Shown here in pieces: positions 1 through 64,000 of a stretch of 64,000 nt of DNA. Position 1 is the first letter of the stretch, and every line of letters starts with the position of its first letter. The notes beneath the pieces were generated by a model. The model worked only from the letters and a program-made list of their open reading frames with translations, did no database searches and had not been told where the DNA came from. The translations under genes and the position numbers were made by a program. Source of the DNA: Streptomyces sp. NBC_01717 (GTDB taxonomy: Bacteria > Actinomycetota > Actinomycetes > Streptomycetales > Streptomycetaceae); contig NZ_CP109178.1 of NCBI RefSeq assembly GCF_036248255.1, positions 7,569,001-7,633,000 on the forward strand, read 5' to 3'.

Positions 1-192
1 GCCCCTGCGGTACGCGGTGCCGGGAGAGGGCCGCCGCCGCAGGGCCTGGACCGCTGCCGATCGGCCCGACGAGGGCCGAATCACCCGGATCGGGCGGCGG
101 AAACCCCTGGATTTCGCGAACTGTAATGATCCCGTGAGGCTTTGGCCCGCACCTGGGCGGGGAAGTGCCGCGGAACATGGCAGGCTTGGCAC

Positions 193-876
193 ATGGCCCA
201 GATCAACCCGAGCATCCTGTCCGCCGACTTCGCTCGCCTCGCCGAGGAGGCGAGGGCCGTCGAAGGCGCCGACTGGCTCCATGTCGATGTCATGGACAAC
301 CACTTTGTGCCCAACCTGACCCTCGGCGTGCCCATCGTGGAATCGCTCAGCCGGGCCACGGACACTCCGCTGGACTGTCACCTGATGATCGACGACCCGG
401 ACCGCTGGGCACCGCAGTACGTCGAGGCGGGGGCCGGCTCGGTCACCTTCCACGCGGAGGCCGCGGCAGCGCCCGTACGGCTGGCGCGGGAGATCCGGGC
501 CAAGGGGGCCCGCGCCTCCATGGCGCTCAAGCCCGCGACGCCCATCGAGCCGTACGAGGACCTGCTCCCCGAGCTCGACATGCTGTTGATCATGACGGTG
601 GAGCCGGGCTTCGGCGGCCAGGCCTTCCTGGACATCATGCTGCCGAAGATCCGCCGTACCCGTGAGCTGATCTCCAAGCACGGTCTGGAGATGTGGCTCC
701 AGGTCGACGGCGGGGTCTCCGAGTCCACCATCGAGCGGTGCGCCGAGGCCGGTGCGGACGTTTTCGTCGCCGGTTCCGCGGTGTACGGGGCCCAGGATCC
801 GGCCGAGGCGGTACGCGCCCTGCGTGCCAAGGCGGACGGGACGATCGCCTCGGCGGGCTGGGCGTGCAACCACTGA
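193..876 (+). CDS. rpe: Ribulose-phosphate 3-epimerase
   Basis: The product interconverts ribulose-5-phosphate and xylulose-5-phosphate in the cytosolic pentose phosphate pathway. The 227-residue protein is full length for the family. It opens with the typical [14 protein letters not shown] and carries the metal and catalytic signatures [24 protein letters not shown] and [10 protein letters not shown], plus the C-terminal phosphate-binding loop DGGVSEST. The ATG at 193 was chosen because family homology begins there; an in-frame ATG 51 bases upstream would only add unconserved sequence. A SorC-type sugar regulator follows on the same strand after 142 bases. The first 192 bases of the window hold no gene that I could recognise. 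Confidence 0.96.
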
Positions 877-1018
877 AGCCGGCGGCGACGTCGGCAGTGA
901 CGACGCGGCCCGGTCGGGCCCCGGTTGCCGGTCGGCCCGGCCAAGGGCAGATGAACGCGGTCCGACGGGACCGATCAAGGACCGCCGGATCTGACAGGAT
1001 GAACGGCGTATCGAGCGT

Positions 1019-2068
1019 GTGAACAGCAGTGAGGAGATCGCGGTGTCTGCTATGTCGGCGGGACGGTCCGCCCTGCGGATGGGGCCCGCGGAGCTGGTGC
1101 AGGCGGCGGCCATGGCCCGCCGCTTCTACCTCGAGGGAAAGTCGAAGATCCAGATCGCCGAGGAGTTCGGCGTCAGCCGCTTCAAGGTGGCCCGGGTCCT
1201 GGAGACGGCGCTCGAGCGTGACCTCGTACGGATCGAGATCCGGGTCCCCGCGGAGTTGGACGCGGAGCGTTCCGACGCGCTGCGGGCCCGCTACGGGCTG
1301 CGGCACGCGGTCGTCGTCGAGTCTCCCGCGGAGGAGCAGGACGACGCCCCGGACCCGGAGAACCTGGGCGAGGTCGCGGCCGATCTTCTCGGCGAACTGG
1401 TGAACGAAGGCGATGTCCTGGGCCTGGCCTGGGGCAGGTCCACCATCCACATGGCGGCGGCCCTCGACCGGCTGCCGCCGTGCACGGTCGTGCAGCTCAC
1501 CGGGGTGTACGACGCGGGTACCGCCGAGCGCGGTTCGGTCGAGGCGGTCCGGCGGGCCGCCCAGGTCTCCGGCGGCGAGGCCCACCCGATCTATGCGCCG
1601 ATGCTGCTGCCCGACCCGGCCACGGCCGCCGCGCTGCGCCATCAGACCGGCATCGCGCGCGCCTTCGAGTACTTCGACAAGGTGACCGTCGCCGCGGTCT
1701 CCATCGGCTCCTGGGAGCCGGGTATCTCCACCGTCCACGACATGCTGACCGACGAGGAGCGGGAGCACTACGCGTCGCTCGGCGTCGCTGCCGAGATGTC
1801 CGCGCACCTCTTCGACACGGAGGGGCGCCGGGTCGGCCGCGACCTGGGCGAGCGGTGCATCACCGTCGAGGCGGACCGGCTGCGGCGGATCCCCGAGGTG
1901 GTGGCGATCGCGGGCGGCCAGCGCAAGGCGGCGGCGATCGGGGCGGTCCTGCGGTCCGGTCTGGTCACCAGCCTGGTGACGGACACATCGGCCGCCGAAT
2001 ATCTGCTGACGGAGTCCGCGGCGCCGCGGCGTCCCGCGCTGGAGCGGGCCGACCCGGACGGGGACTGA
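1019..2068 (+). CDS. SorC/DeoR-like sugar-binding transcriptional regulator
   Basis: The 349-residue protein has an N-terminal helix-turn-helix (residues about 28-65, KSKIQIAEEFGVSRFKVARV) followed by a SorC-type sugar-phosphate-binding domain with GLAWGRSTIHMAAAL and the C-terminal VVAIAGGQRKAAAIGAVLRS. Family members bind phosphorylated sugars and control carbohydrate catabolic genes. The start used is the GTG at 1019; a second in-frame GTG at 1043 is possible, and both lie before the conserved part. Placement right after rpe suggests a role in pentose phosphate or sugar metabolism, but the operator and ligand cannot be read from the sequence. Confidence 0.88.
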   Translation: MNSSEEIAVSAMSAGRSALRMGPAELVQAAAMARRFYLEGKSKIQIAEEFGVSRFKVARVLETALERDLVRIEIRVPAELDAERSDALRARYGLRHAVVVESPAEEQDDAPDPENLGEVAADLLGELVNEGDVLGLAWGRSTIHMAAALDRLPPCTVVQLTGVYDAGTAERGSVEAVRRAAQVSGGEAHPIYAPMLLPDPATAAALRHQTGIARAFEYFDKVTVAAVSIGSWEPGISTVHDMLTDEEREHYASLGVAAEMSAHLFDTEGRRVGRDLGERCITVEADRLRRIPEVVAIAGGQRKAAAIGAVLRSGLVTSLVTDTSAAEYLLTESAAPRRPALERADPDGD

Positions 2069-2176
2069 GCGGGACCGGGCGACGCCCTGGACGGGCCGCC
2101 CGTCGGCCACTGCACCCCGGCCGCCGGACGGGGGCTCCCCGCCTCCCGCCGGCGGCCGATGTGATGCGCTACGGGG

Positions 2177-3199
2177 TCAGTCCTGGCGTACGCCCAGGAC
2201 CGTCGGCTCCAGGTACTGCTGCGGCTCCTTGTACTGGCTGACGTCCGCCGGGTTGTAGCGCGGCGTCTGCCGCGACCAGTCCAGATTGCCGCGCATCCAG
2301 CTCCGCATCCCGTTCATGTACGGGACGAGCATCCCGGACAGCAGCGGGTAGGCCGTCACCAGCTCGGCCTCGGCGGCCAGGAAGCGCTCCGTCTCCCTGG
2401 CGATCTCCGCGCAGACGTGCTCGAGCGCCTGCTGCTTGCCGTATCCACGGTGGTGCCGGACCAGATGGACGAGGTTGTGGATCTCGCCGAGGACCTGTTC
2501 CTTCTCGTACGAGTACACGTCATTGGCCCAGCACACGACGTTGCACGAGGCTTCGAGCGCGACGATGAACCGGGGGTCGTTGTGGATCGACTCGGGTGCC
2601 TCGATACCGGCCACGATCTCTATCAGGTCCATGCAGACATGTATGGCGCCGGTGTGCCGCCGCTTGGCGATGTACGTCTCCTCGGACGGCACGACACCGT
2701 TCGCCCGGTTACCCGCCTCCCAGGTGGTGGCCGTGGTGAGGTACGTGATCAGGTGCCAGGCGAACCGTCGCAGCCAGTGCGCGGCCGCATTCGGCGTGGT
2801 GCGTTCCCACAGGTCGGCCAGGGCGACCACCGCGGCCGGCAGATCCTCGTCCGGCAGTGGGCCGGTGCCGGTGCCCTGGACCACTGTGCGCATCAGCGCC
2901 ACCACGTCGCGCACCCGGTCCGGGCTGCGGCCGAGATGGCCGTCGTCGAGCTGGTCGTCGACGAGAAACAGCCACACGAACCAGTCGGCGACGAGATCGA
3001 GATTCTCGGCGTTCGCGGTCGGATACACCATGCCGACGAACGCGCCGAAGTCGGCTTGCTCGAAGCGCTCCCTGGCTGAATCCCGGTGTACCAGACCGGT
3101 GCTGCGCGTCCAGCTGTCGAGGTGCACACGTGTGTGCGCGACGTGCGGGTTCGTCTGCTGGGGGAACGGGCAGTAGATGTCCGGCAGTTCGTTCTCCAC
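2177..3199 (-). CDS. Class I terpene synthase, probable sesquiterpene cyclase
   Basis: A bacterial class I terpene synthase that ionises a prenyl diphosphate, probably farnesyl diphosphate, with three Mg2+. From the GTG at 3199 the protein is 340 residues, the usual family length. It shows the aspartate-rich motif DDQLD (residues 81-85), the NSE triad NDVYSYEKE (226-234), an RRHT segment near 180 fitting the pyrophosphate sensor, and the C-terminal RY pair in RQTPRYNP. The reading frame stays open to an ATG at 3394, but those 65 residues are unlike the family. No P450, prenyltransferase or second terpene gene is adjacent, so this is an orphan cyclase whose product cannot be assigned. It converges on the SorC gene and diverges from guaB1. 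Confidence 0.9.
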   Translation of the reverse strand: MENELPDIYCPFPQQTNPHVAHTRVHLDSWTRSTGLVHRDSARERFEQADFGAFVGMVYPTANAENLDLVADWFVWLFLVDDQLDDGHLGRSPDRVRDVVALMRTVVQGTGTGPLPDEDLPAAVVALADLWERTTPNAAAHWLRRFAWHLITYLTTATTWEAGNRANGVVPSEETYIAKRRHTGAIHVCMDLIEIVAGIEAPESIHNDPRFIVALEASCNVVCWANDVYSYEKEQVLGEIHNLVHLVRHHRGYGKQQALEHVCAEIARETERFLAAEAELVTAYPLLSGMLVPYMNGMRSWMRGNLDWSRQTPRYNPADVSQYKEPQQYLEPTVLGVRQD

Positions 3200-3404
3200 G
3201 GGCGGGTCTGGATCCTCTCCGGTCGTACGTGTGACGGAAGTTGGGGCCGTTCCGCCTGTTCCTCGGGACCTGTTTGCGACCCGCGGGACCTGCGCGTTTG
3301 AAGCTACCTGACCCCTTGTCACCAGGTCCAGGGAAGATGATCGCGAATGGTTGAAAGCTGTTCGGGTAGTGTCTGCGGGTAAGGCAGGTTCCACTTGCCC
3401 GGGA

Positions 3405-4971
<1,567 letters not shown>

Positions 4972-5010
4972 GGCATCTCGCTCCCGGTGGCGCCGGGATG
5001 CGACGAGGAG

Positions 5011-5042
5011 GAAGTCCGGGCCGCCGACGCGGCCCGGACTTC
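5011..5042. terminator. Bidirectional terminator between guaB1 and the SGNH gene
   Basis: GAAGTCCGGGCC (5011-5022) and GGCCCGGACTTC (5031-5042) form a perfect 12-bp stem with an 8-base loop between two convergent genes. The plus-strand side runs on into TTCC. Confidence 0.85.
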
Positions 5043-5067
5043 TTCCGTCGGCGGGGGAGGACGTCAC

Positions 5068-6063
5068 TCAGCAGTCCGCCGCGGATAGGTAGGGGGCGAG
5101 CGCCTCCGTGACGGCCGCCGCCAGACGGGCGTGGCCGGCGTCGTGCGGGTGCAGGCCGTCCGCCAGGTGCTCCGGCCCGAGGACATCGCGTCCCGGCAGC
5201 ACGGACAGCCGGGAGTCGCCCGCGCGGACGAGGTCGGCACCGGCCTCCTCCAGTGCCGTCCGCAGCTCGCGCAGAGTGGCCCCGAGGGCGTTCGGGGTGT
5301 CCTCGGCGTCCGGGCACAGGAGCGGTGAGACGAGCAGCAACGGTGTCCCGGGGTGGCCCGCGCGCACCAGGGTGATGAACGCGCGCACCGTCTCGTACAG
5401 CAGCGGCGCCGAGAACGGCACTCCTGACCAGCAGTTCGTACCGAACGCCAGCGTCAGTACGTCGGCCGGGAGCGCCGCGATCTGCTCGGCGACGCACAGC
5501 TCCCCGCGCGCCGACCCGGCGTACCCCAGATTGACCGCGTCCAGCCCGAGCGCGCGGCCGGCCACCGCGGGCCACGCGTTGGCGGGGCGCGTGGACCACC
5601 AGCCCTCGGTGATCGAATCGCCGTGCACCACCCACCGCGGCTGCGCCGGAGCGGGCAGCAGCGTGCCGCCCACCGCCCGCACGCCGAGGATCAGGGGGGA
5701 CTGTCCCTGCGGCGGATGAACGGTGAACGGGCCTTCCCCGGGCGGGAGTACGAGCACGGCGACCGCCTCCTCGGCGGGCTCCGCGAAAGTCTCCGCCACG
5801 CACCGGTCGCCCTGCCAGAGCGCGAACACGTGGGCGAGGTCGTGCAGCTCGTCCGCCGGGTCGGGCACCGCGGCGCGGTAGCGGATCTCCACCGCACGCG
5901 CACCCGGTGCCAGGAACTCCAGCCGTACCCCGATGGGCAGCAGCGCCCGCGCCCCGGTGTCCCACGGCAGCCGCGCCAGATCGGCGGGGTCGGCCCGCAC
6001 CGTACGCACACCGTCCCGCCAGGCCACACCGCGCAGAAAGAGGTCGGGGTCGAGCCAGGTCAT
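5068..6063 (-). CDS. SGNH/GDSL-family hydrolase with N-terminal beta domain
   Basis: A 331-residue esterase-type protein. The N-terminal 140 residues are a beta-rich accessory domain. The C-terminal SGNH domain shows block I WVVHGDSITEG (nucleophile Ser150), Gly in NLGYAGSARGE, block III AFGTNCWSG (Asn210) and block V DGLHPHDAGH with the Asp/His pair. No signal peptide is visible, so a cytosolic carbohydrate or ester hydrolase is likely. The ATG at 6063 was chosen over an upstream in-frame start at 6249 because GGAGACCCG sits directly before it and homology starts with MTWLDPDLFLRG. The substrate is unknown. It is divergent from the Lrp gene. Confidence 0.85.
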   Translation of the reverse strand: MTWLDPDLFLRGVAWRDGVRTVRADPADLARLPWDTGARALLPIGVRLEFLAPGARAVEIRYRAAVPDPADELHDLAHVFALWQGDRCVAETFAEPAEEAVAVLVLPPGEGPFTVHPPQGQSPLILGVRAVGGTLLPAPAQPRWVVHGDSITEGWWSTRPANAWPAVAGRALGLDAVNLGYAGSARGELCVAEQIAALPADVLTLAFGTNCWSGVPFSAPLLYETVRAFITLVRAGHPGTPLLLVSPLLCPDAEDTPNALGATLRELRTALEEAGADLVRAGDSRLSVLPGRDVLGPEHLADGLHPHDAGHARLAAAVTEALAPYLSAADC

Positions 6064-6220
6064 CGGGTCTCCGTTCGGTAGGGGTGCGCACTGCACCCTT
6101 ACCCCGCCGCGTCGCCCCGACGTCCGTACGGCCCCGTTCTCCACCGCGTGTTCTACTTCGGGTGCGGCACGGTGTGCCGCAGTCCCCGAACGCCCATCGC
6201 AGAGAAGTGATCCACCTGAA

Positions 6221-6676
6221 GTGCGACTGAACGATCTCGACGAACGCATCGTCCACGCCCTTGCCGAGGATGCCCGCCGCTCCTACGCCGACATCGGCGC
6301 GATCATCGGCCTCTCCGCGCCCGCGGTGAAGCGCCGCGTCGACCGGTTGCGCGCGGAGGGGGCCATCACCGGCTTCACCGTACGGGTGGATCCGGCGGCG
6401 CTCGGCTGGGAGACCGAGGGATACATCGAGATCTACTGCAGCCGCAACACCTCGCCGGAGGCGATCAAGAGCGGTCTGGCGCGCTATCCGGAGATCGCGT
6501 CGGCCTCCACCGTCACCGGGGAGGCGGACGCGATCGTCCAGGTCTTCGCCGCAGACATGCGCCACTTCGAGCAGGTGCTGGAGCGGATCGCGGGCGAGCC
6601 CTACGTGGAACGCACCAAGTCGGTGCTGGTGTTGTCACCGCTGCTGCGGCGGTACTCCTCAGGGACCCCGGGCTGA
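6221..6676 (+). CDS. Lrp/AsnC-family transcriptional regulator
   Basis: A 151-residue regulator with the AsnC helix-turn-helix (LNDLDERIVHALAEDARRSY, then IIGLSAPAVKRRVDRL) and a C-terminal RAM/ligand-binding domain (TVTGEADAIVQVFA). The GTG at 6221 matches the start of the family. It precedes the DavA/DavB-like pair on the same strand with a 253-base gap. This suggests it senses an amino acid, plausibly lysine, and controls that catabolic pair. That link is inference from position and from known control of amino acid catabolism by Lrp-family proteins. Confidence 0.9.
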   Translation: MRLNDLDERIVHALAEDARRSYADIGAIIGLSAPAVKRRVDRLRAEGAITGFTVRVDPAALGWETEGYIEIYCSRNTSPEAIKSGLARYPEIASASTVTGEADAIVQVFAADMRHFEQVLERIAGEPYVERTKSVLVLSPLLRRYSSGTPG

Positions 6677-6929
6677 TCACACAGGCGGTCGGCGGCTCGC
6701 CGGCCCGTCCTGCCGGGGCCGCGCACATGCACCTGGGCAGGTGGTCCTCGGCGAGACCGAAATCACCCCTCTGACCTGCAACGACGCTCCGCGCAACGAA
6801 TCGCCGCCGCACGGGTGGATCGCGCAATGGATCGACGGTCGGCGCGCAACGCTCGCAGCTTGTCCGGCCGGAATCCCGGCCCGTACGGTCTATACGTCCC
6901 CGCTCAGCCCGCACCGCCCGAGGTCTGCC

Positions 6930-7727
6930 ATGCCGCCGTTGCGCACCGCCCTGCTCCAGAGCTCCGGACGTCCGGGCTCGGTGGCCGAGAACATCAAGGT
7001 GCTCGACGAGGCCGCCGGCCGCGCGGCAGCGGCCGGGGCCAGGCTGCTGGTCAGCCCCGAACTGTTCCTCACCGGATACGCCATCGGCGACGACGTGCCC
7101 CGGCTGGCCGAGCCCGCCGACGGCGCCTCCGCGCGGATCATCGCCGACATCGCCGTACGGCACGGGCTCGCGGTCCTGTACGGCTACCCGGAGCGCGCGG
7201 ACGAGCTGATCTTCAACGCGGCGCAGCTGATCGGCCCGGACGGCACCCGGCTCGCCAACTACCGCAAGACCCACCTGTTCGGCTGCTTCGAGCAGCAGTG
7301 GTTCACCCCGGGCGAGCAGCCCGTCGTCCAGGCCGAGCTGGACGGCGTACGCATCGGGATCATGATCTGTTACGACGTCGAGTTCCCGGAGAACGTACGG
7401 GCGCACGCGCTCGCCGCCACCGACCTGCTGCTGGTGCCGACCGCGCAGATGCACCCCTTCCAGTTCGTCGCCGAGTCCGTCGTGCCGGTCCGTGCCTTCG
7501 AGAGCCAGATGTATGTCGCGTACGTCAACAGGACAGGTCCGGAAGGCGAGTTCGAGTTCGTCGGGCTGAGCTGCCTGGCCGGCCCCGACAGCACCGTCCG
7601 CACCCGGGCCGGACGCGGCGAGGAACTTGTCGTCGGCGATGTCGACCCGGAGTTCCTGAGCGCGTCCCGCGCCGCCAACCCGTATCTGCACGACCGTCGC
7701 CCCGGTCTGTACGGCTCCCTCGTCTGA
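6930..7727 (+). CDS. davA: Nitrilase-superfamily amidase, DavA-like (5-aminovaleramidase)
   Basis: A 265-residue carbon-nitrogen hydrolase with the catalytic Glu44 (SPELFLTGY), Lys113 (YRKTHLFG) and Cys147 (MICYDVEFPE) in the usual order. Its length and long stretches such as LYGYPER and NYRKTHLFG match my recollection of Pseudomonas putida DavA, which hydrolyses 5-aminovaleramide to 5-aminovalerate and ammonia. The next gene is DavB-like, which strongly supports this substrate over other amides. The ATG at 6930 was chosen because homology starts with MPPLRTALLQ; upstream in-frame ATGs lie in non-homologous DNA. The two genes are 48 bases apart and probably form one operon. Confidence 0.82.
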   Translation: MPPLRTALLQSSGRPGSVAENIKVLDEAAGRAAAAGARLLVSPELFLTGYAIGDDVPRLAEPADGASARIIADIAVRHGLAVLYGYPERADELIFNAAQLIGPDGTRLANYRKTHLFGCFEQQWFTPGEQPVVQAELDGVRIGIMICYDVEFPENVRAHALAATDLLLVPTAQMHPFQFVAESVVPVRAFESQMYVAYVNRTGPEGEFEFVGLSCLAGPDSTVRTRAGRGEELVVGDVDPEFLSASRAANPYLHDRRPGLYGSLV

Positions 7728-7775
7728 GCCCGCGCCGTCCCGCTTCCTCTTTCCCGTGCAAGGAGTCCGTACCCC

Positions 7776-9482
7776 ATGACGTCCACGGTGCCCAACGCCG
7801 TCCAGCACACCGACGCGCAGCCGCCGATCACCATGTTCGGGCCGGACTTCCCCTATGCGTACGACGACTTCCTGGCCCACCCCGCTGGGCTCGGCCAGAT
7901 ACCGGCGACCGAGCACGGCACCGAGGTGGCCGTCATCGGTGGCGGGCTCTCCGGCATCGTGGCCGCGTACGAACTGATGAAGATGGGCCTCAAGCCCGTC
8001 GTCTACGAGGCGGACCAGATCGGCGGGCGGCTGCGTACCGTCGGTTTCGACGGCTGCGACCCCTCGCTGACCGCCGAGATGGGCGCGATGCGCTTCCCGC
8101 CGTCCTCCACGGCGCTGCAGCACTACATCGACCTGGTGGGTCTGCGGACCGAGCCGTTCCCGAACCCGCTGTCCCCCGCCACCCCGTCGACCGTCGTCGA
8201 CCTCAAGGGCGAGTCGCACTACGCGGAGACCATCGCCGATCTCCCGCAGGTCTACCGCGATGTGATGGACGCCTGGAACGCCTGCCTGGAGGAGGGCGCC
8301 GACTTCTCCGACATGAACCGGGCGATGCGCGAGCGCGACGTGCCGCGCATCCGGGAGATCTGGTCGAAGCTCGTCGAGAAGCTCGACAACCAGACCTTCT
8401 ACGGCTTCCTCTGCGCCTCCGACGCCTTCAAGTCGTTCCGGCACCGTGAGATCTTCGGCCAGGTCGGCTTCGGCACCGGCGGCTGGGACACCGACTTCCC
8501 CAACTCGATCCTGGAGATTCTGCGGGTCGTCTACACCGAGGCCGACGACCATCACCGCGGCATCGTCGGCGGCAGCCAGCAGCTCCCGCTGCGGCTCTGG
8601 GAGCGCGAGCCGCAGAAGATCGTGCACTGGCCGCTCGGCACGTCGCTGTCCTCGCTGCACGACGGCGAGCCCCGCCCCGCCGTGACCCGGCTGCACCGCA
8701 CCGCCGGGAACCGGATCACCGTCACCGACGCGACCGGCGACATCCGCACCTTCCGGGCGGCGATCTTCACCGGCCAGTCCTGGCTGCTGCTCTCCAAGAT
8801 CGACTGCGACGACGCGCTGTTCCCCATCGACCACTGGACGGCGATGGAACGCACCCACTACATGGAGTCGTCGAAGCTGTTCGTTCCTGTCGACCGGCCG
8901 TTCTGGCTGGACAAGGCCGTCGACGACAGAGGGGTTCCCACGGGCCGGGACGTCATGTCGATGACACTCACCGACCGGATGACCCGGGGTACCTATCTCC
9001 TCGACGACGGGCCCGACAAGCCGGCCGTCATCTGCCTCTCGTACACCTGGTGCGACGACAGCCTGAAGTGGCTGCCGCTCTCTCCGAACGAGCGCATGGA
9101 GGTCATGCTGAAGTCGCTCGGCGAGATCTACCCGGACGTCGACATCAGGAAGCACATCATCGGCAACCCGGTGACGGTCTCCTGGGAGAACGAGCCCTAC
9201 TTCATGGGCGCGTTCAAGGCCAACCTGCCGGGTCACTACCGCTATCAGCGGCGGCTGTTCACCCACTTCATGCAGGACCGGCTGCCCGCCGACAAGCGCG
9301 GACTCTTCCTCGCGGGCGACGATATCTCCTGGACGGCCGGATGGGCCGAGGGCGCCGTGCAGACCGCGCTCAACGCGGTCTGGGGTGTGATGAACCAGTT
9401 CGGCGGCGCCACGGATGCGACGAACCCCGGCCCCGGTGACGTCTTCGACGACATCGCCCCGGTCGAACTCCCGGAGGACTGA
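7776..9482 (+). CDS. davB: FAD-dependent L-lysine 2-monooxygenase-like amine oxidase (DavB-like)
   Basis: A 568-residue flavoprotein with a Rossmann FAD motif (VAVIGGGLSGIVAAYELMK, then EADQIGGRLRT) and the C-terminal FAD-contact segment AGDDISWTAGWAEGAVQT. The N-terminal MFGPDFPYAYDDFLAHPAGL and internal FGQVGFGTGGWDTDFPNS closely match what I recall of P. putida DavB, which oxidatively decarboxylates L-lysine to 5-aminovaleramide with O2. Relatives act on tryptophan or phenylalanine, so another amino acid is possible, but the paired DavA-like amidase favours lysine. RBS AAGGAG lies before the ATG. No downstream DavT/DavD genes are adjacent. Confidence 0.82.
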   Translation: MTSTVPNAVQHTDAQPPITMFGPDFPYAYDDFLAHPAGLGQIPATEHGTEVAVIGGGLSGIVAAYELMKMGLKPVVYEADQIGGRLRTVGFDGCDPSLTAEMGAMRFPPSSTALQHYIDLVGLRTEPFPNPLSPATPSTVVDLKGESHYAETIADLPQVYRDVMDAWNACLEEGADFSDMNRAMRERDVPRIREIWSKLVEKLDNQTFYGFLCASDAFKSFRHREIFGQVGFGTGGWDTDFPNSILEILRVVYTEADDHHRGIVGGSQQLPLRLWEREPQKIVHWPLGTSLSSLHDGEPRPAVTRLHRTAGNRITVTDATGDIRTFRAAIFTGQSWLLLSKIDCDDALFPIDHWTAMERTHYMESSKLFVPVDRPFWLDKAVDDRGVPTGRDVMSMTLTDRMTRGTYLLDDGPDKPAVICLSYTWCDDSLKWLPLSPNERMEVMLKSLGEIYPDVDIRKHIIGNPVTVSWENEPYFMGAFKANLPGHYRYQRRLFTHFMQDRLPADKRGLFLAGDDISWTAGWAEGAVQTALNAVWGVMNQFGGATDATNPGPGDVFDDIAPVELPED

Positions 9483-9605
9483 CCGGCGTCACGCGGGCCG
9501 GCGGACGCTGCGCCGCCGGCCCCGGCCGGGCTCCGGCACCGAGCGGCAGACGGCGCACCGGATGGGCCGTCGTCGCGGTGCGGTCGCCTTCGCGGCGGTG
9601 TGCGG

Positions 9606-10325
9606 TCAGTGGCACGGAGTGAGCAGACAGCGCCCCACCAGACCCGCACCCGCGTCCATCCGCTGCCGGAACTCCTCGGCGAGCACCGGGAGATCACGCA
9701 GCCGCCACAGCACCCGGGCCGCCGACCACGCCGCCTCGCGAGCCCGGTCCAGACTCCATGACCCCAGCAGATGGGTCAGCGGATCCGCGACCTCCAGCAG
9801 ATCGGGTCCCGGCATCAGGTCCTCCCGGATCTGCTCCTCCAGCATCGTGAGGAGATCGCCCACCTGGTCGAACTCGTCCTGCAGGTCCGGCGGAGCGCAG
9901 CGGAGCGTGCGGCACGTGTCCACCACGGCGAGCGCCAGATCGTGGCCGATGTGTGCGTTGATCCCCGCCATCGCGAACTGCAGCGGCCGTACGCCGGGAT
10001 GGTGCCGGTACTGGAACAGCGGGCGCCAGCAGTCGGGCGGCCGGTGCCCCGCCGACGCTGCGTCGACGGCCGCGAGATAGCGCTCCGCGAACTTCATGTC
10101 CAGGGCGGCCGCGGCCGGCCGGTCAGGGAACGCGCCTTCGGCGATCTGCCGGTCGATGTTGTCGGTGACTGTCAGATAGACCCGGTTGAAGACCGCCACC
10201 CCGTCGACCGGCGGCCAGGAGGACTGAAGGTCACGCATCCGCCCGAGCACCGAGGTGACAGCGGGCGGCGCGGCGACGGGACCGGCCCGGTCCGCGAACT
10301 GCTCCATCTGCTTGAACTGCGCCAT
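9606..10325 (-). CDS. DUF5995 family protein
   Basis: A 239-residue, mostly helical soluble protein. The segments VFNRVYLTVTDNIDRQIAEG, FAMAGINAHIGHDLALAVV and DLLTMLEEQIREDLMPG are, to my recollection, typical of the DUF5995 family found in actinobacteria and other bacteria. The conserved HIGHDLALA histidines could bind a ligand or metal, but no activity is established. It lies upstream of galU on the same strand after a 141-base gap, with no evident functional tie. Confidence 0.7.
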   Translation of the reverse strand: MAQFKQMEQFADRAGPVAAPPAVTSVLGRMRDLQSSWPPVDGVAVFNRVYLTVTDNIDRQIAEGAFPDRPAAAALDMKFAERYLAAVDAASAGHRPPDCWRPLFQYRHHPGVRPLQFAMAGINAHIGHDLALAVVDTCRTLRCAPPDLQDEFDQVGDLLTMLEEQIREDLMPGPDLLEVADPLTHLLGSWSLDRAREAAWSAARVLWRLRDLPVLAEEFRQRMDAGAGLVGRCLLTPCH

Positions 10326-10466
10326 GGGGGCAGCGTCCCAGCCATGGGCCCGCGGCGGCGCCGACGGGCCGTGGGTTCATCGGAACGGGGGAACGACGGC
10401 AGAGCCATCGGTGCCCCGGAGGCCCGCCCCGGGTCGTTCCGGACGGGGGAGTGCGGTGGTGTGCGG

Positions 10467-11372
10467 TCAGGCCGAAGGCGTCTCGCCGACTTCTTGCGCG
10501 AGCCTGCGCAGATGGGGGCCGTACTCCGGGTCGGCGAGCGCGGCGGCGAACTGGGCGGTGAGATAGGCCAGCGGGTTGCCGGTGTCGTACCACTGGCCCT
10601 CGATGACCTGCCCGTACACGGCGCGGCCGGCTGCGTAGGCGTTGATCGCGTCGGTCAGGTAGACCTCGCCGGTGCGGTGTTCGTACCAGCGTTCCGTCTG
10701 CCGGCGCAGCTCGTCGACGATCCCGGGGGTCACGACGTATCCACCGATGGCCGCGTACGCCGACGGGGCGTCCTGCGGCTTCGGCTTCTCGACGAGGCCG
10801 GTGATGCGCAGGAGCCCGTCGTTCAGGTCCTCCTTGACGACGGGCACGCCGTAGCGGTGGGAGTCGGCGGGGTCCATCGGCATGAGAGCGAGTACGGGGC
10901 AGCTCGTCGCCTCGTACGCCCTGATCAGCTGCTGCGCACGCGGAGTCCCGGCGACGAAGACGTCATCCGGCCACAGGACCAGCATCGGCTCGTCACCGAA
11001 GTTCCGCGCCGCGTTGAGGACGGGGGTTCCGTTGCCGTACGGGCCGTGCTGGTCGAGGTAGGTGATGTGCCCGAGCCTGGACAGGTCCCCGACTTCCTCC
11101 ACGGCGTCCGCGTATGCGTTCCTGCCGTCCGCGCGGAGCTGGGCGACGAGCGTGGGGTTGGGCCGGAAGTGGTCCTGGATCAGTCCCTTGCCGCCCGAGA
11201 CGACGATGGTGATGTCCGTGATGCCCGAGGCCACGAGTTCGCGCACGGTGTGTTCGATCACCGGCTTGTCACCGACCGGCAGCATCTCCTTCGGCGTCGC
11301 CTTCGTGAGCGGGAGAAGGCGTGAGCCGAGGCCCGCAGCGGGGATGACTGCCCTGCGGATGGTGGTGGACAT
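10467..11372 (-). CDS. galU: UTP-glucose-1-phosphate uridylyltransferase
   Basis: Makes UDP-glucose from UTP and glucose-1-phosphate for polysaccharide, teichoic acid and trehalose synthesis. The 301-residue sequence begins with the nucleotidyltransferase signature AVIPAAGLGSRLLPLTKATP followed by KEMLPVGDKPVIEHTV. It contains LVLWPDDVF, LVEKPKPQDAPS and the C-terminal GQWYDTGNPLAYL, all diagnostic of GalU. It is full length and cytosolic. The permease gene ends 19 bases upstream in the transcription direction, so the two may be co-transcribed. Confidence 0.95.
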   Translation of the reverse strand: MSTTIRRAVIPAAGLGSRLLPLTKATPKEMLPVGDKPVIEHTVRELVASGITDITIVVSGGKGLIQDHFRPNPTLVAQLRADGRNAYADAVEEVGDLSRLGHITYLDQHGPYGNGTPVLNAARNFGDEPMLVLWPDDVFVAGTPRAQQLIRAYEATSCPVLALMPMDPADSHRYGVPVVKEDLNDGLLRITGLVEKPKPQDAPSAYAAIGGYVVTPGIVDELRRQTERWYEHRTGEVYLTDAINAYAAGRAVYGQVIEGQWYDTGNPLAYLTAQFAAALADPEYGPHLRRLAQEVGETPSA

Positions 11373-11391
11373 GAGTTCCTCCCGGAACGGG

Positions 11392-12783
11392 CTACTGCGT
11401 GGGCGGCTTCGAGTCGTCGTACGTGGACGTTCCCGCGTCCAGCAGGGGCTCCTGCGGCTTCAGATGGGCCGGGGCGAAGGCCCGCAGCACGTGGTAGCCG
11501 GTGATCACGACGATGGTGCCGAGCGCGATCCCGCTCAGTTCGAAGTCGTGGGTGATCTTCAGGCTGACCCCGCCGACACCGATGATGATGCCCGCGGCGG
11601 CCGGCACCAGGTTCAGCGGGTTGCGGAGGTCGACGTTGCCGCTCATCCAGATCTGGGCGCCCAGCAGGCCGATCATCCCGTACAGGATGACGGTGATGCC
11701 GCCCAGGACCCCGCCCGGGATGGCCGCGACCACCGCGCCGAACTTGGGGCAGAGTCCGAACAGCAGAGCGAAGCAGGCGGCGGCCCAGTACGCGGCGGTG
11801 GAGTAGACCCGGGTCGCGGCCATGACGCCGATGTTCTCGGAGTACGTGGTGTTGGGCGGGCCACCCACGGCGGTGGAGAGCATGGAGGCTGCGCCGTCCG
11901 CCGCGATCGCGGTGCCGAGCTTGTCGTCCAGCGAGTCACCGGTCATCTCGCCCACGGCCTTGACGTGCCCCGCGTTCTCCGCGATCAGCGCGATCACCAC
12001 CGGCAGCGCGACCAGGATGGCCGACCATTCGAAGCTCGGGGAGTGGAAGGACGGCAGTCCGATCCAGTCGGCCTTGGAGACACCCGACAGGTCGAGCCGC
12101 CAGTGGTCGACCGCCTCGGCGCCGCCGGCCGGTGAATGGATCTTGCCGAAGACCCGGTCCAGCACCCAGGACAGCACGTAGCCGAAGACCAGACCGAGGA
12201 AGATCGCGATGCGCGAGAAGAATCCGCGCAGGCACACCACGGCCATGCCGGTGAAGAGCATGACCAGCAGCGCGGTCCACTGGTCCTGCGGCCAGTACGT
12301 CGACGCGGTGACCGGCGCCAGGTTGAAGCCGATGAGCATGACGACGGCGCCGGTGACCACGGGCGGCATCGCCGCGTGGATGATCCGGGCACCGAAGCGC
12401 TGCACCGCGAGACCCGCGAGGAAGAGCGCCACGCCGACGACGAAGACCGCCCCGGTGACGACGGCACTGTCCCCGCCACCGGCCCGGATCGTCGCGGCCA
12501 CGCCCACGAAGGAGAGCGAACAGCCGAGATAGCTGGGCACCCGGCCGCGCGTGGCGAGCAGGAAGATGGCCGTCGCGACACCGGACATCATGATCGCGAG
12601 GTTCGGGTCCAGCCCCATGAGCACCGGGGCGACGAACGAAGCGCCGAACATCGCAACCACGTGCTGGGCGCCGAGCCCGAACGTACGGGGCCAGGAGAGC
12701 CGCTCATCGGGCCGGACCACGGCCCCCGGTGCGGGGGTCTTTCCGTCGCCGTGCAAGGTCCAGCGCACGCCGAGGCCGCCCAT
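11392..12783 (-). CDS. Nucleobase:cation symporter-2 permease (UraA-like)
   Basis: A 463-residue polytopic membrane protein of the NCS2 family, which imports uracil or purine bases with protons. It shows about 12-14 hydrophobic segments, the family stretch FGLGAQHVVAMFGASFVAPVL, the substrate-site helix IALIAENAGHVKAVGEMTG and GGPPNTTYSENIGVMAATRVY. The ATG at 12783 is preceded by GGGAGCGACC; an upstream in-frame ATG at 12876 would add 31 polar residues without homology. The ENAGH and NTTYSENIG motifs point to uracil rather than xanthine, but specificity is not proven. Confidence 0.88.
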   Translation of the reverse strand: MGGLGVRWTLHGDGKTPAPGAVVRPDERLSWPRTFGLGAQHVVAMFGASFVAPVLMGLDPNLAIMMSGVATAIFLLATRGRVPSYLGCSLSFVGVAATIRAGGGDSAVVTGAVFVVGVALFLAGLAVQRFGARIIHAAMPPVVTGAVVMLIGFNLAPVTASTYWPQDQWTALLVMLFTGMAVVCLRGFFSRIAIFLGLVFGYVLSWVLDRVFGKIHSPAGGAEAVDHWRLDLSGVSKADWIGLPSFHSPSFEWSAILVALPVVIALIAENAGHVKAVGEMTGDSLDDKLGTAIAADGAASMLSTAVGGPPNTTYSENIGVMAATRVYSTAAYWAAACFALLFGLCPKFGAVVAAIPGGVLGGITVILYGMIGLLGAQIWMSGNVDLRNPLNLVPAAAGIIIGVGGVSLKITHDFELSGIALGTIVVITGYHVLRAFAPAHLKPQEPLLDAGTSTYDDSKPPTQ

Positions 12784-13050
12784 GGTCGCTCCCTGTGTGT
12801 CCGTGTGTGGGTCCGTGCGGTGCCCGGTGCCGTGTTCGTGCGGGCCCGGCGCCACCGCGGAGAAGATCAGCGCCATGGTAATGCCGGAGCGGTGTCGACC
12901 CGTGTCCGGGTTGCGTTGCGCGAGCCCCGCCCGAAGGTCCTATCCATGAATCGTGCGCGAAGCATTGTCACTCCGAACAGGCGGCTCTACGCTCACACGG
13001 TCTTGCTCGTGAACATCATTCACATATCTGATTCATGAGGGGAGTGCTCG

Positions 13051-14346
13051 ATGAGCGAAAGACCTCGTCGGCGTCTCGGAGCCCTGCTCACCACCGCCGT
13101 TGCCCTGGCCGCCGTCCTGGTGCCGGCCGCCTCCTCCGCGGCCGCCACCGCCCACGGCCACCGCCCGCCGCCCCGGGTGCCGAGGACCGTGGTCATCGAC
13201 GGCCACCGCATTCAGCAGGCCAAGCTGCGGCTCGACCACGGCGACCGGGCTCTGCGCACGGCTGTCGACGCGCTGACCGTGAAGGCGGACAGCTGGCTGG
13301 ACCAGGGCCCCTGGACGGTCGTCGACAAGCCGAAGCCCGCACCGAGCGGGGACCCGCACGACTACCTGAGCCAGGCCCCGTACTGGTGGCCCTCCCAGCC
13401 GAAGACCGCGGACAACCCGTGGGGCTGTCCGTACGTCCAGCGCGACGGCGAACGCAACCCCGAGGTCGACACCGGCACCGACCGCCCCGACATCGGCAAG
13501 GTCTTCAACTCGGTCACCACGCTCAGCCTCGCCTGGTACTACACGGGCCGGAAGCAGTACGCCGAGCACGCCTCGGACATCCTGCGTACCTGGTTCCTCG
13601 ACCCCGCGACCCGGATGAACCCCAACCTGAACCACGGGCAGTTCATCCCCTGCAAGTACGACGGCCGGGCCATCGGCATCATCGACTTCTCCCAGCAGTA
13701 CACCTCGGTCCTGGACGCCATCGCGCTCCTCGACACCGGTGCGCCCGGCTGGTCGAAGAACGACCGGACCGGCATGCGGGCCTGGAACACGTCGTTCCTG
13801 GACTGGCTGGTCAACTCGGACTTCGGCAAGCAGGAATCGGCCGCCCAGAACAACCACGGCACCTTCCAGGACATGCAGATCGCCGGACTCGCCCTCGCCA
13901 CCGGTGACAAGGACCTCGCCCGCAAGGTCGTCCTTGACGCGCGTGCGCTGCGGATCGACCCGCAGATCGCCGGCGACGGCACCCAGCCGCAGGAGCTGGC
14001 ACGCACCCGCAGCTGGCACTACTCGACCTTCGACCTGGTCGCCTACACGCGGCTCGCCGCGATCGGCAAGCAGGTCGGTGTGGACCTCTGGGCGTACCGA
14101 GGGCCGCAGGGGCAGAGCCTGTTCAAGGCGGTCGACTATCTGCTGCCCGCCGCGACCGGGGCGGCCCCCTGGCCGCACCCCGAGCTGGAGTTCTACCGGT
14201 ACGCGGCCAGTGACATCGTGCACGCTGCCGCCGACGCCGGTGACCGGCAGGCGCAGGCCGCCGTACCGCAACTGGAGACGCCGCCCGGCGGCGACCTCTG
14301 GGCGCTGCGGCCCGCAGCGGAACAGCTCGACTCGATCGCCGGCTGA
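13051..14346 (+). CDS. Secreted alginate lyase family (PL5-like) protein
   Basis: A 431-residue exported protein with a Sec signal peptide (RPRRRLGAL, hydrophobic core, cleavage near ASSAAATA). The mature part is an alpha-toroid fold of the PL5 alginate lyase superfamily, with SQAPYWWPSQPK, the catalytic-type NNHGTFQDMQIAGLALATG and RSWHYSTFDL. Family members cleave uronic-acid polysaccharides by beta-elimination. In a soil Streptomyces the substrate could be plant, fungal or bacterial polyuronate and is not fixed by these motifs. The 267 bases before it are shared with the divergent permease and hold no gene. It ends in a 16-bp terminator stem. Confidence 0.85.
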   Translation: MSERPRRRLGALLTTAVALAAVLVPAASSAAATAHGHRPPPRVPRTVVIDGHRIQQAKLRLDHGDRALRTAVDALTVKADSWLDQGPWTVVDKPKPAPSGDPHDYLSQAPYWWPSQPKTADNPWGCPYVQRDGERNPEVDTGTDRPDIGKVFNSVTTLSLAWYYTGRKQYAEHASDILRTWFLDPATRMNPNLNHGQFIPCKYDGRAIGIIDFSQQYTSVLDAIALLDTGAPGWSKNDRTGMRAWNTSFLDWLVNSDFGKQESAAQNNHGTFQDMQIAGLALATGDKDLARKVVLDARALRIDPQIAGDGTQPQELARTRSWHYSTFDLVAYTRLAAIGKQVGVDLWAYRGPQGQSLFKAVDYLLPAATGAAPWPHPELEFYRYAASDIVHAAADAGDRQAQAAVPQLETPPGGDLWALRPAAEQLDSIAG

Positions 14347-14350
14347 CCGC

Positions 14351-14386
14351 CCGCGGGCGGGGCTCCCCCCGGAGCCCCGCCCGCGG
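14351..14386. terminator. Bidirectional 16-bp terminator
   Basis: CCGCGGGCGGGGCTCC (14351-14366) and GGAGCCCCGCCCGCGG (14371-14386) pair perfectly around a CCCC loop. The element starts five bases after the lyase stop codon and ends ten bases before the stop of the convergent MFS gene. Confidence 0.88.
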
Positions 14387-14396
14387 AACGAGCCCA

Positions 14397-15623
14397 TCAG
14401 GCCCGGGGCTCGGCCGCCGTCTCCGGTACGCCGACCGCCTTCGCCGCGACCTGGCGGTCGCCCGCCCGCAGCACCCCGGCCCCCAGCACCAGGCCGAACG
14501 CCAACACCGTCACCAGGCCGAACGACACGACCAGCGAGGTCGCCTCGGCCAGCGAACCGATCGCCGACGGGGCGATCAGCCCCGAGGTGTACGTGATCGT
14601 GGCGACGCCCGCGATCGCCTGGCTCGGGTTCGGCCCGCTGCGCCCCGCCGCCGCGAACGCGAGGGGGACGACCACGGCGACACCGAGGCCCAGCAGCCCG
14701 AAACCGCACATCGCCGGAACCACGCCCGGCGCAAAGACCACCAGCACACCCCCGACGGTTGCCAGCAATCCGCCCACCCGCACGGTCCTGACCGCACCGA
14801 ACCGGTCGACGACCTTGTCCCCGGCGATCCGGGCCACCGCCATCGTCAGTGCGAACGCCGTCGTGGACGCGGCCGCGAGCCCGGCGGAGCTGTCCATGAT
14901 GTCCCGGAGGTAGACCGCCGACCAGTCCAGACTGGCTCCCTCGGCGAACACCGCGCAGAACCCCACCGCGCCGATGACCAGCGCAGACCTGGGCGGCAGG
15001 GTGAACCGCGGCGGCGGCTCCTCGTCCGGCTCGCTGCGCAGATCCAGTACGCCCTGACAGGCGATCAGGCCGAGCACGGTGAGCACGAGAGCGGCGAGGA
15101 CATGGTGCAGCCGGGCGTCAGCGCCGATATGGGCGGCCACGGTGCCCGCCGCGGAACCGATCAGGGCGCCCACGCTCCACATGCCGTGCAGCCCGGACAT
15201 GATCGACTTGTCGAGACGGTTCTCCACCTCGACACCGAGGGCGTTCATGGCCACGTCCGACATGCCGGCCGACGCCCCGAACACGAAGAGCGCCGCGCAC
15301 AGCGTCAGCAGGTTCGGTGCCAGCGAGGGCAGCGTCAGCGCAAGCGTCCACAGCGCCAGCAGTCCGCGCAGTGCGGTTCTGGCGCCGAAGCGATGGCTGA
15401 TCGCACCGGCCAACGGCATGGCGAGCGAGGCGCCGATCGCCGGGAAGGCCAGGGCGATGCCCAGCTGACCCGCACTCGCCCCGGCGTGGTCCTGGATCCA
15501 GGGCACGCGGGTGGCGAAGCTGCCGGTCACCGCGCCGTGCACGGTGAAGACCGCGGCGATCGCGAACCTGGCCCGCCTCACCTGCTCCGTGCCGAAGACC
15601 GTCTCTGTGGATTCCGTCGTCAT
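14397..15623 (-). CDS. MFS transporter
   Basis: A 408-residue major facilitator protein with about 12 membrane helices. It has the loop motif GAISHRFGARTALR after helix 2, FATRVPWIQDHAG near the N terminus and a central acidic loop (LRSEPDEEPPPRF) between the two halves. It resembles the FucP/YfnA-like and drug-efflux branches, and the substrate is unknown. It is transcribed divergently from a ROK repressor with a palindrome in the shared promoter. This arrangement usually means the ROK protein represses the transporter in response to a sugar. Confidence 0.85.
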   Translation of the reverse strand: MTTESTETVFGTEQVRRARFAIAAVFTVHGAVTGSFATRVPWIQDHAGASAGQLGIALAFPAIGASLAMPLAGAISHRFGARTALRGLLALWTLALTLPSLAPNLLTLCAALFVFGASAGMSDVAMNALGVEVENRLDKSIMSGLHGMWSVGALIGSAAGTVAAHIGADARLHHVLAALVLTVLGLIACQGVLDLRSEPDEEPPPRFTLPPRSALVIGAVGFCAVFAEGASLDWSAVYLRDIMDSSAGLAAASTTAFALTMAVARIAGDKVVDRFGAVRTVRVGGLLATVGGVLVVFAPGVVPAMCGFGLLGLGVAVVVPLAFAAAGRSGPNPSQAIAGVATITYTSGLIAPSAIGSLAEATSLVVSFGLVTVLAFGLVLGAGVLRAGDRQVAAKAVGVPETAAEPRA

Positions 15624-15698
15624 GCCGCCGTGCCCTCCCCTGGGAATTCTCTGTCGCGGTCGGCCCCCGCGCCTGACGTCACGGTGCGGTCAGTAAAC

Positions 15699-15719
15699 TA
15701 TCAGGAACCCTGCCTGATA
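15699..15719. promoter_or_regulatory. Palindromic operator in the MFS/ROK divergent promoter
   Basis: TATCAGG (15699-15705) and CCTGATA (15713-15719) are a perfect 7-bp inverted repeat with a 7-base spacer. It sits 76 bases before the MFS start and 54 before the ROK start, in a locally AT-richer patch. It is the best candidate for ROK autoregulation and transporter control. Confidence 0.6.
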
Positions 15720-15772
15720 AATAGGCCGTCAAGGCCCCGGCCCGCGCGGCAGTGATCTGGAAGGATCCCGGC

Positions 15773-16978
15773 ATGCCCGCATCACCGAGCACCGCCCGGG
15801 TCATCAACGACCGGCTCGCCCTTCGACTGCTCCAGGAGGACGGCCCGCTGACGGCCACCCAGCTCAAGGTCCTGACCGGGCTCTCCCGTCCCACCGTCGC
15901 CGACCTGGTGGAGCGGTTGCAGGGGGCCGGCCTGATCCAGGTCGTCGGCGAGAGCGGCTCCGAGCGGCGCGGTCCCAACGCCCGGTTGTACGGGATCGTC
16001 GCGGACCGCGCCCACCTCGCCGCCCTCGACGTGCGCACCGACAGCGTCACCGTCGTCGTCGCCGATCTGCTCGGCGTCACGCTCGCCGAGGCCACCCTGC
16101 CGATCGGCAGCGACACGGGCACCGAAACCGCCGCGGAACAGGCGGCCGCACTGCTGGAGGGCACCGCGCGCGAGGCGGGTGCCGCACCGCTGCACAGCGT
16201 CGGTATCGGCGCCCCCGGCCTGATCGACCCGGTCACCGGCGAGCTCCACGACACCACCGGCCTGCCCGCCTGGCACCGTCGCCTCGTCCGGGTGCTCCAG
16301 CAGCGGCTGCCCGCGACCGTGCTCGTCGAGAACGAGACCAACCTGGCCGCCGTCGCCGAACACCGCCTGGGCGCGGCCCAGGACCGCGACACCTTCGTCC
16401 TGCTCTGGCTCGGTCACGGCATCGGCGCCGCCGTGATGCTGGACGGCAAACTGCGCCGCGGAGCCTCCGGCGGTGCGGGCGAGATCGGCTTCCTGCCCGT
16501 GCCCGGCACGGCAGGGATCCCCTCCGCGGTCAACTGCGACGGCGGGTTCCACTCCCTGGTGGGCGCGGCATCGGTGTGCGAACTGGCCCTGGGGCACGGC
16601 ATCGACGTGCGTACGCGGATGGGCGCCGGGGAGCAGGAGCCGGCTGCCGCGTTCGCCGTACGGGCCGCCCTGGCCGGGCAAGGGGAGAGCGAGGCATTCC
16701 TCTCCGCCCTCGCCGACCGCCTCGCGGTGGGCGCTGCCGCCGTCGCCTCGGTCATCGACCCCGGCTGTGTGGTCCTCGCCGGCGAGGTCGGTCACGCGGG
16801 CGGCGAAGCGCTGGCGTCCCGGGTCGAGGAGCGGCTGGCCATGATGTCCCCGCTGCGGACGGAGGTCAGAGCGGGCCTGCTGGGCGGCTCCGCGGTGCTC
16901 CGTGGCGCGCTGCTCGCCGCACGCGATGCGGCTCAGGACGAGCTGTTCACCGCGCGCGGCGTGGGCAGCGCTCCGTGA
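15773..16978 (+). CDS. ROK-family transcriptional regulator
   Basis: A 401-residue protein with an N-terminal winged helix (residues about 25-60, LTATQLKVLTGLSRPTVADL) and a ROK/sugar-kinase-like domain (VGIGAPGLIDPVTGEL, VENETNLAAVAEHRLGA, LGHGIGAAVMLDG, GASGGAGEIGF). The usual ROK zinc-binding signature CxCGxxGCxE after this point is absent: the equivalent stretch reads AVNCDGGFHSLVG, so zinc dependence may be lost. The ATG at 15773 has GGAAGG upstream; an in-frame ATG seven codons earlier is less likely. It probably represses the divergent MFS gene and itself. Confidence 0.87.
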   Translation: MPASPSTARVINDRLALRLLQEDGPLTATQLKVLTGLSRPTVADLVERLQGAGLIQVVGESGSERRGPNARLYGIVADRAHLAALDVRTDSVTVVVADLLGVTLAEATLPIGSDTGTETAAEQAAALLEGTAREAGAAPLHSVGIGAPGLIDPVTGELHDTTGLPAWHRRLVRVLQQRLPATVLVENETNLAAVAEHRLGAAQDRDTFVLLWLGHGIGAAVMLDGKLRRGASGGAGEIGFLPVPGTAGIPSAVNCDGGFHSLVGAASVCELALGHGIDVRTRMGAGEQEPAAAFAVRAALAGQGESEAFLSALADRLAVGAAAVASVIDPGCVVLAGEVGHAGGEALASRVEERLAMMSPLRTEVRAGLLGGSAVLRGALLAARDAAQDELFTARGVGSAP

Positions 16979-17059
16979 GGAACTCCTCGAACGTGGTCTT
17001 CCCGACGGCTCGTCCGGGCGTCAGATGCCCACCCCGCCGGTCACCAGAAGCGTCGTCAT
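16947..17059 (-). pseudogene. Possible remnant of an NAD(P)-binding SDR/NmrA-like gene
   Basis: Reading down from the ATG at 17059 gives MTTLLVTGGVGI then TGA, which looks like the dinucleotide-binding start of an NmrA/epimerase-type protein. A second frame just downstream gives GRAVGKTTFEEFLTERC, similar to the C-terminal tail of such proteins, ending at 16947 inside the 3' end of the ROK gene. This fits a gene that lost its middle, but both pieces are short and chance resemblance is possible. The rest of 16979-17226 shows no gene. Confidence 0.28.
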
Positions 17060-17226
17060 GGAACCAGCCTGTCAGAGACACGCGAACGGGCGGGCCGGAA
17101 CCTCCTCGTGCGCACGTCCGTGGGTACGGGCGCGAGCCCGCCCGGGACCGGGCTGTGAGCCACTCCACACCTCTCGTCCGTATGGCGCATGGGCAGGCGT
17201 GGCAGACTGATCCTGTAACAGCAGCA

Positions 17227-17353
17227 GCGCACTCCGGGGTCGGTGCAATTCCGAACCGGCGGTTATAGTCCGCGACCCGTCCGCATCCAGCGGCCGGTTG
17301 ACCAGGTGAGATTCCTGGACCGACGGTTAAAGTCCGGATGGGAGGCAGTGCGC
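17227..17353 (+). ncRNA. FMN riboswitch (RFN element)
   Basis: The sequence has the canonical RFN blocks in order: GCGCACTCCGGGGTCGGTG, CCGAACCGGCGGTTATAGTC, GGTTGACCAGGTGAGATTCC, GACCGACGGTTAAAGTCCGG and ATGGGAGGCAGTGCGC. The closing P1 helix is perfect (GCGCACT at 17227-17233 with AGTGCGC at 17347-17353). FMN binding should shut down the downstream riboflavin genes. The ribD start is 162 bases further on, leaving room for an expression platform. Confidence 0.97.
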
Positions 17354-17390
17354 GGCGGGCCGTCACAGATACGCCGCCGTCGGCGGATGC

Positions 17391-17412
17391 GTCTTCCGGG
17401 TTTCCGGAAGAC
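17391..17412 (+). terminator. Expression-platform hairpin of the FMN riboswitch
   Basis: GTCTTCCGG (17391-17399) pairs perfectly with CCGGAAGAC (17404-17412) around GTTT. It lies between the aptamer and ribD, where a transcriptional terminator or anti-terminator partner is expected. No U-run follows, so Rho-dependent or structural control is equally possible. Confidence 0.5.
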
Positions 17413-17514
17413 CCGCGTCCGTGTCTTCGGTTTCGGCGTTCCCTGTTGCGTTCCGCTTCATCTGTCGTCATCGACAGGCCCCGGAGTCCGTGCCCGAAGA
17501 GGCAGGAGGACCCG

Positions 17515-18615
17515 GTGGACACCGCAGCCGACAGCACCGCCATGGGCCGAGCGATCACGCTCGCCGCCCGCGGACTCGGCTCCACCAGCCCCAACCCGGT
17601 CGTCGGGTGCGTGATTCTCGACGCCGAGGGACGCCCGGCCGGTGAAGGCTTCCACCAGCGCGCCGGAGGGCCGCACGCCGAGATCCACGCCCTGCGCGCA
17701 GCAGGTGAGAAGGCCCGCGGCGGCACCGCGTACGTCACTCTCGAGCCCTGTAACCACACCGGTCGCACCGGCCCCTGCGCCCAGGCGCTGATCGAGGCCG
17801 GCGTCAGCCGTGTCGTGTACGCGGTGGCCGACCCGACCCCGCAGGCCACCGGGGGTGCGGACACCCTCCGCGCAGCCGGGATCAAGGCCGAACAGGGACT
17901 CCTCGCCGACGAGGCCGAGGCGGGCAACGCCGCATGGCTGACCTCGGTGCGGCTCGGCCGTCCGTACGTCCTGTGGAAGTACGCCGCGACGCTCGACGGC
18001 CGGATCGCCGCCGCCGACGCCACCAGCCGCTGGATCACCTCTCCCGAGTCGCGCGCCGACGTCCACCGGCTGCGCGCCGAGGCCGACGCCGTCGTGGTCG
18101 GCTCGGGCACCGCCCGTACCGACGACCCCCAGCTCGGTGTGCGAGGCGTCGAGGGCGCCGTACAGCCGCTGCGCGTGGTTGTCGACACCGGTGCCACGGC
18201 GGTGCGCCCCGGCGCCCGCGTCCTCGACGGCACGGCGCCCACCCTGGTCGCGGTCGCCGAGGACGCCGACACCGGCCATCTGCCCGAGGGGACCGTCCTG
18301 CGGCTGCCGCGTGCCGCCACCGGCCCCGGCCTGGACATCCACGCGCTGCTCGCGGCCCTGCACACGCGCGGCGTGCGCTCCGTACTCCTCGAAGGCGGCC
18401 CGACCCTGGCCGGGGCCTTCGTCGCGGCGGGAACGGTCGACAAGGTCGTCGGCTATCTCGCCCCTGTGCTCCTCGGCGCCGGCCCCGCGGCCCTCGCCGA
18501 CGCAGGAATCTCCACCATCGCCCAGGCGTTGCGCCTCCACGTGACCGAGACCGTACGCATCGGCCCCGATCTGCGCATCACCGCCGTCCCCGGCCCTGCC
18601 CGGAAGGGAAACTGA
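17515..18615 (+). CDS. ribD: Bifunctional riboflavin deaminase/reductase
   Basis: Deaminates the pyrimidinone product of GTP cyclohydrolase II and then reduces its ribosyl chain. The N-terminal cytidine-deaminase-like domain has the zinc ligands in PHAEIHA (His54, Glu56) and PCNHTGRTGPC (Cys79, Cys88). The C-terminal reductase has WKYAATLDGRIAA, DAVVVGSGTARTDDP and VLLEGGPTLAGAF. The GTG at 17515 was chosen because AGGAGGA lies 5 bases before it; in-frame codons further upstream run into the riboswitch. The protein is 366 residues. The next gene starts at the base after its stop codon. Confidence 0.95.
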   Translation: MDTAADSTAMGRAITLAARGLGSTSPNPVVGCVILDAEGRPAGEGFHQRAGGPHAEIHALRAAGEKARGGTAYVTLEPCNHTGRTGPCAQALIEAGVSRVVYAVADPTPQATGGADTLRAAGIKAEQGLLADEAEAGNAAWLTSVRLGRPYVLWKYAATLDGRIAAADATSRWITSPESRADVHRLRAEADAVVVGSGTARTDDPQLGVRGVEGAVQPLRVVVDTGATAVRPGARVLDGTAPTLVAVAEDADTGHLPEGTVLRLPRAATGPGLDIHALLAALHTRGVRSVLLEGGPTLAGAFVAAGTVDKVVGYLAPVLLGAGPAALADAGISTIAQALRLHVTETVRIGPDLRITAVPGPARKGN

Positions 18616-19224
18616 GTGTTCACCGGAATTGTCGAAGAACTGGGTGAGGTCACCGCCGTCGAGAAGCTCGGCGACGCCTCCCGATTCCGCCTGCGCGGTC
18701 CCGTAGTCACCGAAGGCGCCAAGCACGGCGACTCCATCGCCGTCAACGGCGTCTGCCTCACCGTCGTCGACCTCGGCGACGGCGAGTTCACCGCCGATGT
18801 GATGGCCGAGACCCTGAACCGGTCCAGCCTCGGCGCGCTGGAGACCGGCTCCCGGGTCAACCTGGAGCGCCCCATGGCGGTGGGCGGCAGGCTCGGCGGG
18901 CACATCGTCCAGGGGCACGTCGACGGCACGGGCCGCATCGTCGACCGCAAGATCTCCGAGAACTGGGAGATCGTGAAGATCTCCCTCCCGGCGGAGCTGA
19001 CCCGGTACGTGGTGGAGAAGGGCTCGATCACCGTCGACGGCGTGAGCCTGACCGTCGTCGACGCCGGACCCGACTACTTCACCATCAGCCTCATCCCCAC
19101 CACCCTCGCCCTGACCACGCTCGGCATCAAGGAGCCCGGCGACCCGGTCAACCTCGAGGTGGACGTCATCGCGAAGTACGTCGAGCGGCTGCTCGGCGAC
19201 CGGGACCGGGAGGACACGAAGTGA
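18616..19224 (+). CDS. ribE: Riboflavin synthase, alpha chain
   Basis: Dismutates two 6,7-dimethyl-8-ribityllumazine molecules into riboflavin and a pyrimidine recycled by RibH. The 202-residue protein begins [12 protein letters not shown] and has the two tandem lumazine-binding barrels, each with a VNGVCLTVV or VDGVSLTVV core and a Thr-rich T(L/A)L motif. It also has [14 protein letters not shown]. The GTG start directly abuts the ribD stop (TGA GTG), which implies translational coupling. Confidence 0.96.
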
Positions 19225-19865
19225 GCGCCGTCGGCTGGCTCAACTCGGAGGCCTTCGCCCTGTTCGGCCAGCACATCAAGTGGTCCGACATGATCGGCAA
19301 CACGGTCGGCCTGGCCGCCCTCGCGCTCGGCTGGCGGCGCTCCATATGGACCTGGCCCGCCCAGCTGGTCTCCGGCGTGATCCTGCTGGCCGCCTTCGCC
19401 TCCGCCCACCTCTCGGGCAGCGCGGGCAAGCAGCTGGTGGTGATCGTCGTGGCCGCGTGGGGCTGGTGGTCGTGGAACCGCGGCAAGCAGCAGGCCCAGG
19501 ACGGCTCCATCGCCGTACGGTTCGCCAGCTGGCGCGAGCGCGCATTCCTGGTCGGCGGCGCAGCCCTCGGCACTCTCGCCGTCGGCGGGCTGTTCACCGC
19601 GTTCCCGACGCTGTCGTGGGACCCGTGGCCCGACGCGTACATCTTCGTCGGCACGGTCGTCGCGATGTACGCACAGGCGCGCGGCATGGTCGAGTTCTGG
19701 TTCGCCTGGCTGCTGGTCGACCTGGTCGGTGTGCCGCTGAACTTCGCCAACGGCTTCGCCTTCTCCGGCTTCGTCTACGTCATTTACGGCGCCCTCGTCC
19801 TGTGGGGCATGCGCGACTGGTGGCTGCGTACGCGGACACCCGCTCTGGAAGGAGCCACGGCATGA
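19221..19865 (+). CDS. ribM: PnuC-like riboflavin/roseoflavin transporter RibM
   Basis: A 214-residue membrane protein with about six helices and the PnuC-family features [12 protein letters not shown] and [18 protein letters not shown]. In Streptomyces and Corynebacterium, RibM is a facilitator for riboflavin and analogues, and its gene sits in this exact place in the rib operon. Start and stop overlap the neighbouring genes by four bases on both sides (GTGA upstream, ATGA downstream), so it is translated as part of the operon and is under the FMN riboswitch. Confidence 0.9.
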
Positions 19866-21160
19866 CTGCCCAGCCCACCTGGTTGCACCCGGAACATGAC
19901 AGCGTCGTCGAGGACCTCTCCCTCGACCCCGTCGAGCAGGCGATCCGCGACATCGCGGCCGGACGCCCCGTCGTCGTCGTCGACGACGAGGACCGGGAGA
20001 ACGAGGGCGACCTCGTCATCGCGGCCGAGATGGCCACGCCCGAGATCGTCGCCTTCATGATGAGCGAATGCCGCGGCCTGATCTGCGCGCCGATGGAGAA
20101 CGACGAACTGGAGCGGCTCGAACTGCCGCAGATGGTCAACCACAACACCGAGTCGATGCGCACGGCGTTCACCGTCTCGGTCGACGCCTCCGCGGCACAC
20201 GGCGTGACCACCGGCATCTCCGCGGCCGACCGGGCCACCACGCTCCGGATGCTGGCGGGCGGCCAGGCCGGCCCCGCCGACTTCGTGCGCCCCGGCCACA
20301 TCTTCCCGCTCCGCGCCCGGTCCGGCGGTGTACTCGTCCGCAACGGCCACACCGAGGCGGCCGTCGACCTGGCCCGGCTCGCCGGGCTGCGGCCCGCCGG
20401 TGCGATCGTGGAGATCGCCGGCGAGGACGGGGTGATGCTGCGTCTGCCCGAGCTGGTGCCGTTCGCCCGCAAGCACGGCCTCACGATCATCTCGATCGAG
20501 GACCTGATCGCCTACCGCCGTTCCTCCGAGCCGACCGTCCGCCGCGAGGCGGAGGTCCGGCTGCCGACATCGTTCGGCGAGTTCACCGCGTACGGCTACC
20601 GCTCCACGGTCGACGGTGTCGAGCATGTCGCGCTCGTCCACGGCGACCTCGGTGACGGCGACGACATTCTCGTCCGGGTCCACTCCGAGTGCCTGACCGG
20701 CGACATCTTCCAGTCCCAGCGCTGCGACTGCGGCCCCCAGCTGCACGCGGCCATGGCGCGCATCACCGACGAGGGCCGCGGCGTCGTCGTCTATCTGCGC
20801 GGCCACGAGGGCCGCGGCATCGGCCTGCTCTCCAAGCTGCGCGCGTACGAACTCCAGGAGCACGGTGTCGACACCCTCGACGCCAACCTGGAGCTCGGTC
20901 TGCCCGCCGACGCCCGGGACTACGGGGCAGGCGCCCAGATCCTCAAGGATCTCGGCGTCCACGGCGTCCGGCTGATGACCAACAACCCCGACAAGACCGC
21001 CGCACTCGTGCGGCACGGCCTCGCGATCACCGGCCGCGAGCCGATGCCCGTCCAGGCCGGCGAGCACAACCTGCGGTACCTGCGCACCAAGCGGGACCGC
21101 ATGGGACACGACCTGCCCTGGCTCGACGCCGCCTCGGTGTCGACCTGCGGCAACCAGTAA
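19862..21160 (+). CDS. ribBA: Bifunctional DHBP synthase / GTP cyclohydrolase II
   Basis: Feeds both branches of riboflavin synthesis: the N-terminal domain makes 3,4-dihydroxy-2-butanone 4-phosphate from ribulose-5-phosphate, and the C-terminal domain opens GTP. Visible signatures are [28 protein letters not shown] and GHTEAAVDL in the first half. The second half has the zinc cluster [34 protein letters not shown] and RLMTNNPDK. At 432 residues it is complete. The ATG overlaps the ribM stop as ATGA. Confidence 0.96.
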
Positions 21161-21189
21161 CGATCACGGAAACGAGCGGTAGGAGAATC

Positions 21190-21675
21190 ATGAGCGGCAA
21201 GGGCGCACCCGAACTGTCCGTACGCAACTGCGGTGACCTGCGGGTGGCGGTGATCGCCGCCCAGTGGCACGAGAAGGTCATGGACGGCCTCGTCGACGGC
21301 GCACTGCGCGCCCTGCACGACCTCGGCATCGACGAGCCGACACTGCTCCGGGTGCCCGGCAGCTTCGAGCTCCCGGTCGTCGCCAAGGTGCTGGCCGGCC
21401 GCGGCTACGACGCGATCGTCGCCCTCGGTGTGATCATCCGCGGTGGCACGCCCCACTTCGAGTACGTGTCCCACGGCGTCACCAACGGCCTCACCCAGGT
21501 CGCCGTCGACACCGGGGTCCCGGTCGGCTTCGGCGTACTGACCTGTGACACCGAGGAGCAGGCGCTCGACCGGGCCGGCCTCGAGGGCTCCAACGAGGAC
21601 AAGGGGCACGAAGCGGTCACGGCGGCCGTCGCCACCGCTGCCACGCTGCGCACCGTCAGCGAGCCCTGGCGCTGA
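21190..21675 (+). CDS. ribH: 6,7-dimethyl-8-ribityllumazine synthase
   Basis: Condenses the two RibBA/RibD products into lumazine and typically assembles as a 60-mer shell. The 161-residue sequence contains [46 protein letters not shown] and [16 protein letters not shown], all family hallmarks. The ATG at 21190 has TAGGAGAATC directly upstream. It is the last gene of the riboswitch-controlled operon. Confidence 0.96.
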
Positions 21676-21710
21676 GCGAGGGTGCGGCACCCCGTACTCT
21701 AAGAACCATC

Positions 21711-21983
21711 ATGGCGAACAAAACCTTCGAAGAGCTCTTCGCCGAGCTGCAGCTCAAGGCCGCCAACGGCGACCCCTCCACCTCCCGCACCGCCGAGCTG
21801 GTGGACAAGGGAGTCCATGCCATCGGCAAGAAGGTCGTCGAGGAGGCCGCCGAAGTCTGGATGGCCGCCGAGCACGAGAGCAAGGACGCCGCCGCCGAGG
21901 AGATCTCGCAGCTGCTGTACCACGTCCAGGTGATGATGGTCGCCCGCGGGATCTCCCTCGACGACGTCTACGCGCACCTCTGA
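21711..21983 (+). CDS. hisE: Phosphoribosyl-ATP pyrophosphatase
   Basis: Hydrolyses PR-ATP to PR-AMP, the second step of histidine synthesis. The 90-residue single-domain protein has the MazG-like helix motif [18 protein letters not shown] and [18 protein letters not shown]. It is separate from a HisI cyclohydrolase, as usual in actinobacteria. It begins 35 bases after ribH, so read-through from the rib operon is possible. The sequence TACTCT just before the start could be part of its own promoter. Confidence 0.95.
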
Positions 21984-22047
21984 GCACGACCGCCGCACAC
22001 CTTCACATCCGCACAAGACTCCCTCCTCGCAAAGGAAACCTGACCTC

Positions 22048-22896
22048 ATGCTGCGCATCGCCGTCCCCAACAAGGGTTCACTCTCCGGGCCTGCGATGGC
22101 GATGCTCCATGAGGCCGGCTACCAGCAGCGCAAGGAGTCGAAGGAACTCGTCCTCGTCGACCCCGAGAACGAGGTCGAGTTCTTCTACCTGCGGCCGCGC
22201 GACATCGCGATCTACGTCAGCTCCGGCCGCCTCGACATCGGCATCACCGGCCGCGACCTGCTGCTGGACTCCGGGGCCGATGCCGAGGAGATCCTCCAGC
22301 TCGGGTTCGCACGCTCCACCTTCCGTTACGCCACCAAGCCCGGCACGGCCGACGGCCCGCAGGACTTCGACGGCATGACCATCGCCACCTCCTACGAGGG
22401 CATCGTCGCCAAGCACCTCGCCGACGTGGGCGTCACCGCCTCCGTCGTGCACCTCGACGGCGCGGTCGAGACCGCCATCGAGCTCGGGGTCGCGCAGGTC
22501 ATCGCCGATGTGGTGGAGACCGGCACCAGCCTGCGCAACGCCGGACTCGAAGTGATCGGCGAGCCGATCATGAAGTCGGAGGCCGTCGTCATCCGCCGTA
22601 CGGGTGCCCCCCAGGACGACCCCAAGGTGCAGCAGTTCCTCCGCCGCCTGCAGGGCGTCCTGGTCGCCCGCAGCTACGTGATGATGGACTACGACTGCCG
22701 CGTCGAGCACCTGGAGCGCGCGGTGGCCCTGACCCCGGGCCTGGAGTCGCCGACCATCTCCCCGCTGCACCACGAGGGCTGGGTCGCCGTCCGTTCCATG
22801 GTCGCCGCCAAGGAGGCCCAGCGGATCATGGACGACCTTTACGAGCTCGGCGCCCGCGCCATCCTCACGACGGCCATCCACGCCTGCCGCCTCTGA
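22048..22896 (+). CDS. hisG: ATP phosphoribosyltransferase, long form
   Basis: Catalyses the committed step of histidine synthesis and is feedback-inhibited by histidine. The 282-residue protein has the phosphoribosyltransferase core (IAVPNKGSLSGPAMAML, DIGITGRDLLLDSG, DVVETGTSLRNAGLEVIGE) and a C-terminal regulatory ACT-like domain (HEGWVAVRSMVAAKEAQRI). It therefore belongs to the HisZ-independent long class. It forms a two-gene unit with hisE, away from any other his genes in this window. Confidence 0.95.
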   Translation: MLRIAVPNKGSLSGPAMAMLHEAGYQQRKESKELVLVDPENEVEFFYLRPRDIAIYVSSGRLDIGITGRDLLLDSGADAEEILQLGFARSTFRYATKPGTADGPQDFDGMTIATSYEGIVAKHLADVGVTASVVHLDGAVETAIELGVAQVIADVVETGTSLRNAGLEVIGEPIMKSEAVVIRRTGAPQDDPKVQQFLRRLQGVLVARSYVMMDYDCRVEHLERAVALTPGLESPTISPLHHEGWVAVRSMVAAKEAQRIMDDLYELGARAILTTAIHACRL

Positions 22897-22954
22897 CGGC
22901 CGGACAGCCAGCGACCCACCGGCAGCCAGACCCACCGGAAGACAGAAGAACACC

Positions 22955-23419
22955 ATGTCCGCCCCCGCGCCCCGGCCCGAACTCCCCACTCTCCCGGTCA
23001 CCTTCCGGCCGACCCGCACCCGGGTGGTCCTGCTGACCGTGGGAGCCGCGATGTTCGTCGTCATCACCGTCATCGCCATGAGCCTGGAGCAGCTGAGCCC
23101 GGGGGAGCGGGTCAGCTTCGTCTTCACCGCGCTGCTCTTCTTCGCCGTCTTGGCGCTGCTGAGCCGCCCCAAGGTCGTCGCCGACGACCACGGGGTGACC
23201 GTGGTCAATCTCACCCGCACCCGAAGGCTGTCCTGGGCGGAGATCGTCCGCGTCAACCTGCGCGCCGGCGACCCGTGGGTCTTCCTCGACCTCAGCGACG
23301 GGACCAGCATGCCCGCCCTCGGCATCCAGCCCGGAATCGCCAAGGAACAGGCCATTCGCGACGCCGGTACGCTCCGCGCCCTCGCCGAGAATCACGGCAC
23401 GGGTACGGACAACGGCTGA
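22955..23419 (+). CDS. Membrane protein with bacterial PH domain
   Basis: A 154-residue protein with two adjacent hydrophobic helices (about residues 25-45 and 50-65) followed by a cytosolic PH-like domain (KVVADDHGVTVVNLTRTRRLSWAEI...FLDLSDGTSMPALGI). This architecture matches the actinobacterial bPH_6 family, frequently found beside hisG in Streptomyces. Its biochemical role is unknown. It begins 58 bases after hisG and may be co-transcribed. Confidence 0.8.
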   Translation: MSAPAPRPELPTLPVTFRPTRTRVVLLTVGAAMFVVITVIAMSLEQLSPGERVSFVFTALLFFAVLALLSRPKVVADDHGVTVVNLTRTRRLSWAEIVRVNLRAGDPWVFLDLSDGTSMPALGIQPGIAKEQAIRDAGTLRALAENHGTGTDNG

Positions 23420-23453
23420 GCCCACTGCCCCGTTCGGCCACTTCTTGATTACT

Positions 23454-23550
23454 CTGGAGGGCGGTGGCGCCCTGTGTGCGCCCCGCCCCGCACCGAGGGC
23501 CCCTGAGGCCGGCGGGGCTTTCCTTCGACCCAAGGAGTGACTCCCTCCAG
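23454..23550 (+). ncRNA. Candidate structured leader before the CNNM/CorC-type pair
   Basis: CTGGAGGG (23454-23461) pairs perfectly with CCCTCCAG (23543-23550), enclosing GCCCCGCC/GGCGGGGC (23480-23487 with 23511-23518, followed by TTT) and a small GGGC/GCCC hairpin. GGAGTGACTCC near 23535-23545 is an alternative hairpin that would break the outer helix. It does not match the M-box or other ion riboswitches that I know. It could be a terminator/attenuator or an unknown cis element. Confidence 0.35.
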
Positions 23551-23605
23551 CAATGGACGGATCGTCCGGTAGTACCTGCGCCGCCCCATCCCAGGAGGCG
23601 GCGGC

Positions 23606-24976
23606 ATGACCACCCCCTTGCTGCTTCTCAGTGCGGCATTCCTTCTCATCCTCGCCAACGGATTCTTCGTGGCAGCCGAGTTCGGGCTTGTCACGGTGGA
23701 GCGGCCGGACGCCGAGCGCGCTGCCGCCGCGGGCGACCGGCGGGCCCGTACCGTCGTCGACGCCCTGCGCGAGCTCTCCTTCCAGCTCTCCGGCACCCAG
23801 CTCGGCATCACGATCACCTCACTGGTCGTCGGCATGCTTGCCGAACCGGCACTCGCCCAGCTGCTGGCCGGACCGCTCACCGCGACCGGACTCCCCGACG
23901 GGGCCGTACCCGGCGTCAGTGTGGTGATCGGGATGCTGGTCGCCTCCGCCGTCCAGATGGTGATCGGCGAGCTCGTACCGAAGAACTGGGCCGTCTCCCG
24001 GCCGCTCCAGGTCGCACGGTTCGTCGCCGGCCCCCAGCACCGCTTCGCCAGCGCGCTGCGGCCGGTGATCACCCTGCTGAACACCGTCGCCAACCGGCTG
24101 GTGCGGCTGCTCGGCGTCGAACCCACCGACGAGCTGGCATCCGCCCGCACCCCCGGTGAACTGGTCTCCCTGGCCCGGCACTCCGCCGAGGCCGGCACCC
24201 TCGAACAGGACACCGCGGATCTCTTCGTACGGACCCTGTCGCTCGCCGGGCTCACTGCACAGCACGTCATGACCCCGCGCGTGAGGGTCAGCGCCCTGCA
24301 GTCGACCGCGACCGCGGCGGACGTCCTCAACCTCACCCGTGCCACCGGCCTCTCCCGCTTCCCGGTCTACCGGGACCGGATCGACGAGGTCGTCGGCATG
24401 ATCCACCTCAAGGACGCGCTCGCCGTACCCGCCCAGGAGCGGCGGCGCACCCCGGCAGGGCGGATCGCCGTACCGCCCCTCCTCGTCCCCGAGACGCTCC
24501 CCGTCGAACAGCTGCTCCAGCGCCTGCGCAAGGAGCAGCCGATCGCCGTCGTGGTGGACGAGTACGGCGGCACCGCCGGTGTCGTCACGCTCGAGGACAT
24601 CATCGAGGAACTGGTCGGCGAGGTCAGGGACGAGCACGACGCGGAAGGCGCCGACCGGCCCGAACTGGCCGTGGCCGCCTCGGAGGACGGCCGTCCCGCC
24701 TGGGACGCCGAGGGCAGCTGCCGGGTTCTCACCCTGCGCCGGATAGGCCTTGACGTGCCGGAAGGACCGTACGAGACCGTGGCCGGACTGGTCGCCGATC
24801 TCCTCGGACGGATCCCCGCCCCCGGCGACCGGGCCGAACTGCCTGGCTGGCGGATCTCGGTCCGCCAGGTGGGTCACTACCGCGCCGAACAGGTTCGCTT
24901 CGTACACATCGCCGATGTGCCGGAAACCGTCGACGCGCCGTCGGCGGAACGCGGTGTCCTGGAGGTCGCACGATGA
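23606..24976 (+). CDS. CNNM/CorC-type hemolysin-family membrane protein with CBS pair (first of two)
   Basis: A 456-residue protein with an N-terminal DUF21/CNNM transmembrane domain (LILANGFFVAAEFGLVTVERP and FQLSGTQLGITITSLVVGML), a CBS pair (about residues 210-335, with HVMTPRVRVSAL, RFPVYRDRIDEVVGMIHLKD and VVVDEYGGTAGVVTLEDIIEE) and a C-terminal CorC/HlyC domain. Relatives such as B. subtilis MpfA and vertebrate CNNMs export Mg2+ or control Mg2+ and cobalt efflux. The older hemolysin name is not functionally meaningful. Its stop overlaps the next start as ATGA. Confidence 0.88.
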   Translation: MTTPLLLLSAAFLLILANGFFVAAEFGLVTVERPDAERAAAAGDRRARTVVDALRELSFQLSGTQLGITITSLVVGMLAEPALAQLLAGPLTATGLPDGAVPGVSVVIGMLVASAVQMVIGELVPKNWAVSRPLQVARFVAGPQHRFASALRPVITLLNTVANRLVRLLGVEPTDELASARTPGELVSLARHSAEAGTLEQDTADLFVRTLSLAGLTAQHVMTPRVRVSALQSTATAADVLNLTRATGLSRFPVYRDRIDEVVGMIHLKDALAVPAQERRRTPAGRIAVPPLLVPETLPVEQLLQRLRKEQPIAVVVDEYGGTAGVVTLEDIIEELVGEVRDEHDAEGADRPELAVAASEDGRPAWDAEGSCRVLTLRRIGLDVPEGPYETVAGLVADLLGRIPAPGDRAELPGWRISVRQVGHYRAEQVRFVHIADVPETVDAPSAERGVLEVAR

Positions 24977-26085
24977 GCGTCGTCCAGTTGCTCTTCGCCG
25001 GGCTCCTCGTACTGGCGAACGGGTTCTTCGTGGGTGCTGAGTTCGCACTCGTCTCCGTACGCCGCAGCCAGATCGAACCCCTCGCGGCGGCCGGATCGGG
25101 CAGGGCCCGTCAGGTGCTGTACGGCCTGGAGAACCTGCCGCAGATGATGGCCGCCGCACAGTTCGGCATCACCGTCTGCTCACTGACCCTCGGCGCCGTC
25201 GCCGAACCGACCGTCGCCCATCTGCTGGAGCCGGTCTTCCACGTGGTGCACCTGCCGGAGGGCCTCGTTCACCCGCTCGGCTACGTGCTGGCGCTCGTCT
25301 TCGTGGTCTTCCTCCACCTCGTCATCGGCGAGATGGTTCCGAAGAACCTGGCCATGGCGGCCCCGGAGAAGACCTCCATGTGGCTCAGCCCCGGCCTGGT
25401 CGGCTTCGCCCGGCTCTGCCGCCCGGTCACCTCGGCACTGGGCGCCTGCGCCCGGCTGGTGCTCCGGCTGTTCCGCGTCGAACCCAAGGACGAGGTCGAG
25501 GCCGTCTTCACCAGTGAGCAGCTCAACCGGCTCGTCGAGGACTCCGGACAGGCCGGACTGCTCGAACCTGAGGCGCAGGAGCGGCTGGAGGACGCGCTGG
25601 AGCTGGGCAGCAGGCCGGTCACCGATGTACTGCTCGACCGGGCCTCCCTGGTGACCGTGGACCCCTCGGTGACCCCGCACCGGATCGAGGAACTGACCGT
25701 ACGGACCGGCTACTCGCGCTTCCCGGTCTGTGCGGAGGGCGGCGGCCCGTTCATGGGCTACCTGCACGTCAAGGACGTCCTCGATCTGGAGGACGGCGAA
25801 CGGGCCGTTCCGCAGCACGTCTGGCGCCCGATGGCGACGCTCCGGGCGGAGCTCCCCCTGGACGACGCGCTGACGGTGATGCGCCGCGCGGCCACCCACC
25901 TGGCCCAGGTGGCCGACGCGTCGGGCCGGGTGCTGGGGCTGGTCGCGATGGAGGACGTCCTGGAAATGCTGGTGGGCGAGGTACGCGACCCGGCGCACCG
26001 GGTCTCGGTACCCCGCCGGACGGTGGAGGTCGCACCAGCGGGCCCCGGCGTGGACGAACTCCAGCCACTGGCGGCACGAACCTGA
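24973..26085 (+). CDS. CNNM/CorC-type hemolysin-family membrane protein (second of two)
   Basis: A 370-residue paralogue of the preceding gene, with the same N-terminal membrane domain (VLANGFFVGAEFALVSVRRSQ, MMAAAQFGITVCSLTLGAV, HLVIGEMVPKNLAMAAPE) and a CBS pair (RFPVCAEGGGPFMGYLHVKDV, GRVLGLVAMEDVLEMLVGEV). It is about 85 residues shorter because it lacks the C-terminal CorC/HlyC domain. Tandem long/short pairs are common in Streptomyces and suggest a heteromeric transporter. The four-base overlap implies coupled translation. Confidence 0.87.
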   Translation: MSVVQLLFAGLLVLANGFFVGAEFALVSVRRSQIEPLAAAGSGRARQVLYGLENLPQMMAAAQFGITVCSLTLGAVAEPTVAHLLEPVFHVVHLPEGLVHPLGYVLALVFVVFLHLVIGEMVPKNLAMAAPEKTSMWLSPGLVGFARLCRPVTSALGACARLVLRLFRVEPKDEVEAVFTSEQLNRLVEDSGQAGLLEPEAQERLEDALELGSRPVTDVLLDRASLVTVDPSVTPHRIEELTVRTGYSRFPVCAEGGGPFMGYLHVKDVLDLEDGERAVPQHVWRPMATLRAELPLDDALTVMRRAATHLAQVADASGRVLGLVAMEDVLEMLVGEVRDPAHRVSVPRRTVEVAPAGPGVDELQPLAART

Positions 26086-26104
26086 CAACGAGGCCCGGTC
26101 TCAT

Positions 26105-26177
26105 CGCCGGACGGGAGCACATCCGAGCCCGTCCGGCGTTCGAGACGGCGACATCGAGCCCGTCCGGTGTTCGAGGA
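26105..26177. repeat. Intergenic repeat copies and terminator-like stem
   Basis: CGCCGGACGGG (26105-26115) pairs with CCCGTCCGGCG (26128-26138). The second arm starts a direct repeat of the form GAGCCCGTCCGGCGTTCGAG (about 26125-26146), recurring with one change at about 26155-26177. I recall sequences of this GTCCGGCGTTTGAGGAC type as widespread small intergenic repeats in Streptomyces, often next to gene ends. Here it probably also terminates the CBS operon. Confidence 0.6.
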
Positions 26178-26279
26178 CACATCCGCACGGGGGCGGCTGC
26201 GAGAACATGCCCGGCCGGCGTGCGCGGACACACCGGCCGCCGGGCGGGCCCGGTGTCTGCAACCCGCCCCACCGCGCCG

Positions 26280-28202
26280 TCACAGTCCCGGAGGCTCCTG
26301 CGGCCCCCGGTCCACCGGCCCCCGGCCGGACAGGACCTCGCCGTACGCCTGCATCAGATCCGGCAGCCGTAAGGTCGCCAGATCGTTGCGCGTAGGCACC
26401 GCCGCGTACCCGGACAGCCGCAGATCCCGGTACGCGCAGCTCTTCTCGTACAGCGTGCGCAGAAACCGCCCGTTGCCCAGCTCGTCGATCCAGCCCTGGT
26501 CGACGACATGGCCGCTGATCGAGCGCAGCTCCTCCAGGGACTCCTCGTCCCACACGTCGTCGTTGTCGGCGGCCAGCACCTCGCCGATCGAGGTGAGTTC
26601 CAGCGGCCGGTAGCTGGGGAAGTCCACCCGGGTGGTGAAGCGGGAGGAGAGCCCGGGGTTGGTGGCCAGCAGCCGGTCCATGCCCTCGGGATAGCCCGCG
26701 AGGATGACGACGAGGTGGTCCCGGTTGTCCTCGGCCCGCTTGAGGAGCACCTGCAGAGCCTCGTCCCCGTACGCGTCGCCCTTGCTGTAGCCGGAGTTGG
26801 AGAGGCTGTACGCCTCGTCGACGAACAGCACTCCGCCGAGCGCCGAGTCGATCAGCTCATTGGCCTTGACCGCGGTCTGGCCGAGGAACTCGCCGACCAG
26901 ATCGGAACGCTGGGCCTCGACGAGGTGGTCCCCGCCCAGCAGCCCCAGCGCGTAGAAGACCCTGCCCAGGATCCGGGCCACCGTGGTCTTCCCGGTCCCG
27001 GACGGCCCCGAGAAGATGAAGTGACGCTTGGGAGGCTGGACCAGAAGCCCCTCGCCGGCCCGCAGCCGCGCCATGTTCAGCTGCGCGGACAACGCCTTGA
27101 CCTGGCGCTTGACGGGTTCGAGGCCGACCATTCGCTCCAGTTCCGCCAGCGCCTCGGCGAGCAGCACCGGATCGCTGGGCCCCGCCGGGAACGGCTGCGG
27201 CGACGACTGACCGGGCACCGCCGTCTTCTCCCGTGCCCCCGCCCGGTCGGCGGGAGGCAGCCCGCCGACACCCGGCAGGTTCTGCGGTTCGCCACCGGTC
27301 CGCAGCTCCCGGCCGTCCACCAGATCGGTGCCGAGCAGCGAGTCACCGTCCTGCTGCGCCTCCGCGACCGTACCGTCCATGCCGAGCCCGGTCAGTGACA
27401 CGGAGGCGAGACCTGACGCCTCGTCGGTGCCTTCGAGCCCGTCGTAGTCCGCGATGGCGGCGAGCCGCGCCGAGGTGTCCATGAACGCCGGGTCGATCCG
27501 GTGCACCGCCCGGTAGAGCGGCAGCGCGGCCGCGCTGCGGCCGGTGCCTTCGTGCGCGCGGGCCAGCCAGTAGCGCAACTCCTTGCGCTGCGGCTGTTCG
27601 CTGCGGCAGCGCATCAGTGCGGTGGAGAGCAGCGGCTCGGCCTGCCCGTACATCTCCAGCCGCACCCGCGCCATCCCGCCGAAGAGCCCTGCCTCGATGC
27701 CGAGCAGCGGATCGTCGACCAACTGCTCGGTGTTGCGTACGAGCTGTTCCCAGTCCTTCACCAGATAGGACCGGCAGGCGTGCAGGAACCGCACCTGCGG
27801 ATCCGTGTCCACCGGCGGCAGTCCGGCCAACGCCCGGTCCAGCTCGGCGACATGACGCCCGTCCAGCCAGTGCGACGCGTGCGCGAGCAGCAGGTCGCGT
27901 GGGCTCTCCAGCACCGGTTGCACCCACCAGCCCAGCCAGTACCAGGAGTTGAGCGTGCGCCGATGGTGGGTGCGCTGTTCGCCGAACCGGTCGCGATGCC
28001 GGTACATCCGCAGCAGCGCGGTCGTTGTGTCGATGCGCAGGGCATGGAGTCCGAGCCAGGCGTCCGCCATGCCGGGATCCAGGCGCACCGCTGTTCTGAA
28101 CTCCTCCTCGGCCTGCGGGTAGGCGCCCATCGTGTAGGCGTCCACGCCGCGCAGCCAGGCGAGGTCGGCCGGGGCCTGTGCGCCCTGCGTGCCGATGTCC
28201 AT
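26280..28202 (-). CDS. EccA/CbxX-CfqX-type AAA+ ATPase with N-terminal TPR-like region
   Basis: A 640-residue protein. The first 290 residues are helical TPR-like repeats (AYPQAEEEFRTAVRLDPGMADAW and similar), followed by a proline-rich linker. The C-terminal AAA+ CbxX/CfqX module has Walker A IFSGPSGTGKTTVARILG, Walker B GGVLFVDEAYSLSNSG, and sensor/arginine elements near LSSRFTTRVDF. This layout is that of EccA, the cytosolic chaperone ATPase of type VII secretion. No EccB-E, WXG100 or mycosin gene lies nearby, so the client is unknown. The ATG at 28202 has GGGGGAC before it; a longer in-frame start at 28490 is unlikely. Confidence 0.82.
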   Translation of the reverse strand: MDIGTQGAQAPADLAWLRGVDAYTMGAYPQAEEEFRTAVRLDPGMADAWLGLHALRIDTTTALLRMYRHRDRFGEQRTHHRRTLNSWYWLGWWVQPVLESPRDLLLAHASHWLDGRHVAELDRALAGLPPVDTDPQVRFLHACRSYLVKDWEQLVRNTEQLVDDPLLGIEAGLFGGMARVRLEMYGQAEPLLSTALMRCRSEQPQRKELRYWLARAHEGTGRSAAALPLYRAVHRIDPAFMDTSARLAAIADYDGLEGTDEASGLASVSLTGLGMDGTVAEAQQDGDSLLGTDLVDGRELRTGGEPQNLPGVGGLPPADRAGAREKTAVPGQSSPQPFPAGPSDPVLLAEALAELERMVGLEPVKRQVKALSAQLNMARLRAGEGLLVQPPKRHFIFSGPSGTGKTTVARILGRVFYALGLLGGDHLVEAQRSDLVGEFLGQTAVKANELIDSALGGVLFVDEAYSLSNSGYSKGDAYGDEALQVLLKRAEDNRDHLVVILAGYPEGMDRLLATNPGLSSRFTTRVDFPSYRPLELTSIGEVLAADNDDVWDEESLEELRSISGHVVDQGWIDELGNGRFLRTLYEKSCAYRDLRLSGYAAVPTRNDLATLRLPDLMQAYGEVLSGRGPVDRGPQEPPGL

Positions 28203-28422
28203 CACGTCCCCCACAAGCCGTGCCCCCAGGATGTCCCGCCGCACGACCGCCCGTCGAGGCGCGCTGAACCACTGTGCCACGGACGGGAATTGACCGCACC
28301 GAAAGGCATCGTACCTGCGCAGGGAGTGCACGACTAAGAGCGCCGCAGGCAGAACGGGGACCGTGACCGAGGGTAAGCGGAAGGTTGTGCACAGCGGCGC
28401 GAAAAGGGGTGCGAGGACAGAA

Positions 28423-28460
28423 CGAAGCCCCCGATCACGGGGGAACAACCGGGGGCTTCG
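28423..28460. terminator. Stem-loop terminator downstream of the uridine kinase
   Basis: CGAAGCCCCCG (28423-28433) and CGGGGGCTTCG (28450-28460) form a perfect 11-bp stem in the 359-base space between the EccA-like gene and the uridine kinase. On the minus strand it is followed by TTCT. The rest of the space (28203-28561) shows no gene; GGGGGCTTCG recurs once more at about 28468. Confidence 0.75.
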
Positions 28461-28561
28461 TGTCCGTGGGGGCTTCGAAAAGCCGCACATTGAGAACGTA
28501 AGACCTGTACCGCCCCCGGGTCAAGCACAGTTGGGGCAGTTCCGGGTCGATTCCCGACTGC

Positions 28562-29191
28562 TCAGTATGCCGCTGCAGGAGGATCACGGTGGGTGACGGA
28601 ATGATTCGCTCCTGCTGTCGCGCGAGGCCCCTCCAGCCACTCGTACCCCACAGGCAACTGGCGTACCAGAGCATCCGCGTACGGACGCGAGGGATCGGCG
28701 GCGAAATGTTCTTCCTCGGCCGCGGTCCACCCGTCCCAGAACGTCGAAAGCGCGGACCCGTCCCGACGCCGGCCCCGCTCCCACGACGCCGCGGGGCCGA
28801 GCTCCATCCACCACAGTCGTGCGAGATGCGGGCGCAGCGCACGGCGACCCGCACCCACCCCCTCGATCAGCACCACCGGCGCGGGTTCCAGGGTGCGTGC
28901 GGGGCCGAAGTGCCGAGCGGTCCAGTCGTACGGCGCATAGCGCGCGTTCTCGCCGCGCGACAGCGGCCCGATCACCTGGTCGCGCAGCCGGTCCACCCAG
29001 GCGAACAGCTCCTCGTGCGTGGCCAGATCGTCCAGCCGCAGGACGGGCGCCTCGCCGAGCGCGGTCGAGAGGCGGGACGCGAGGGTGCTCTTGCCCGATC
29101 CCGCGTGGCCGTCGATGCCGATGAGTCGGACCGGCCCGCAGGACGGCGCCAGGGTGCGCAGCCGGGAAGCGTGGCGCGAGAGGTCGTTCAT
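28562..29191 (-). CDS. Uridine kinase-like P-loop kinase
   Basis: A 209-residue P-loop protein with Walker A IGIDGHAGSGKSTLASRLS near residue 30, a DLATHEELFAW substrate-loop region and ARYAPYDWTARHFG followed by VLIEGVGAGRRALRP. These are features of the uridine kinase/phosphoribulokinase group as annotated across Streptomyces. True substrate specificity is uncertain because the classic Udk nucleoside-binding motif is not obvious. The ATG at 29191 was preferred; the frame is open further upstream but without homology. Confidence 0.75.
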   Translation of the reverse strand: MNDLSRHASRLRTLAPSCGPVRLIGIDGHAGSGKSTLASRLSTALGEAPVLRLDDLATHEELFAWVDRLRDQVIGPLSRGENARYAPYDWTARHFGPARTLEPAPVVLIEGVGAGRRALRPHLARLWWMELGPAASWERGRRRDGSALSTFWDGWTAAEEEHFAADPSRPYADALVRQLPVGYEWLEGPRATAGANHSVTHRDPPAAAY

Positions 29192-29366
29192 GTGGCCCAG
29201 CCTACGAGCCGGTCCGGAGCAACCGCAGGTCACGCCAGTGGACCAGACCAATATTGGTTCGTCGGCACACTGCGATTCGCTGGCCCAATCCGGCTGCGAA
29301 CCGCAATAGTTGGCGCACTGTCGTGCACCCGCAGCCCCACTCCGCTTACGACCGGGGGTTTCGCCC

Positions 29367-30737
29367 ATGAACCGACCGACCTCACGCAGAACTGTGCTGA
29401 CCGCCGCGCTCGCGGCGGCGGCCGCCGCCGGTACGGCGTCGTCCGCCGGCTCCGCAGCCGCCGCGATCCCGGCTGCCGCCCCGCCCCACGCGGCCGCGGC
29501 GGCCGCCTCCCTCGTGGACAACCACTCCTGGAGTACGTACACCGACTGGCGCAGCGGCTGCGGCGACGGGACGCGCGCCGTCGCGGGACGCAGGCCCGGT
29601 CTGGTGATCGGCGCCCCCCGGGGGCGTACCGACTACACCGACCCGCACACCGGGAACACCGCCACCTGGGAGTACGCGACCTGGACCTCGCCCCGGCACC
29701 GGTCCGCGGTCCCGGCGACCGAGGTCATCGCGTCCTGGAACGCGGACGCGCCGGCAGGCACCTGGATCCAGATCGAGCTGAGCGGCCGCTACTCGGACGG
29801 CACCGACACCCCCTGGTACGTGATGGGCCGCTGGGCGGCGGGTGACGGCGACATCCGCCGCACCTCCGTCGACGACCAGACCGACGGCAGAAGCTCCATC
29901 TGGACCGACACCTTCTCGGTGGACGACGCGGCGAGCGGGCTGCGGCTGGTCTCGTACAAGCTGCGACTCACCCTGTACCGCACCCCGGGCAGCAACCTCA
30001 CCCCGACCGTGTGGCGGCTCGGCGCGATGGCCTCGGACATCCCCGACCGCTTCACCGTGGAGCCCAGTGCCCCCGGCCTCGCCCGGGAGCTGCCGGTGCC
30101 GCGCTACTCGCAGAGCGTGCACTCGGGCCAGTACCCGGAGTACGACAACGGCGGTGAGGCGTGGTGCAGCCCCACCTCCTCGCAGATGATCATCGAGTAC
30201 TGGGGGCGCAGGCCCACCGCCGAGGACCTGGCCTGGGTGGAGCCAGGCCTCGCCGACCCACAGGTCTGCCATGCGGCCCGCTTCACGTACGACTACCAGT
30301 ACGAGGGCTGCGGCAACTGGCCGTTCAACGCCGCCTATGCCGCCACGTACGACGACATGAGCGCGGTCGTCACGCGGCTGCGTTCGCTGACCGACCTGGA
30401 GACGCTGATCCGGGCCGGTATCCCGGCCATAACGTCGCAGTCCTTCCTCAAGGAGGAGCTGACCGGGGCCGGGTACGGGACCTCCGGCCATCTCATGACC
30501 GTGATCGGGTTCACGGCTGACGGCGATGTGATCGCCAACGATCCGGCCTCGCCGAGCGACGAGGCCGTCCGCCGGATCTACAAGCGGCACGAGTGGGAGA
30601 CGATCTGGCTCCGCACCAAGCGCTACAACGCGAGCGGCAAAGTGGTGTCCGGCACAGGAGGCGTCTGCTACCTCTACTTCCCGGCGCACCCGACGCCCGC
30701 CCAGCAGCGGGCTCTGGCGGCCGTCGGCATCCGCTGA
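29367..30737 (+). CDS. Tat-exported C39-like peptidase
   Basis: A 456-residue secreted protein with a twin-arginine signal (TSRRTVLTAALAAAAAAG) and an Ala-rich stretch before the mature part. A beta-sandwich-like domain (about residues 50-235) precedes a papain-like C39-family domain with the nucleophile in GEAWCSPTSSQMIIEYWG and the histidine in TSGHLMTVIGFTADGDVIANDPA. Such proteins are extracellular cysteine peptidases or non-classical transglutaminase/peptidase relatives; the substrate is unknown. The ATG at 29367 gives the complete Tat motif; an earlier in-frame ATG at 29310 adds unrelated residues. Confidence 0.82.
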   Translation: MNRPTSRRTVLTAALAAAAAAGTASSAGSAAAAIPAAAPPHAAAAAASLVDNHSWSTYTDWRSGCGDGTRAVAGRRPGLVIGAPRGRTDYTDPHTGNTATWEYATWTSPRHRSAVPATEVIASWNADAPAGTWIQIELSGRYSDGTDTPWYVMGRWAAGDGDIRRTSVDDQTDGRSSIWTDTFSVDDAASGLRLVSYKLRLTLYRTPGSNLTPTVWRLGAMASDIPDRFTVEPSAPGLARELPVPRYSQSVHSGQYPEYDNGGEAWCSPTSSQMIIEYWGRRPTAEDLAWVEPGLADPQVCHAARFTYDYQYEGCGNWPFNAAYAATYDDMSAVVTRLRSLTDLETLIRAGIPAITSQSFLKEELTGAGYGTSGHLMTVIGFTADGDVIANDPASPSDEAVRRIYKRHEWETIWLRTKRYNASGKVVSGTGGVCYLYFPAHPTPAQQRALAAVGIR

Positions 30738-30853
30738 CGCGGCCCGGCGCTCCCGGGGCAGTGACCGATGTCATCTACCCCGGGGGCCCGACCGGCTGGC
30801 ACTCTGGAAGGGTCACGGGGGGACTTCACTGCCGGACGACCGAGCGAGATGCC

Positions 30854-31003
30854 ATGAGCGCGACCACCGCAACCACCGTCACTGCCCGCCGCCGCGCGCG
30901 GACCGGAGGCCCCGAGGACCGGTCCAAGCTGCTGGAGAACGTCCTGGGCTGGACGCTCGTCGTCCTCGTCGCCATGTTCGTCACCCAGGCCGGCCTCATG
31001 TGA
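30854..31003 (+). CDS. Small single-span membrane protein (SCO1431-like)
   Basis: A 49-residue protein with a basic N terminus (TARRRARTGG) and one C-terminal transmembrane helix (NVLGWTLVVLVAMFVTQAGLM). Size, position beside the chitinase and the helix match what I recall as the SCO1431 family membrane protein of streptomycetes. No function is known. It sits 116 bases after the peptidase gene. Confidence 0.65.
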   Translation: MSATTATTVTARRRARTGGPEDRSKLLENVLGWTLVVLVAMFVTQAGLM

Positions 31004-31070
31004 GAAGCCGGCCGTCGGCGGAACAGGGCGGGAAGTCTCTCGGGCTCCCCGCCCCTCGGGATCGCGCGGC

Positions 31071-32336
<1,266 letters not shown>

Positions 32337-32440
32337 CGTGGCTCCTCGTGGGGGAGGGGGCTTGCGAGTGGGGGGACGTACGGCCGACCCCGCGCAGAAT
32401 TGGCATGAACGCGATAAGGCCGACTGGGTTGGAACCGTAG

Positions 32441-32477
32441 ATGGACTAGACCAGTTGGGTCAATGGTTCGGACCATT
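32441..32477. promoter_or_regulatory. Two DasR-like (dre) palindromes upstream of the chitinase
   Basis: ATGGACTAGACCAGT (32441-32455), read on the minus strand as ACTGGTCTAGTCCAT, is very close to the dre consensus ACTGGTCTAGACCACT. AATGGTTCGGACCATT (32462-32477) is a second near-palindrome with the same TGGT-N4-ACCA arrangement and a similar spacing. They lie 105-141 bases before the chitinase ATG, where GlcNAc-responsive DasR control is expected. The rest of 32337-32721 contains no gene. Confidence 0.7.
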
Positions 32478-32721
32478 CCGATGGCGATCCGGGCCCGCAC
32501 GGACCACCCGGCCGCCCGCTCCGGCACCCGGTGACGGATACCGTCCGATCGGGCATACTCGACCCGCCACAGCCGCTGGCCAGCAACTCTCGTAATCCGG
32601 GAGGGCAGCATCGGCTGAGTAGTAGTGCTTGTCCGGGCCCCGGCCCGGAATATCCCGGCGGCGCCGCTCACACCCCGCGCGCGCGACCGCCGCAACGCCC
32701 GACAGGGAGGAGAGCGCCGTC

Positions 32722-33894
32722 ATGTCCGACCGTGCCCCGCAGTTGGTGGAGCGTCGTCTGCCCACCGAGGAGTCCAGGCAGCTTGTCGCGCTGGTCCGCG
32801 ACATCGTCCAGCGGGAGATCGCGCCACGGGCGGCGGAGGAGGAGGACGCCGGCCGGTTCCCGCGCGAAGTCTTCACCCTGCTCTCCGAGTCCGGACTCCT
32901 CGGCCTGCCGTACGACTCCGCCTACGGCGGCGGCGACCAGCCGTACGAGGTCTACCTCCAGGTTCTCGAAGAACTCGCGGCCGCCCGGCTCACCGTCGGC
33001 CTCGGCGTCAGTGTCCACTCGCTCGCCTGCCACGCCCTCGCCGGATACGGCACCAAGGAGCAGCGGGCGGAACATCTGCCGGCGATGCTGGGAGGCGGCC
33101 TGCTGGGCGCCTACTGTCTCTCGGAGCCCGCCTCGGGCTCCGATGCCGCCTCGCTCCGCACGAAGGCCGAACGGGACGGCGACGACTGGGTCATCACCGG
33201 CACCAAGGCGTGGATCACACACGGCGGGATCGCCGACTTCTACACGGTCCTGGCGCGTAGCGGCGTCGAGGGTGCCCGCGGCATCACCGCCTTCCTGGTC
33301 CCCGGCGACGCCGAGGGGCTGAACGCGGCCCTCCCCGAGAAGAAGATGGGCATGAAGGGCTCGCCCACCGCCCAACTGCACTTCGACGGCGTACGGGTGC
33401 CCGACGCGCGCCGGATCGGTGAGGAGGGGCAGGGCTTCGCCATCGCCCTGTCGGCACTCGACTCCGGGCGTCTCGGTATCGCCGCCTGTGCCATCGGTGT
33501 CGCGCAGGCGGCCTTGAACGAGGCCGTCGGATACGCCACCGGGCGGCAGCAGTTCGGCCGTCCCATCGCGGACTTCCAGGGACTGCGGTTCATGCTCGCC
33601 GACATGGCCACCCAGATCGAGGCGGGCCGCGCGCTCTACCTGGAGGCGGCCAGGCTGCGTGACGCCGGTAGGCCGTTCTCCCGACAGGCCGCCATGGCCA
33701 AGCTGTTCTGCACCGACGCGGCCATGCGGGTCACCGTCGACGCCGTCCAGGTCCTGGGCGGCTACGGCTACACCCTCGACTTCCCCGTCGAGCGGCTGAT
33801 GCGCGAGGCGAAGGTGCTGCAGATCGTCGAGGGCACCAACCAGATTCAGCGCATGGTCATCGCGCGCCACCTCGCAGGTCCCGAGACGCGCTGA
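32722..33894 (+). CDS. Acyl-CoA dehydrogenase
   Basis: A 390-residue FAD enzyme that introduces the alpha-beta double bond into acyl-CoA. Visible signatures are GAYCLSEPASGSDAASLRT (FAD/substrate segment), TGTKAWITHGG, the C-terminal QVLGGYGYTLDFPVERLMR and VEGTNQIQRMVIARHL. The catalytic Glu lies in the VEGTNQ loop. The ATG at 32722 is preceded by GGGAGGAG. The stretch TVGLGVSVHSL is typical of short- or branched-chain enzymes. It overlaps the 3' end of the following minus-strand gene by 38 bases. Confidence 0.92.
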   Translation: MSDRAPQLVERRLPTEESRQLVALVRDIVQREIAPRAAEEEDAGRFPREVFTLLSESGLLGLPYDSAYGGGDQPYEVYLQVLEELAAARLTVGLGVSVHSLACHALAGYGTKEQRAEHLPAMLGGGLLGAYCLSEPASGSDAASLRTKAERDGDDWVITGTKAWITHGGIADFYTVLARSGVEGARGITAFLVPGDAEGLNAALPEKKMGMKGSPTAQLHFDGVRVPDARRIGEEGQGFAIALSALDSGRLGIAACAIGVAQAALNEAVGYATGRQQFGRPIADFQGLRFMLADMATQIEAGRALYLEAARLRDAGRPFSRQAAMAKLFCTDAAMRVTVDAVQVLGGYGYTLDFPVERLMREAKVLQIVEGTNQIQRMVIARHLAGPETR

Positions 33895-34168
33895 GTCGCA
33901 GCGGCCGGTCCGACCACACCGGCGTGGTCATGATCCGGTTCCACTCCTGGTCGTGGCGGCCCGGCAGGGTCCGTCCGGTGGACTCCCAATGGCTCAGCAT
34001 GGCCCGGTAGATGGGCGGATCGGTCGAATGCGGCGCCGGGCGCGGCGGAGAAGGTGCGGGCGCGGACTTCGGCGCCGGCTGGGAGCCGGGCCGCGGAACC
34101 GATTCTTCGGAGGCCGGAGCGGCGAGACGGCGGCGACCAGGGCCGGCCGTTGAATGCAGCAGCGTCAT
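33857..34168 (-). CDS. Small conserved hypothetical protein
   Basis: A 103-residue protein with a disordered Pro/Ala-rich N terminus and a compact segment PPIYRAMLSHWESTGRTLPG followed by RHDQEWNRI. I recall similar RALVxxWxxxGRTLPGxxDPEW segments in small actinobacterial proteins, which is why I accept it. Its 3' end overlaps the end of the acyl-CoA dehydrogenase tail to tail. No clear RBS is seen at the ATG, so start and reality are moderately uncertain. Confidence 0.45.
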   Translation of the reverse strand: MTLLHSTAGPGRRRLAAPASEESVPRPGSQPAPKSAPAPSPPRPAPHSTDPPIYRAMLSHWESTGRTLPGRHDQEWNRIMTTPVWSDRPLRLSASRDLRGGAR

Positions 34169-34373
34169 GTCAGGCCAACGGCGTGGGGCGGGGCCGGGTC
34201 ACTGCCGGGTGGATTCGAGCGCCCGTTCGCCAGGTTCCCCTGTCTTGCGGGCGTGGCTCGATGCTGCCCGCACCACGCCGGTCCGGCCGTCGTGGTGCAG
34301 TGCAGGTGTCTTCAGGTGCTGCCGGAGGTCTCCGGCGGCAAGGACGACCGCAATGGAGCGGCGTCGGACCGTG

Positions 34374-34772
34374 TCAGGCGGCGTTGCGGCGCATCTGCGG
34401 GACCCGCATCGGGCGCGAACCGGCGCCACCGGCGTGCGAGAAGGGCTGCATCCGCCAGTCGAGCCCCTGAGGGAGCGTCAACAGCAGTGCCGTCTCCTGC
34501 TCGTGGAGCTCGAGCGACTCGTCGGCGGGACGCGTCTGCGCGACGCCGCGGCCGGTTCCGGCGCACACCGTGAGCACGAACGGGTTCCACGGGGTCGGGC
34601 ACAGCGCGTGTTCCGGCAGCACAACCTCGTCGGCCAGCAGTGCGATCGGCTGCGCACAGTCCGGGCAGATCACCCGGTACATCTCAAAAGTGTCGTACGC
34701 GTCGGGAGCGGAGTCCTCGACGGGTTCGACAGGCTCCGGTTCGGTACGTCCGGTGAGCTTCAGGCTCTGCAT
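34374..34772 (-). CDS. Conserved hypothetical protein with a possible Cys pair
   Basis: A 132-residue cytosolic protein. After a short acidic N terminus it has YRVICPDCAQPIALLADEV, a zinc-ribbon-like Cys pair, then PEHALCPTPWNPFVLTVCAG and a conserved-looking ETALLLTLPQGLDWRM. The ATG at 34772 has GGGGGAGATTCTCC directly before it. I do not recognise a function; the Cys pairs suggest metal or redox chemistry. A small hairpin (GCCGGA/TCCGGC, 34321-34336) lies downstream and may terminate it. Confidence 0.65.
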   Translation of the reverse strand: MQSLKLTGRTEPEPVEPVEDSAPDAYDTFEMYRVICPDCAQPIALLADEVVLPEHALCPTPWNPFVLTVCAGTGRGVAQTRPADESLELHEQETALLLTLPQGLDWRMQPFSHAGGAGSRPMRVPQMRRNAA

Positions 34773-34975
34773 GGAGAATCTCCCCCTCGGGTGGGCCGAC
34801 AAGGCGCCACGGCCTCGACCACAGCAAGCACTTCCCGTCGCGCATCGGCCGTAACCGCTGGCTCGCCGGCTACCCATCCGTAAACCTGTGGCATTCGTCA
34901 CATGCCCGGTGCAGGTGCCCTGTTCGGAGCCCCTGCGACTGTGCCTGGAGGGACCCGGGGCCATAGGTTGACCGC

Positions 34976-35416
34976 ATGGAGGAGCTGGACCGTCAGATTG
35001 TGGAGTTGCTCGTCAAGGACGGGCGGATGAGCTACACCGACCTGGGCAAGGCCACCGGCCTGTCCACCTCGGCCGTTCATCAGCGTGTCCGAAGGCTGGA
35101 GCAGCGCGGGGTGATCCGGGGCTATGCCGCGGTCGTCGACCCCGAGGCCGTCGGGCTGCCCCTCACCGCGTTCATCTCGGTGAAACCCTTCGACCCGAGC
35201 GCGCCGGACGACATCGCCGAGCGGCTCGCCGGCGTGCCCGAACTGGAGGCGTGCCACAGCGTCGCGGGCGACGAGAACTACATCCTCAAGGTGCGGGTCG
35301 CGACCCCGCTGGAGCTGGAACACCTGCTCACCCGGATCCGCTCGCTCGCCGGCGTCTCCACCCGCACCACCGTGGTCCTCTCCACCCCGTACGAGGCACG
35401 ACCCCCGCAGATCTGA
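34976..35416 (+). CDS. Lrp/AsnC-family transcriptional regulator
   Basis: A 146-residue protein with the AsnC winged helix (ELDRQIVELLVKDGRMSY, ATGLSTSAVHQRVRRLEQRG) and a C-terminal RAM domain (LEACHSVAGDENYILKVRV). TAGGTT lies seven bases before the ATG, so the transcript is probably leaderless. It is not closely similar to the other Lrp-type gene in this window at 6221. The amidohydrolase gene follows 68 bases downstream and may be a target or operon partner. Confidence 0.9.
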   Translation: MEELDRQIVELLVKDGRMSYTDLGKATGLSTSAVHQRVRRLEQRGVIRGYAAVVDPEAVGLPLTAFISVKPFDPSAPDDIAERLAGVPELEACHSVAGDENYILKVRVATPLELEHLLTRIRSLAGVSTRTTVVLSTPYEARPPQI

Positions 35417-35484
35417 GACACGCCCGCCGCGGACCCGAGGGGGGTGCGGACCGCGCCGCTCCGTGCAGGCGCGAGACTGGTGTC

Positions 35485-37131
35485 ATGACCGAGAGCACCG
35501 CCCCCCAGAGCGAACACCGCACCGTGCTGCTGCGCGGTGGAGACGTCCACAGCCCCGCCGACCCCTTCGCCACCGCCATGGTCGTCGAACGCGGCCATGT
35601 CGCCTGGGTGGGCTCCGAAGGGGCCGCCGACGCCTTCGCGAGCGGCGTCGATGAAGTGATCGACCTCGAAGGGGCGCTGGTCACTCCGGCGTTCACCGAC
35701 GCGCACGTCCACACCACATCGACCGGCCTGGCCCTCACCGGTCTGGACCTCTCGGGAGCCCGCACCCTCGCCGAGGCCCTCGATCTCGTTCGTACGCACA
35801 CCGCCGCGCACCCCGCCGACCGGGTCGTCCTCGGCCACGGCTGGGACGCCACGCGCTGGCCGGAGCAGCGACCCCCGTCGCGCGGCGAACTCGACGCGGC
35901 GGCCGGCGGCCGGCCCGTCTATCTGCCGCGGATCGATGTGCACTCCGCGGTCGTCACCACAGCCCTCCTCGATCTGGTGCCCGGCGTCACCGCGCTGGCC
36001 GGCTACCACCCCGACGCCCCGCTCACCGACGCCGCCCACCACGCGGTGCGCTCCGCCGCGCACGGCGCCGTCTCGCCGCGGCAGCGCGCCGACGCCCAGC
36101 GCGCCGCCCTGGACCACGCCGCCTCGCTCGGCATCGGCACCGTCCATGAGTGCGGCGGACCCGACATCTCCGACGAGGAGGACTTCACCGGGCTGCTGAA
36201 GCTCGCCGCCGGGCGGCCGGGCCCGCGGGTCTTCGGCTACTGGGCCGAGCAGGTGGGCGACGAGAAGGACGCCCGCCGGATCCGCGAACTCGGCGCGATC
36301 GGCGCCGCCGGGGATCTGTTCGTCGACGGCTCCCTCGGCTCGCACACCGCGTGCCTGCACGAGCCGTACGCCGACGGTCCGGCCGGACACACCGGTACCG
36401 CCCACCTGGACGCGGCGCAGATCGCCGCCCATGTCACCGCCTGCACCGAGGCCGGTCTGCAGGCCGGTTTCCACGCCATCGGCGACGCCGCGGTCTCCGC
36501 CGTCGTGGCCGGAGTCCGGGCCGCCTCCGAAACGCTCGGACCGGCTCGCATCCGGGCCGCCCGGCACCGTGTCGAGCACGCCGAGATGCTCACCCCCGAG
36601 ACCATCGCCGCCTTCGCGGAGCTGGGTCTGACCGCCTCCGTCCAGCCCGCCTTCGACGCGGCCTGGGGCGGCGAGGACGGCATGTACGCGCAGCGGCTCG
36701 GTGCCGAGCGGGCCCGCACCCTGAACCCCTATGCGGGTCTCCTGCGGGCCGGTGTGCCCCTCGCCTTCGGCTCGGACAGCCCGGTGACCCCGCTGGACCC
36801 GTGGGGGACCGTACGGGCCGCCGCGTTCCACCGTTCGCCCGAGCACCGGATCTCCGTACGGGCGGGATTCACCGCGCACACCAGGGGCGGCTGGCGGGCC
36901 GTCGGCCGCGACGACGCGGGCACGCTGGTGCCCGGTGCACCTGCCGACTACGCCGTCTGGCGCACCGAGGAACTCGTGGTCCAGGCTCCGGACGACCGGG
37001 TCGCCCGCTGGTCGACGGACCCGCGGTCCGGGACGCCCGGACTGCCGGATCTCACCCCTGGCGGTGAACTTCCGGTCTGCCTGCGTACCGTGATCTTCGG
37101 ACAAACTGTCTACGTAAGGCCGAACGGGTGA
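35485..37131 (+). CDS. YtcJ-like metal-dependent amidohydrolase
   Basis: A 548-residue amidohydrolase-superfamily protein. It has the metal-binding HVH pair in PAFTDAHVHTTSTG, a third histidine in AGFHAIGDAAVSA, HRVEHAEML, and the catalytic Asp in FGSDSPVTPLDPW. This combination is characteristic of the YtcJ/Amidohydro_3 group with no signal peptide. Substrates of these enzymes vary (N-substituted amides, formamides) and cannot be predicted. It lies just after the Lrp-type regulator. Confidence 0.85.
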   Translation: MTESTAPQSEHRTVLLRGGDVHSPADPFATAMVVERGHVAWVGSEGAADAFASGVDEVIDLEGALVTPAFTDAHVHTTSTGLALTGLDLSGARTLAEALDLVRTHTAAHPADRVVLGHGWDATRWPEQRPPSRGELDAAAGGRPVYLPRIDVHSAVVTTALLDLVPGVTALAGYHPDAPLTDAAHHAVRSAAHGAVSPRQRADAQRAALDHAASLGIGTVHECGGPDISDEEDFTGLLKLAAGRPGPRVFGYWAEQVGDEKDARRIRELGAIGAAGDLFVDGSLGSHTACLHEPYADGPAGHTGTAHLDAAQIAAHVTACTEAGLQAGFHAIGDAAVSAVVAGVRAASETLGPARIRAARHRVEHAEMLTPETIAAFAELGLTASVQPAFDAAWGGEDGMYAQRLGAERARTLNPYAGLLRAGVPLAFGSDSPVTPLDPWGTVRAAAFHRSPEHRISVRAGFTAHTRGGWRAVGRDDAGTLVPGAPADYAVWRTEELVVQAPDDRVARWSTDPRSGTPGLPDLTPGGELPVCLRTVIFGQTVYVRPNG

Positions 37132-37240
37132 CGTCCGGACATTTCGTACCGCCGATCGAAGGCGGCATCGCTTCCCCGCGACCTGGGAATCTCCGGTACT
37201 GACCAGGCGACTTCGGCAAACGTTGCAGGTCAGACGGGTA

Positions 37241-37271
37241 TTGACAGAATGCGCCCACGGGCCGGTAGGTT
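37241..37271 (+). promoter_or_regulatory. Possible promoter in the long leader of ppm1
   Basis: TTGACA (37241-37246) and TAGGTT (37266-37271) with a 19-base spacer resemble a vegetative promoter. It would give ppm1 an untranslated leader of about 380 bases. A GTGGTG...CACCAC hairpin near 37350 lies in that leader. I see no convincing gene between 37132 and 37659. Confidence 0.4.
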
Positions 37272-37659
37272 CGGCCGAGTCCACCACAGGACGTCCGACC
37301 GGTTGAACCTCCACGCAGTCGTCGAACGCCGCTGGGTCATGGGGTGGTGTGCCGCACCGGTGCACCACCACTGACAGCCAGGTTCAGCGCCCGCGCCTCG
37401 GGGGCGAGGGAAGGTTCGAACCGGACGGCAGGTGCGACCCGGGTGGGGCCCGGACGTTCAGTAGACAACGGCTTTCGGTCGACCCGCAGCCAGCGGGACC
37501 CAGGTCGGCCCGAAGGACGCCGGGCCCCGATCCGCAGTTCTGTCCGTACTTCCCTCCTTCTGTCCGGCCCGGCTCCCGATACCTTCCGACCGCGTCTGTC
37601 CTCGGTCCCGGATGCGGTCGATATGGTGTGCACCTGCGTACGGACGTGAGGGGCAGTTA

Positions 37660-38427
37660 GTGAACGACGGCGGTCAGAGGCGATACGGCCCGCTCGGCAG
37701 AGCGTTGGTGATCATCCCGACCTACAACGAGGCCGAGAACATCAAGCCGATCGTCATCCGGGTGCGCGCCGCAGTGCCGGACGCTGACATCCTGGTCGCC
37801 GACGACAACAGCCCCGACGGCACCGGCAAGATCGCCGACGAGCTCGCCGCCGCCGACAGCCAGGTCCAGGTACTGCACCGGCAGGGCAAGGAAGGGCTCG
37901 GTGCCGCATACCTGGCGGGCTTCCGCTGGGGTATCGAGCACGGCTACGGCGTCCTTGTCGAGATGGACGCCGACGGCTCCCACCAGCCCGAGGAGCTGCC
38001 CCGGCTGCTCACCGCCCTCAAGGGCGCCGACCTGGTGCTCGGGTCCCGCTGGGTGCCGGGCGGGCGCGTGGTCAACTGGCCCAAGTCCCGCGAAATGATC
38101 TCCCGGGGCGGCAGCACGTACTCCCGGCTGCTGCTCGGACTGCAGACCCGGGACGTCACAGGCGGCTACCGGGCCTTCCGGGCGGAGACCCTGCAGGGCA
38201 TCGGCCTCGACGAGGTCGCCTCCCAGGGCTACTGCTTCCAGGTCGACCTGGCCCGCCGCGCCGTCGACGCGGGATACCACGTGGTCGAGGTCCCGATCAC
38301 CTTCGTGGACCGCGAGATCGGCGACTCCAAGATGAGCCGCGACATCCTCGTCGAGGCGCTGTGGCGGGTCACGGCGTGGGGCGTCACCTCCCGCGCGAAC
38401 CGGGTCCTGGGCCGCAAGCCCTTCTGA
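37660..38427 (+). CDS. ppm1: Polyprenol-phosphate mannose synthase
   Basis: Transfers mannose from GDP-mannose to polyprenyl phosphate, giving the donor for protein O-mannosylation and lipoglycans. The 255-residue GT2 enzyme shows LVIIPTYNEAENIKPIV, the DxD-type VADDNSPDGTG, VEMDADGSHQPEELPRLL and the C-terminal VPITFVDREIGDSKMSRDI. In S. coelicolor the orthologue at this position (SCO1423) is Ppm1, needed with Pmt for the phage phiC31 receptor. The GTG at 37660 has GAGGGG six bases upstream. It lacks the N-acyltransferase half of the fused mycobacterial form. Confidence 0.92.
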   Translation: MNDGGQRRYGPLGRALVIIPTYNEAENIKPIVIRVRAAVPDADILVADDNSPDGTGKIADELAAADSQVQVLHRQGKEGLGAAYLAGFRWGIEHGYGVLVEMDADGSHQPEELPRLLTALKGADLVLGSRWVPGGRVVNWPKSREMISRGGSTYSRLLLGLQTRDVTGGYRAFRAETLQGIGLDEVASQGYCFQVDLARRAVDAGYHVVEVPITFVDREIGDSKMSRDILVEALWRVTAWGVTSRANRVLGRKPF

Positions 38428-38483
38428 TCGCCCTCACATCCCGCTTATCCCGCTCGGACGTGCGTCCAGGCACACTGGGGACC

Positions 38484-39062
38484 ATGACGACCGGCACACC
38501 GCCCCCGACCGCCCCGTGGCGCTCGCGCGCCCGCACTTTCATACCTCTCGCCGTCGCCGCCTGGGCGGTGCTGGAGATCTGGCTGCTGACCGTGGTGGCC
38601 GACGTCGCGGGCGGGTTCACCGTGCTGCTGCTCCTGATCGGGGGCGTCGTGCTCGGGGCCGTCGTGATGAAGTCGGCCGGCCGCCGGGCCTTCCGCAACC
38701 TCACCGAGACGCTCCAGCGGATGCCGGGGCAGCCGGGAGCCACCGCCGCGCCGCCCGCCGCCCCGTCGGGCAGCAAGGGCAACGGATTCCTGATGCTCGG
38801 CGGCCTGCTGATCATGATCCCGGGGTTGATCTCGGACGTGGCGGGACTTCTGCTGCTGGTGCCGCCGGTGCGGGCGATGCTCGGCAGGCGCGCGGAGAAG
38901 TCCCTGGAGCGGCGGATGCGCACCGCGACACCGGGGAGCCTCTCCGACGCGTTCCAGCAGGCCCGGATCCACCGCCCGGACGGAAAGGTCGTCCAGGGCG
39001 AGATCATCCGCGAGACCGACTCCCACCCGGACGAGAAGCCCCGCCCGCCGCTGACCCCCTGA
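38484..39062 (+). CDS. fxsA: FxsA-family membrane protein
   Basis: A 192-residue protein with the FxsA core: helix 1 (FIPLAVAAWAVLEIWLLTVVA), helix 2 (GGFTVLLLLIGGVVLGAVVM), a third (FLMLGGLLIMIPGLISDVAG) and the conserved GLLLLVPPVRAMLGRR. E. coli FxsA modulates phage exclusion by the F factor, but its basic role is unknown. A polar C-terminal tail of about 45 residues faces the cytosol. It probably shares the transcript of ppm1 (56-base gap) and ends at a very strong terminator. Confidence 0.87.
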   Translation: MTTGTPPPTAPWRSRARTFIPLAVAAWAVLEIWLLTVVADVAGGFTVLLLLIGGVVLGAVVMKSAGRRAFRNLTETLQRMPGQPGATAAPPAAPSGSKGNGFLMLGGLLIMIPGLISDVAGLLLLVPPVRAMLGRRAEKSLERRMRTATPGSLSDAFQQARIHRPDGKVVQGEIIRETDSHPDEKPRPPLTP

Positions 39063-39128
39063 CCGAGCCGCCCCGCAGGCCGTCCGGCGCCTGAGGGCGG
39101 AGAGGCGGCGGCCTCCGCTCCGCACGAC

Positions 39129-39185
39129 AGACAGAGCCGCGGGCCGTGGCACACACTCGGTGTGCCACGGCCCGCGGCTCTGTCT
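39129..39185. terminator. 25-bp perfect stem terminator shared by fxsA and rbpA
   Basis: The arm at 39129-39153 (AGACAGAGCCGC...GGCACA) is exactly complementary to 39161-39185 (TGTGCC...TCTGTCT), with a 7-base loop CACTCGG. It lies between the convergent fxsA and rbpA ends and can work in both directions. Confidence 0.92.
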
Positions 39186-39203
39186 AGGTGCGGTGTTGCG
39201 CGG

Positions 39204-39578
39204 TCAGGCAGACTTCCTGCTGTCCCGCGGATGCACGGCAATGTTCATGGCTCCGGAGCGCAGAACCGCCAGCCTCTCGGCCAGCACCTCCTCCAGCTCC
39301 TCGCGTGTGCGCCGCTCCATGAGCATGTCCCAGTGCGTACGCGCAGGCTTGCCCTTCTTCTCCTCGGGGCCATCCCCGTCCACCAGGAGTGCCATGGCGC
39401 CGCACGCCTTGCACTCCCACTCCGGCGGAATTTCCGCCTCTACCGAGAACGGCATCTCAAATCGATGTCCGTTCTGGCATGCGTACTCCACCGCCTGGCG
39501 CGGGGCCAGATCGATGCCGCGGTCCGTCTCGTAGCTGGTAACCACGAGTCGCGTGCCGCGGAGAGCTCGCTCACTCAT
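39204..39578 (-). CDS. rbpA: RNA polymerase-binding protein RbpA
   Basis: An actinobacterial transcription factor that binds RNA polymerase and principal sigma factors and stabilises open complexes. The 124-residue protein has the N-terminal tail RGTRLVVTSYETDRGIDLAP, the zinc-binding core CQNGHRFEMPFSVEAEIPP then WECKACGAMALL, a basic linker EEKKGKPARTHWDML and the sigma-interacting C-terminal helix MERRTREELEEVLAERL. It is preceded by a sigma-R-type promoter, as known in S. coelicolor, so oxidative thiol stress should induce it. Confidence 0.97.
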   Translation of the reverse strand: MSERALRGTRLVVTSYETDRGIDLAPRQAVEYACQNGHRFEMPFSVEAEIPPEWECKACGAMALLVDGDGPEEKKGKPARTHWDMLMERRTREELEEVLAERLAVLRSGAMNIAVHPRDSRKSA

Positions 39579-39639
39579 GAATCGTGCCTCCCGGGCTTGT
39601 CGCCCACAGGACAGGTGTCGCTGTCGTCGTCATCCGGTC

Positions 39640-39665
39640 AACGTCCGGTCGGCGGTAAAGATTCC
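39640..39665 (-). promoter_or_regulatory. Sigma-R promoter of rbpA
   Basis: On the minus strand the sequence reads GGGAAT, 18 bases, GTTG: the -35 GGAAT is at 39665-39661 and the -10 GTT at 39642-39640. This is an exact match to the Streptomyces sigma-R consensus GGAAT-N18-GTT, about 60 bases before the rbpA ATG. Confidence 0.88.
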
Positions 39666-39843
39666 CGTTGCCGGTCATGCGTCGCCCGTCGTGCCGCTGC
39701 TTTTTCAGGGTTGGGGTACCCACCAATGCCCGGTTTGTCACATCTGGCAGAAGTTGTCACCCAACGGTTTGGCTTCTTCCGCTCGCAGTAACGGTCCTCC
39801 GGGCAGGCCAAAGGCGTACACTACCGGCCTTTCACTTCAACGT

Positions 39844-41220
39844 CTAAATCCGTTCCGGAACAGGATTCCCTGCCGCCGCAACGGCCTGCCGTACGGGCAC
39901 CCTCGCGAGCAGCACGGAACCGATCACGAAGAAGATCACCAATGAGATGATTGCATCCCGATAGCTGCCGGTCAGCTGATACGCGAGACCGAACACCAGT
40001 GGCCCCAGCCAGCTCAGTCCGCGGTCGCTCATCTCGTACGCGGAGAAGTACTCGGCCTCCTTGCCGCGCGGCACCAGATGGGAGAACAGCGAGCGCGACA
40101 GCGCCTGGCTCCCGCCGAGCACCAGACCGATCGCCGAGGCCAGTACGTAGAAGAAGACCGGGGCGTCCGAAGGCAGGAAGTAGCCGGCGACGAGGATCAG
40201 GGTCCAGACGACGAGCGAGGCCAGGATCGTGCGCTTCGCTCCGTACGCCCGTGCCAGTCGGCCCATCCCCAGCGCCCCCGCCACCGCGAGCACCTGCACC
40301 AGCAGCACGGCGGTGATCAGCGTCGTCTGGTCGAGGCCGAGTTCCTCGGAGCCGTACACCGAAGCCTGCGAGATCACCGTTTGGATGCCGTCGTTGTAGA
40401 CCAGATAGGCCAGGAGGAAGGAGAGCGTGAGCGGGTGCCGGCGCATGTCGCGCAGAGTGGCGCGCAGTTGCCGCCAGCCGGAGCCGACCGCACCCTCGCC
40501 GCCGGGCGCCACCCGCCGGTCGCGCAGCCGTCGCAGCGGTACGAGGGTGAACGCGCCCCACCAGACACCCGCCGAGGCGAGACAGATCCGCACCGCGTCG
40601 GACTCGGACAGGCCGAACGAGTCGTGGCCCGTGTAGAGGACCAGGTTGAGGACGAGGACGAACGCCCCCGACGTATAGCCGAAGGCCCAGCCGCGCGAGG
40701 AGACCGCGTCGCGTTCGTCGGGCCCGGCGATCTGCGGCAGATATGCGTTGTAGAGCACCATCGACACCGAGATCGAAGCGTTCGCCACGATCAGCAGGAA
40801 CGCACCCAGCAGATAGCGGTGGCCGTCCAGGAAGAACATCCCGGTCGTCGCCGCCGCTCCCACATAAGCGGCGGTCGCGAGCAGCGGCTTCTTGCGTCCC
40901 GTACGGTCGGCTGCGGCGCCCACGATCGGCATCACCACCACGGCGACGACGACGGACACCGAGACCGCGTAGGCAAAGAGCGAACCGGCGCGTACCGGGA
41001 TGCCGAGCGGGTGCACGAAACCGTCGGCGTCCGCGGCGGCCTTGGCTATCGATGTCAGATAGGGGCCGAGGAACACCGTGAGGACGCTGGTCGAGTAGAC
41101 CGAACACGCGAAGTCGTAGAAGTACCAGCCGCGTTGTTCGCGTCTGCGGCCCTCGGCATCGGCACCCTCGGTGGCGCGTTCCGGCGTCGGCTCAGCGGTG
41201 TCTGCGGTCTCGGCGCTCAA
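39844..41220 (-). CDS. UMF1-type MFS transporter
   Basis: A 458-residue, 12-helix major facilitator protein. The N-terminal GWYFYDFACSVYSTSVLTVF, VVMPIVGAAADRTGRKKPLL and MVLYNAYLPQIAGPDERD are characteristic of the UMF1/Atg22-like branch. Yeast Atg22 exports amino acids from the vacuole; bacterial members are uncharacterised, so the substrate is unknown. A polar N-terminal tail of 28 residues precedes the first helix. It is upstream of rbpA on the same strand, but rbpA has its own promoter. Confidence 0.85.
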   Translation of the reverse strand: MSAETADTAEPTPERATEGADAEGRRREQRGWYFYDFACSVYSTSVLTVFLGPYLTSIAKAAADADGFVHPLGIPVRAGSLFAYAVSVSVVVAVVVMPIVGAAADRTGRKKPLLATAAYVGAAATTGMFFLDGHRYLLGAFLLIVANASISVSMVLYNAYLPQIAGPDERDAVSSRGWAFGYTSGAFVLVLNLVLYTGHDSFGLSESDAVRICLASAGVWWGAFTLVPLRRLRDRRVAPGGEGAVGSGWRQLRATLRDMRRHPLTLSFLLAYLVYNDGIQTVISQASVYGSEELGLDQTTLITAVLLVQVLAVAGALGMGRLARAYGAKRTILASLVVWTLILVAGYFLPSDAPVFFYVLASAIGLVLGGSQALSRSLFSHLVPRGKEAEYFSAYEMSDRGLSWLGPLVFGLAYQLTGSYRDAIISLVIFFVIGSVLLARVPVRQAVAAAGNPVPERI

Positions 41221-41266
41221 CCCGCACCCCCTCGTATATCCCCGTGGGGACGCCGCCGGGCCGGCG

Positions 41267-42031
41267 TCAGGCCCAGGCCCCCCGCTCGCTCAGCACCGTA
41301 CGCAGCGTCTCGATGTGATCGGTCATGATGCCATCCACACCGAGATCGAGGAGCGCTGCCATCCGCTCCGGTTCGTTCACCGTCCAGACATGGACCTGGA
41401 GTCCGCGCGCATGGGCCTCCCGGACGAAGCGCCGGTCGACCACCCTGACTCCGCTCTGGCTCTCCGGAACCTGCGCGCACACCGCTCCGGCGCGCAGCGC
41501 GGCCGGTATGCCGTACGAGCGCAGCCGCAGGCCGAGGACGCCGCGGACACCGTACGAGGTGGCGAGCCGGGGGCCCGCGAGGCGGTGCGCCCTGGCCACC
41601 CGGGTCTCCGAGAACGAGCCGACGCACACCCGGTCCCAGGCATCCGTCCGGCGGATCAGGTCGATCAGCGGGACCAGGGCCGGCTCGGCCTTGATGTCCA
41701 CGTTCCAGCGGGCGTCAGGGAATTCCTCCAGCAATTCCTCGAACAACGGCAGCGGTTCGAGGCCCGCCACCCGGGCCTGCCGCACCTCGCTCCACGGCAG
41801 GTCGGCTATCCGGCCCCGGGCGTCCGTCACCCGGTCCAGGGTGGTGTCGTGGAAGGCGACCAGGCGGCCGTCCGAAGTCGTGTGCACATCGGTCTCGAAG
41901 TACCGGTAGCCGGCCTCGGCGGCCCGGCGGAATGCGGCCGTCGTGTTCTCGATCCCGTCCGCCGCTCCGCCGCGATGGGCGAACGGGATCGTCACGGGGT
42001 GGTCCAGATACGGGTGGCGTAGGGAGGTCAC
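41267..42031 (-). CDS. Glycerophosphodiester phosphodiesterase
   Basis: Hydrolyses glycerophosphodiesters to glycerol-3-phosphate and an alcohol. The 254-residue TIM-barrel protein has the GDPD catalytic elements PFAHRGGAADGIENT (His), FETDVHTTSDGRLVAFHDTT (Glu, Asp, second His) and WNVDIKAEPA, plus the C-terminal VHVWTVNEPERM and VDGIMTDH. There is no signal peptide, so it is cytosolic. The GTG at 42031 overlaps the stop of the upstream YczE gene as GTGA, indicating coupling. An E. coli UgpQ-like salvage role is likely. Confidence 0.92.
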   Translation of the reverse strand: MTSLRHPYLDHPVTIPFAHRGGAADGIENTTAAFRRAAEAGYRYFETDVHTTSDGRLVAFHDTTLDRVTDARGRIADLPWSEVRQARVAGLEPLPLFEELLEEFPDARWNVDIKAEPALVPLIDLIRRTDAWDRVCVGSFSETRVARAHRLAGPRLATSYGVRGVLGLRLRSYGIPAALRAGAVCAQVPESQSGVRVVDRRFVREAHARGLQVHVWTVNEPERMAALLDLGVDGIMTDHIETLRTVLSERGAWA

Positions 42032-42729
42032 TGCGGAAGTATCGCCTCCTCCGGTGACGGTGCGGTGACGGCGGTGGTGCCGGACTCCGGCGCGGGGGCG
42101 ACGGTCCGGCCGGCGGGAGCCGCCCCGGGGACGGCGAACACGCGCAGGAAGAGCTGGGCGAGGGGGCCGATGCCGAGTGCGTAGAGGACCGTGCCCACTC
42201 CCAGGGAGCCGCCGAGCACGAAGCCGGTCGCCACCACCGCCACCTCGATCGCCGTGCGGACCGTCCGGATGGAGCGGCCGGTGCTCCGGTGCAGTCCGGT
42301 CATCAGTCCGTCGCGTGGACCGGGGCCGAACCGCGCCGCGATGTACAGCCCCGTCGCGACACCGTTGAGCACGATCCCCGCGAGCATCACCGCGATCCGT
42401 CCGGCGAGGCCGTGCACCTGGGGGACGAGGGCGAGCGTGCCGTCCATGGCGAGGCCGATGGCGAAGACGTTGGAGACCGTCCCGAGACCGGGGCGCTGCC
42501 TCATCGGGATCCACAGCAGCAGGACCGCCGCGCCGACGATGATCGCGACGACTCCGATGGAGAGCCCGGTGCGCTCGGCGAGGCCCTGGTGCAGCACCCC
42601 CCAGGGTTCGAGGCCGAGCCCGGCGCGGACGAGAAGGGCCGAACTCACTCCGTACAGGGCCAGGCCGACGTACAGCTGAACCAGCCGCCGCGTGAGATGC
42701 GCCCCGCGTGGGACGGCGGTGTTGGACAA
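42028..42729 (-). CDS. yczE: YczE/YyaS/YitT-family membrane protein
   Basis: A 233-residue protein with about five membrane helices; family cues are LVQLYVGLALYGVSSALLVRAGLGLEPWGVLHQGL and FGPGPRDGLMTGLHRSTGRS. I chose the TTG at 42729 because GGGAG lies six bases before it and homology starts at LSNTAVPRG; no ATG or GTG is better placed. YczE proteins are widely paired with a MocR-type regulator (YczR) and may transport a vitamin B6-related or small amine compound, which is unproven. It is divergent from that regulator here. Confidence 0.82.
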   Translation of the reverse strand: MSNTAVPRGAHLTRRLVQLYVGLALYGVSSALLVRAGLGLEPWGVLHQGLAERTGLSIGVVAIIVGAAVLLLWIPMRQRPGLGTVSNVFAIGLAMDGTLALVPQVHGLAGRIAVMLAGIVLNGVATGLYIAARFGPGPRDGLMTGLHRSTGRSIRTVRTAIEVAVVATGFVLGGSLGVGTVLYALGIGPLAQLFLRVFAVPGAAPAGRTVAPAPESGTTAVTAPSPEEAILPQ

Positions 42730-42785
42730 GATGTGCTCCCTGGTGTGGTGGCAGTGGACCGACGCATGACACTCTGGGGCGGGGT

Positions 42786-42808
42786 ATTGGCTACCAACTA
42801 TGGCCAAT
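42786..42808. promoter_or_regulatory. Inverted-repeat operator in the yczE/yczR promoter
   Basis: ATTGGC (42786-42791) and GCCAAT (42803-42808) form a perfect inverted repeat with 11 bases between, in an AT-rich patch 24 bases before the regulator start and 57 before the yczE start. It is a good candidate for the MocR-type binding site. Confidence 0.6.
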
Positions 42809-42831
42809 CCGAGGAAGGTGGACTGATTTTC

Positions 42832-44331
42832 ATGGCGCAGTGGACTTCGGCCGTCGGTGCCGCGCAGCTGGCCCGGCAGCTCCAGGCCCAGCAGCAGAAG
42901 CCCATGGGCCCCGGCGCCCGCAGGCCGCCCGCCTACCGCGCGCTCGCCGACGGCATCCGGCTGCTCGTCCTCGAGGGACGGGTGCCGGTCGCCGCCCGGC
43001 TCCCCGCCGAGCGTGAACTGGCGCTCGGCCTGTCCGTCAGCCGTACCACCGTCGCCGCCGCCTACGAGGCGCTGCGGGCCGAGGGGTTCCTGGAGTCCCG
43101 CCGCGGCGCCGGGAGCTGGACCGCGGTACCGGCGGGCAATCCACTGCCCGCCCGCGGTCTCGAGCCGCTGCCCCCGGAGTCGCTCGGTTCGATGATCGAC
43201 CTGGGCTGTGCCTCGCTGCCCGCGCCCGAACCCTGGCTGACCCGCGCCGTCCAGGGCGCCCTGGAAGAACTGCCGCCGTATGCGCACACCCACGGCGACT
43301 ACCCGGCGGGGCTGCCCGCGCTGCGGCAGATGATCGCCGACCGCTACACCGAGCGCGGCATCGCGACCATGCCCGAACAGATCATGGTCACCACCGGTGC
43401 GATGGGCGCGATCGACGCCATCTGCCATCTTTTCGCGGGGCGCGGTGAGCGGATCGCGGTGGAGTCCCCGTCGTACGCCAACATCCTGCAGCTGATGCGG
43501 GAGGCCGGCGCCCGGCTGGTGCCGGTGGCGATGGAGGAGGGGATCGGCGGCTGGGACATGAACCGCTGGCGGCACGTGCTGCGGGACGCGGCCCCCCGGC
43601 TTGCCTACGTCGTGGCGGACTTCCACAACCCCACCGGTGCGCTCGCGGACGAGAACCAGCGCCGGGCACTGGTGGACGCGGCCCGCTCCGCCGGGACCGT
43701 TCTGGTCGTCGACGAGACCATGAACGAGCTCCACCTGGACGACGACGTCGAGATGCCGCGCCGGGTCTGCGCCTTCGATCCGGCGGGCAGCACCGTGCTC
43801 ACCGTCGGCTCGGCCAGCAAGGCCTTCTGGGCCGGCATGCGGATCGGCTGGGTGCGGGCCGCTCCGGACGTGATCCGCAGTCTGGTGTCCGCCCGGGCCT
43901 ACGCCGACATGGGCACTCCCGTGCTGGAGCAGCTCGCGATCAACTGGCTGATGCGCACCGGGGGCTGGGAGGAAGCGGTGGAGATCCGCCGCGGCCAGGC
44001 AAGGGAGAACCGGGACGCGCTGGTCGCGGCGGTGCGCCGGGAACTGCCGGAGTGGGAGTTCGAGGTGCCGCGCGGCGGGCTGACGCTCTGGGTGCGCACG
44101 GGCGGACTCTCGGGGTCGCGGCTGGCCGTGGCGGGCGAGCGCGTGGGGGTGCGGGTGCCGTCGGGCCCGCGGTTCGGTGTCGACGGCGCCTTCGAGGGGT
44201 ACGTACGGCTGCCGTTCACGGTCGGCGGGCCGGTGGCGGACGAGGCGGCGGTGCGGCTCGCAGCGGCGGCGCAGCTGGTCGGGTCGGGGGCGAGCGCGGG
44301 GGCGGAGGCGCCGAGGACATTCGTCGCCTGA
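42832..44331 (+). CDS. MocR-type GntR/aminotransferase transcriptional regulator (YczR-like)
   Basis: A 499-residue fusion of an N-terminal GntR winged helix (about residues 40-105, LPAERELALGLSVSRTTVAAAYEAL) and a class I aminotransferase-like domain (about 130-490). The PLP lysine is in VGSASKAFWAGMRIGW, with VADFHNPTGALAD and VVDETMNELHLDD for cofactor binding. MocR proteins use PLP or amino adducts as effectors. Next to yczE, the YczR subgroup is the best fit; known YczR regulons contain yczE. The ATG at 42832 begins the conserved sequence. Earlier in-frame starts read through the operator. Confidence 0.88.
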   Translation: MAQWTSAVGAAQLARQLQAQQQKPMGPGARRPPAYRALADGIRLLVLEGRVPVAARLPAERELALGLSVSRTTVAAAYEALRAEGFLESRRGAGSWTAVPAGNPLPARGLEPLPPESLGSMIDLGCASLPAPEPWLTRAVQGALEELPPYAHTHGDYPAGLPALRQMIADRYTERGIATMPEQIMVTTGAMGAIDAICHLFAGRGERIAVESPSYANILQLMREAGARLVPVAMEEGIGGWDMNRWRHVLRDAAPRLAYVVADFHNPTGALADENQRRALVDAARSAGTVLVVDETMNELHLDDDVEMPRRVCAFDPAGSTVLTVGSASKAFWAGMRIGWVRAAPDVIRSLVSARAYADMGTPVLEQLAINWLMRTGGWEEAVEIRRGQARENRDALVAAVRRELPEWEFEVPRGGLTLWVRTGGLSGSRLAVAGERVGVRVPSGPRFGVDGAFEGYVRLPFTVGGPVADEAAVRLAAAAQLVGSGASAGAEAPRTFVA

Positions 44332-44383
44332 TCGCTCACGCGGCCGGATCGCCGACGGCCCCATCGCTGTAGATGGGTGGGGC

Positions 44384-44419
44384 GGACGGCCGGCCGATCG
44401 CACGATCCGCCAGCCGTCC
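44384..44419. terminator. Probable terminator between convergent genes
   Basis: GGACGGC (44384-44390) pairs with GCCGTCC (44413-44419), and the flanks (GGGTGGGGC / CTCCCCCCGCCC) extend the stem imperfectly. It lies between the MocR gene and the convergent ATPase. Confidence 0.45.
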
Positions 44420-44432
44420 ACTCCCCCCGCCC

Positions 44433-46049
44433 TTACTCGCTGAGCGTCAGCTGCTCCGCTGTCAGGACGTGCTCCGCCGTCAGGGCGGTCTCCGCGGGCA
44501 ACGGGTCCGGACTTGTCGGTTCCGGCACCGTCGCCTCGACCGCCGTCTGTCGCGCGGGCAGCAGATCGAGCACCGCCTGCCGGTGTGCCTCGCTCGTCGC
44601 GTCGTCGTACGGGTCCGGTGTGGCCGGCACCTGGAGCCGCAGCACCGGTCCGGTGCCGAGCCGCGCGTATCCCCGGCCGGGCGGGACGTCCGGTGGCGGG
44701 GTGGTGTGCGGCTCCAGGCCGAGCACGGACTCGACCTGGTCGCGTGCGCAGGGGCCGAGGACGACCCGGGCCCGGGTGTGGGTCCGTACGGTCTCGCTGA
44801 GCGTGTCCAGGCTTTCGAACTGGTCGGTCGTCACCACGGTGACATTGGCCGCCCTGCCGTGCCGCAACGGCACCTGAAGCAGTTCCTGCGGGTCGGGCCG
44901 GCCGTCCACGGCCGCGAGATGGCCGAGGACGCTGGGCCGGTCCAGCAGGATCCAGAGTGGGCGCTTGGTGTCCTCGGGCGGGGGATGTCCCGCCTGCCGG
45001 GCCCGGTTGGCGGCGATCAGCCGCCGCTCCGTCTCATGGGCCGCCCACTCCAGGGTGGCCAGCGCACCGGCCAGTCCGCACTCGACGGCGAGCACCCCGG
45101 TGCGTCCGGTCAAGCAGCCGTACTCGCCGGTTCCGCTGCCTTCGATGATGAGGATGTCGCCGTGCTGGAGCGCCTGCAGGGCGATGGAGCGCATCAGCGT
45201 CGAGGTGCCGCTGCCCGGCTGTCCGACGATCAGCAGATGCGGCTCCGTGGAGCGGGCGCCGGTCCGCCAGACGACCGGGGGTGCGTCCCTGGTCTCCTCG
45301 CCGTCGGTGACCGGCACCTTTCGCTGCACCGCGTCGTCGTCGGTGAAGCCCAGCACCGTCTCCCCGGGTGTGGTGACGAAGCGCTGGGCGGCGATGGAGG
45401 TGGGCAGGGCGTCCAGGACGCTCATCACGAGCTGGTTGGCCTCCTCGTCCCAGGCGAAGTGGTACTCGCGGCCGCGGCCCGACTTGGTGTGCAGCAGCTG
45501 TTCGATCCGGATGCGGGAGGCGGCCTCGCCGTCGGTGAAGTACGCGGGGTACGCGACCTTGAGCCGGGTGACGCGTCCGTCGCCGTCGAACTCGTAACCG
45601 CTGAACGCCTTTCCCCAGTCGCCGCCGTGAGCGAACAGCGGACTCGGGTCGTCGGCCACCGAGAAGTACGGCACGAGCGCCTCGTACAGGGCCTGCAGCC
45701 GCCCGGTCTCGGACTTGTCGGGACCGGTCTTCACCGGCGTACGCTCGCGCCCCTTCCATGCGGCGGCGCCCATCACCGCGGCCAGGGCGAGCAGGGGCCC
45801 GTACGGGATGAGCGCCACCACGAGTACGCAGGCCGCGACGAGGAACAGCGTGGGATTACGCCGCTCCTTGGGTGTCGCGGCCCACTTCCGCCGTCCTGCG
45901 CCGGCCAGCAGCCGCAGACCACGAATGATCCTGATCAGCGGATGGAGGACGTCGGTGGCGTTGTCGGCGGCCGTGCGCGCGAGCTCGCGACCGCGAGTGA
46001 TCGAAGCGCTGCCGCTGTTCAGAACGCGGGGGAGTGGTCGCCGGGCCAC
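44433..46049 (-). CDS. Membrane-anchored FtsK/Tra-like P-loop ATPase
   Basis: A 538-residue protein. Two hydrophobic helices near residues 65-98 (NPTLFLVAACVLVVALIPYG and following) precede a middle domain and a RecA-like ATPase. Walker A is LIVGQPGSGTSTLMRS, about residue 275, and Walker B is RPLWILLDRPSVLG, about 366. The architecture recalls the DNA-pumping TraB/FtsK group and transfer proteins of actinomycete integrative elements, but the FtsK gamma domain is absent. The GTG at 46049 has AGGAG before it. A small hydrophobic protein gene lies directly upstream. It appears to be a chromosomal core gene rather than part of an intact element. Confidence 0.65.
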   Translation of the reverse strand: MARRPLPRVLNSGSASITRGRELARTAADNATDVLHPLIRIIRGLRLLAGAGRRKWAATPKERRNPTLFLVAACVLVVALIPYGPLLALAAVMGAAAWKGRERTPVKTGPDKSETGRLQALYEALVPYFSVADDPSPLFAHGGDWGKAFSGYEFDGDGRVTRLKVAYPAYFTDGEAASRIRIEQLLHTKSGRGREYHFAWDEEANQLVMSVLDALPTSIAAQRFVTTPGETVLGFTDDDAVQRKVPVTDGEETRDAPPVVWRTGARSTEPHLLIVGQPGSGTSTLMRSIALQALQHGDILIIEGSGTGEYGCLTGRTGVLAVECGLAGALATLEWAAHETERRLIAANRARQAGHPPPEDTKRPLWILLDRPSVLGHLAAVDGRPDPQELLQVPLRHGRAANVTVVTTDQFESLDTLSETVRTHTRARVVLGPCARDQVESVLGLEPHTTPPPDVPPGRGYARLGTGPVLRLQVPATPDPYDDATSEAHRQAVLDLLPARQTAVEATVPEPTSPDPLPAETALTAEHVLTAEQLTLSE

Positions 46050-46086
46050 GTCGGTCTCCTGAAGGGTGGGAGCGGGTCGCGGGGGG

Positions 46087-46281
46087 TCAGAACTTGATCC
46101 CGCCCAGCAGGCCGGCCAGGCTCGCTCCGCCCGCGGTGATGCTCGGTGCGATGGCGGTGCCGGCCAGATAGAAGCCGAACAGGGCTGTGACGAGGGCGTG
46201 TGAGGCCTTCAGGCCGTCCTTCCTGAAGAACAGGAAGACGATGACGCCGAGAATGACTACGCCTGACATGGAAAGGATCAT
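46087..46281 (-). CDS. Small two-helix membrane protein (SpdD-like in size)
   Basis: A 64-residue hydrophobic protein: helix 1 MSGVVILGVIVFLFF, the loop RKDGLKASHAL, then helix 2 LFGFYLAGTAIAPSITAG and a Gly-rich tail. AGGAG precedes the ATG; a second Met at codon 5 is an alternative start. Size and hydropathy resemble the spread (Spd) proteins of Streptomyces conjugative elements, which often neighbour Tra ATPases. I do not recognise a characterised orthologue. It ends 38 bases before the ATPase start, so the two are probably one transcript. Confidence 0.65.
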   Translation of the reverse strand: MILSMSGVVILGVIVFLFFRKDGLKASHALVTALFGFYLAGTAIAPSITAGGASLAGLLGGIKF

Positions 46282-46589
46282 GAGTGGTTCTCCTGTTTGG
46301 GGGGACAGTCACCATGAGTCCTTCCAGTGTCACAAAAAGTATCTATAGGATAAAAGCTGCAATGGAGTGAAAGGTCGTTATTTTCACTGGAACGGCCGAC
46401 GGACGAGCGCGGCTCGGGCGCAACATCCGGCACGGCGCACCGCCCTGCCTCACTCGGCGTGATCTTTGCCACGGCCGGGTCCGGCCGTGTGCGCCGCGGC
46501 GCAGTAGCCTGTCGATTCACTCGTACGGCCCCCGTGCCGTACGACCCACCCGGTCAGCAGCAGCGAGTCAGTGGAAGGCGGTCCGTCCG
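46282..46589. promoter_or_regulatory. Divergent intergenic region with AT-rich promoter patch
   Basis: No gene is visible in these 308 bases. An unusually AT-rich stretch (about 46332-46365, including AGTATCTATAGGATAAAAGC) stands out in the GC-rich background and probably holds the minus-strand promoter of the small membrane protein and ATPase. I could not fix -35 and -10 boxes with confidence. Confidence 0.4.
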
Positions 46590-46982
46590 ATGAGCGAAGT
46601 CCCAGATCCCGAGGTCGTGGAGCTGGCGACCAAGGTCTTCGACCTGGCGCGCCGCGGCGAGACCGAGAATCTCGCCGCGTATGTGGACGCGGGTGTGCCC
46701 GCGAACCTGACCAACGACCGGGGCGATTCGTTGCTGATGCTCGCCGCCTATCACGGGCACGCCGAGGCGGTCACCGCCCTTGTCGGCCGTGGCGCCGACC
46801 CGGACCGGGCCAACGACCGCGGGCAGACGCCGCTCGCCGGAGCCGTCTTCAAGGGGGAGGACGCGGTGATCGAGGCACTGCTCGCGGCAGGAGCCGACCC
46901 GGCGGCCGGGACACCGTCCGCGCTGGACACCGCGCGCATGTTCGGCAAGGCCGACCTGCTGGAACTCTTCGGCTCCCGCTGA
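46590..46982 (+). CDS. Ankyrin-repeat protein
   Basis: A 130-residue cytosolic protein made of an N-cap helix and three ankyrin units; the clearest are DRGDSLLMLAAYHGHAEAVT and DRGQTPLAGAVFKGEDAVIE followed by ALLAAGADP. It is a protein-protein interaction scaffold of unknown partner. GGAAGG lies upstream of the ATG with a slightly long spacer. The gene is followed by a micro-ORF and a HEAT-repeat gene on the same strand. Confidence 0.85.
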   Translation: MSEVPDPEVVELATKVFDLARRGETENLAAYVDAGVPANLTNDRGDSLLMLAAYHGHAEAVTALVGRGADPDRANDRGQTPLAGAVFKGEDAVIEALLAAGADPAAGTPSALDTARMFGKADLLELFGSR

Positions 46983-47077
46983 GCGGGTACGCGGTAAATG
47001 TGGTCGCGGTGACGAAATGGCTGGGTCATCATGACGTCGCGGGCCCGATTCGGGCCACCGACGAGAGGCAGAGGAAG

Positions 47078-47134
47078 ATGGTCTACACCAAGCAGAAGAC
47101 GGCGGTCGGCCGATCATGTTGCTGCGCGGCGTAG
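47078..47134 (+). CDS. 18-residue Cys-rich micropeptide or leader peptide
   Basis: ATG with AGAGGAAG directly before it encodes MVYTKQKTAVGRSCCCAA and a TAG. It is basic in the middle and ends in three consecutive cysteines. It lies 66 bases before the HEAT-repeat gene and 95 after the ankyrin gene. Poly-cysteine micro-ORFs in mycobacteria act as cysteine-responsive attenuators; a similar leader role here is inference. A bioactive or modified peptide cannot be excluded. A short GGCCCGA/TCGGGCC hairpin (47042-47056) precedes it. Confidence 0.5.
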   Translation: MVYTKQKTAVGRSCCCAA

Positions 47135-47200
47135 TGCCCACCCGGCACTTGGAACTGCACAGTCCCGGTTGCGTCGACAGCTTGATGTGAGGCTTTTCCC

Positions 47201-48619
47201 ATGTTCGATCCGTTCATAGCGCCGAGCGGCACCCTGCTCGGCCTGTTGCAGAGGGGCCGCGGCGACGGCACGCTCCACGCGCTCGCCGCACCACGCGCCG
47301 AGGCCCTCGCGGCCCTCAACCACTGCGTCCTGAGCGATCCGCGTCACGACTGGCAGGTCGAGAACCGCTCCCTCTACTACGCACGTCTGTATCTCGACCT
47401 CGACGGCGGCATCGAGGAGATCGAGCAGCACCTGAGCGACCCGGACGACCACATCGACACCGACGACTCGCGGACCGGCCTGGCCCTCGCGGTCCTCGGC
47501 CACCTCGCCTCGTACGGTCGCTCAGACGCCCTGGCCCTGCTGCGGCGGTACGCGGCGACCGGCGCCAACTGGGCGTGGGCCCTCGACGAGCTGGCCCTGC
47601 GCGACGACGACGCCGGACTCCGCACGCTCGCGGTACCCGTCCTGGCCCGGTTCCCGGACACCGAGGAGGGCACTGCCGAGCTCGCGGCCGCCGTACGGGA
47701 CGCCTTCGAGCCCCGGCCCTGGCGGCTGTGGGCGGACGATCCGCGCGAAGCGGTCGGAGCCAGGGTCAGGTCCGCCTCGGAACAGGGTTCGTTCGACCGC
47801 TGGCAGCGACAGATGCGCCCCGGCGGCCCACGACCCGGCTGGAGCGTCCAGGCCGTCTTCGACTGGGCCCAGCAGGGACTGGACCGCGGCACCCCTCTTC
47901 ACGTACCGGCCGCCCGCTGCCTCACCGCCGTCGCCGGACCCGACGACCGGCCGTTGATCGTCGAGGCTGCCCGCAGCGGCCCGGAAGGCGCCCGCTGCGC
48001 GGCTCTGCACTACCTGTCCGAAGCCAGGGACCCGGCCGTGCTCGACCTGATCGAAGTCGCGGCGGTCAGTCCCTCGCCCACGGTCGCCGAGGCGGCCGTC
48101 GCCGCCTTCGAGCGGATGTGCGGCGACGCGGCAGTGGCCCGGGCCCGGATCTGGGCCCGCCGGCCCGACGCGCTCGGCGCCTCCGCCGCCGGTGTGCTCG
48201 CCTGCCGGGGCGACGACCAGGACGCATCTCTCGTCCTCGCCGCTCTGCGCGACGCCGTACGGGGCGAAGGGCCGGACGCACAACGCCTGTGGACCCTTGT
48301 CGACGGCACAGGCCGGCTGGGCATCGCCTGCGCCGCGCCCGTCCTGCGCCACGTCTACCGGGAGACGTCCTCCTCGCATCTGCGCGGCCGGGCGGCGCGC
48401 GCACTCGCGGCCACCGACCCCTCATTCGCGACCGGCTTCGCCGTCGAATGCCTGTGGGACTGTGAGGAGACCACCCGGGAGGTCGCCGCACTCCACGCGG
48501 AGACCGGCGACATCAGGGTCGCCGAACGGTTGCGCCGACTGGCCGCCGACCCGGCCGAGGAGGCCGAGGTACAGACCGCGGTACGCAGCAGGATCGGACC
48601 CGACACCCCGGCTGTCTGA
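47201..48619 (+). CDS. HEAT-repeat domain protein
   Basis: A 472-residue, mostly helical protein built of HEAT/Armadillo-like repeats. Examples are LALAVLGHLASYGRSDALALLRRYA, ALHYLSEARDPAVLDLIEVAAVS and LRGRAARALAATDPSFATGF, with the conserved Asp/Arg ladder positions. It has no signal peptide or membrane helix. Such proteins are binding scaffolds, in some cases lyases for bilins, but nothing here points to a substrate. RBS GTGAGG is weak. Position after the Cys-rich micro-ORF suggests that translation or transcription may be controlled by that leader. Confidence 0.75.
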   Translation: MFDPFIAPSGTLLGLLQRGRGDGTLHALAAPRAEALAALNHCVLSDPRHDWQVENRSLYYARLYLDLDGGIEEIEQHLSDPDDHIDTDDSRTGLALAVLGHLASYGRSDALALLRRYAATGANWAWALDELALRDDDAGLRTLAVPVLARFPDTEEGTAELAAAVRDAFEPRPWRLWADDPREAVGARVRSASEQGSFDRWQRQMRPGGPRPGWSVQAVFDWAQQGLDRGTPLHVPAARCLTAVAGPDDRPLIVEAARSGPEGARCAALHYLSEARDPAVLDLIEVAAVSPSPTVAEAAVAAFERMCGDAAVARARIWARRPDALGASAAGVLACRGDDQDASLVLAALRDAVRGEGPDAQRLWTLVDGTGRLGIACAAPVLRHVYRETSSSHLRGRAARALAATDPSFATGFAVECLWDCEETTREVAALHAETGDIRVAERLRRLAADPAEEAEVQTAVRSRIGPDTPAV

Positions 48620-48760
48620 CTCGAGGCACGCACAGAAGGGCGCAGCGCTTCGGGGGAGCGCGGCGCACCTTGCCCCCGGACGTCGAACGCTCACTGGACG
48701 TTCCCCGGGTGGAAAGATCCAAGTCGGCCCCGTCACGTCCGGTGCGACGACAACACGGGT

Positions 48761-50071
48761 ATGCGTGTCGTCATCGTCACCGAATCCTTCCCGCCCGATG
48801 TCAACGGCGTGGCCCACTGCACCATGCAGACCGCCCGGCACCTTGCCGCGCGTGGCCACGAACCGCTCGTCATAGCCCCGGCCACGGCCGGCGCGACGGC
48901 CTCGTCCCGGTCCTCCGGCACTCCGTGGAGGCCACCCACCGGCAGTGACTCCGCGGGGCCGCCGGCTGCCTCGGCCCTGTACCCGGGTGCTTCCGGCACC
49001 CGGTGGGAGCCGCCCACCGGCAGTGACCCCGCGGGCCCCCCGCCCTCCTCGCCCCCGTACCCGGGTGCTTCCGGCACCCCGGACATCTTCGAATCGGACG
49101 CGCCCTGCCCCGTGGTGCGCGTCCCCTCCCTGCCCCTGCCCGGCTACTCCCAGGTCCGGGTGGCACTTCCGAGTCGTCGGCTGATGGCCGCCCTCACCGC
49201 CCACCGGGCCGAACTCGTCCATCTCGCCGGACCGTTCGTGCTCGGCGCACGCGGCATGGCGGCAGCCGCCCGGCTCGGGCTGCCTGCCGTGGCCGTCTAC
49301 CAGACCGACCTGGCCGGCTACGCCCGTACGTACCTCGGTGCCGGCGAGAACACCGCCTGGCGCCGGATGCGCGCCGTGCACAGCGCCGCCGACCGGACCC
49401 TCGCTCCCTCCTCCGCCGCCGTCCGCGACCTCACCGAGCACGGCGTGGAGCGGGTGCGGCTGTGGCCGCGCGGCGTCGACACCGTACGGTTCCGGCCCGA
49501 ACTGCGCGACGAGGCGTTGCGCCACCGCCTCGCGCCCGGTGGCGAGAAGATCATCGGATACGTCGGTCGGCTCGCCCCGGAGAAGCACGTCGAACTCCTC
49601 GCCGGGGCCTGCCGGCTGCCCGGGGTACGGGTCGTGGTCGTCGGGGACGGCCCCAGCAGCGCATCGCTGCGAGCGGCCCTGCCCGGCGCCGTCTTCCTCG
49701 GCCGCAGGACCGGGGAGGACCTCGCCCGGCTGTTCGCCTCGCTGGACATGTTCGTGCACACCGGCCCGTACGAGACGTTCTGTCAGACCGTGCAGGAGGC
49801 CATGGCCTCCGGTGTGCCCGTCATCGCCCCGGCGGCGGGCGGGCCGCTCGACCTCGTCGACCACGGGCGGACCGGCCTGCTGGTCCCGCCGCACGACGCC
49901 GACGCGGTACAGGCGGCCGTCGGCGCACTCGCCGCCGACCCGGCTCGCGCGGCGGCCTACGGGCGGGCCGGGCGGACCATGGTCGAGGGCCGGACGTGGG
50001 AAGCCGTCGGCGATCAACTGCTGGACCACTACGACGACGTGCTGCGCGGCCGGACGGCGGTGGCCGCATGA
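48761..50071 (+). CDS. GT4 glycosyltransferase, MgtA-like alpha-mannosyltransferase
   Basis: A 436-residue GT-B enzyme resembling mycobacterial MgtA (Rv0557), a GDP-mannose-dependent alpha-mannosyltransferase acting on glycolipid acceptors. Shared features are VVIVTESFPPDVNGVAHC at the N terminus, VAVYQTDLAGYA, RGVDTVRFRP, GYVGRLAPEKHVELLAGA and the donor-site FVHTGPYETFCQTVQEAMAS. Residues about 50-108 hold an insert made of a 26-residue tandem repeat that relatives lack. It is the first of four genes joined by ATGA/GTGA overlaps. Confidence 0.85.
   Translation: MRVVIVTESFPPDVNGVAHCTMQTARHLAARGHEPLVIAPATAGATASSRSSGTPWRPPTGSDSAGPPAASALYPGASGTRWEPPTGSDPAGPPPSSPPYPGASGTPDIFESDAPCPVVRVPSLPLPGYSQVRVALPSRRLMAALTAHRAELVHLAGPFVLGARGMAAAARLGLPAVAVYQTDLAGYARTYLGAGENTAWRRMRAVHSAADRTLAPSSAAVRDLTEHGVERVRLWPRGVDTVRFRPELRDEALRHRLAPGGEKIIGYVGRLAPEKHVELLAGACRLPGVRVVVVGDGPSSASLRAALPGAVFLGRRTGEDLARLFASLDMFVHTGPYETFCQTVQEAMASGVPVIAPAAGGPLDLVDHGRTGLLVPPHDADAVQAAVGALAADPARAAAYGRAGRTMVEGRTWEAVGDQLLDHYDDVLRGRTAVAA
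48915..49080 (+). repeat. 78-bp in-frame tandem repeat within the mannosyltransferase gene
   Basis: Two diverged copies (48915-48992 and 48993-49070) plus ten bases of a third. They encode SGTPWRPPTGSDSAGPP... and SGTRWEPPTGSDPAGPP..., each ending in YPGA. CACCGGCAGTGAC and GTACCCGGGTGCTTCCGGCAC are identical in both copies. The 26-codon period keeps the frame. Confidence 0.92.
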
Positions 50072-51231
50072 CCGGGAGCGAGCAGGGAAAGACCATTGTC
50101 CGCCTGGCGAACTTCGTCACCCCGTCCTCCGGTGGACTGCGCACCGCCCTGGACGAACTCGGCCGCGGCTACCTCGCGGCCGGGCACGAGCCGGTGCTCG
50201 TCGTGCCCGGTGACAGCGCGAGCGACGTACGCACCGCGCAGGGCAGGGTGATCACCCTCCCGGGACCGGCGCTGCCGGGCAGCGGCGGCTATCGCGTACT
50301 GGCCGGCCGCCGCACTCTCCGGCACCTCCTCGAAACGCTGCGGCCCGACCGCCTGGAGGTCTCCGACCGCACCACCCTGCGTTGGACGGGCGAGTGGGCC
50401 CGCCGCGCCCGGGTGCCCGCCGTGATGGTCTCCCACGAGACGGCGGACGGGGTGCTGCGCACCTGGGGCGTCCCGGCCGGTGCGGCCGCGCGGACCGCCG
50501 ACCGCCTCAACACCCTCAGCGCACACGCCTACACCCGGATCGTGTGCACCACGGAGTGGGCGGAGCGCGAGTTCGTCCGGATCGGCGCACGCAACGTGGT
50601 CCGCGCCCCCCTCGGCGTCGACCTGCGCCGCTGCCGCCCCGGCCGGCGCAGTCTGGTCCTGCGTGCCCGGCACGTCCGCGGCCGGTCCGTGCTCCTTCTG
50701 ATGTGCTCCCGTCTCTCGGTGGAGAAACGGCCCGGCCGGGCCCTGGACGCGCTCGCCGTCCTCAACGGCCTGGGTGTGCGTGCGACGCTGGTGGTCGCCG
50801 GTGACGGGCCGCTGCGCGCGGGGCTGGAGAGCCGGGCGCGGGCGGAGCGGCTGCCGGTCGAATTCCTGGGGCATGTGCGGGACCGCGAACGGGTGGCGGA
50901 TCTGCAGGCCGCGGCCGACCTCTGCCTGGCCCCCGGCCCCGCCGAGACGTTCGGCCTCTCGGCCCTGGAAGCACTCGCCTGCGGCACCCCGGTGGTGGCG
51001 AGCGCGAGCTCCGCGCTGCCGGAGGTGATCGGCGAAGCGGGAGTCGCCGCGGTGGACACCGGCGAGGCGTTCGCCGCGGCCGTACAGGAGTTGCTGGCGC
51101 GCCCGGAAGCGGAGCGGCGCGCTGCGGCGAGACAACGCGCCGAACTCTTCGGCTGGGACCGCTCGGTGGCGGCGTTCCTGGCCGCCCACGAGGTGCCCGA
51201 CCGGGGCGGGATACCGGGGGTGCGGGCATGA
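50068..51231 (+). CDS. GT4-family glycosyltransferase
   Basis: A 387-residue GT-B glycosyltransferase with N-terminal NFVTPSSGGLRTALDELGRGY, the acceptor-side VMVSHETADGVLR, and the donor-side MCSRLSVEKRPGRALDAL, VVAGDGPLRAGLESRA and CLAPGPAETFGLSALEALAC. It probably uses a nucleotide sugar such as GDP-mannose, given the adjoining MgtA-like enzyme, and may add a second sugar to the same lipid. Start and stop overlap both neighbours by four bases. Confidence 0.87.
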   Translation: MTGSEQGKTIVRLANFVTPSSGGLRTALDELGRGYLAAGHEPVLVVPGDSASDVRTAQGRVITLPGPALPGSGGYRVLAGRRTLRHLLETLRPDRLEVSDRTTLRWTGEWARRARVPAVMVSHETADGVLRTWGVPAGAAARTADRLNTLSAHAYTRIVCTTEWAEREFVRIGARNVVRAPLGVDLRRCRPGRRSLVLRARHVRGRSVLLLMCSRLSVEKRPGRALDALAVLNGLGVRATLVVAGDGPLRAGLESRARAERLPVEFLGHVRDRERVADLQAAADLCLAPGPAETFGLSALEALACGTPVVASASSALPEVIGEAGVAAVDTGEAFAAAVQELLARPEAERRAAARQRAELFGWDRSVAAFLAAHEVPDRGGIPGVRA

Positions 51232-52418
51232 CGGGGGCGGTGGCGCGGGTGGCCGCGCCGGCGGCGGGGGCGATGGTTGCGCCGGTGCCAGGGGCGCCGG
51301 CGCCCGCGTCGGGCTCTGCGTCGGCTCGGGTGCCCGTGACGGGGGTTCTGCCGGTTTCGCCGGGGGCCGTGCCGACTTCTGTGTCGGCCCGCGTATCCGT
51401 GACGGAGGCTCCGCCCTTGCCGCCGGCGTCGCCCGCACCCGCCTCATCCTCCGTAGCGGCTGGCCTCCCCATGACGGCCGCTCCGCCTGTAGCGCCCGAA
51501 TCACCTGCGCAGACCGGCACCCCCGGTCGCCCGATCCGGTTCGCCGCGCTCGGGGACTCGTTCACCGAAGGTATCGGTGATCCCGTCCCCGGCGGCCGTC
51601 GCGGCTGGGCCGCGTTGCTGGCGGACGGGATCGGGAACGGCCGGCGAGGCGTCGAGTTCCGCAACTTCGCCGTCAGCGGTTCGCTCTCCAGCGACGTCCG
51701 TGACCTGCAGGCCCCGGCCGCCGCCGCCTTCCGGCCCGACCTGGCCTCCATCGTCGTCGGCGTCAACGACACCCTGCGCCGGTCGTTCGACATCCGGCTC
51801 CTCGCCCAGCGGCTGGACGAGGTCTGCGCGCTCCTGACCGACGGCGGGGCCGTAATCCTCACGGCCTGTCTGCCCGATCCCGGCGCCGTCCTCGGGCTGC
51901 CCGCGCCGCTCGGCCGGCCGCTGGCCCGGCGGCAGAATGCGGTGAATGCCGTGGTGCATGCGTTGTCCGCCCGCTACGACGCCGTCCATCTGCATGCCTC
52001 GGACGGGGACTGGGTCTCCGACCGTTCGCTGTGGAGCGCCGACCGGCTCCATCCGGCCGAGCGCGGCCATCGCACGGTGGCGGCGGACTTCCACAGGCTG
52101 CTCGCCGCCCGTGGTCTGGCCCTCGGCACCCCGCCCGGGCGTGAGCCGGAGCAGCCGCCGCCGAGCCGCACCGACTCGTTGCTCTGGCTGGCCACGGCGG
52201 GCACCGGATGGCTGGTCCGCCGGAGCACCGATCTGCTGCCCCAACTGCTGTGCCTGGCAGGAGCGGAGATACGGCACTGGGCGCGCGGCACGAGCGCGCA
52301 GCTGGACCGGCGGGCCGACCAGGCACTGCAGGGCGCGCTCGCCACGGTCACGCTCAGAACTCCGCCCGCCGTGCCACCCGCCCCGTTGCCGGTGCCGCAC
52401 GTCACTATGGAGGGGTGA
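51228..52418 (+). CDS. SGNH/GDSL hydrolase with long low-complexity N terminus
   Basis: A 396-residue protein. Residues 104-300 form an SGNH esterase domain: block [36 protein letters not shown] and the final D-x-x-H in [12 protein letters not shown]. The first 100 residues are an Ala/Pro/Val/Ser-rich, probably disordered stretch with no signal-peptide pattern; an internal ATG at codon 80 is an alternative start. The C-terminal region (about 300-396) has a hydrophobic [20 protein letters not shown] segment. Possibly it deacylates a sugar or lipid made by the coupled glycosyltransferases. Confidence 0.8.
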
Positions 52419-55400
52419 CTGGACGCTGGGAGTTCTGGATCGATCGTGGCGGAACGTTCACCGACGTGGTGGGCCGCGATCCGGACGGGCGGCTGGTCAC
52501 CCGCAAGCTCCTCTCGCACGATCCGGACCGCTACCGGGACGCCGCAGTGGCCGGGATCCGTCTGCTGCTGGGCCTCGGCCCCACCGACCCGGTCCCCGCC
52601 GACCGGGTCGGCAGCGTGAAGATGGGCACGACCGTCGCGACCAACGCCCTGCTGGAGCGGCGGGGCGAGCCGACCGTCCTGGTGATCACCGAAGGGTTCC
52701 GCGACGCCCTGCGCATCGCGTACCAGAACCGGCCGCGCCTCTTCGACCGCCGCATCCTCCTGCCGGAGGCCGTGTACGAGCGGGTGATCGAGGTACCGGA
52801 GCGGATCGACGCGCACGGCCGGATCCTCGCACCCCTCGACCTGGCGGCGACGGCCGAGCAGTTGAGGGCCGCGTGGGCCGACGGATTCCGCAGCGCGGCG
52901 GTCGTCCTGATGCACGGCTACCGGCACCCCGCCCACGAGACCGCGGTCGCCGCCGCGGCCCGCGAGGCCGGCTTCACCCAGGTCAGCTGCTCCCACGAGG
53001 TGAGTCCGCTGATCAAGCTCGTACCGCGCGGTGACACCACCGTCGTCGACGCCTATCTCTCGCCGATCCTGCGGCGGTACGTCGACGAGGTCGCCGGTGA
53101 ACTGGACGCCGTCCGGCTGATGTTCATGCAGTCCAACGGCGGACTGCGAGAGGCCGCGCACTTCCGTGGCAAGGACGCCGTGCTCTCCGGTCCGGCAGGC
53201 GGAGTCGTCGGCATGGCCCGTACGTCCGAACAGGCCGGATTCGACCGGGTCATCGGCTTCGACATGGGCGGTACGTCCACCGATGTGTCGCACTACGCCG
53301 GCGAGTTCGAGCGCGAGCTCGGCACCCAGGTCGCCGGCGTACGGATGCGCGCCCCCATGATGAGCATCCACACCGTCGCGGCCGGCGGCGGCTCCGTCCT
53401 GCACTTCGACGGCCGGCGCTACCGGGTGGGACCCGACTCCGCGGGCGCCGTCCCCGGCCCGGCCTGCTACCGCCGCGGCGGGCCCCTCACCGTCACCGAC
53501 GCCAATGTCATGCTCGGCCGGGTCCAGCCCGCGCACTTCCCCGCCGTCTTCGGACCCGACGGGGACCTGCCGCTCGACGCCGATGTGGTGCGCGAGCGCT
53601 TCGGTGAACTCGCCGACGACGTGGCCCGGGCCACCGGAATGCGACGTACCGCCGCCGAGGTCGCCGCCGGTTTCCTGGAGATCGCCGTGCTCAACATGGC
53701 GAACGCGGTCAAGAAGATCTCCGTGGAGCGCGGCCACGACATCACCCGCTATGCCCTCACCTCCTTCGGCGGCGCCGGCGGCCAGCACGCCTGCGCCGTC
53801 GCCGACGCGCTGGGCGTCGACACGGTCCTCGTACCGCCGCTGGCCGGGGTGCTGTCGGCGTACGGCATCGGTCTCGCGGACGCGACCGCCATGCGCGAAC
53901 AGTCGGTCGAGGCGGAACTTGACGACGAGGGGACCAGGACCCGGCTGGGAGAGCTCCACGACGACCTGGCCGCCCGCACCCGCGCCGAACTGCGCGCCGA
54001 CGGCCTCGCGGACGATGTGATCAGCACGCACGCCCGGGTGTATCTGCGCTACGCGGGCACGGACGCGAGCCTGCCGGTCGACCTGGACACCGCGCCCGCG
54101 ATGACGGAGGCGTTCGCGACCGAGCACCGCGCCCGCTACGGCTTCACCATGGACCGGCCGCTGCTCGCCGAGGCGGTATCGGTCGAGGCGACCGGCGCGG
54201 CCGGCCGGCACGTAACGCACCCGGTGGACCGGAGGGCCCGTCAGGGCGTGCCGCAACCGCATGACATGGCACGGATGTTCGCCGACGGTGGATGGCAGGA
54301 CACCCCGCTCCACCGGCGCGAGGCGCTGCACCCGTCGGACACCTTCACCGGCCCCGCGGTGATCGCCGAGGCCGACGCCACCACCGTCGTCGATCCCGGC
54401 TGGCAGGCCACCATCGGCGACACCGGCCATCTGCTGCTCACCCGGGTCCGCCCGCGCCCCGGCCGGACCGCGATCGGTACGCGCGTGGACCCCGTCATGC
54501 TGGAGGTGTTCAACAATCTCTTCATGTCGATCGCCGAGCAGATGGGCGTACGCCTGGAGAACACCGCCCACTCCGTCAACATCAAGGAGCGGCTCGACTT
54601 CTCCTGCGCCCTGTTCGACGCGAACGGCAACCTGATCGCCAACGCCCCGCACATTCCGGTGCACCTCGGCTCGATGGGGGAGTCCATCAAGGAGGTGCTC
54701 CGGCGCAACGGCACCACGATGCGCCCCGGCGACGTGTACGCCATCAACGACCCGTACCACGGAGGTACGCATCTGCCCGATGTGACCGTCGTGACCCCGG
54801 TGTTCGACGGACGCGGGACATCCGGCGACGGTCGCGCCGGGCTGCGGTTCCTGGTGGCATCGCGCGGCCACCACGCCGAGATCGGCGGCATCACCCCCGG
54901 TTCCATGCCCGCCTTCAGCCGCACCATCGACGAGGAAGGGGTGCTGTTCGACAACTGGCTGCTGGTGAGGGACGGCACATTCCGTGAGGCCGAGACCCGC
55001 GAGCTGCTCACCGGCGCCGCATACCCGTCCCGCGATCCCGACACCAATCTCGCCGACCTGCGCGCCCAGATCGCCGCCAACGAGAAGGGCATCGCCGAAC
55101 TGCGGCGCATGGTGGACCAGTTCGGTGCCGAGGTCGTCGACGCGTACATGGGTCATGTGCAGGACAACGCCGAGGAGTCCGTACGCCGGATCATCGCGGA
55201 GCTGCGCGACGGTTCGTACCGCTACGAGACCGACAACGGCGCCGTGATCGAGGTCGCGCTGGCCGTGGACCGTGACGCCCGCAGCGCCGTCGTCGACTTC
55301 ACCGGCACCTCACCGCAGCAGCCCGGGAACTTCAACGCCCCGAAGTCCGTCGTCATGGCCGCAGTCCTGTACGTCTTCCGGACCCTGGTCGCCGACGACA

Positions 55401-56089
55401 TCCCGCTCAACAGCGGCTGTCTCAAGCCCCTGGAGGTCAGGGTCCCGGAGGGCTCGATGCTGGCCCCCGTCCATCCGGCGGCCACCGTCGCCGGCAACGT
55501 GGAGACCTCCCAGGCCGTCACGGGCGCGCTGTACGCGGCGCTCTCCGTCCAGGCGGAGGGCTCGGGCACCATGAACAACCTGACCTTCGGCAACGACCGT
55601 GTCCAGTACTACGAGACGGTGGCCAGCGGCTCGGGCGCGGGCGACGGCTTCGACGGCACCGACGCCGTGCAGACCCATATGACCAACTCCCGTCTCACCG
55701 ACCCCGAAGTCCTCGAATGGCGCTACCCGGTGCTTCTGGAGAGCTTCCGGGTACGCGACGGCAGCGGGGGAGCGGGCCGGTGGCACGGCGGCTGCGGGGT
55801 GGAGCGCAGACTCCGGTTCCTCGAACCCGTGACGGTGGCGCTGCTCTCCGGACATCGCCGCGTCCCGCCGTACGGCATGGCGGGCGGCGAACCGGGCGCG
55901 CTGGGCAGCCAGCACATCGAGCGTGCCGACGGCGCGAGGACGGTCACCCCGCTGAAGGGCTGCGATACGGCCGATCTGGCGCGCGGCGACGTGCTGGTGC
56001 TGCGCACTCCGGGCGGCGGAGGGTACGGAGCCGGGGAGCGCGGGAACCCGTCGCCGCCGGAACCGGAACGACCGTCGCAGCGTGGCTGA
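52415..56089 (+). CDS. Fused HyuA-HyuB hydantoinase/5-oxoprolinase
   Basis: A 1224-residue cytosolic enzyme of the ATP-dependent oxoprolinase group. The N-terminal HyuA half (about 1-690) has [56 protein letters not shown] and [18 protein letters not shown]. The C-terminal HyuB half (about 690-1215) has [32 protein letters not shown] and the Gly-rich metal/nucleotide-type [11 protein letters not shown] and [10 protein letters not shown]. The single-chain fusion is as in eukaryotic 5-oxoprolinase. The GTG at 52415 overlaps the preceding stop as GTGA and has GGAGG just upstream. The likely substrate is 5-oxoproline or a hydantoin. Confidence 0.88.
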
Positions 56090-56184
56090 CCGACCGTGTT
56101 GTGCGGTCCCGGCCGACGGTGGGGCAACCGGTAGCTTCTGCGCCGTTTCGACCGTTGTCAGTGTGAGGACCTAATCTGTGCAGC

Positions 56185-57711
56185 GTGACTTCGCCTGCCT
56201 ACACGGACAACGCTGCGCCCCAGCTCAGCGCGGGGCCGCGGCCTGCCCCGGGCCCGGCCGCCGACGAGGGGCTCTCACGGCGGCTACGAGCGCTCGCCTG
56301 CACGGCGCCGCTGCACGACCTCGACGTGCGCAAGGCGAATCTGGCCGGTGAGTACACCGTCTACGCGATGGCGGAGGTCGCGCTCGCCGCGATCGACCAG
56401 GTCACGCTGCACATGGACTTCGACACGGGCGCCGACCACGATCAGATAGTGGCCAAGCTGCTCCCGCGCGTCGCCGCCCAGGCCCCGCGCCGCCCCGTGG
56501 CGGAGCACGAGCGCGTCGCCCGCTGGGTGCTGGAGAACCTGATCAATGTCGGAAGCGTGGACCGCGGCTTCCGCGCGGTGTACGGGACTTTCGGCGCCGA
56601 CGGGGTATATGTCCGCAGGGACTACGACTTCAAGCTGATCGAAGAGGTCCCCGGCTACGGCGGCAGCGTCTATCTGAGGGCCACCGACGAAGCGGTCAAC
56701 GTCCTGGTCGGTGCCCTCGACACGGACGTCACCAGCGCCCAGATCGCCGCCGAGGTGAAACTGGAGGTGCTGATCAGCCGGGGCCGCCTCGCCGACGCGC
56801 AGCTCGCCGCCGAACAGGCCCGCTATCGCACCGTGCAGTACGCGGAGACGCTCCGCAGGACGCTGGAAGCGACCCGGCGCAACGTCAGGGCCGTCGACTG
56901 GCTAAACGCCGTGCCCGACATGATCGCCGAGGCACTGGACCACGTCGCCGACCGCTACCGTCACGAGAATGCGATCCTCACCAACATCCGCAAGGCCAGG
57001 GACGAGGCGGAGGACCCCGAACACAAGCGCCGCGCCGCCGAACTCGTCGACATAGTCAAGGACTGCATCCGCCGCCACACCCAGCTGCAGTCCCGCCTGC
57101 TGGAGGCAGGACCGCTGTTCCGTGCCGAGCAGGACCGGCAGGCGTTCGCCACCCCGACGGCCAGGACCGGCCTCGACCTGTACGGCCAGCTGGTCGCCCC
57201 GCTGCTGCCGCTCCCCGTCGAACAGGCCACCCGCGTCACCGACGCGTTCTTCGCCCACGGCACGGGGCTGCGCACGCCCACATCCGTACGCGTGGCCGAC
57301 CTGGTCGACATGCTGCTCACCCCGCCCCTGGAGCGTGAGCATCTGGGCGCCGAGATGCCCGAGCCGGACCTGATCGCCACCCCGGACGACAGCAGGTTCA
57401 GCGAGGAGCAGCTGGCGAGCGCCATGAATCTCCTCGATCTGGAGCACGACGCACCGCGCCGGCTCTCCGGGCTCCTCGCCGAGGCCCGGCGGAGCGATCC
57501 GGACCTGCCCTATCTGGTCGCTCTGCTCGCGGTCCACGCCGCATCCCCGCCGGTCGGCACGGCCTACCGGCAGGGCGAGCGGCGCCTGCTGTTCGCCGTG
57601 GACGACGGGACCGAGCTCGACGACCCGGAGTTCGGCGGCGCCGACCTGATCGTGGGCATGGCCCTGCTGGACGCGGCCGGTATGGCCGCGGACCGCTCGG
57701 AGGCGTCATGA
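56185..57711 (+). CDS. Uncharacterised protein, candidate kleisin-like subunit of an SMC-type module
   Basis: A 508-residue, largely helical cytosolic protein without a motif that I can name. It has LRALACTAPLHDLDVRKANL, a conserved-looking VRRDYDFKLIEEVPGYGGSVY, and a long helical middle part (about 190-310: EQARYRTVQYAETLRRTLEA, RNVRAVDWLNAVPDMIAEAL). The C-terminal LMLTPP-like stretch is followed by SEEQLASAMNLLDLEHDAPRR. Being first in front of a MukE-sized gene and an SMC-like gene, it occupies the kleisin (MukF/MksF/JetA) position; that role is inference. The GTG at 56185 is the only good start. Confidence 0.55.
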   Translation: MTSPAYTDNAAPQLSAGPRPAPGPAADEGLSRRLRALACTAPLHDLDVRKANLAGEYTVYAMAEVALAAIDQVTLHMDFDTGADHDQIVAKLLPRVAAQAPRRPVAEHERVARWVLENLINVGSVDRGFRAVYGTFGADGVYVRRDYDFKLIEEVPGYGGSVYLRATDEAVNVLVGALDTDVTSAQIAAEVKLEVLISRGRLADAQLAAEQARYRTVQYAETLRRTLEATRRNVRAVDWLNAVPDMIAEALDHVADRYRHENAILTNIRKARDEAEDPEHKRRAAELVDIVKDCIRRHTQLQSRLLEAGPLFRAEQDRQAFATPTARTGLDLYGQLVAPLLPLPVEQATRVTDAFFAHGTGLRTPTSVRVADLVDMLLTPPLEREHLGAEMPEPDLIATPDDSRFSEEQLASAMNLLDLEHDAPRRLSGLLAEARRSDPDLPYLVALLAVHAASPPVGTAYRQGERRLLFAVDDGTELDDPEFGGADLIVGMALLDAAGMAADRSEAS

Positions 57712-57944
57712 GCGGGCCGCGGCGCCGGGGCCGCCCCCGCCCCCACCCCGGTCACCGGAGATCCGGTCCCGGCCACCGCCACGCCTGCTCCGGTCACCGG
57801 CGATCCGGAGCAGGCCACCGCCGAGCCGGAGTCGGCGCCCCCCAGCGCGCGGTCCGGCCCGCACCGTTCCCGACGGACACCGGCAGAGCCCGCGCCGTCC
57901 ACCCCGTACCACCGATCTTCCGCACCGAGGAGCGACCGTCGTGA
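57708..57944 (+). other. Intra-operon spacer with a bracketed 78-codon ORF
   Basis: This frame starts with an ATG overlapping the preceding stop (ATGA) and stops in a GTGA overlap with the next start, so it is perfectly placed for coupled translation. However, its predicted product (MSGPRRRGRPRPHPGH...) is an unnatural-looking Arg/Pro/His-rich sequence. The frame of the upstream gene, read past its TGA, gives TPVTGDPVPATATPAPVTGD, which looks like a repeat linker. The spacer may therefore be a frame-decayed tail of the upstream gene. The next gene has its own RBS (GAGGAGCGACCGTC). Confidence 0.35.
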
Positions 57945-58876
57945 GCGACCACCGCGCAGAGCACACCGACGCGTGGAGCGAGCCGACCGCCGGGTACGCC
58001 ACCGTCGGGTACGCGCCCGACGGCGATGCGGCCCACGAGACCACGGCGCCCGCCGCCGTCACACCGGCCGACGCGGCCGACGCGGCCCGGCTCGTCGCCT
58101 TCGGGCTGCAGCCCAAGCTGCTGCCCGCCCGCGACGCCGAATACGCCGAGCTGCTCCGCCGCTACCGGGAAGAGACCCCCTTCGCCCGGCTCGCGGACGC
58201 CGTGGCCACCGGACTCGGTCTCGTCGTCCTGGAGGTGTCCACCCGGGCGGGCATGGCCGTGACGGCGGGCGAGGACTCGGTCTTCGCCGTCCGCATGGGC
58301 GACTACGCCCGCCGCGCCTCGTCCGACTCCGCCGACCGCTTCCTGCACGGACTGGCCCACCTCGCGGTCGCCGCGATGGCCTTCCCGCGCCCCGAGGACC
58401 TCGCCGACGACGCGTACATCGGCCGGATCACGGTCAACGGCATCGACGCGTTCGTACGCCAGGCCTGCCACCGCCTGGAGGAGCGTGCCGAGGAACACGG
58501 CGACAACACCGACCCGGCCACCGACGCCCCCGGACTGGAAGCGGCCTGGCGGATCTACGCCCGGCGCAGCGCCACCGGTGCGACGAAGGACGCCCGGCGG
58601 CTGGCCGGCTCCACCACCGGCATCGTCGGCAAGGCCGTCGCCTTCCTCACCGACTCCGGCTTCCTCCAGCGCACCGGGGACGACGCCGGGGGCGCCTTCC
58701 GCACCACGGCCCGCTACCAGCTGCAGGTCCGCGACATGGCGGGCACCGCCGCCATGGCCGAACTGCTGGAGCTCGGCGTCGTACCCGTCACCGACGGAAC
58801 GGCGACGCTGCTGCCGCCGCCCGACGGCGACGACCTGGAGCTGGCGGCCGACGCCGGTCTGCCCTTCCACGCCTGA
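57941..58876 (+). CDS. Uncharacterised protein, candidate MukE/KITE-like subunit
   Basis: A 311-residue protein. An acidic, Ala/Thr-rich N terminus (about 50 residues) precedes a folded part with LVAFGLQPKLLPARDAEYAE, LAHLAVAAMAFPRPEDLADD, ITVNGIDAFVRQACHRLEE and a winged-helix-like STTGIVGKAVAFLTDSGFLQ. The final part is FRTTARYQLQVRDMAG. This resembles the size and winged-helix character of MukE/MksE/JetB proteins, which link kleisin and SMC heads. I rely on context more than on a direct sequence match. GTG start with a strong GAGGAG RBS eight bases upstream. Confidence 0.6.
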   Translation: MSDHRAEHTDAWSEPTAGYATVGYAPDGDAAHETTAPAAVTPADAADAARLVAFGLQPKLLPARDAEYAELLRRYREETPFARLADAVATGLGLVVLEVSTRAGMAVTAGEDSVFAVRMGDYARRASSDSADRFLHGLAHLAVAAMAFPRPEDLADDAYIGRITVNGIDAFVRQACHRLEERAEEHGDNTDPATDAPGLEAAWRIYARRSATGATKDARRLAGSTTGIVGKAVAFLTDSGFLQRTGDDAGGAFRTTARYQLQVRDMAGTAAMAELLELGVVPVTDGTATLLPPPDGDDLELAADAGLPFHA

Positions 58877-58929
58877 GCACCCCCACCGCCGCCCCACTCC
58901 TGCTTTCCGAACGACGAGAGTCCGCCGCC

Positions 58930-61900
58930 ATGTACGAGCTGTCCCGGGTCCGCCTCTACTCCATCGGGCCTGCCGGTGCGCGCTACGCCGACACCGTGCT
59001 TGACCTGCGCGGAGTGGGCGAGCCCGTGCCCCACCCCGCGCCGGCCCAGGCGGAGTTCTTCGAGGAGGAGCCGGTCGGCCCGCCGCGCCGCCCCGCGCCC
59101 GCCGGTGTGCTGTTCCTGGAGAACGGCGGCGGCAAGTCGGTCCTGCTGAAACTGATCTTCTCGGTGATGCTGCCCGGCCACCGCAACACCCTGGGCGGTG
59201 CCAGCTCCGGCGTACTGCGCAAGTTCCTGCTCGCCGACGACTGCGGCCATGTCGCCCTGGAGTGGCAGCACACCCTCACCGGTGAGTGCGTGGTCGTCGG
59301 CAAGGTCAGCGAATGGCGCGGACGGCAGGTCTCCAACGACCCCCGCAAGTTCGCCGAGGCCTGGTACTCCTTCCGCCCCGGGCCCGGACTCAGCCTCGAC
59401 TCGCTGCCGGTCGCCGAGGCCACCGCCGTCGGCCGCCCCGTCGAAGGTGTCTCCGGCGCCCATGGCAGGCGCCGCACCATGAAGGGCTTCCGGGACGCCC
59501 TCACGGACGCGGGCAAGTTCTACCAGCACCTCGATGTGCACTGGGAAGAGATCCACGACCGGTGGAACGAGCACCTCGGCGACCTCGGCCTCGACCCCGA
59601 ACTCTTCCGCTACCAGCGTGAGATGAACGCCGACGAGGGCGAGGCCGCAGGTCTCTTCGCGGTCAAGAAGGACTCCGACTTCACCGACCTGCTGCTGCGC
59701 GCCGTCACCGACACCCGCGACACGGACGGCCTCGCCGACCTGGTCAGCGGCTTCGGCAACAAACTGGGCCGCCGGGCCGAACTCACCGCGGAACGGGACT
59801 TCACCGCAGGCTCGGTCGATCTGCTCGGCCGGATCGTCGAGGCCGCCGACTCCCGCTCCCGCACCCGCGACATCCACGCGGGCGCCGAGCGCCGCACCCG
59901 TACCCTGGCCCGCAGGCTCTCCGCCCGGGCCGCCGAGGAGCGAGGCCGCGCCGCGGACCTCGCCCAGCAGGTGACGGGCGCCGCCCACACCGTCGGTGCC
60001 GCAGAGGAGGCGCGTAGCCGCAGCGGCCTCATCGCCGCCGAACTGGCCTACCGTCACGCGTCCCTGGCGCTGGCCGCAGCCGAGAAGGGCGCCGCCGCCC
60101 AGCGCCGAGAGCTGGTCGATGCCCGCACCCTGCACTCCGCCTGGCAGGCAGCCGAAGCCGTCCTGCGCCACCGCGCCGCCGCCGACCGGTCCGCACGCGT
60201 CGCCGTCGCCATCCGTGAGGCCGAGCGCGACGCCGCCCCCGCGCTCGCCGCCCGTGCCACGGCCGCCGCCGACCTCGTACGCGCCCTGCACACCGCCGCG
60301 GAGGCCGGCGAGCAGGTGGCCAACGAGGAGGAGGAGCGCTCCGACACCCTCCAGGCCGCGGGCGAGACCGCCCACCGGGACGCCACCACTGCCGCCACCG
60401 AGGCCCAGCGCGCCCGCAGCGAGGCCGGACATCTGCGCCAGCGCCTCGCCGAGGTCGAGCAGGAGACCGCCGAGGCCGTACAGGCGGGGTGGCTCGACAA
60501 CACCGCGCCGGATGCCGACCCGGCGCGCGCCGCCCTTGCCGCGAGCGACGCCGAGCAGTCCACCGTCGCCGCCTGGAACACGGCCAGGGAAGCCGCCGGC
60601 GCCGCGGCCGACCGGGCCAGGGAAGCGGCGGCCACCGACAGCCGCGCCGAGCTCGCCGCGGCGCGCGCCGCCGACGCCGCGCAGGCGGCTGAACAGTCGT
60701 ACGAAGCCGAGCTCAGGGCCGCCGAGTCGATCGCCGCCGACCACCGACTCGCCGACCTGCTGAGCCTGCCCCCGGCCTCCGGCACCGGAGTACCGCGGCC
60801 ACGCCGGGGCACCGCCGGAAACGAACCGGGCGCGGCTGCGGACGCCACCGACTCGCCTGCGTCCGGAGGACATTCCGCATCCCATGGCCGACCCGGTGAC
60901 GGCACGGGCACCGCGGCCGCCGGATCCGACCGGCAGACAGCCGTCGCCGATCACGCACTCGTCACCGACCACACCGTCAGCAGCGAGCAGCCGCTCACCG
61001 CCGAGGAGCTCGACCGCAACGCCGACGAGCTGCGGGACCTCCTCGACCAGGGCATCGCCGCCGCCGAACGGCGCCTCTTCGAGCTGCGCACCGCGGCCGC
61101 CGACGACTCCCGCATCCTCGGCGCGCTCGGCGACGGCGGACTGCTGCCGCCCGGGCCCGACGTCCTCGCCACGGTCGAATATCTCGGCGAGCACGGTATT
61201 CCGGCGCTGCCCGGCTGGCGCTACCTCGCCCAGGCCGTCGACCCCGCCGACCACGCGGCGGTGCTCGCCGCCCGTCCCGAGCTCGTCGACGGCGTGGTCA
61301 TCACCGACGCCGATTCGCACGCCCGCGCCCGCGAAGTCCTGGGCAGCGCCGCCCTGCTGCCGCGCTCCGCCGTGGCCGTCGGCACTGCCGCCGCGCTGCT
61401 CGCCCCCGTGCCGGCCTCCGGTTCCGGCTCCGAAGCGGATGGTGTGTTCCTCGTCCCGCCGAACCCGGCCATGCACGACGAACACGCCGCCGACGAGGAA
61501 CGGCAGGCGCTCAGGAGCCGGGCCGCCGCCCGGGACGAGGACATCCGTACGCTCGCGGCCCGCCTCACCGGGGACCGGTCCCTCGCCGCCCGCATCGGTT
61601 CCTGGCGCGCCGACTGCCCTCCCGGCATGCTCGCGGAGCTCGCCGAAGCCGCCCGTACCGCCCGCACGGCCGCCGAGACGGCCCAGGCCGTGCTCGCCGA
61701 GGCCCGCACGGCACGCGCGGAGGCCGACGAAGCCGCCGCCGACACCGCCCGCGTCCGCGACGAGCGACAGGAGGCCGCCCAGCGCGCCCGCCGCGTCGCC
61801 GACGTACTCGCAGGCCTGGCCCACCGGCTGCGCGAACGCGCCGGCTGGCAGGCGAAACTGCGCGAACTGGTCGAGGAGGCAGCCGAGTCCGAAGCCCGCG

Positions 61901-63780
61901 CCACGGTCTGCCTGGAGCGGGCCCGCGCCGCCGACGAGGACCGCAGGGCCGCCCAGCGCGCCGCCGACGACGCCCGCCGCACCGCCCGCGCCCTGCGGGC
62001 CGAGCGCGCCGAGATCGCCGGCGCCCCCGAGAACATCCCGGAGCCCGAGGGCGACGCACCGCGCCCTGCCCTCCCCGCCCTGCGCGAGGCCTACCGGGCC
62101 GCATCCCAGCTGTACGAGAAGGTCGGCGTCGGCGCCGACCTGCGCGCCGAACAGGCCCGCGCCGAGAGCGACGAGAGCGCCGCCCTCGCCGAGCTGGACC
62201 GGCTCACGAACAAGGTCCGCACCCGCGCCGCCCAGCTCCTCGAAGGCACCGACGGCGCCGACGGCCCCTCCCGGCAGGCGGCCGCCGCCCGAGCCGAGTC
62301 CCTGGTCCAGCTGCTGGAGACCCGGGCCTCCACGGCGAGCGAGCAGCTCGGCCGACTGCGCGGCGAGGCCGAGCGCCTGGCCCCGGCCGACGGCGAGGAC
62401 CACCACACCGAGCTCCCCGACGACCTGGTCCCCGCCGACGCCGAGCAGGCCCAGACCCTGCTGCGTACCGCCACAGCCGAACTCGGCACCGCAACCGGTG
62501 CCCTGGACACCACCCGCGCCGCCCACGCGGAGCTGCTGTACGCCCACCGCACCGCCGAGGCCTCGGCCGGTGGCTTCGACGAGACCGCGGCCCTCCTGCG
62601 CGACCTGCTCAGGGACCACGGCGCGGACGACGACACCGAGTCCCCCGAGCCGTACCCCGGCAGCCTCGACGAGGCCCGGCAGTCCGCCGCCGAGGCCCGC
62701 CGCTCACTGCGCGGCTGCGCCGCCGACCTCTCCGCCGCCGAGAGCGCGGTGCGCGAGGCGAGCGATGTGCTCGTACGGCACGCCAACTCCACCCGCTACG
62801 AACAGGTCCGTACCCCGGCCCGCCAGCAGATCCGCGAACTCCCCGCCGCGGCCCTGCCCGAGCACGCCCAGAAGTGGGCCGCCGCCTTCGCACCCCGCCT
62901 CCGCGTGCTCACCGATGAGCTGGCCCAGCTGGAGCGCAACCGCGACTCCATCGTCGACCGGCTCCGCGGACTCGTGGAGTCCGCGCTCACCACCCTCCGC
63001 TCCGCCCAGCGGCTCTCCCAGCTCCCGGAGGGGCTGGGGGAGTGGTCCGGCCAGGAGTTCCTCCGGATCCGTTTCGAGGAGCCCGACCAGGCGACACTCA
63101 CCGAGCGGCTCGGCGAGGTCATCGACGATGCCACTCGCGCCGCGCTCAAGAAGAACTCCGATCTGCGCCGCGACGGCATGTCCCTTCTGCTGCGCGGCGT
63201 ACAGGCGGCGCTGGAGCCCAAGGGCATCGCCGTGGAGATCCTCAAGCCGGACGCGGTGCTCCGTGCCGAACGCGTCCCGGTCGGTCAGATGGGCGACGTC
63301 TTCTCGGGCGGCCAGCTGCTCACCGCCGCCATCGCGCTCTACTGCACGATGGCCGCACTGCGCAGCAACGACCGGGGCCGTGACCGCCACCAGCACCGCC
63401 ACGCGGGCACGCTCTTCCTGGACAACCCCATCGGCCGGGCCAACGCCACGTATCTGCTGGAGCTCCAGCGAGCGGTGTCGGACGCCCTCGGCGTACAACT
63501 GCTCTACACCACCGGGCTGTTCGACACGACGGCGCTCGCCGAATTCCCGCTGGTCATTCGGTTGCGCAACGACGCGGACCTGCGGGCGGGCCTGAAGTAC
63601 ATCAGCGTGGAGGAACATCTGCGCCCCGGTCTGCCGAAGCAGGATCCGAACGGCGAGACGGTGCACGGCGAGATCACCGCCACCCGCATGTTCAAGCGCA
63701 CACCGACGGCGCCCGATGTGTCAGCGGCGCCGGGGACCCCTCAGACCCCACGGATTCCCGACACCCCGACCGACGACTGA
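58930..63780 (+). CDS. Giant SMC-like coiled-coil ATPase (MukB/JetC-like)
   Basis: A 1616-residue protein with SMC architecture. The N-terminal head half has a P-loop VLFLENGGGKSVLLKLIF (Lys69). Long Ala/Glu/Arg-rich coiled coils span about 300-620 and 860-1330. Between them lies a globular hinge (about 717-850: LPGWRYLAQAVDPADHAAVL, DGVVITDADSHARAREVLG). The C-terminal head half has the ABC signature VFSGGQLLTAAIALYC (about 1458) and Walker B GTLFLDNPIGRANAT (about 1496). A disordered Gly/Ala/Thr insert occupies about 618-695. Walker A lacks the first Gly of GxxxxGKS, and Asn follows the Walker B Asp where Glu is usual. Probably a DNA-loop-forming ATPase partnered with the two upstream proteins. 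Confidence 0.82.
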   Translation: MYELSRVRLYSIGPAGARYADTVLDLRGVGEPVPHPAPAQAEFFEEEPVGPPRRPAPAGVLFLENGGGKSVLLKLIFSVMLPGHRNTLGGASSGVLRKFLLADDCGHVALEWQHTLTGECVVVGKVSEWRGRQVSNDPRKFAEAWYSFRPGPGLSLDSLPVAEATAVGRPVEGVSGAHGRRRTMKGFRDALTDAGKFYQHLDVHWEEIHDRWNEHLGDLGLDPELFRYQREMNADEGEAAGLFAVKKDSDFTDLLLRAVTDTRDTDGLADLVSGFGNKLGRRAELTAERDFTAGSVDLLGRIVEAADSRSRTRDIHAGAERRTRTLARRLSARAAEERGRAADLAQQVTGAAHTVGAAEEARSRSGLIAAELAYRHASLALAAAEKGAAAQRRELVDARTLHSAWQAAEAVLRHRAAADRSARVAVAIREAERDAAPALAARATAAADLVRALHTAAEAGEQVANEEEERSDTLQAAGETAHRDATTAATEAQRARSEAGHLRQRLAEVEQETAEAVQAGWLDNTAPDADPARAALAASDAEQSTVAAWNTAREAAGAAADRAREAAATDSRAELAAARAADAAQAAEQSYEAELRAAESIAADHRLADLLSLPPASGTGVPRPRRGTAGNEPGAAADATDSPASGGHSASHGRPGDGTGTAAAGSDRQTAVADHALVTDHTVSSEQPLTAEELDRNADELRDLLDQGIAAAERRLFELRTAAADDSRILGALGDGGLLPPGPDVLATVEYLGEHGIPALPGWRYLAQAVDPADHAAVLAARPELVDGVVITDADSHARAREVLGSAALLPRSAVAVGTAAALLAPVPASGSGSEADGVFLVPPNPAMHDEHAADEERQALRSRAAARDEDIRTLAARLTGDRSLAARIGSWRADCPPGMLAELAEAARTARTAAETAQAVLAEARTARAEADEAAADTARVRDERQEAAQRARRVADVLAGLAHRLRERAGWQAKLRELVEEAAESEARATVCLERARAADEDRRAAQRAADDARRTARALRAERAEIAGAPENIPEPEGDAPRPALPALREAYRAASQLYEKVGVGADLRAEQARAESDESAALAELDRLTNKVRTRAAQLLEGTDGADGPSRQAAAARAESLVQLLETRASTASEQLGRLRGEAERLAPADGEDHHTELPDDLVPADAEQAQTLLRTATAELGTATGALDTTRAAHAELLYAHRTAEASAGGFDETAALLRDLLRDHGADDDTESPEPYPGSLDEARQSAAEARRSLRGCAADLSAAESAVREASDVLVRHANSTRYEQVRTPARQQIRELPAAALPEHAQKWAAAFAPRLRVLTDELAQLERNRDSIVDRLRGLVESALTTLRSAQRLSQLPEGLGEWSGQEFLRIRFEEPDQATLTERLGEVIDDATRAALKKNSDLRRDGMSLLLRGVQAALEPKGIAVEILKPDAVLRAERVPVGQMGDVFSGGQLLTAAIALYCTMAALRSNDRGRDRHQHRHAGTLFLDNPIGRANATYLLELQRAVSDALGVQLLYTTGLFDTTALAEFPLVIRLRNDADLRAGLKYISVEEHLRPGLPKQDPNGETVHGEITATRMFKRTPTAPDVSAAPGTPQTPRIPDTPTDD

Positions 63781-63782
63781 CC

Positions 63783-64000
63783 TCAACTCCTCACCGGGGC
63801 GCGTGCTCCAGCCCGTGACAGGCTGCTCGTGCCCCGGCGGCGTATCCGTGTGGCCTCCCGCTCCGCCGTTCTCGCCGCCCGTCGCGCCGCGCGCCGCTCC
63901 CGGCGCAGCTTCCGGGCCGAGCTGCTGGGCACGGACACCACACCGTTGCGCTGATTCCAGACCTGCCGGGTCACCCACACATCCAGCACCGCCCAGGTCG
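63783..64000 (-). CDS. C-terminal fragment of a gene running off the window
   Basis: The minus-strand frame is open from the right edge to a TGA at 63783 and reads TWAVLDVWVTRQVWNQRNGV near the edge, then a strongly basic RKLRRERRAARRAARTAE helix and a Ser/Arg tail. The WxxxVWNQR pattern looks like genuine protein, but I do not recognise it. It converges on the SMC-like gene with only two bases between the stop codons. A GTG at 63989 could also be a start. Confidence 0.45.
   Translation of the reverse strand, partial: TWAVLDVWVTRQVWNQRNGVVSVPSSSARKLRRERRAARRAARTAEREATRIRRRGTSSLSRAGARAPVRS

Follow-up and report, generated by a model that had tools for sequence, protein, structure and literature searches.

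What does a three-gene kleisin-KITE-SMC module without a nuclease do in a Streptomyces chromosome? The window, a stretch of 64,000 nucleotides from Streptomyces sp. NBC_01717 (NZ_CP109178.1, positions 7,569,001 to 7,633,000), contains three plus-strand frames of 508, 311 and 1616 aa. A first-pass annotation had located these frames correctly and had read them as such a module, either a divergent condensin or a nuclease-less or split defence system. The evidence below makes it probable that jetABC encodes a housekeeping loop-extruding condensin that descended from a type III Wadjet system and lost the nuclease JetD, in parallel to MksBEF. The genes and the elements upstream of them are:

56144-56184, plus strand: conserved promoter-like block abutting the 5' end of jetA, from an alignment of upstream regions
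56172-56177, plus strand: -10-like TAATCT within the promoter-like block, 7 nt before the jetA GTG
56185-57711, plus strand: jetA-like gene, kleisin subunit, type III Wadjet lineage; 508 aa, GTG start
57941-58876, plus strand: jetB-like gene, KITE subunit with tandem winged helix; 311 aa, GTG start
58930-63780, plus strand: jetC-like gene, SMC ATPase, type III Wadjet lineage; 1616 aa, ATG start

The frames can be taken as real genes because two of the products match PADLOC models, the order jetA-jetB-jetC is maintained in relatives, and dN/dS is low (0.07-0.24 for jetABC against five relatives), a sign of purifying selection. JetA matches JetA3 (PDLC00567; E 2.1e-188, residues 24-506 of 508), and JetC matches JetC3 (PDLC00588; E 0, 1394 bits). 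JetB has no PADLOC match; it aligns with the JetB proteins of JetD-bearing type III operons, and its predicted model has MukE and JetB as its closest folds. Residues 4-37 of JetB form a weakly conserved extension. Structure prediction of the single proteins was less informative for JetA, where the AF2 model is of low confidence (pLDDT 53.5) and points weakly to MukF: the 11 highest-ranking Foldseek hits all come from entries that contain MukF, at E 2.8e-3 or worse. The assignment of JetA as a probable kleisin rests on PADLOC and synteny. The two smaller proteins had been said to lack recognizable family sequences, and indeed none of the three proteins matched Pfam or NCBIfam above the cut-off, which includes whatever MksB, MksE and MksF models those libraries contain; the 1616-aa JetC matched no Pfam SMC family at E<=1.

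The ATP-binding and signature motifs of JetC are intact. They and the probable hinge lie as follows:

59119-59139, plus strand: Walker A ENGGGKS, residues 64-70; invariant among the 25 displayed copies (core plus Frankiaceae)
61117-61539, plus strand: probable hinge, residues ~730-870, flanked by two coiled-coil stretches; judged by eye from the sequence
63301-63315, plus strand: ABC signature FSGGQ, residues 1458-1462; likewise invariant in these 25 copies
63412-63435, plus strand: Walker B LFLDNPIG, residues 1495-1502; identical in the same 25 copies

Most SMC proteins have a catalytic E at the Walker B position where JetC has N. The DNP is shared with 11 of the 12 JetD-bearing JetC proteins displayed (L136 gave no pattern match), and the ABC signature is likewise common to JetD-bearing copies and the window's JetC.

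Type III Wadjet (JetABCD) has the same A-B-C gene order and the same JetA3 and JetC3 matches as the window's set, but it also has JetD, and none was detected for the window's set in the locus or the genome. The annotation had noted that no JetD follows, and the type III JetD profile found nothing in stretches reaching 32 kb past jetC (L009 and L010). In the genome as a whole, Pfam JetD_C gave nothing at E<=1 (all four first-look candidates scored) and the type III profile nothing at E<=0.01 (best 20 of 80 candidates scored). Because both JetD models are blank in the genome, the suggestion of a split defence system is unsupported. The same picture holds across the genus. With the best 20 first-look candidates scored per genome, the profile detected type III jetD in 9 of 101 genomes, and these are exactly the nine that carry a second, divergent jetABC; neither model found JetD in 81 of the 98 jetA-positive genomes. 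Searches of 80 named loci gave no JetD, and in 66 of these the sequence ran on for 1.5 kb or more past jetC; 36 other stretches, some from the same genomes, were likewise negative. Five of five independent positive-control loci scored with the profile (L144, a sixth, is the same as a locus that went into building it). The profile was applied to the best first-look candidates, 20 per genome and 7 or up to 59 in further searches, and a weak JetD could be missed.

One might suppose that an unlinked enzyme of another family substitutes for JetD in trans, since the searches covered JetD_C and the type III JetD profiles and a non-homologous nuclease would escape them. This is very improbable. In all nine second copies JetD lies immediately after JetC. 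None of the neighbours tested is common to all 22 core loci: an oxoprolinase adjoins 8, a 154-aa protein 16 and a CvnA-like kinase 15. The Frankiaceae loci have neighbours different from those in Streptomyces.

A patchy distribution and mobility are typical of defence systems. Orthologous jetA, in contrast to the patchy JetD-bearing copies (9/101), is found in 98 of 101 sampled Streptomyces genomes, close to the canonical SMC hinge in the same sample (97/101). A jetA is present in all 230 Streptomycetaceae genomes of the family part of a separate order sample; Frankiaceae have one in only 19 of 35 genomes. Both the near-universality in Streptomycetaceae and the type III lineage are features that were not visible to the first-pass annotation. 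Since the set is near-universal in genus and family, jetABC is not a broken defence island. A functionless, decaying relic of a defence system, for which one could cite the missing effector and a genome (G012) whose jetA has no adjoining jetBC, is disfavoured and scarcely credible in view of this retention, the low dN/dS, and the conservation of the ATP-site motifs and promoter-like block. In G012 the similarity to jetA stops at residue 464; the smc hinge of that genome also sits in a shortened frame, so the missing jetBC may reflect poor assembly. The three genus genomes without jetA (two 78-82% complete, one 98%), together with G012, nevertheless indicate that the set may be dispensable.

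A more serious alternative, although an unlikely one, is a nuclease-free plasmid defence, in which small circular DNA would be sensed by its total extrusion and then silenced or compacted rather than cut. Smc5/6 has been proposed to act in this way on extrachromosomal DNA. The sensor subunits have been retained, and the relevant portion of a 2023 review describes the motor lineage as a plasmid sensor (PMC10586767). Presence in 98 of 101 genomes is nonetheless unlike the distribution of the JetD-bearing copies, and the plasmid database PLSDB yields only four divergent relatives, with 29-54% identity. Retention throughout genus and family thus favours the annotation's divergent condensin over its nuclease-less defence system; a role in chromosome organization or sporulation is putative.

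The number of JetD losses depends on the tree. The JetD-less copies of Streptomycetaceae and those of Frankiaceae each form a clade with 100% support among JetD-bearing systems. In a JetA+JetB tree of 43 taxa, all JetD-less copies formed one clade (98%), and a single loss was at first accepted. That reading was given up once L228 was included, a JetD-bearing Frankiaceae copy (genome G601, contig C22) whose JetA is 61% identical to that of the window, as close as the JetD-less Frankiaceae copies. With L228 and others added (46 taxa), the joint clade breaks up, and the JetD-less copies from Frankiaceae fall together with L228, L132, L073 and L074 (64%); a single ancient loss is therefore not established. 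The three-gene tree (JetA+JetB+JetC; 34 taxa, 2228 sites) has the joint clade at 87%; its constrained and best trees coincide, so the AU test carries no information here. JetD would thus have been lost once, according to the three-gene tree, or twice, according to the two-gene tree.

These trees used 12 of the 22 fetched core genus loci and were rooted, by our choice, on the most divergent copies; the three-gene support values are from unrooted trees. L134, the nearest relative in the 43-taxon tree, has its JetC cut by a contig end and was left out of the three-gene tree. The second copy of G130 was treated as JetD-bearing because a different contig end carries the last part of a JetC together with a JetD (L134 and L145, unjoined). 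In five Frankiaceae loci (L124, L126, L129, L130 and L131) the sequence stops no later than the jetC end, leaving hardly anything visible beyond it. The genomes of L124, L126 and L129 gave no JetD3 match (up to 59 candidates scored); those of L130 and L131 have JetD beside another copy, and the JetD-less label of these two loci is a guess. L142 (G123) carries no JetD label, and L230 (G115) has jetA and mere scraps beyond. JetD-bearing and JetD-less copies show no fixed differences in JetA or JetB and four in JetC. The proteins thus bear no obvious mark of adaptation to a changed function, which counts against the condensin reading.

The cellular role that we infer for JetABC is as follows. A MukBEF-like SMC complex of the type III Wadjet lineage would have lost JetD on one or two occasions within Streptomycetaceae and Frankiaceae, and JetABC would then have been retained as a housekeeping complex. 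JetC dimers bridged by the JetA kleisin and the JetB KITE would bind ATP, and the complex would capture DNA and extrude loops. Because the end of extrusion would bring no cut, JetABC would act on chromosomal DNA and supplement SMC-ScpAB as a second condensin, much as MksBEF does in Pseudomonas. MksBEF is also a JetD-less condensin of kleisin, KITE and SMC subunits; the window's set descends instead from the type III lineage. The likeness to MukBEF lies in the JetB model and, weakly, the JetA model, with no sequence match to the window's proteins. MukBEF took the place of Smc-ScpAB in its hosts, as stated in part of the same review (PMC10586767), whereas the window's genome encodes a canonical SMC-hinge protein as well, elsewhere (C1:3068389). 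The 1616-aa protein is distinct from this Smc. Corynebacterium glutamicum, also an actinobacterium, has a MukBEF-like complex, MksBEFG/JetABCD, alongside SMC; this complex includes the nuclease MksG, according to a passage of PMC10123090, in contrast to the window's set, for which no nuclease was found.

JetABC might also be a specialized SMC complex rather than a general condensin, serving to maintain the telomeres or arms of linear chromosomes, to repair DNA, or to transfer double-stranded DNA in mating. In 20 contigs >5 Mb, a non-random sample, the median distance between the locus and the nearer contig end is ~1.2 Mb, which is compatible with such a task. Frankiaceae chromosomes are circular, and the copies found there weigh against a telomere role; we regard the specialized task as improbable.

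If jetABC is a housekeeping condensin, a defence machine has been made housekeeping from a Wadjet type other than the source of MksBEF. It is about an even call, in our judgement, whether Streptomyces and relatives have a second, unrecognized housekeeping condensin in the form of a disarmed type III Wadjet that entered the core chromosome machinery of an entire family, perhaps twice independently, and that may explain the mild effect of smc deletion. Passages of papers on Streptomyces chromosome folding name SMC alone as condensin (PMC13121528, PMC8410768), and the S. coelicolor deletion is called mild in a passage of PMC7174722 and a table row of PMC4255302; this phenotype would become testable as redundancy. 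The 2023 review, in the portion concerned, lists type III Wadjet as still awaiting characterization (PMC10586767), and we found no published description of a JetD-less Streptomyces jetABC in the accessible text of open-licence PMC papers. Defence catalogues based on JetA3 and JetC3 could mislabel a core complex as immunity.

Two further differences from JetD-bearing operons concern gene layout and expression. The Streptomyces jetABC genes are separated mostly by gaps, of approximate length since some JetB starts are start-choice artefacts, whereas the JetD-bearing operons are near-overlapping. The conserved block before jetA is found on the side of the window's set. The alignment covers up to 22 core copies, of which nine rows were displayed, and the consensus is that of the rows aligned. 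The block may be a promoter, and the position of its -10-like TAATCT suggests that jetA mRNA is leaderless.

The first-pass annotation had described a three-gene module encoding kleisin-like, KITE-like and giant SMC-type proteins, and all three reading frames are present on the plus strand (window C1:7569001-7633000; the genome has three contigs totalling 10.2 Mb):

56185-57711, + strand, jetA-like gene, 508 aa
57941-58876, + strand, jetB-like gene, 311 aa
58930-63780, + strand, jetC-like gene, 1616 aa

The ATP-site motifs of JetC are invariant in all 25 copies shown from the core set (the orthologous JetD-less copies of Streptomycetaceae) and from Frankiaceae: Walker A ENGGGKS, signature FSGGQ and Walker B LFLDNP. 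Comparison with five relatives gave dN/dS values of 0.07-0.12 for JetA, 0.11-0.18 for JetB and 0.12-0.24 for JetC, and at one related locus (L053) JetA identity is 95.6%, while three genes flanking it stand at 88%, 84% and 78%. The Walker B of type III JetC (window 63412-63435) reads LDNP, with N in both JetD-less and JetD-bearing copies; the residue at that position is the catalytic E in most SMC proteins. Relative to four JetD-bearing copies, JetC has two insertions, at residues 164-177 and 623-686 (window 59419-59460 and 60796-60987). One is shared by each of the 14 tested Streptomycetaceae rows and missing from the Frankiaceae rows; the other, variable and of low complexity, forms a linker ahead of the hinge.

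The same annotation had seen no gene for the Wadjet nuclease JetD following the module, and this holds through 32 kb downstream of jetC, as judged with a type III profile built from nine type III JetDs. Across the whole genome the Pfam family JetD_C gave no match at E<=1, and the type III profile gave none among the best 20 of 80 first-look candidates. The profile scores in all five independent control loci, a sixth control being a duplicate of a profile-source locus. No JetD was found in any of 80 named JetD-less-type loci (the jetC end is visible in 67, with at least 1.5 kb beyond it in 66) or in 36 further stretches, two of them from this genome and some sharing genomes with the 80 loci. 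JetD is undetectable by either model in 81 of the 98 jetA-positive Streptomyces genomes. A non-homologous nuclease acting in trans could conceivably have replaced it.

The genus is taken to be Streptomyces, to which the proteins' closest named relatives belong, and the JetD-less set is nearly universal in it. A jetA match was found in 98/101 genomes (97/98 good ones), with 83-96% identity to the window JetA in the 97 others, one of which (G081) is a contig fragment; the SMC hinge scores in 97/101 of the same sample, this genome included. In a sample of the order, 232/245 genomes match JetA. All 13 misses fall outside Streptomycetaceae, where 2 of 15 genomes match, so the family stands at 230/230, including three genomes from other genera (best E within the family 6e-214 or better); Yinghuangia and Actinacidiphila likewise carry the set. 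At class level, jetA was found in 43/296 genomes, 28 of them Streptomyces and 15 Frankiaceae (Frankia, Parafrankia and Pseudofrankia). Within Frankiaceae, 19/35 genomes have jetA, and 14 of those 19 lack any type III JetD match.

Armed (JetD-bearing) copies contrast with this pattern. A second jetA, with 26-53% identity, occurs in nine Streptomyces genomes (ten rows, G090 counting twice), and in 9/9 a JetD with a DLD motif lies directly 3' of jetC; these nine are exactly the genomes of the 101 that are positive with the type III profile. Pfam JetD_C is positive in 13/101, namely five of the nine and eight others. Among the eight, the five loci that were retrieved (L082-L086, from G014, G085, G003, G009 and G012) contain nothing that matches the window JetA, JetB or JetC, and their JetD_C-family genes, lying away from JetABC relatives, probably belong to other Wadjet types or are orphan nucleases. 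The 9.24-Mb contig C1 of G090 has the armed type III system twice (L078 5787-13857 and L144 3600-11349), about 9 kb from either contig end, and the duplicates probably lie within terminal inverted repeats. In G122 (L146, C1:1230000-1248000) a type III JetD follows a short JetC fragment with no jetA or jetB match, which looks like a remnant of an armed system.

In trees rooted on the most divergent copies, the JetD-less copies of Streptomycetaceae form one clade and those of Frankiaceae another, each at 100% in every tree. An initial two-gene tree of 43 taxa made the two clades sisters at 98%, and a three-gene tree (34 taxa, 2228 sites) did so at 87%; the grouping was not recovered (64% against) in a two-gene tree of 46 taxa that included L228, a JetD-bearing Frankiaceae copy. 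Because both clades are nested among JetD-bearing systems, JetD appears to have been lost once or twice, and transfer between the families is also possible. Both versions occur in one Frankiaceae genome, G601: L228 has JetD, whereas L229 has none in the 4 kb past jetC. The pair should be useful for comparing armed and JetD-less jetABC.

A 2023 review (PMC10586767) treats JetABC as an ATP-dependent sensor that probably extrudes loops and assigns the cutting to JetD, with types II and III still awaiting characterisation. It states that P. aeruginosa MksBEF likely arose via JetD loss and contributes to chromosome organisation. Without JetD, extrusion could finish only as DNA folding and never as cleavage. 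This consideration and the MksBEF precedent lead us to favour, with some reserve, a putative role for JetABC as a second condensin. Counting against a condensin are the lack of any fixed change in JetA or JetB that marks JetD loss (JetD-bearing versus JetD-less copies), the patchy presence in Frankiaceae, the absence of jetA from G073 (98% complete), and G012, which has no jetB or jetC beside jetA. In G012 (L070 3971-5494) core jetA similarity ends at residue 464, with neither partner in the next 10 kb; the smc hinge of this assembly is also in a shortened frame. JetABC might instead control plasmids without a nuclease, which we regard as unlikely, and a specialised DNA role seems less probable still. 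PLSDB plasmids contain just four relatives, all distant (29-54% identity).

Within the sections available, two papers on Streptomyces chromosomes (PMC13121528, PMC8410768) mention no condensin of the genus other than SMC. For the S. coelicolor smc deletion, a table row in PMC4255302 gives 7% and 'WT', read here as the fraction of anucleate cells and the cell shape; the review PMC7174722 calls the phenotype mild. A phrase search for JetD-less Wadjet, with subscription papers and preprints outside its scope, found only the review PMC10586767. According to the DefenseFinder survey PMC10482375, 42% of Actinobacteria have Wadjet; its main text uses neither jetABC nor jetD as a term.

An alignment of relatives' upstream regions revealed a strongly conserved promoter-like block at window 56144-56184, ending at the jetA GTG. 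Within it, a -10-like TAATCT sits 7 nt upstream of the GTG, a spacing that fits a transcript that is probably leaderless. The upstream gene (about 52418-56089) resembles, by inspection, a fused hydantoinase/5-oxoprolinase A-B protein, and such a gene adjoins jetA in 8/22 core loci. Inspection of the DNA 3' of jetC identified a minus-strand gene that is small and membrane-protein-like, then a conservon-like cluster (both in downstream DNA, L009 7784-13076), followed by glycerol genes. Relatives of the small gene adjoin jetC in 16/22 core loci and relatives of the CvnA-like kinase in 15/22. None of the neighbours tested is common to all 22, arguing that there is no obvious fourth subunit. Wadjet is described as enriched towards Streptomyces chromosome ends in PMC10482375. 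The median distance from jetABC to the nearer contig end, computed by hand for 20 fetched contigs >5 Mb, is ~1.2 Mb.
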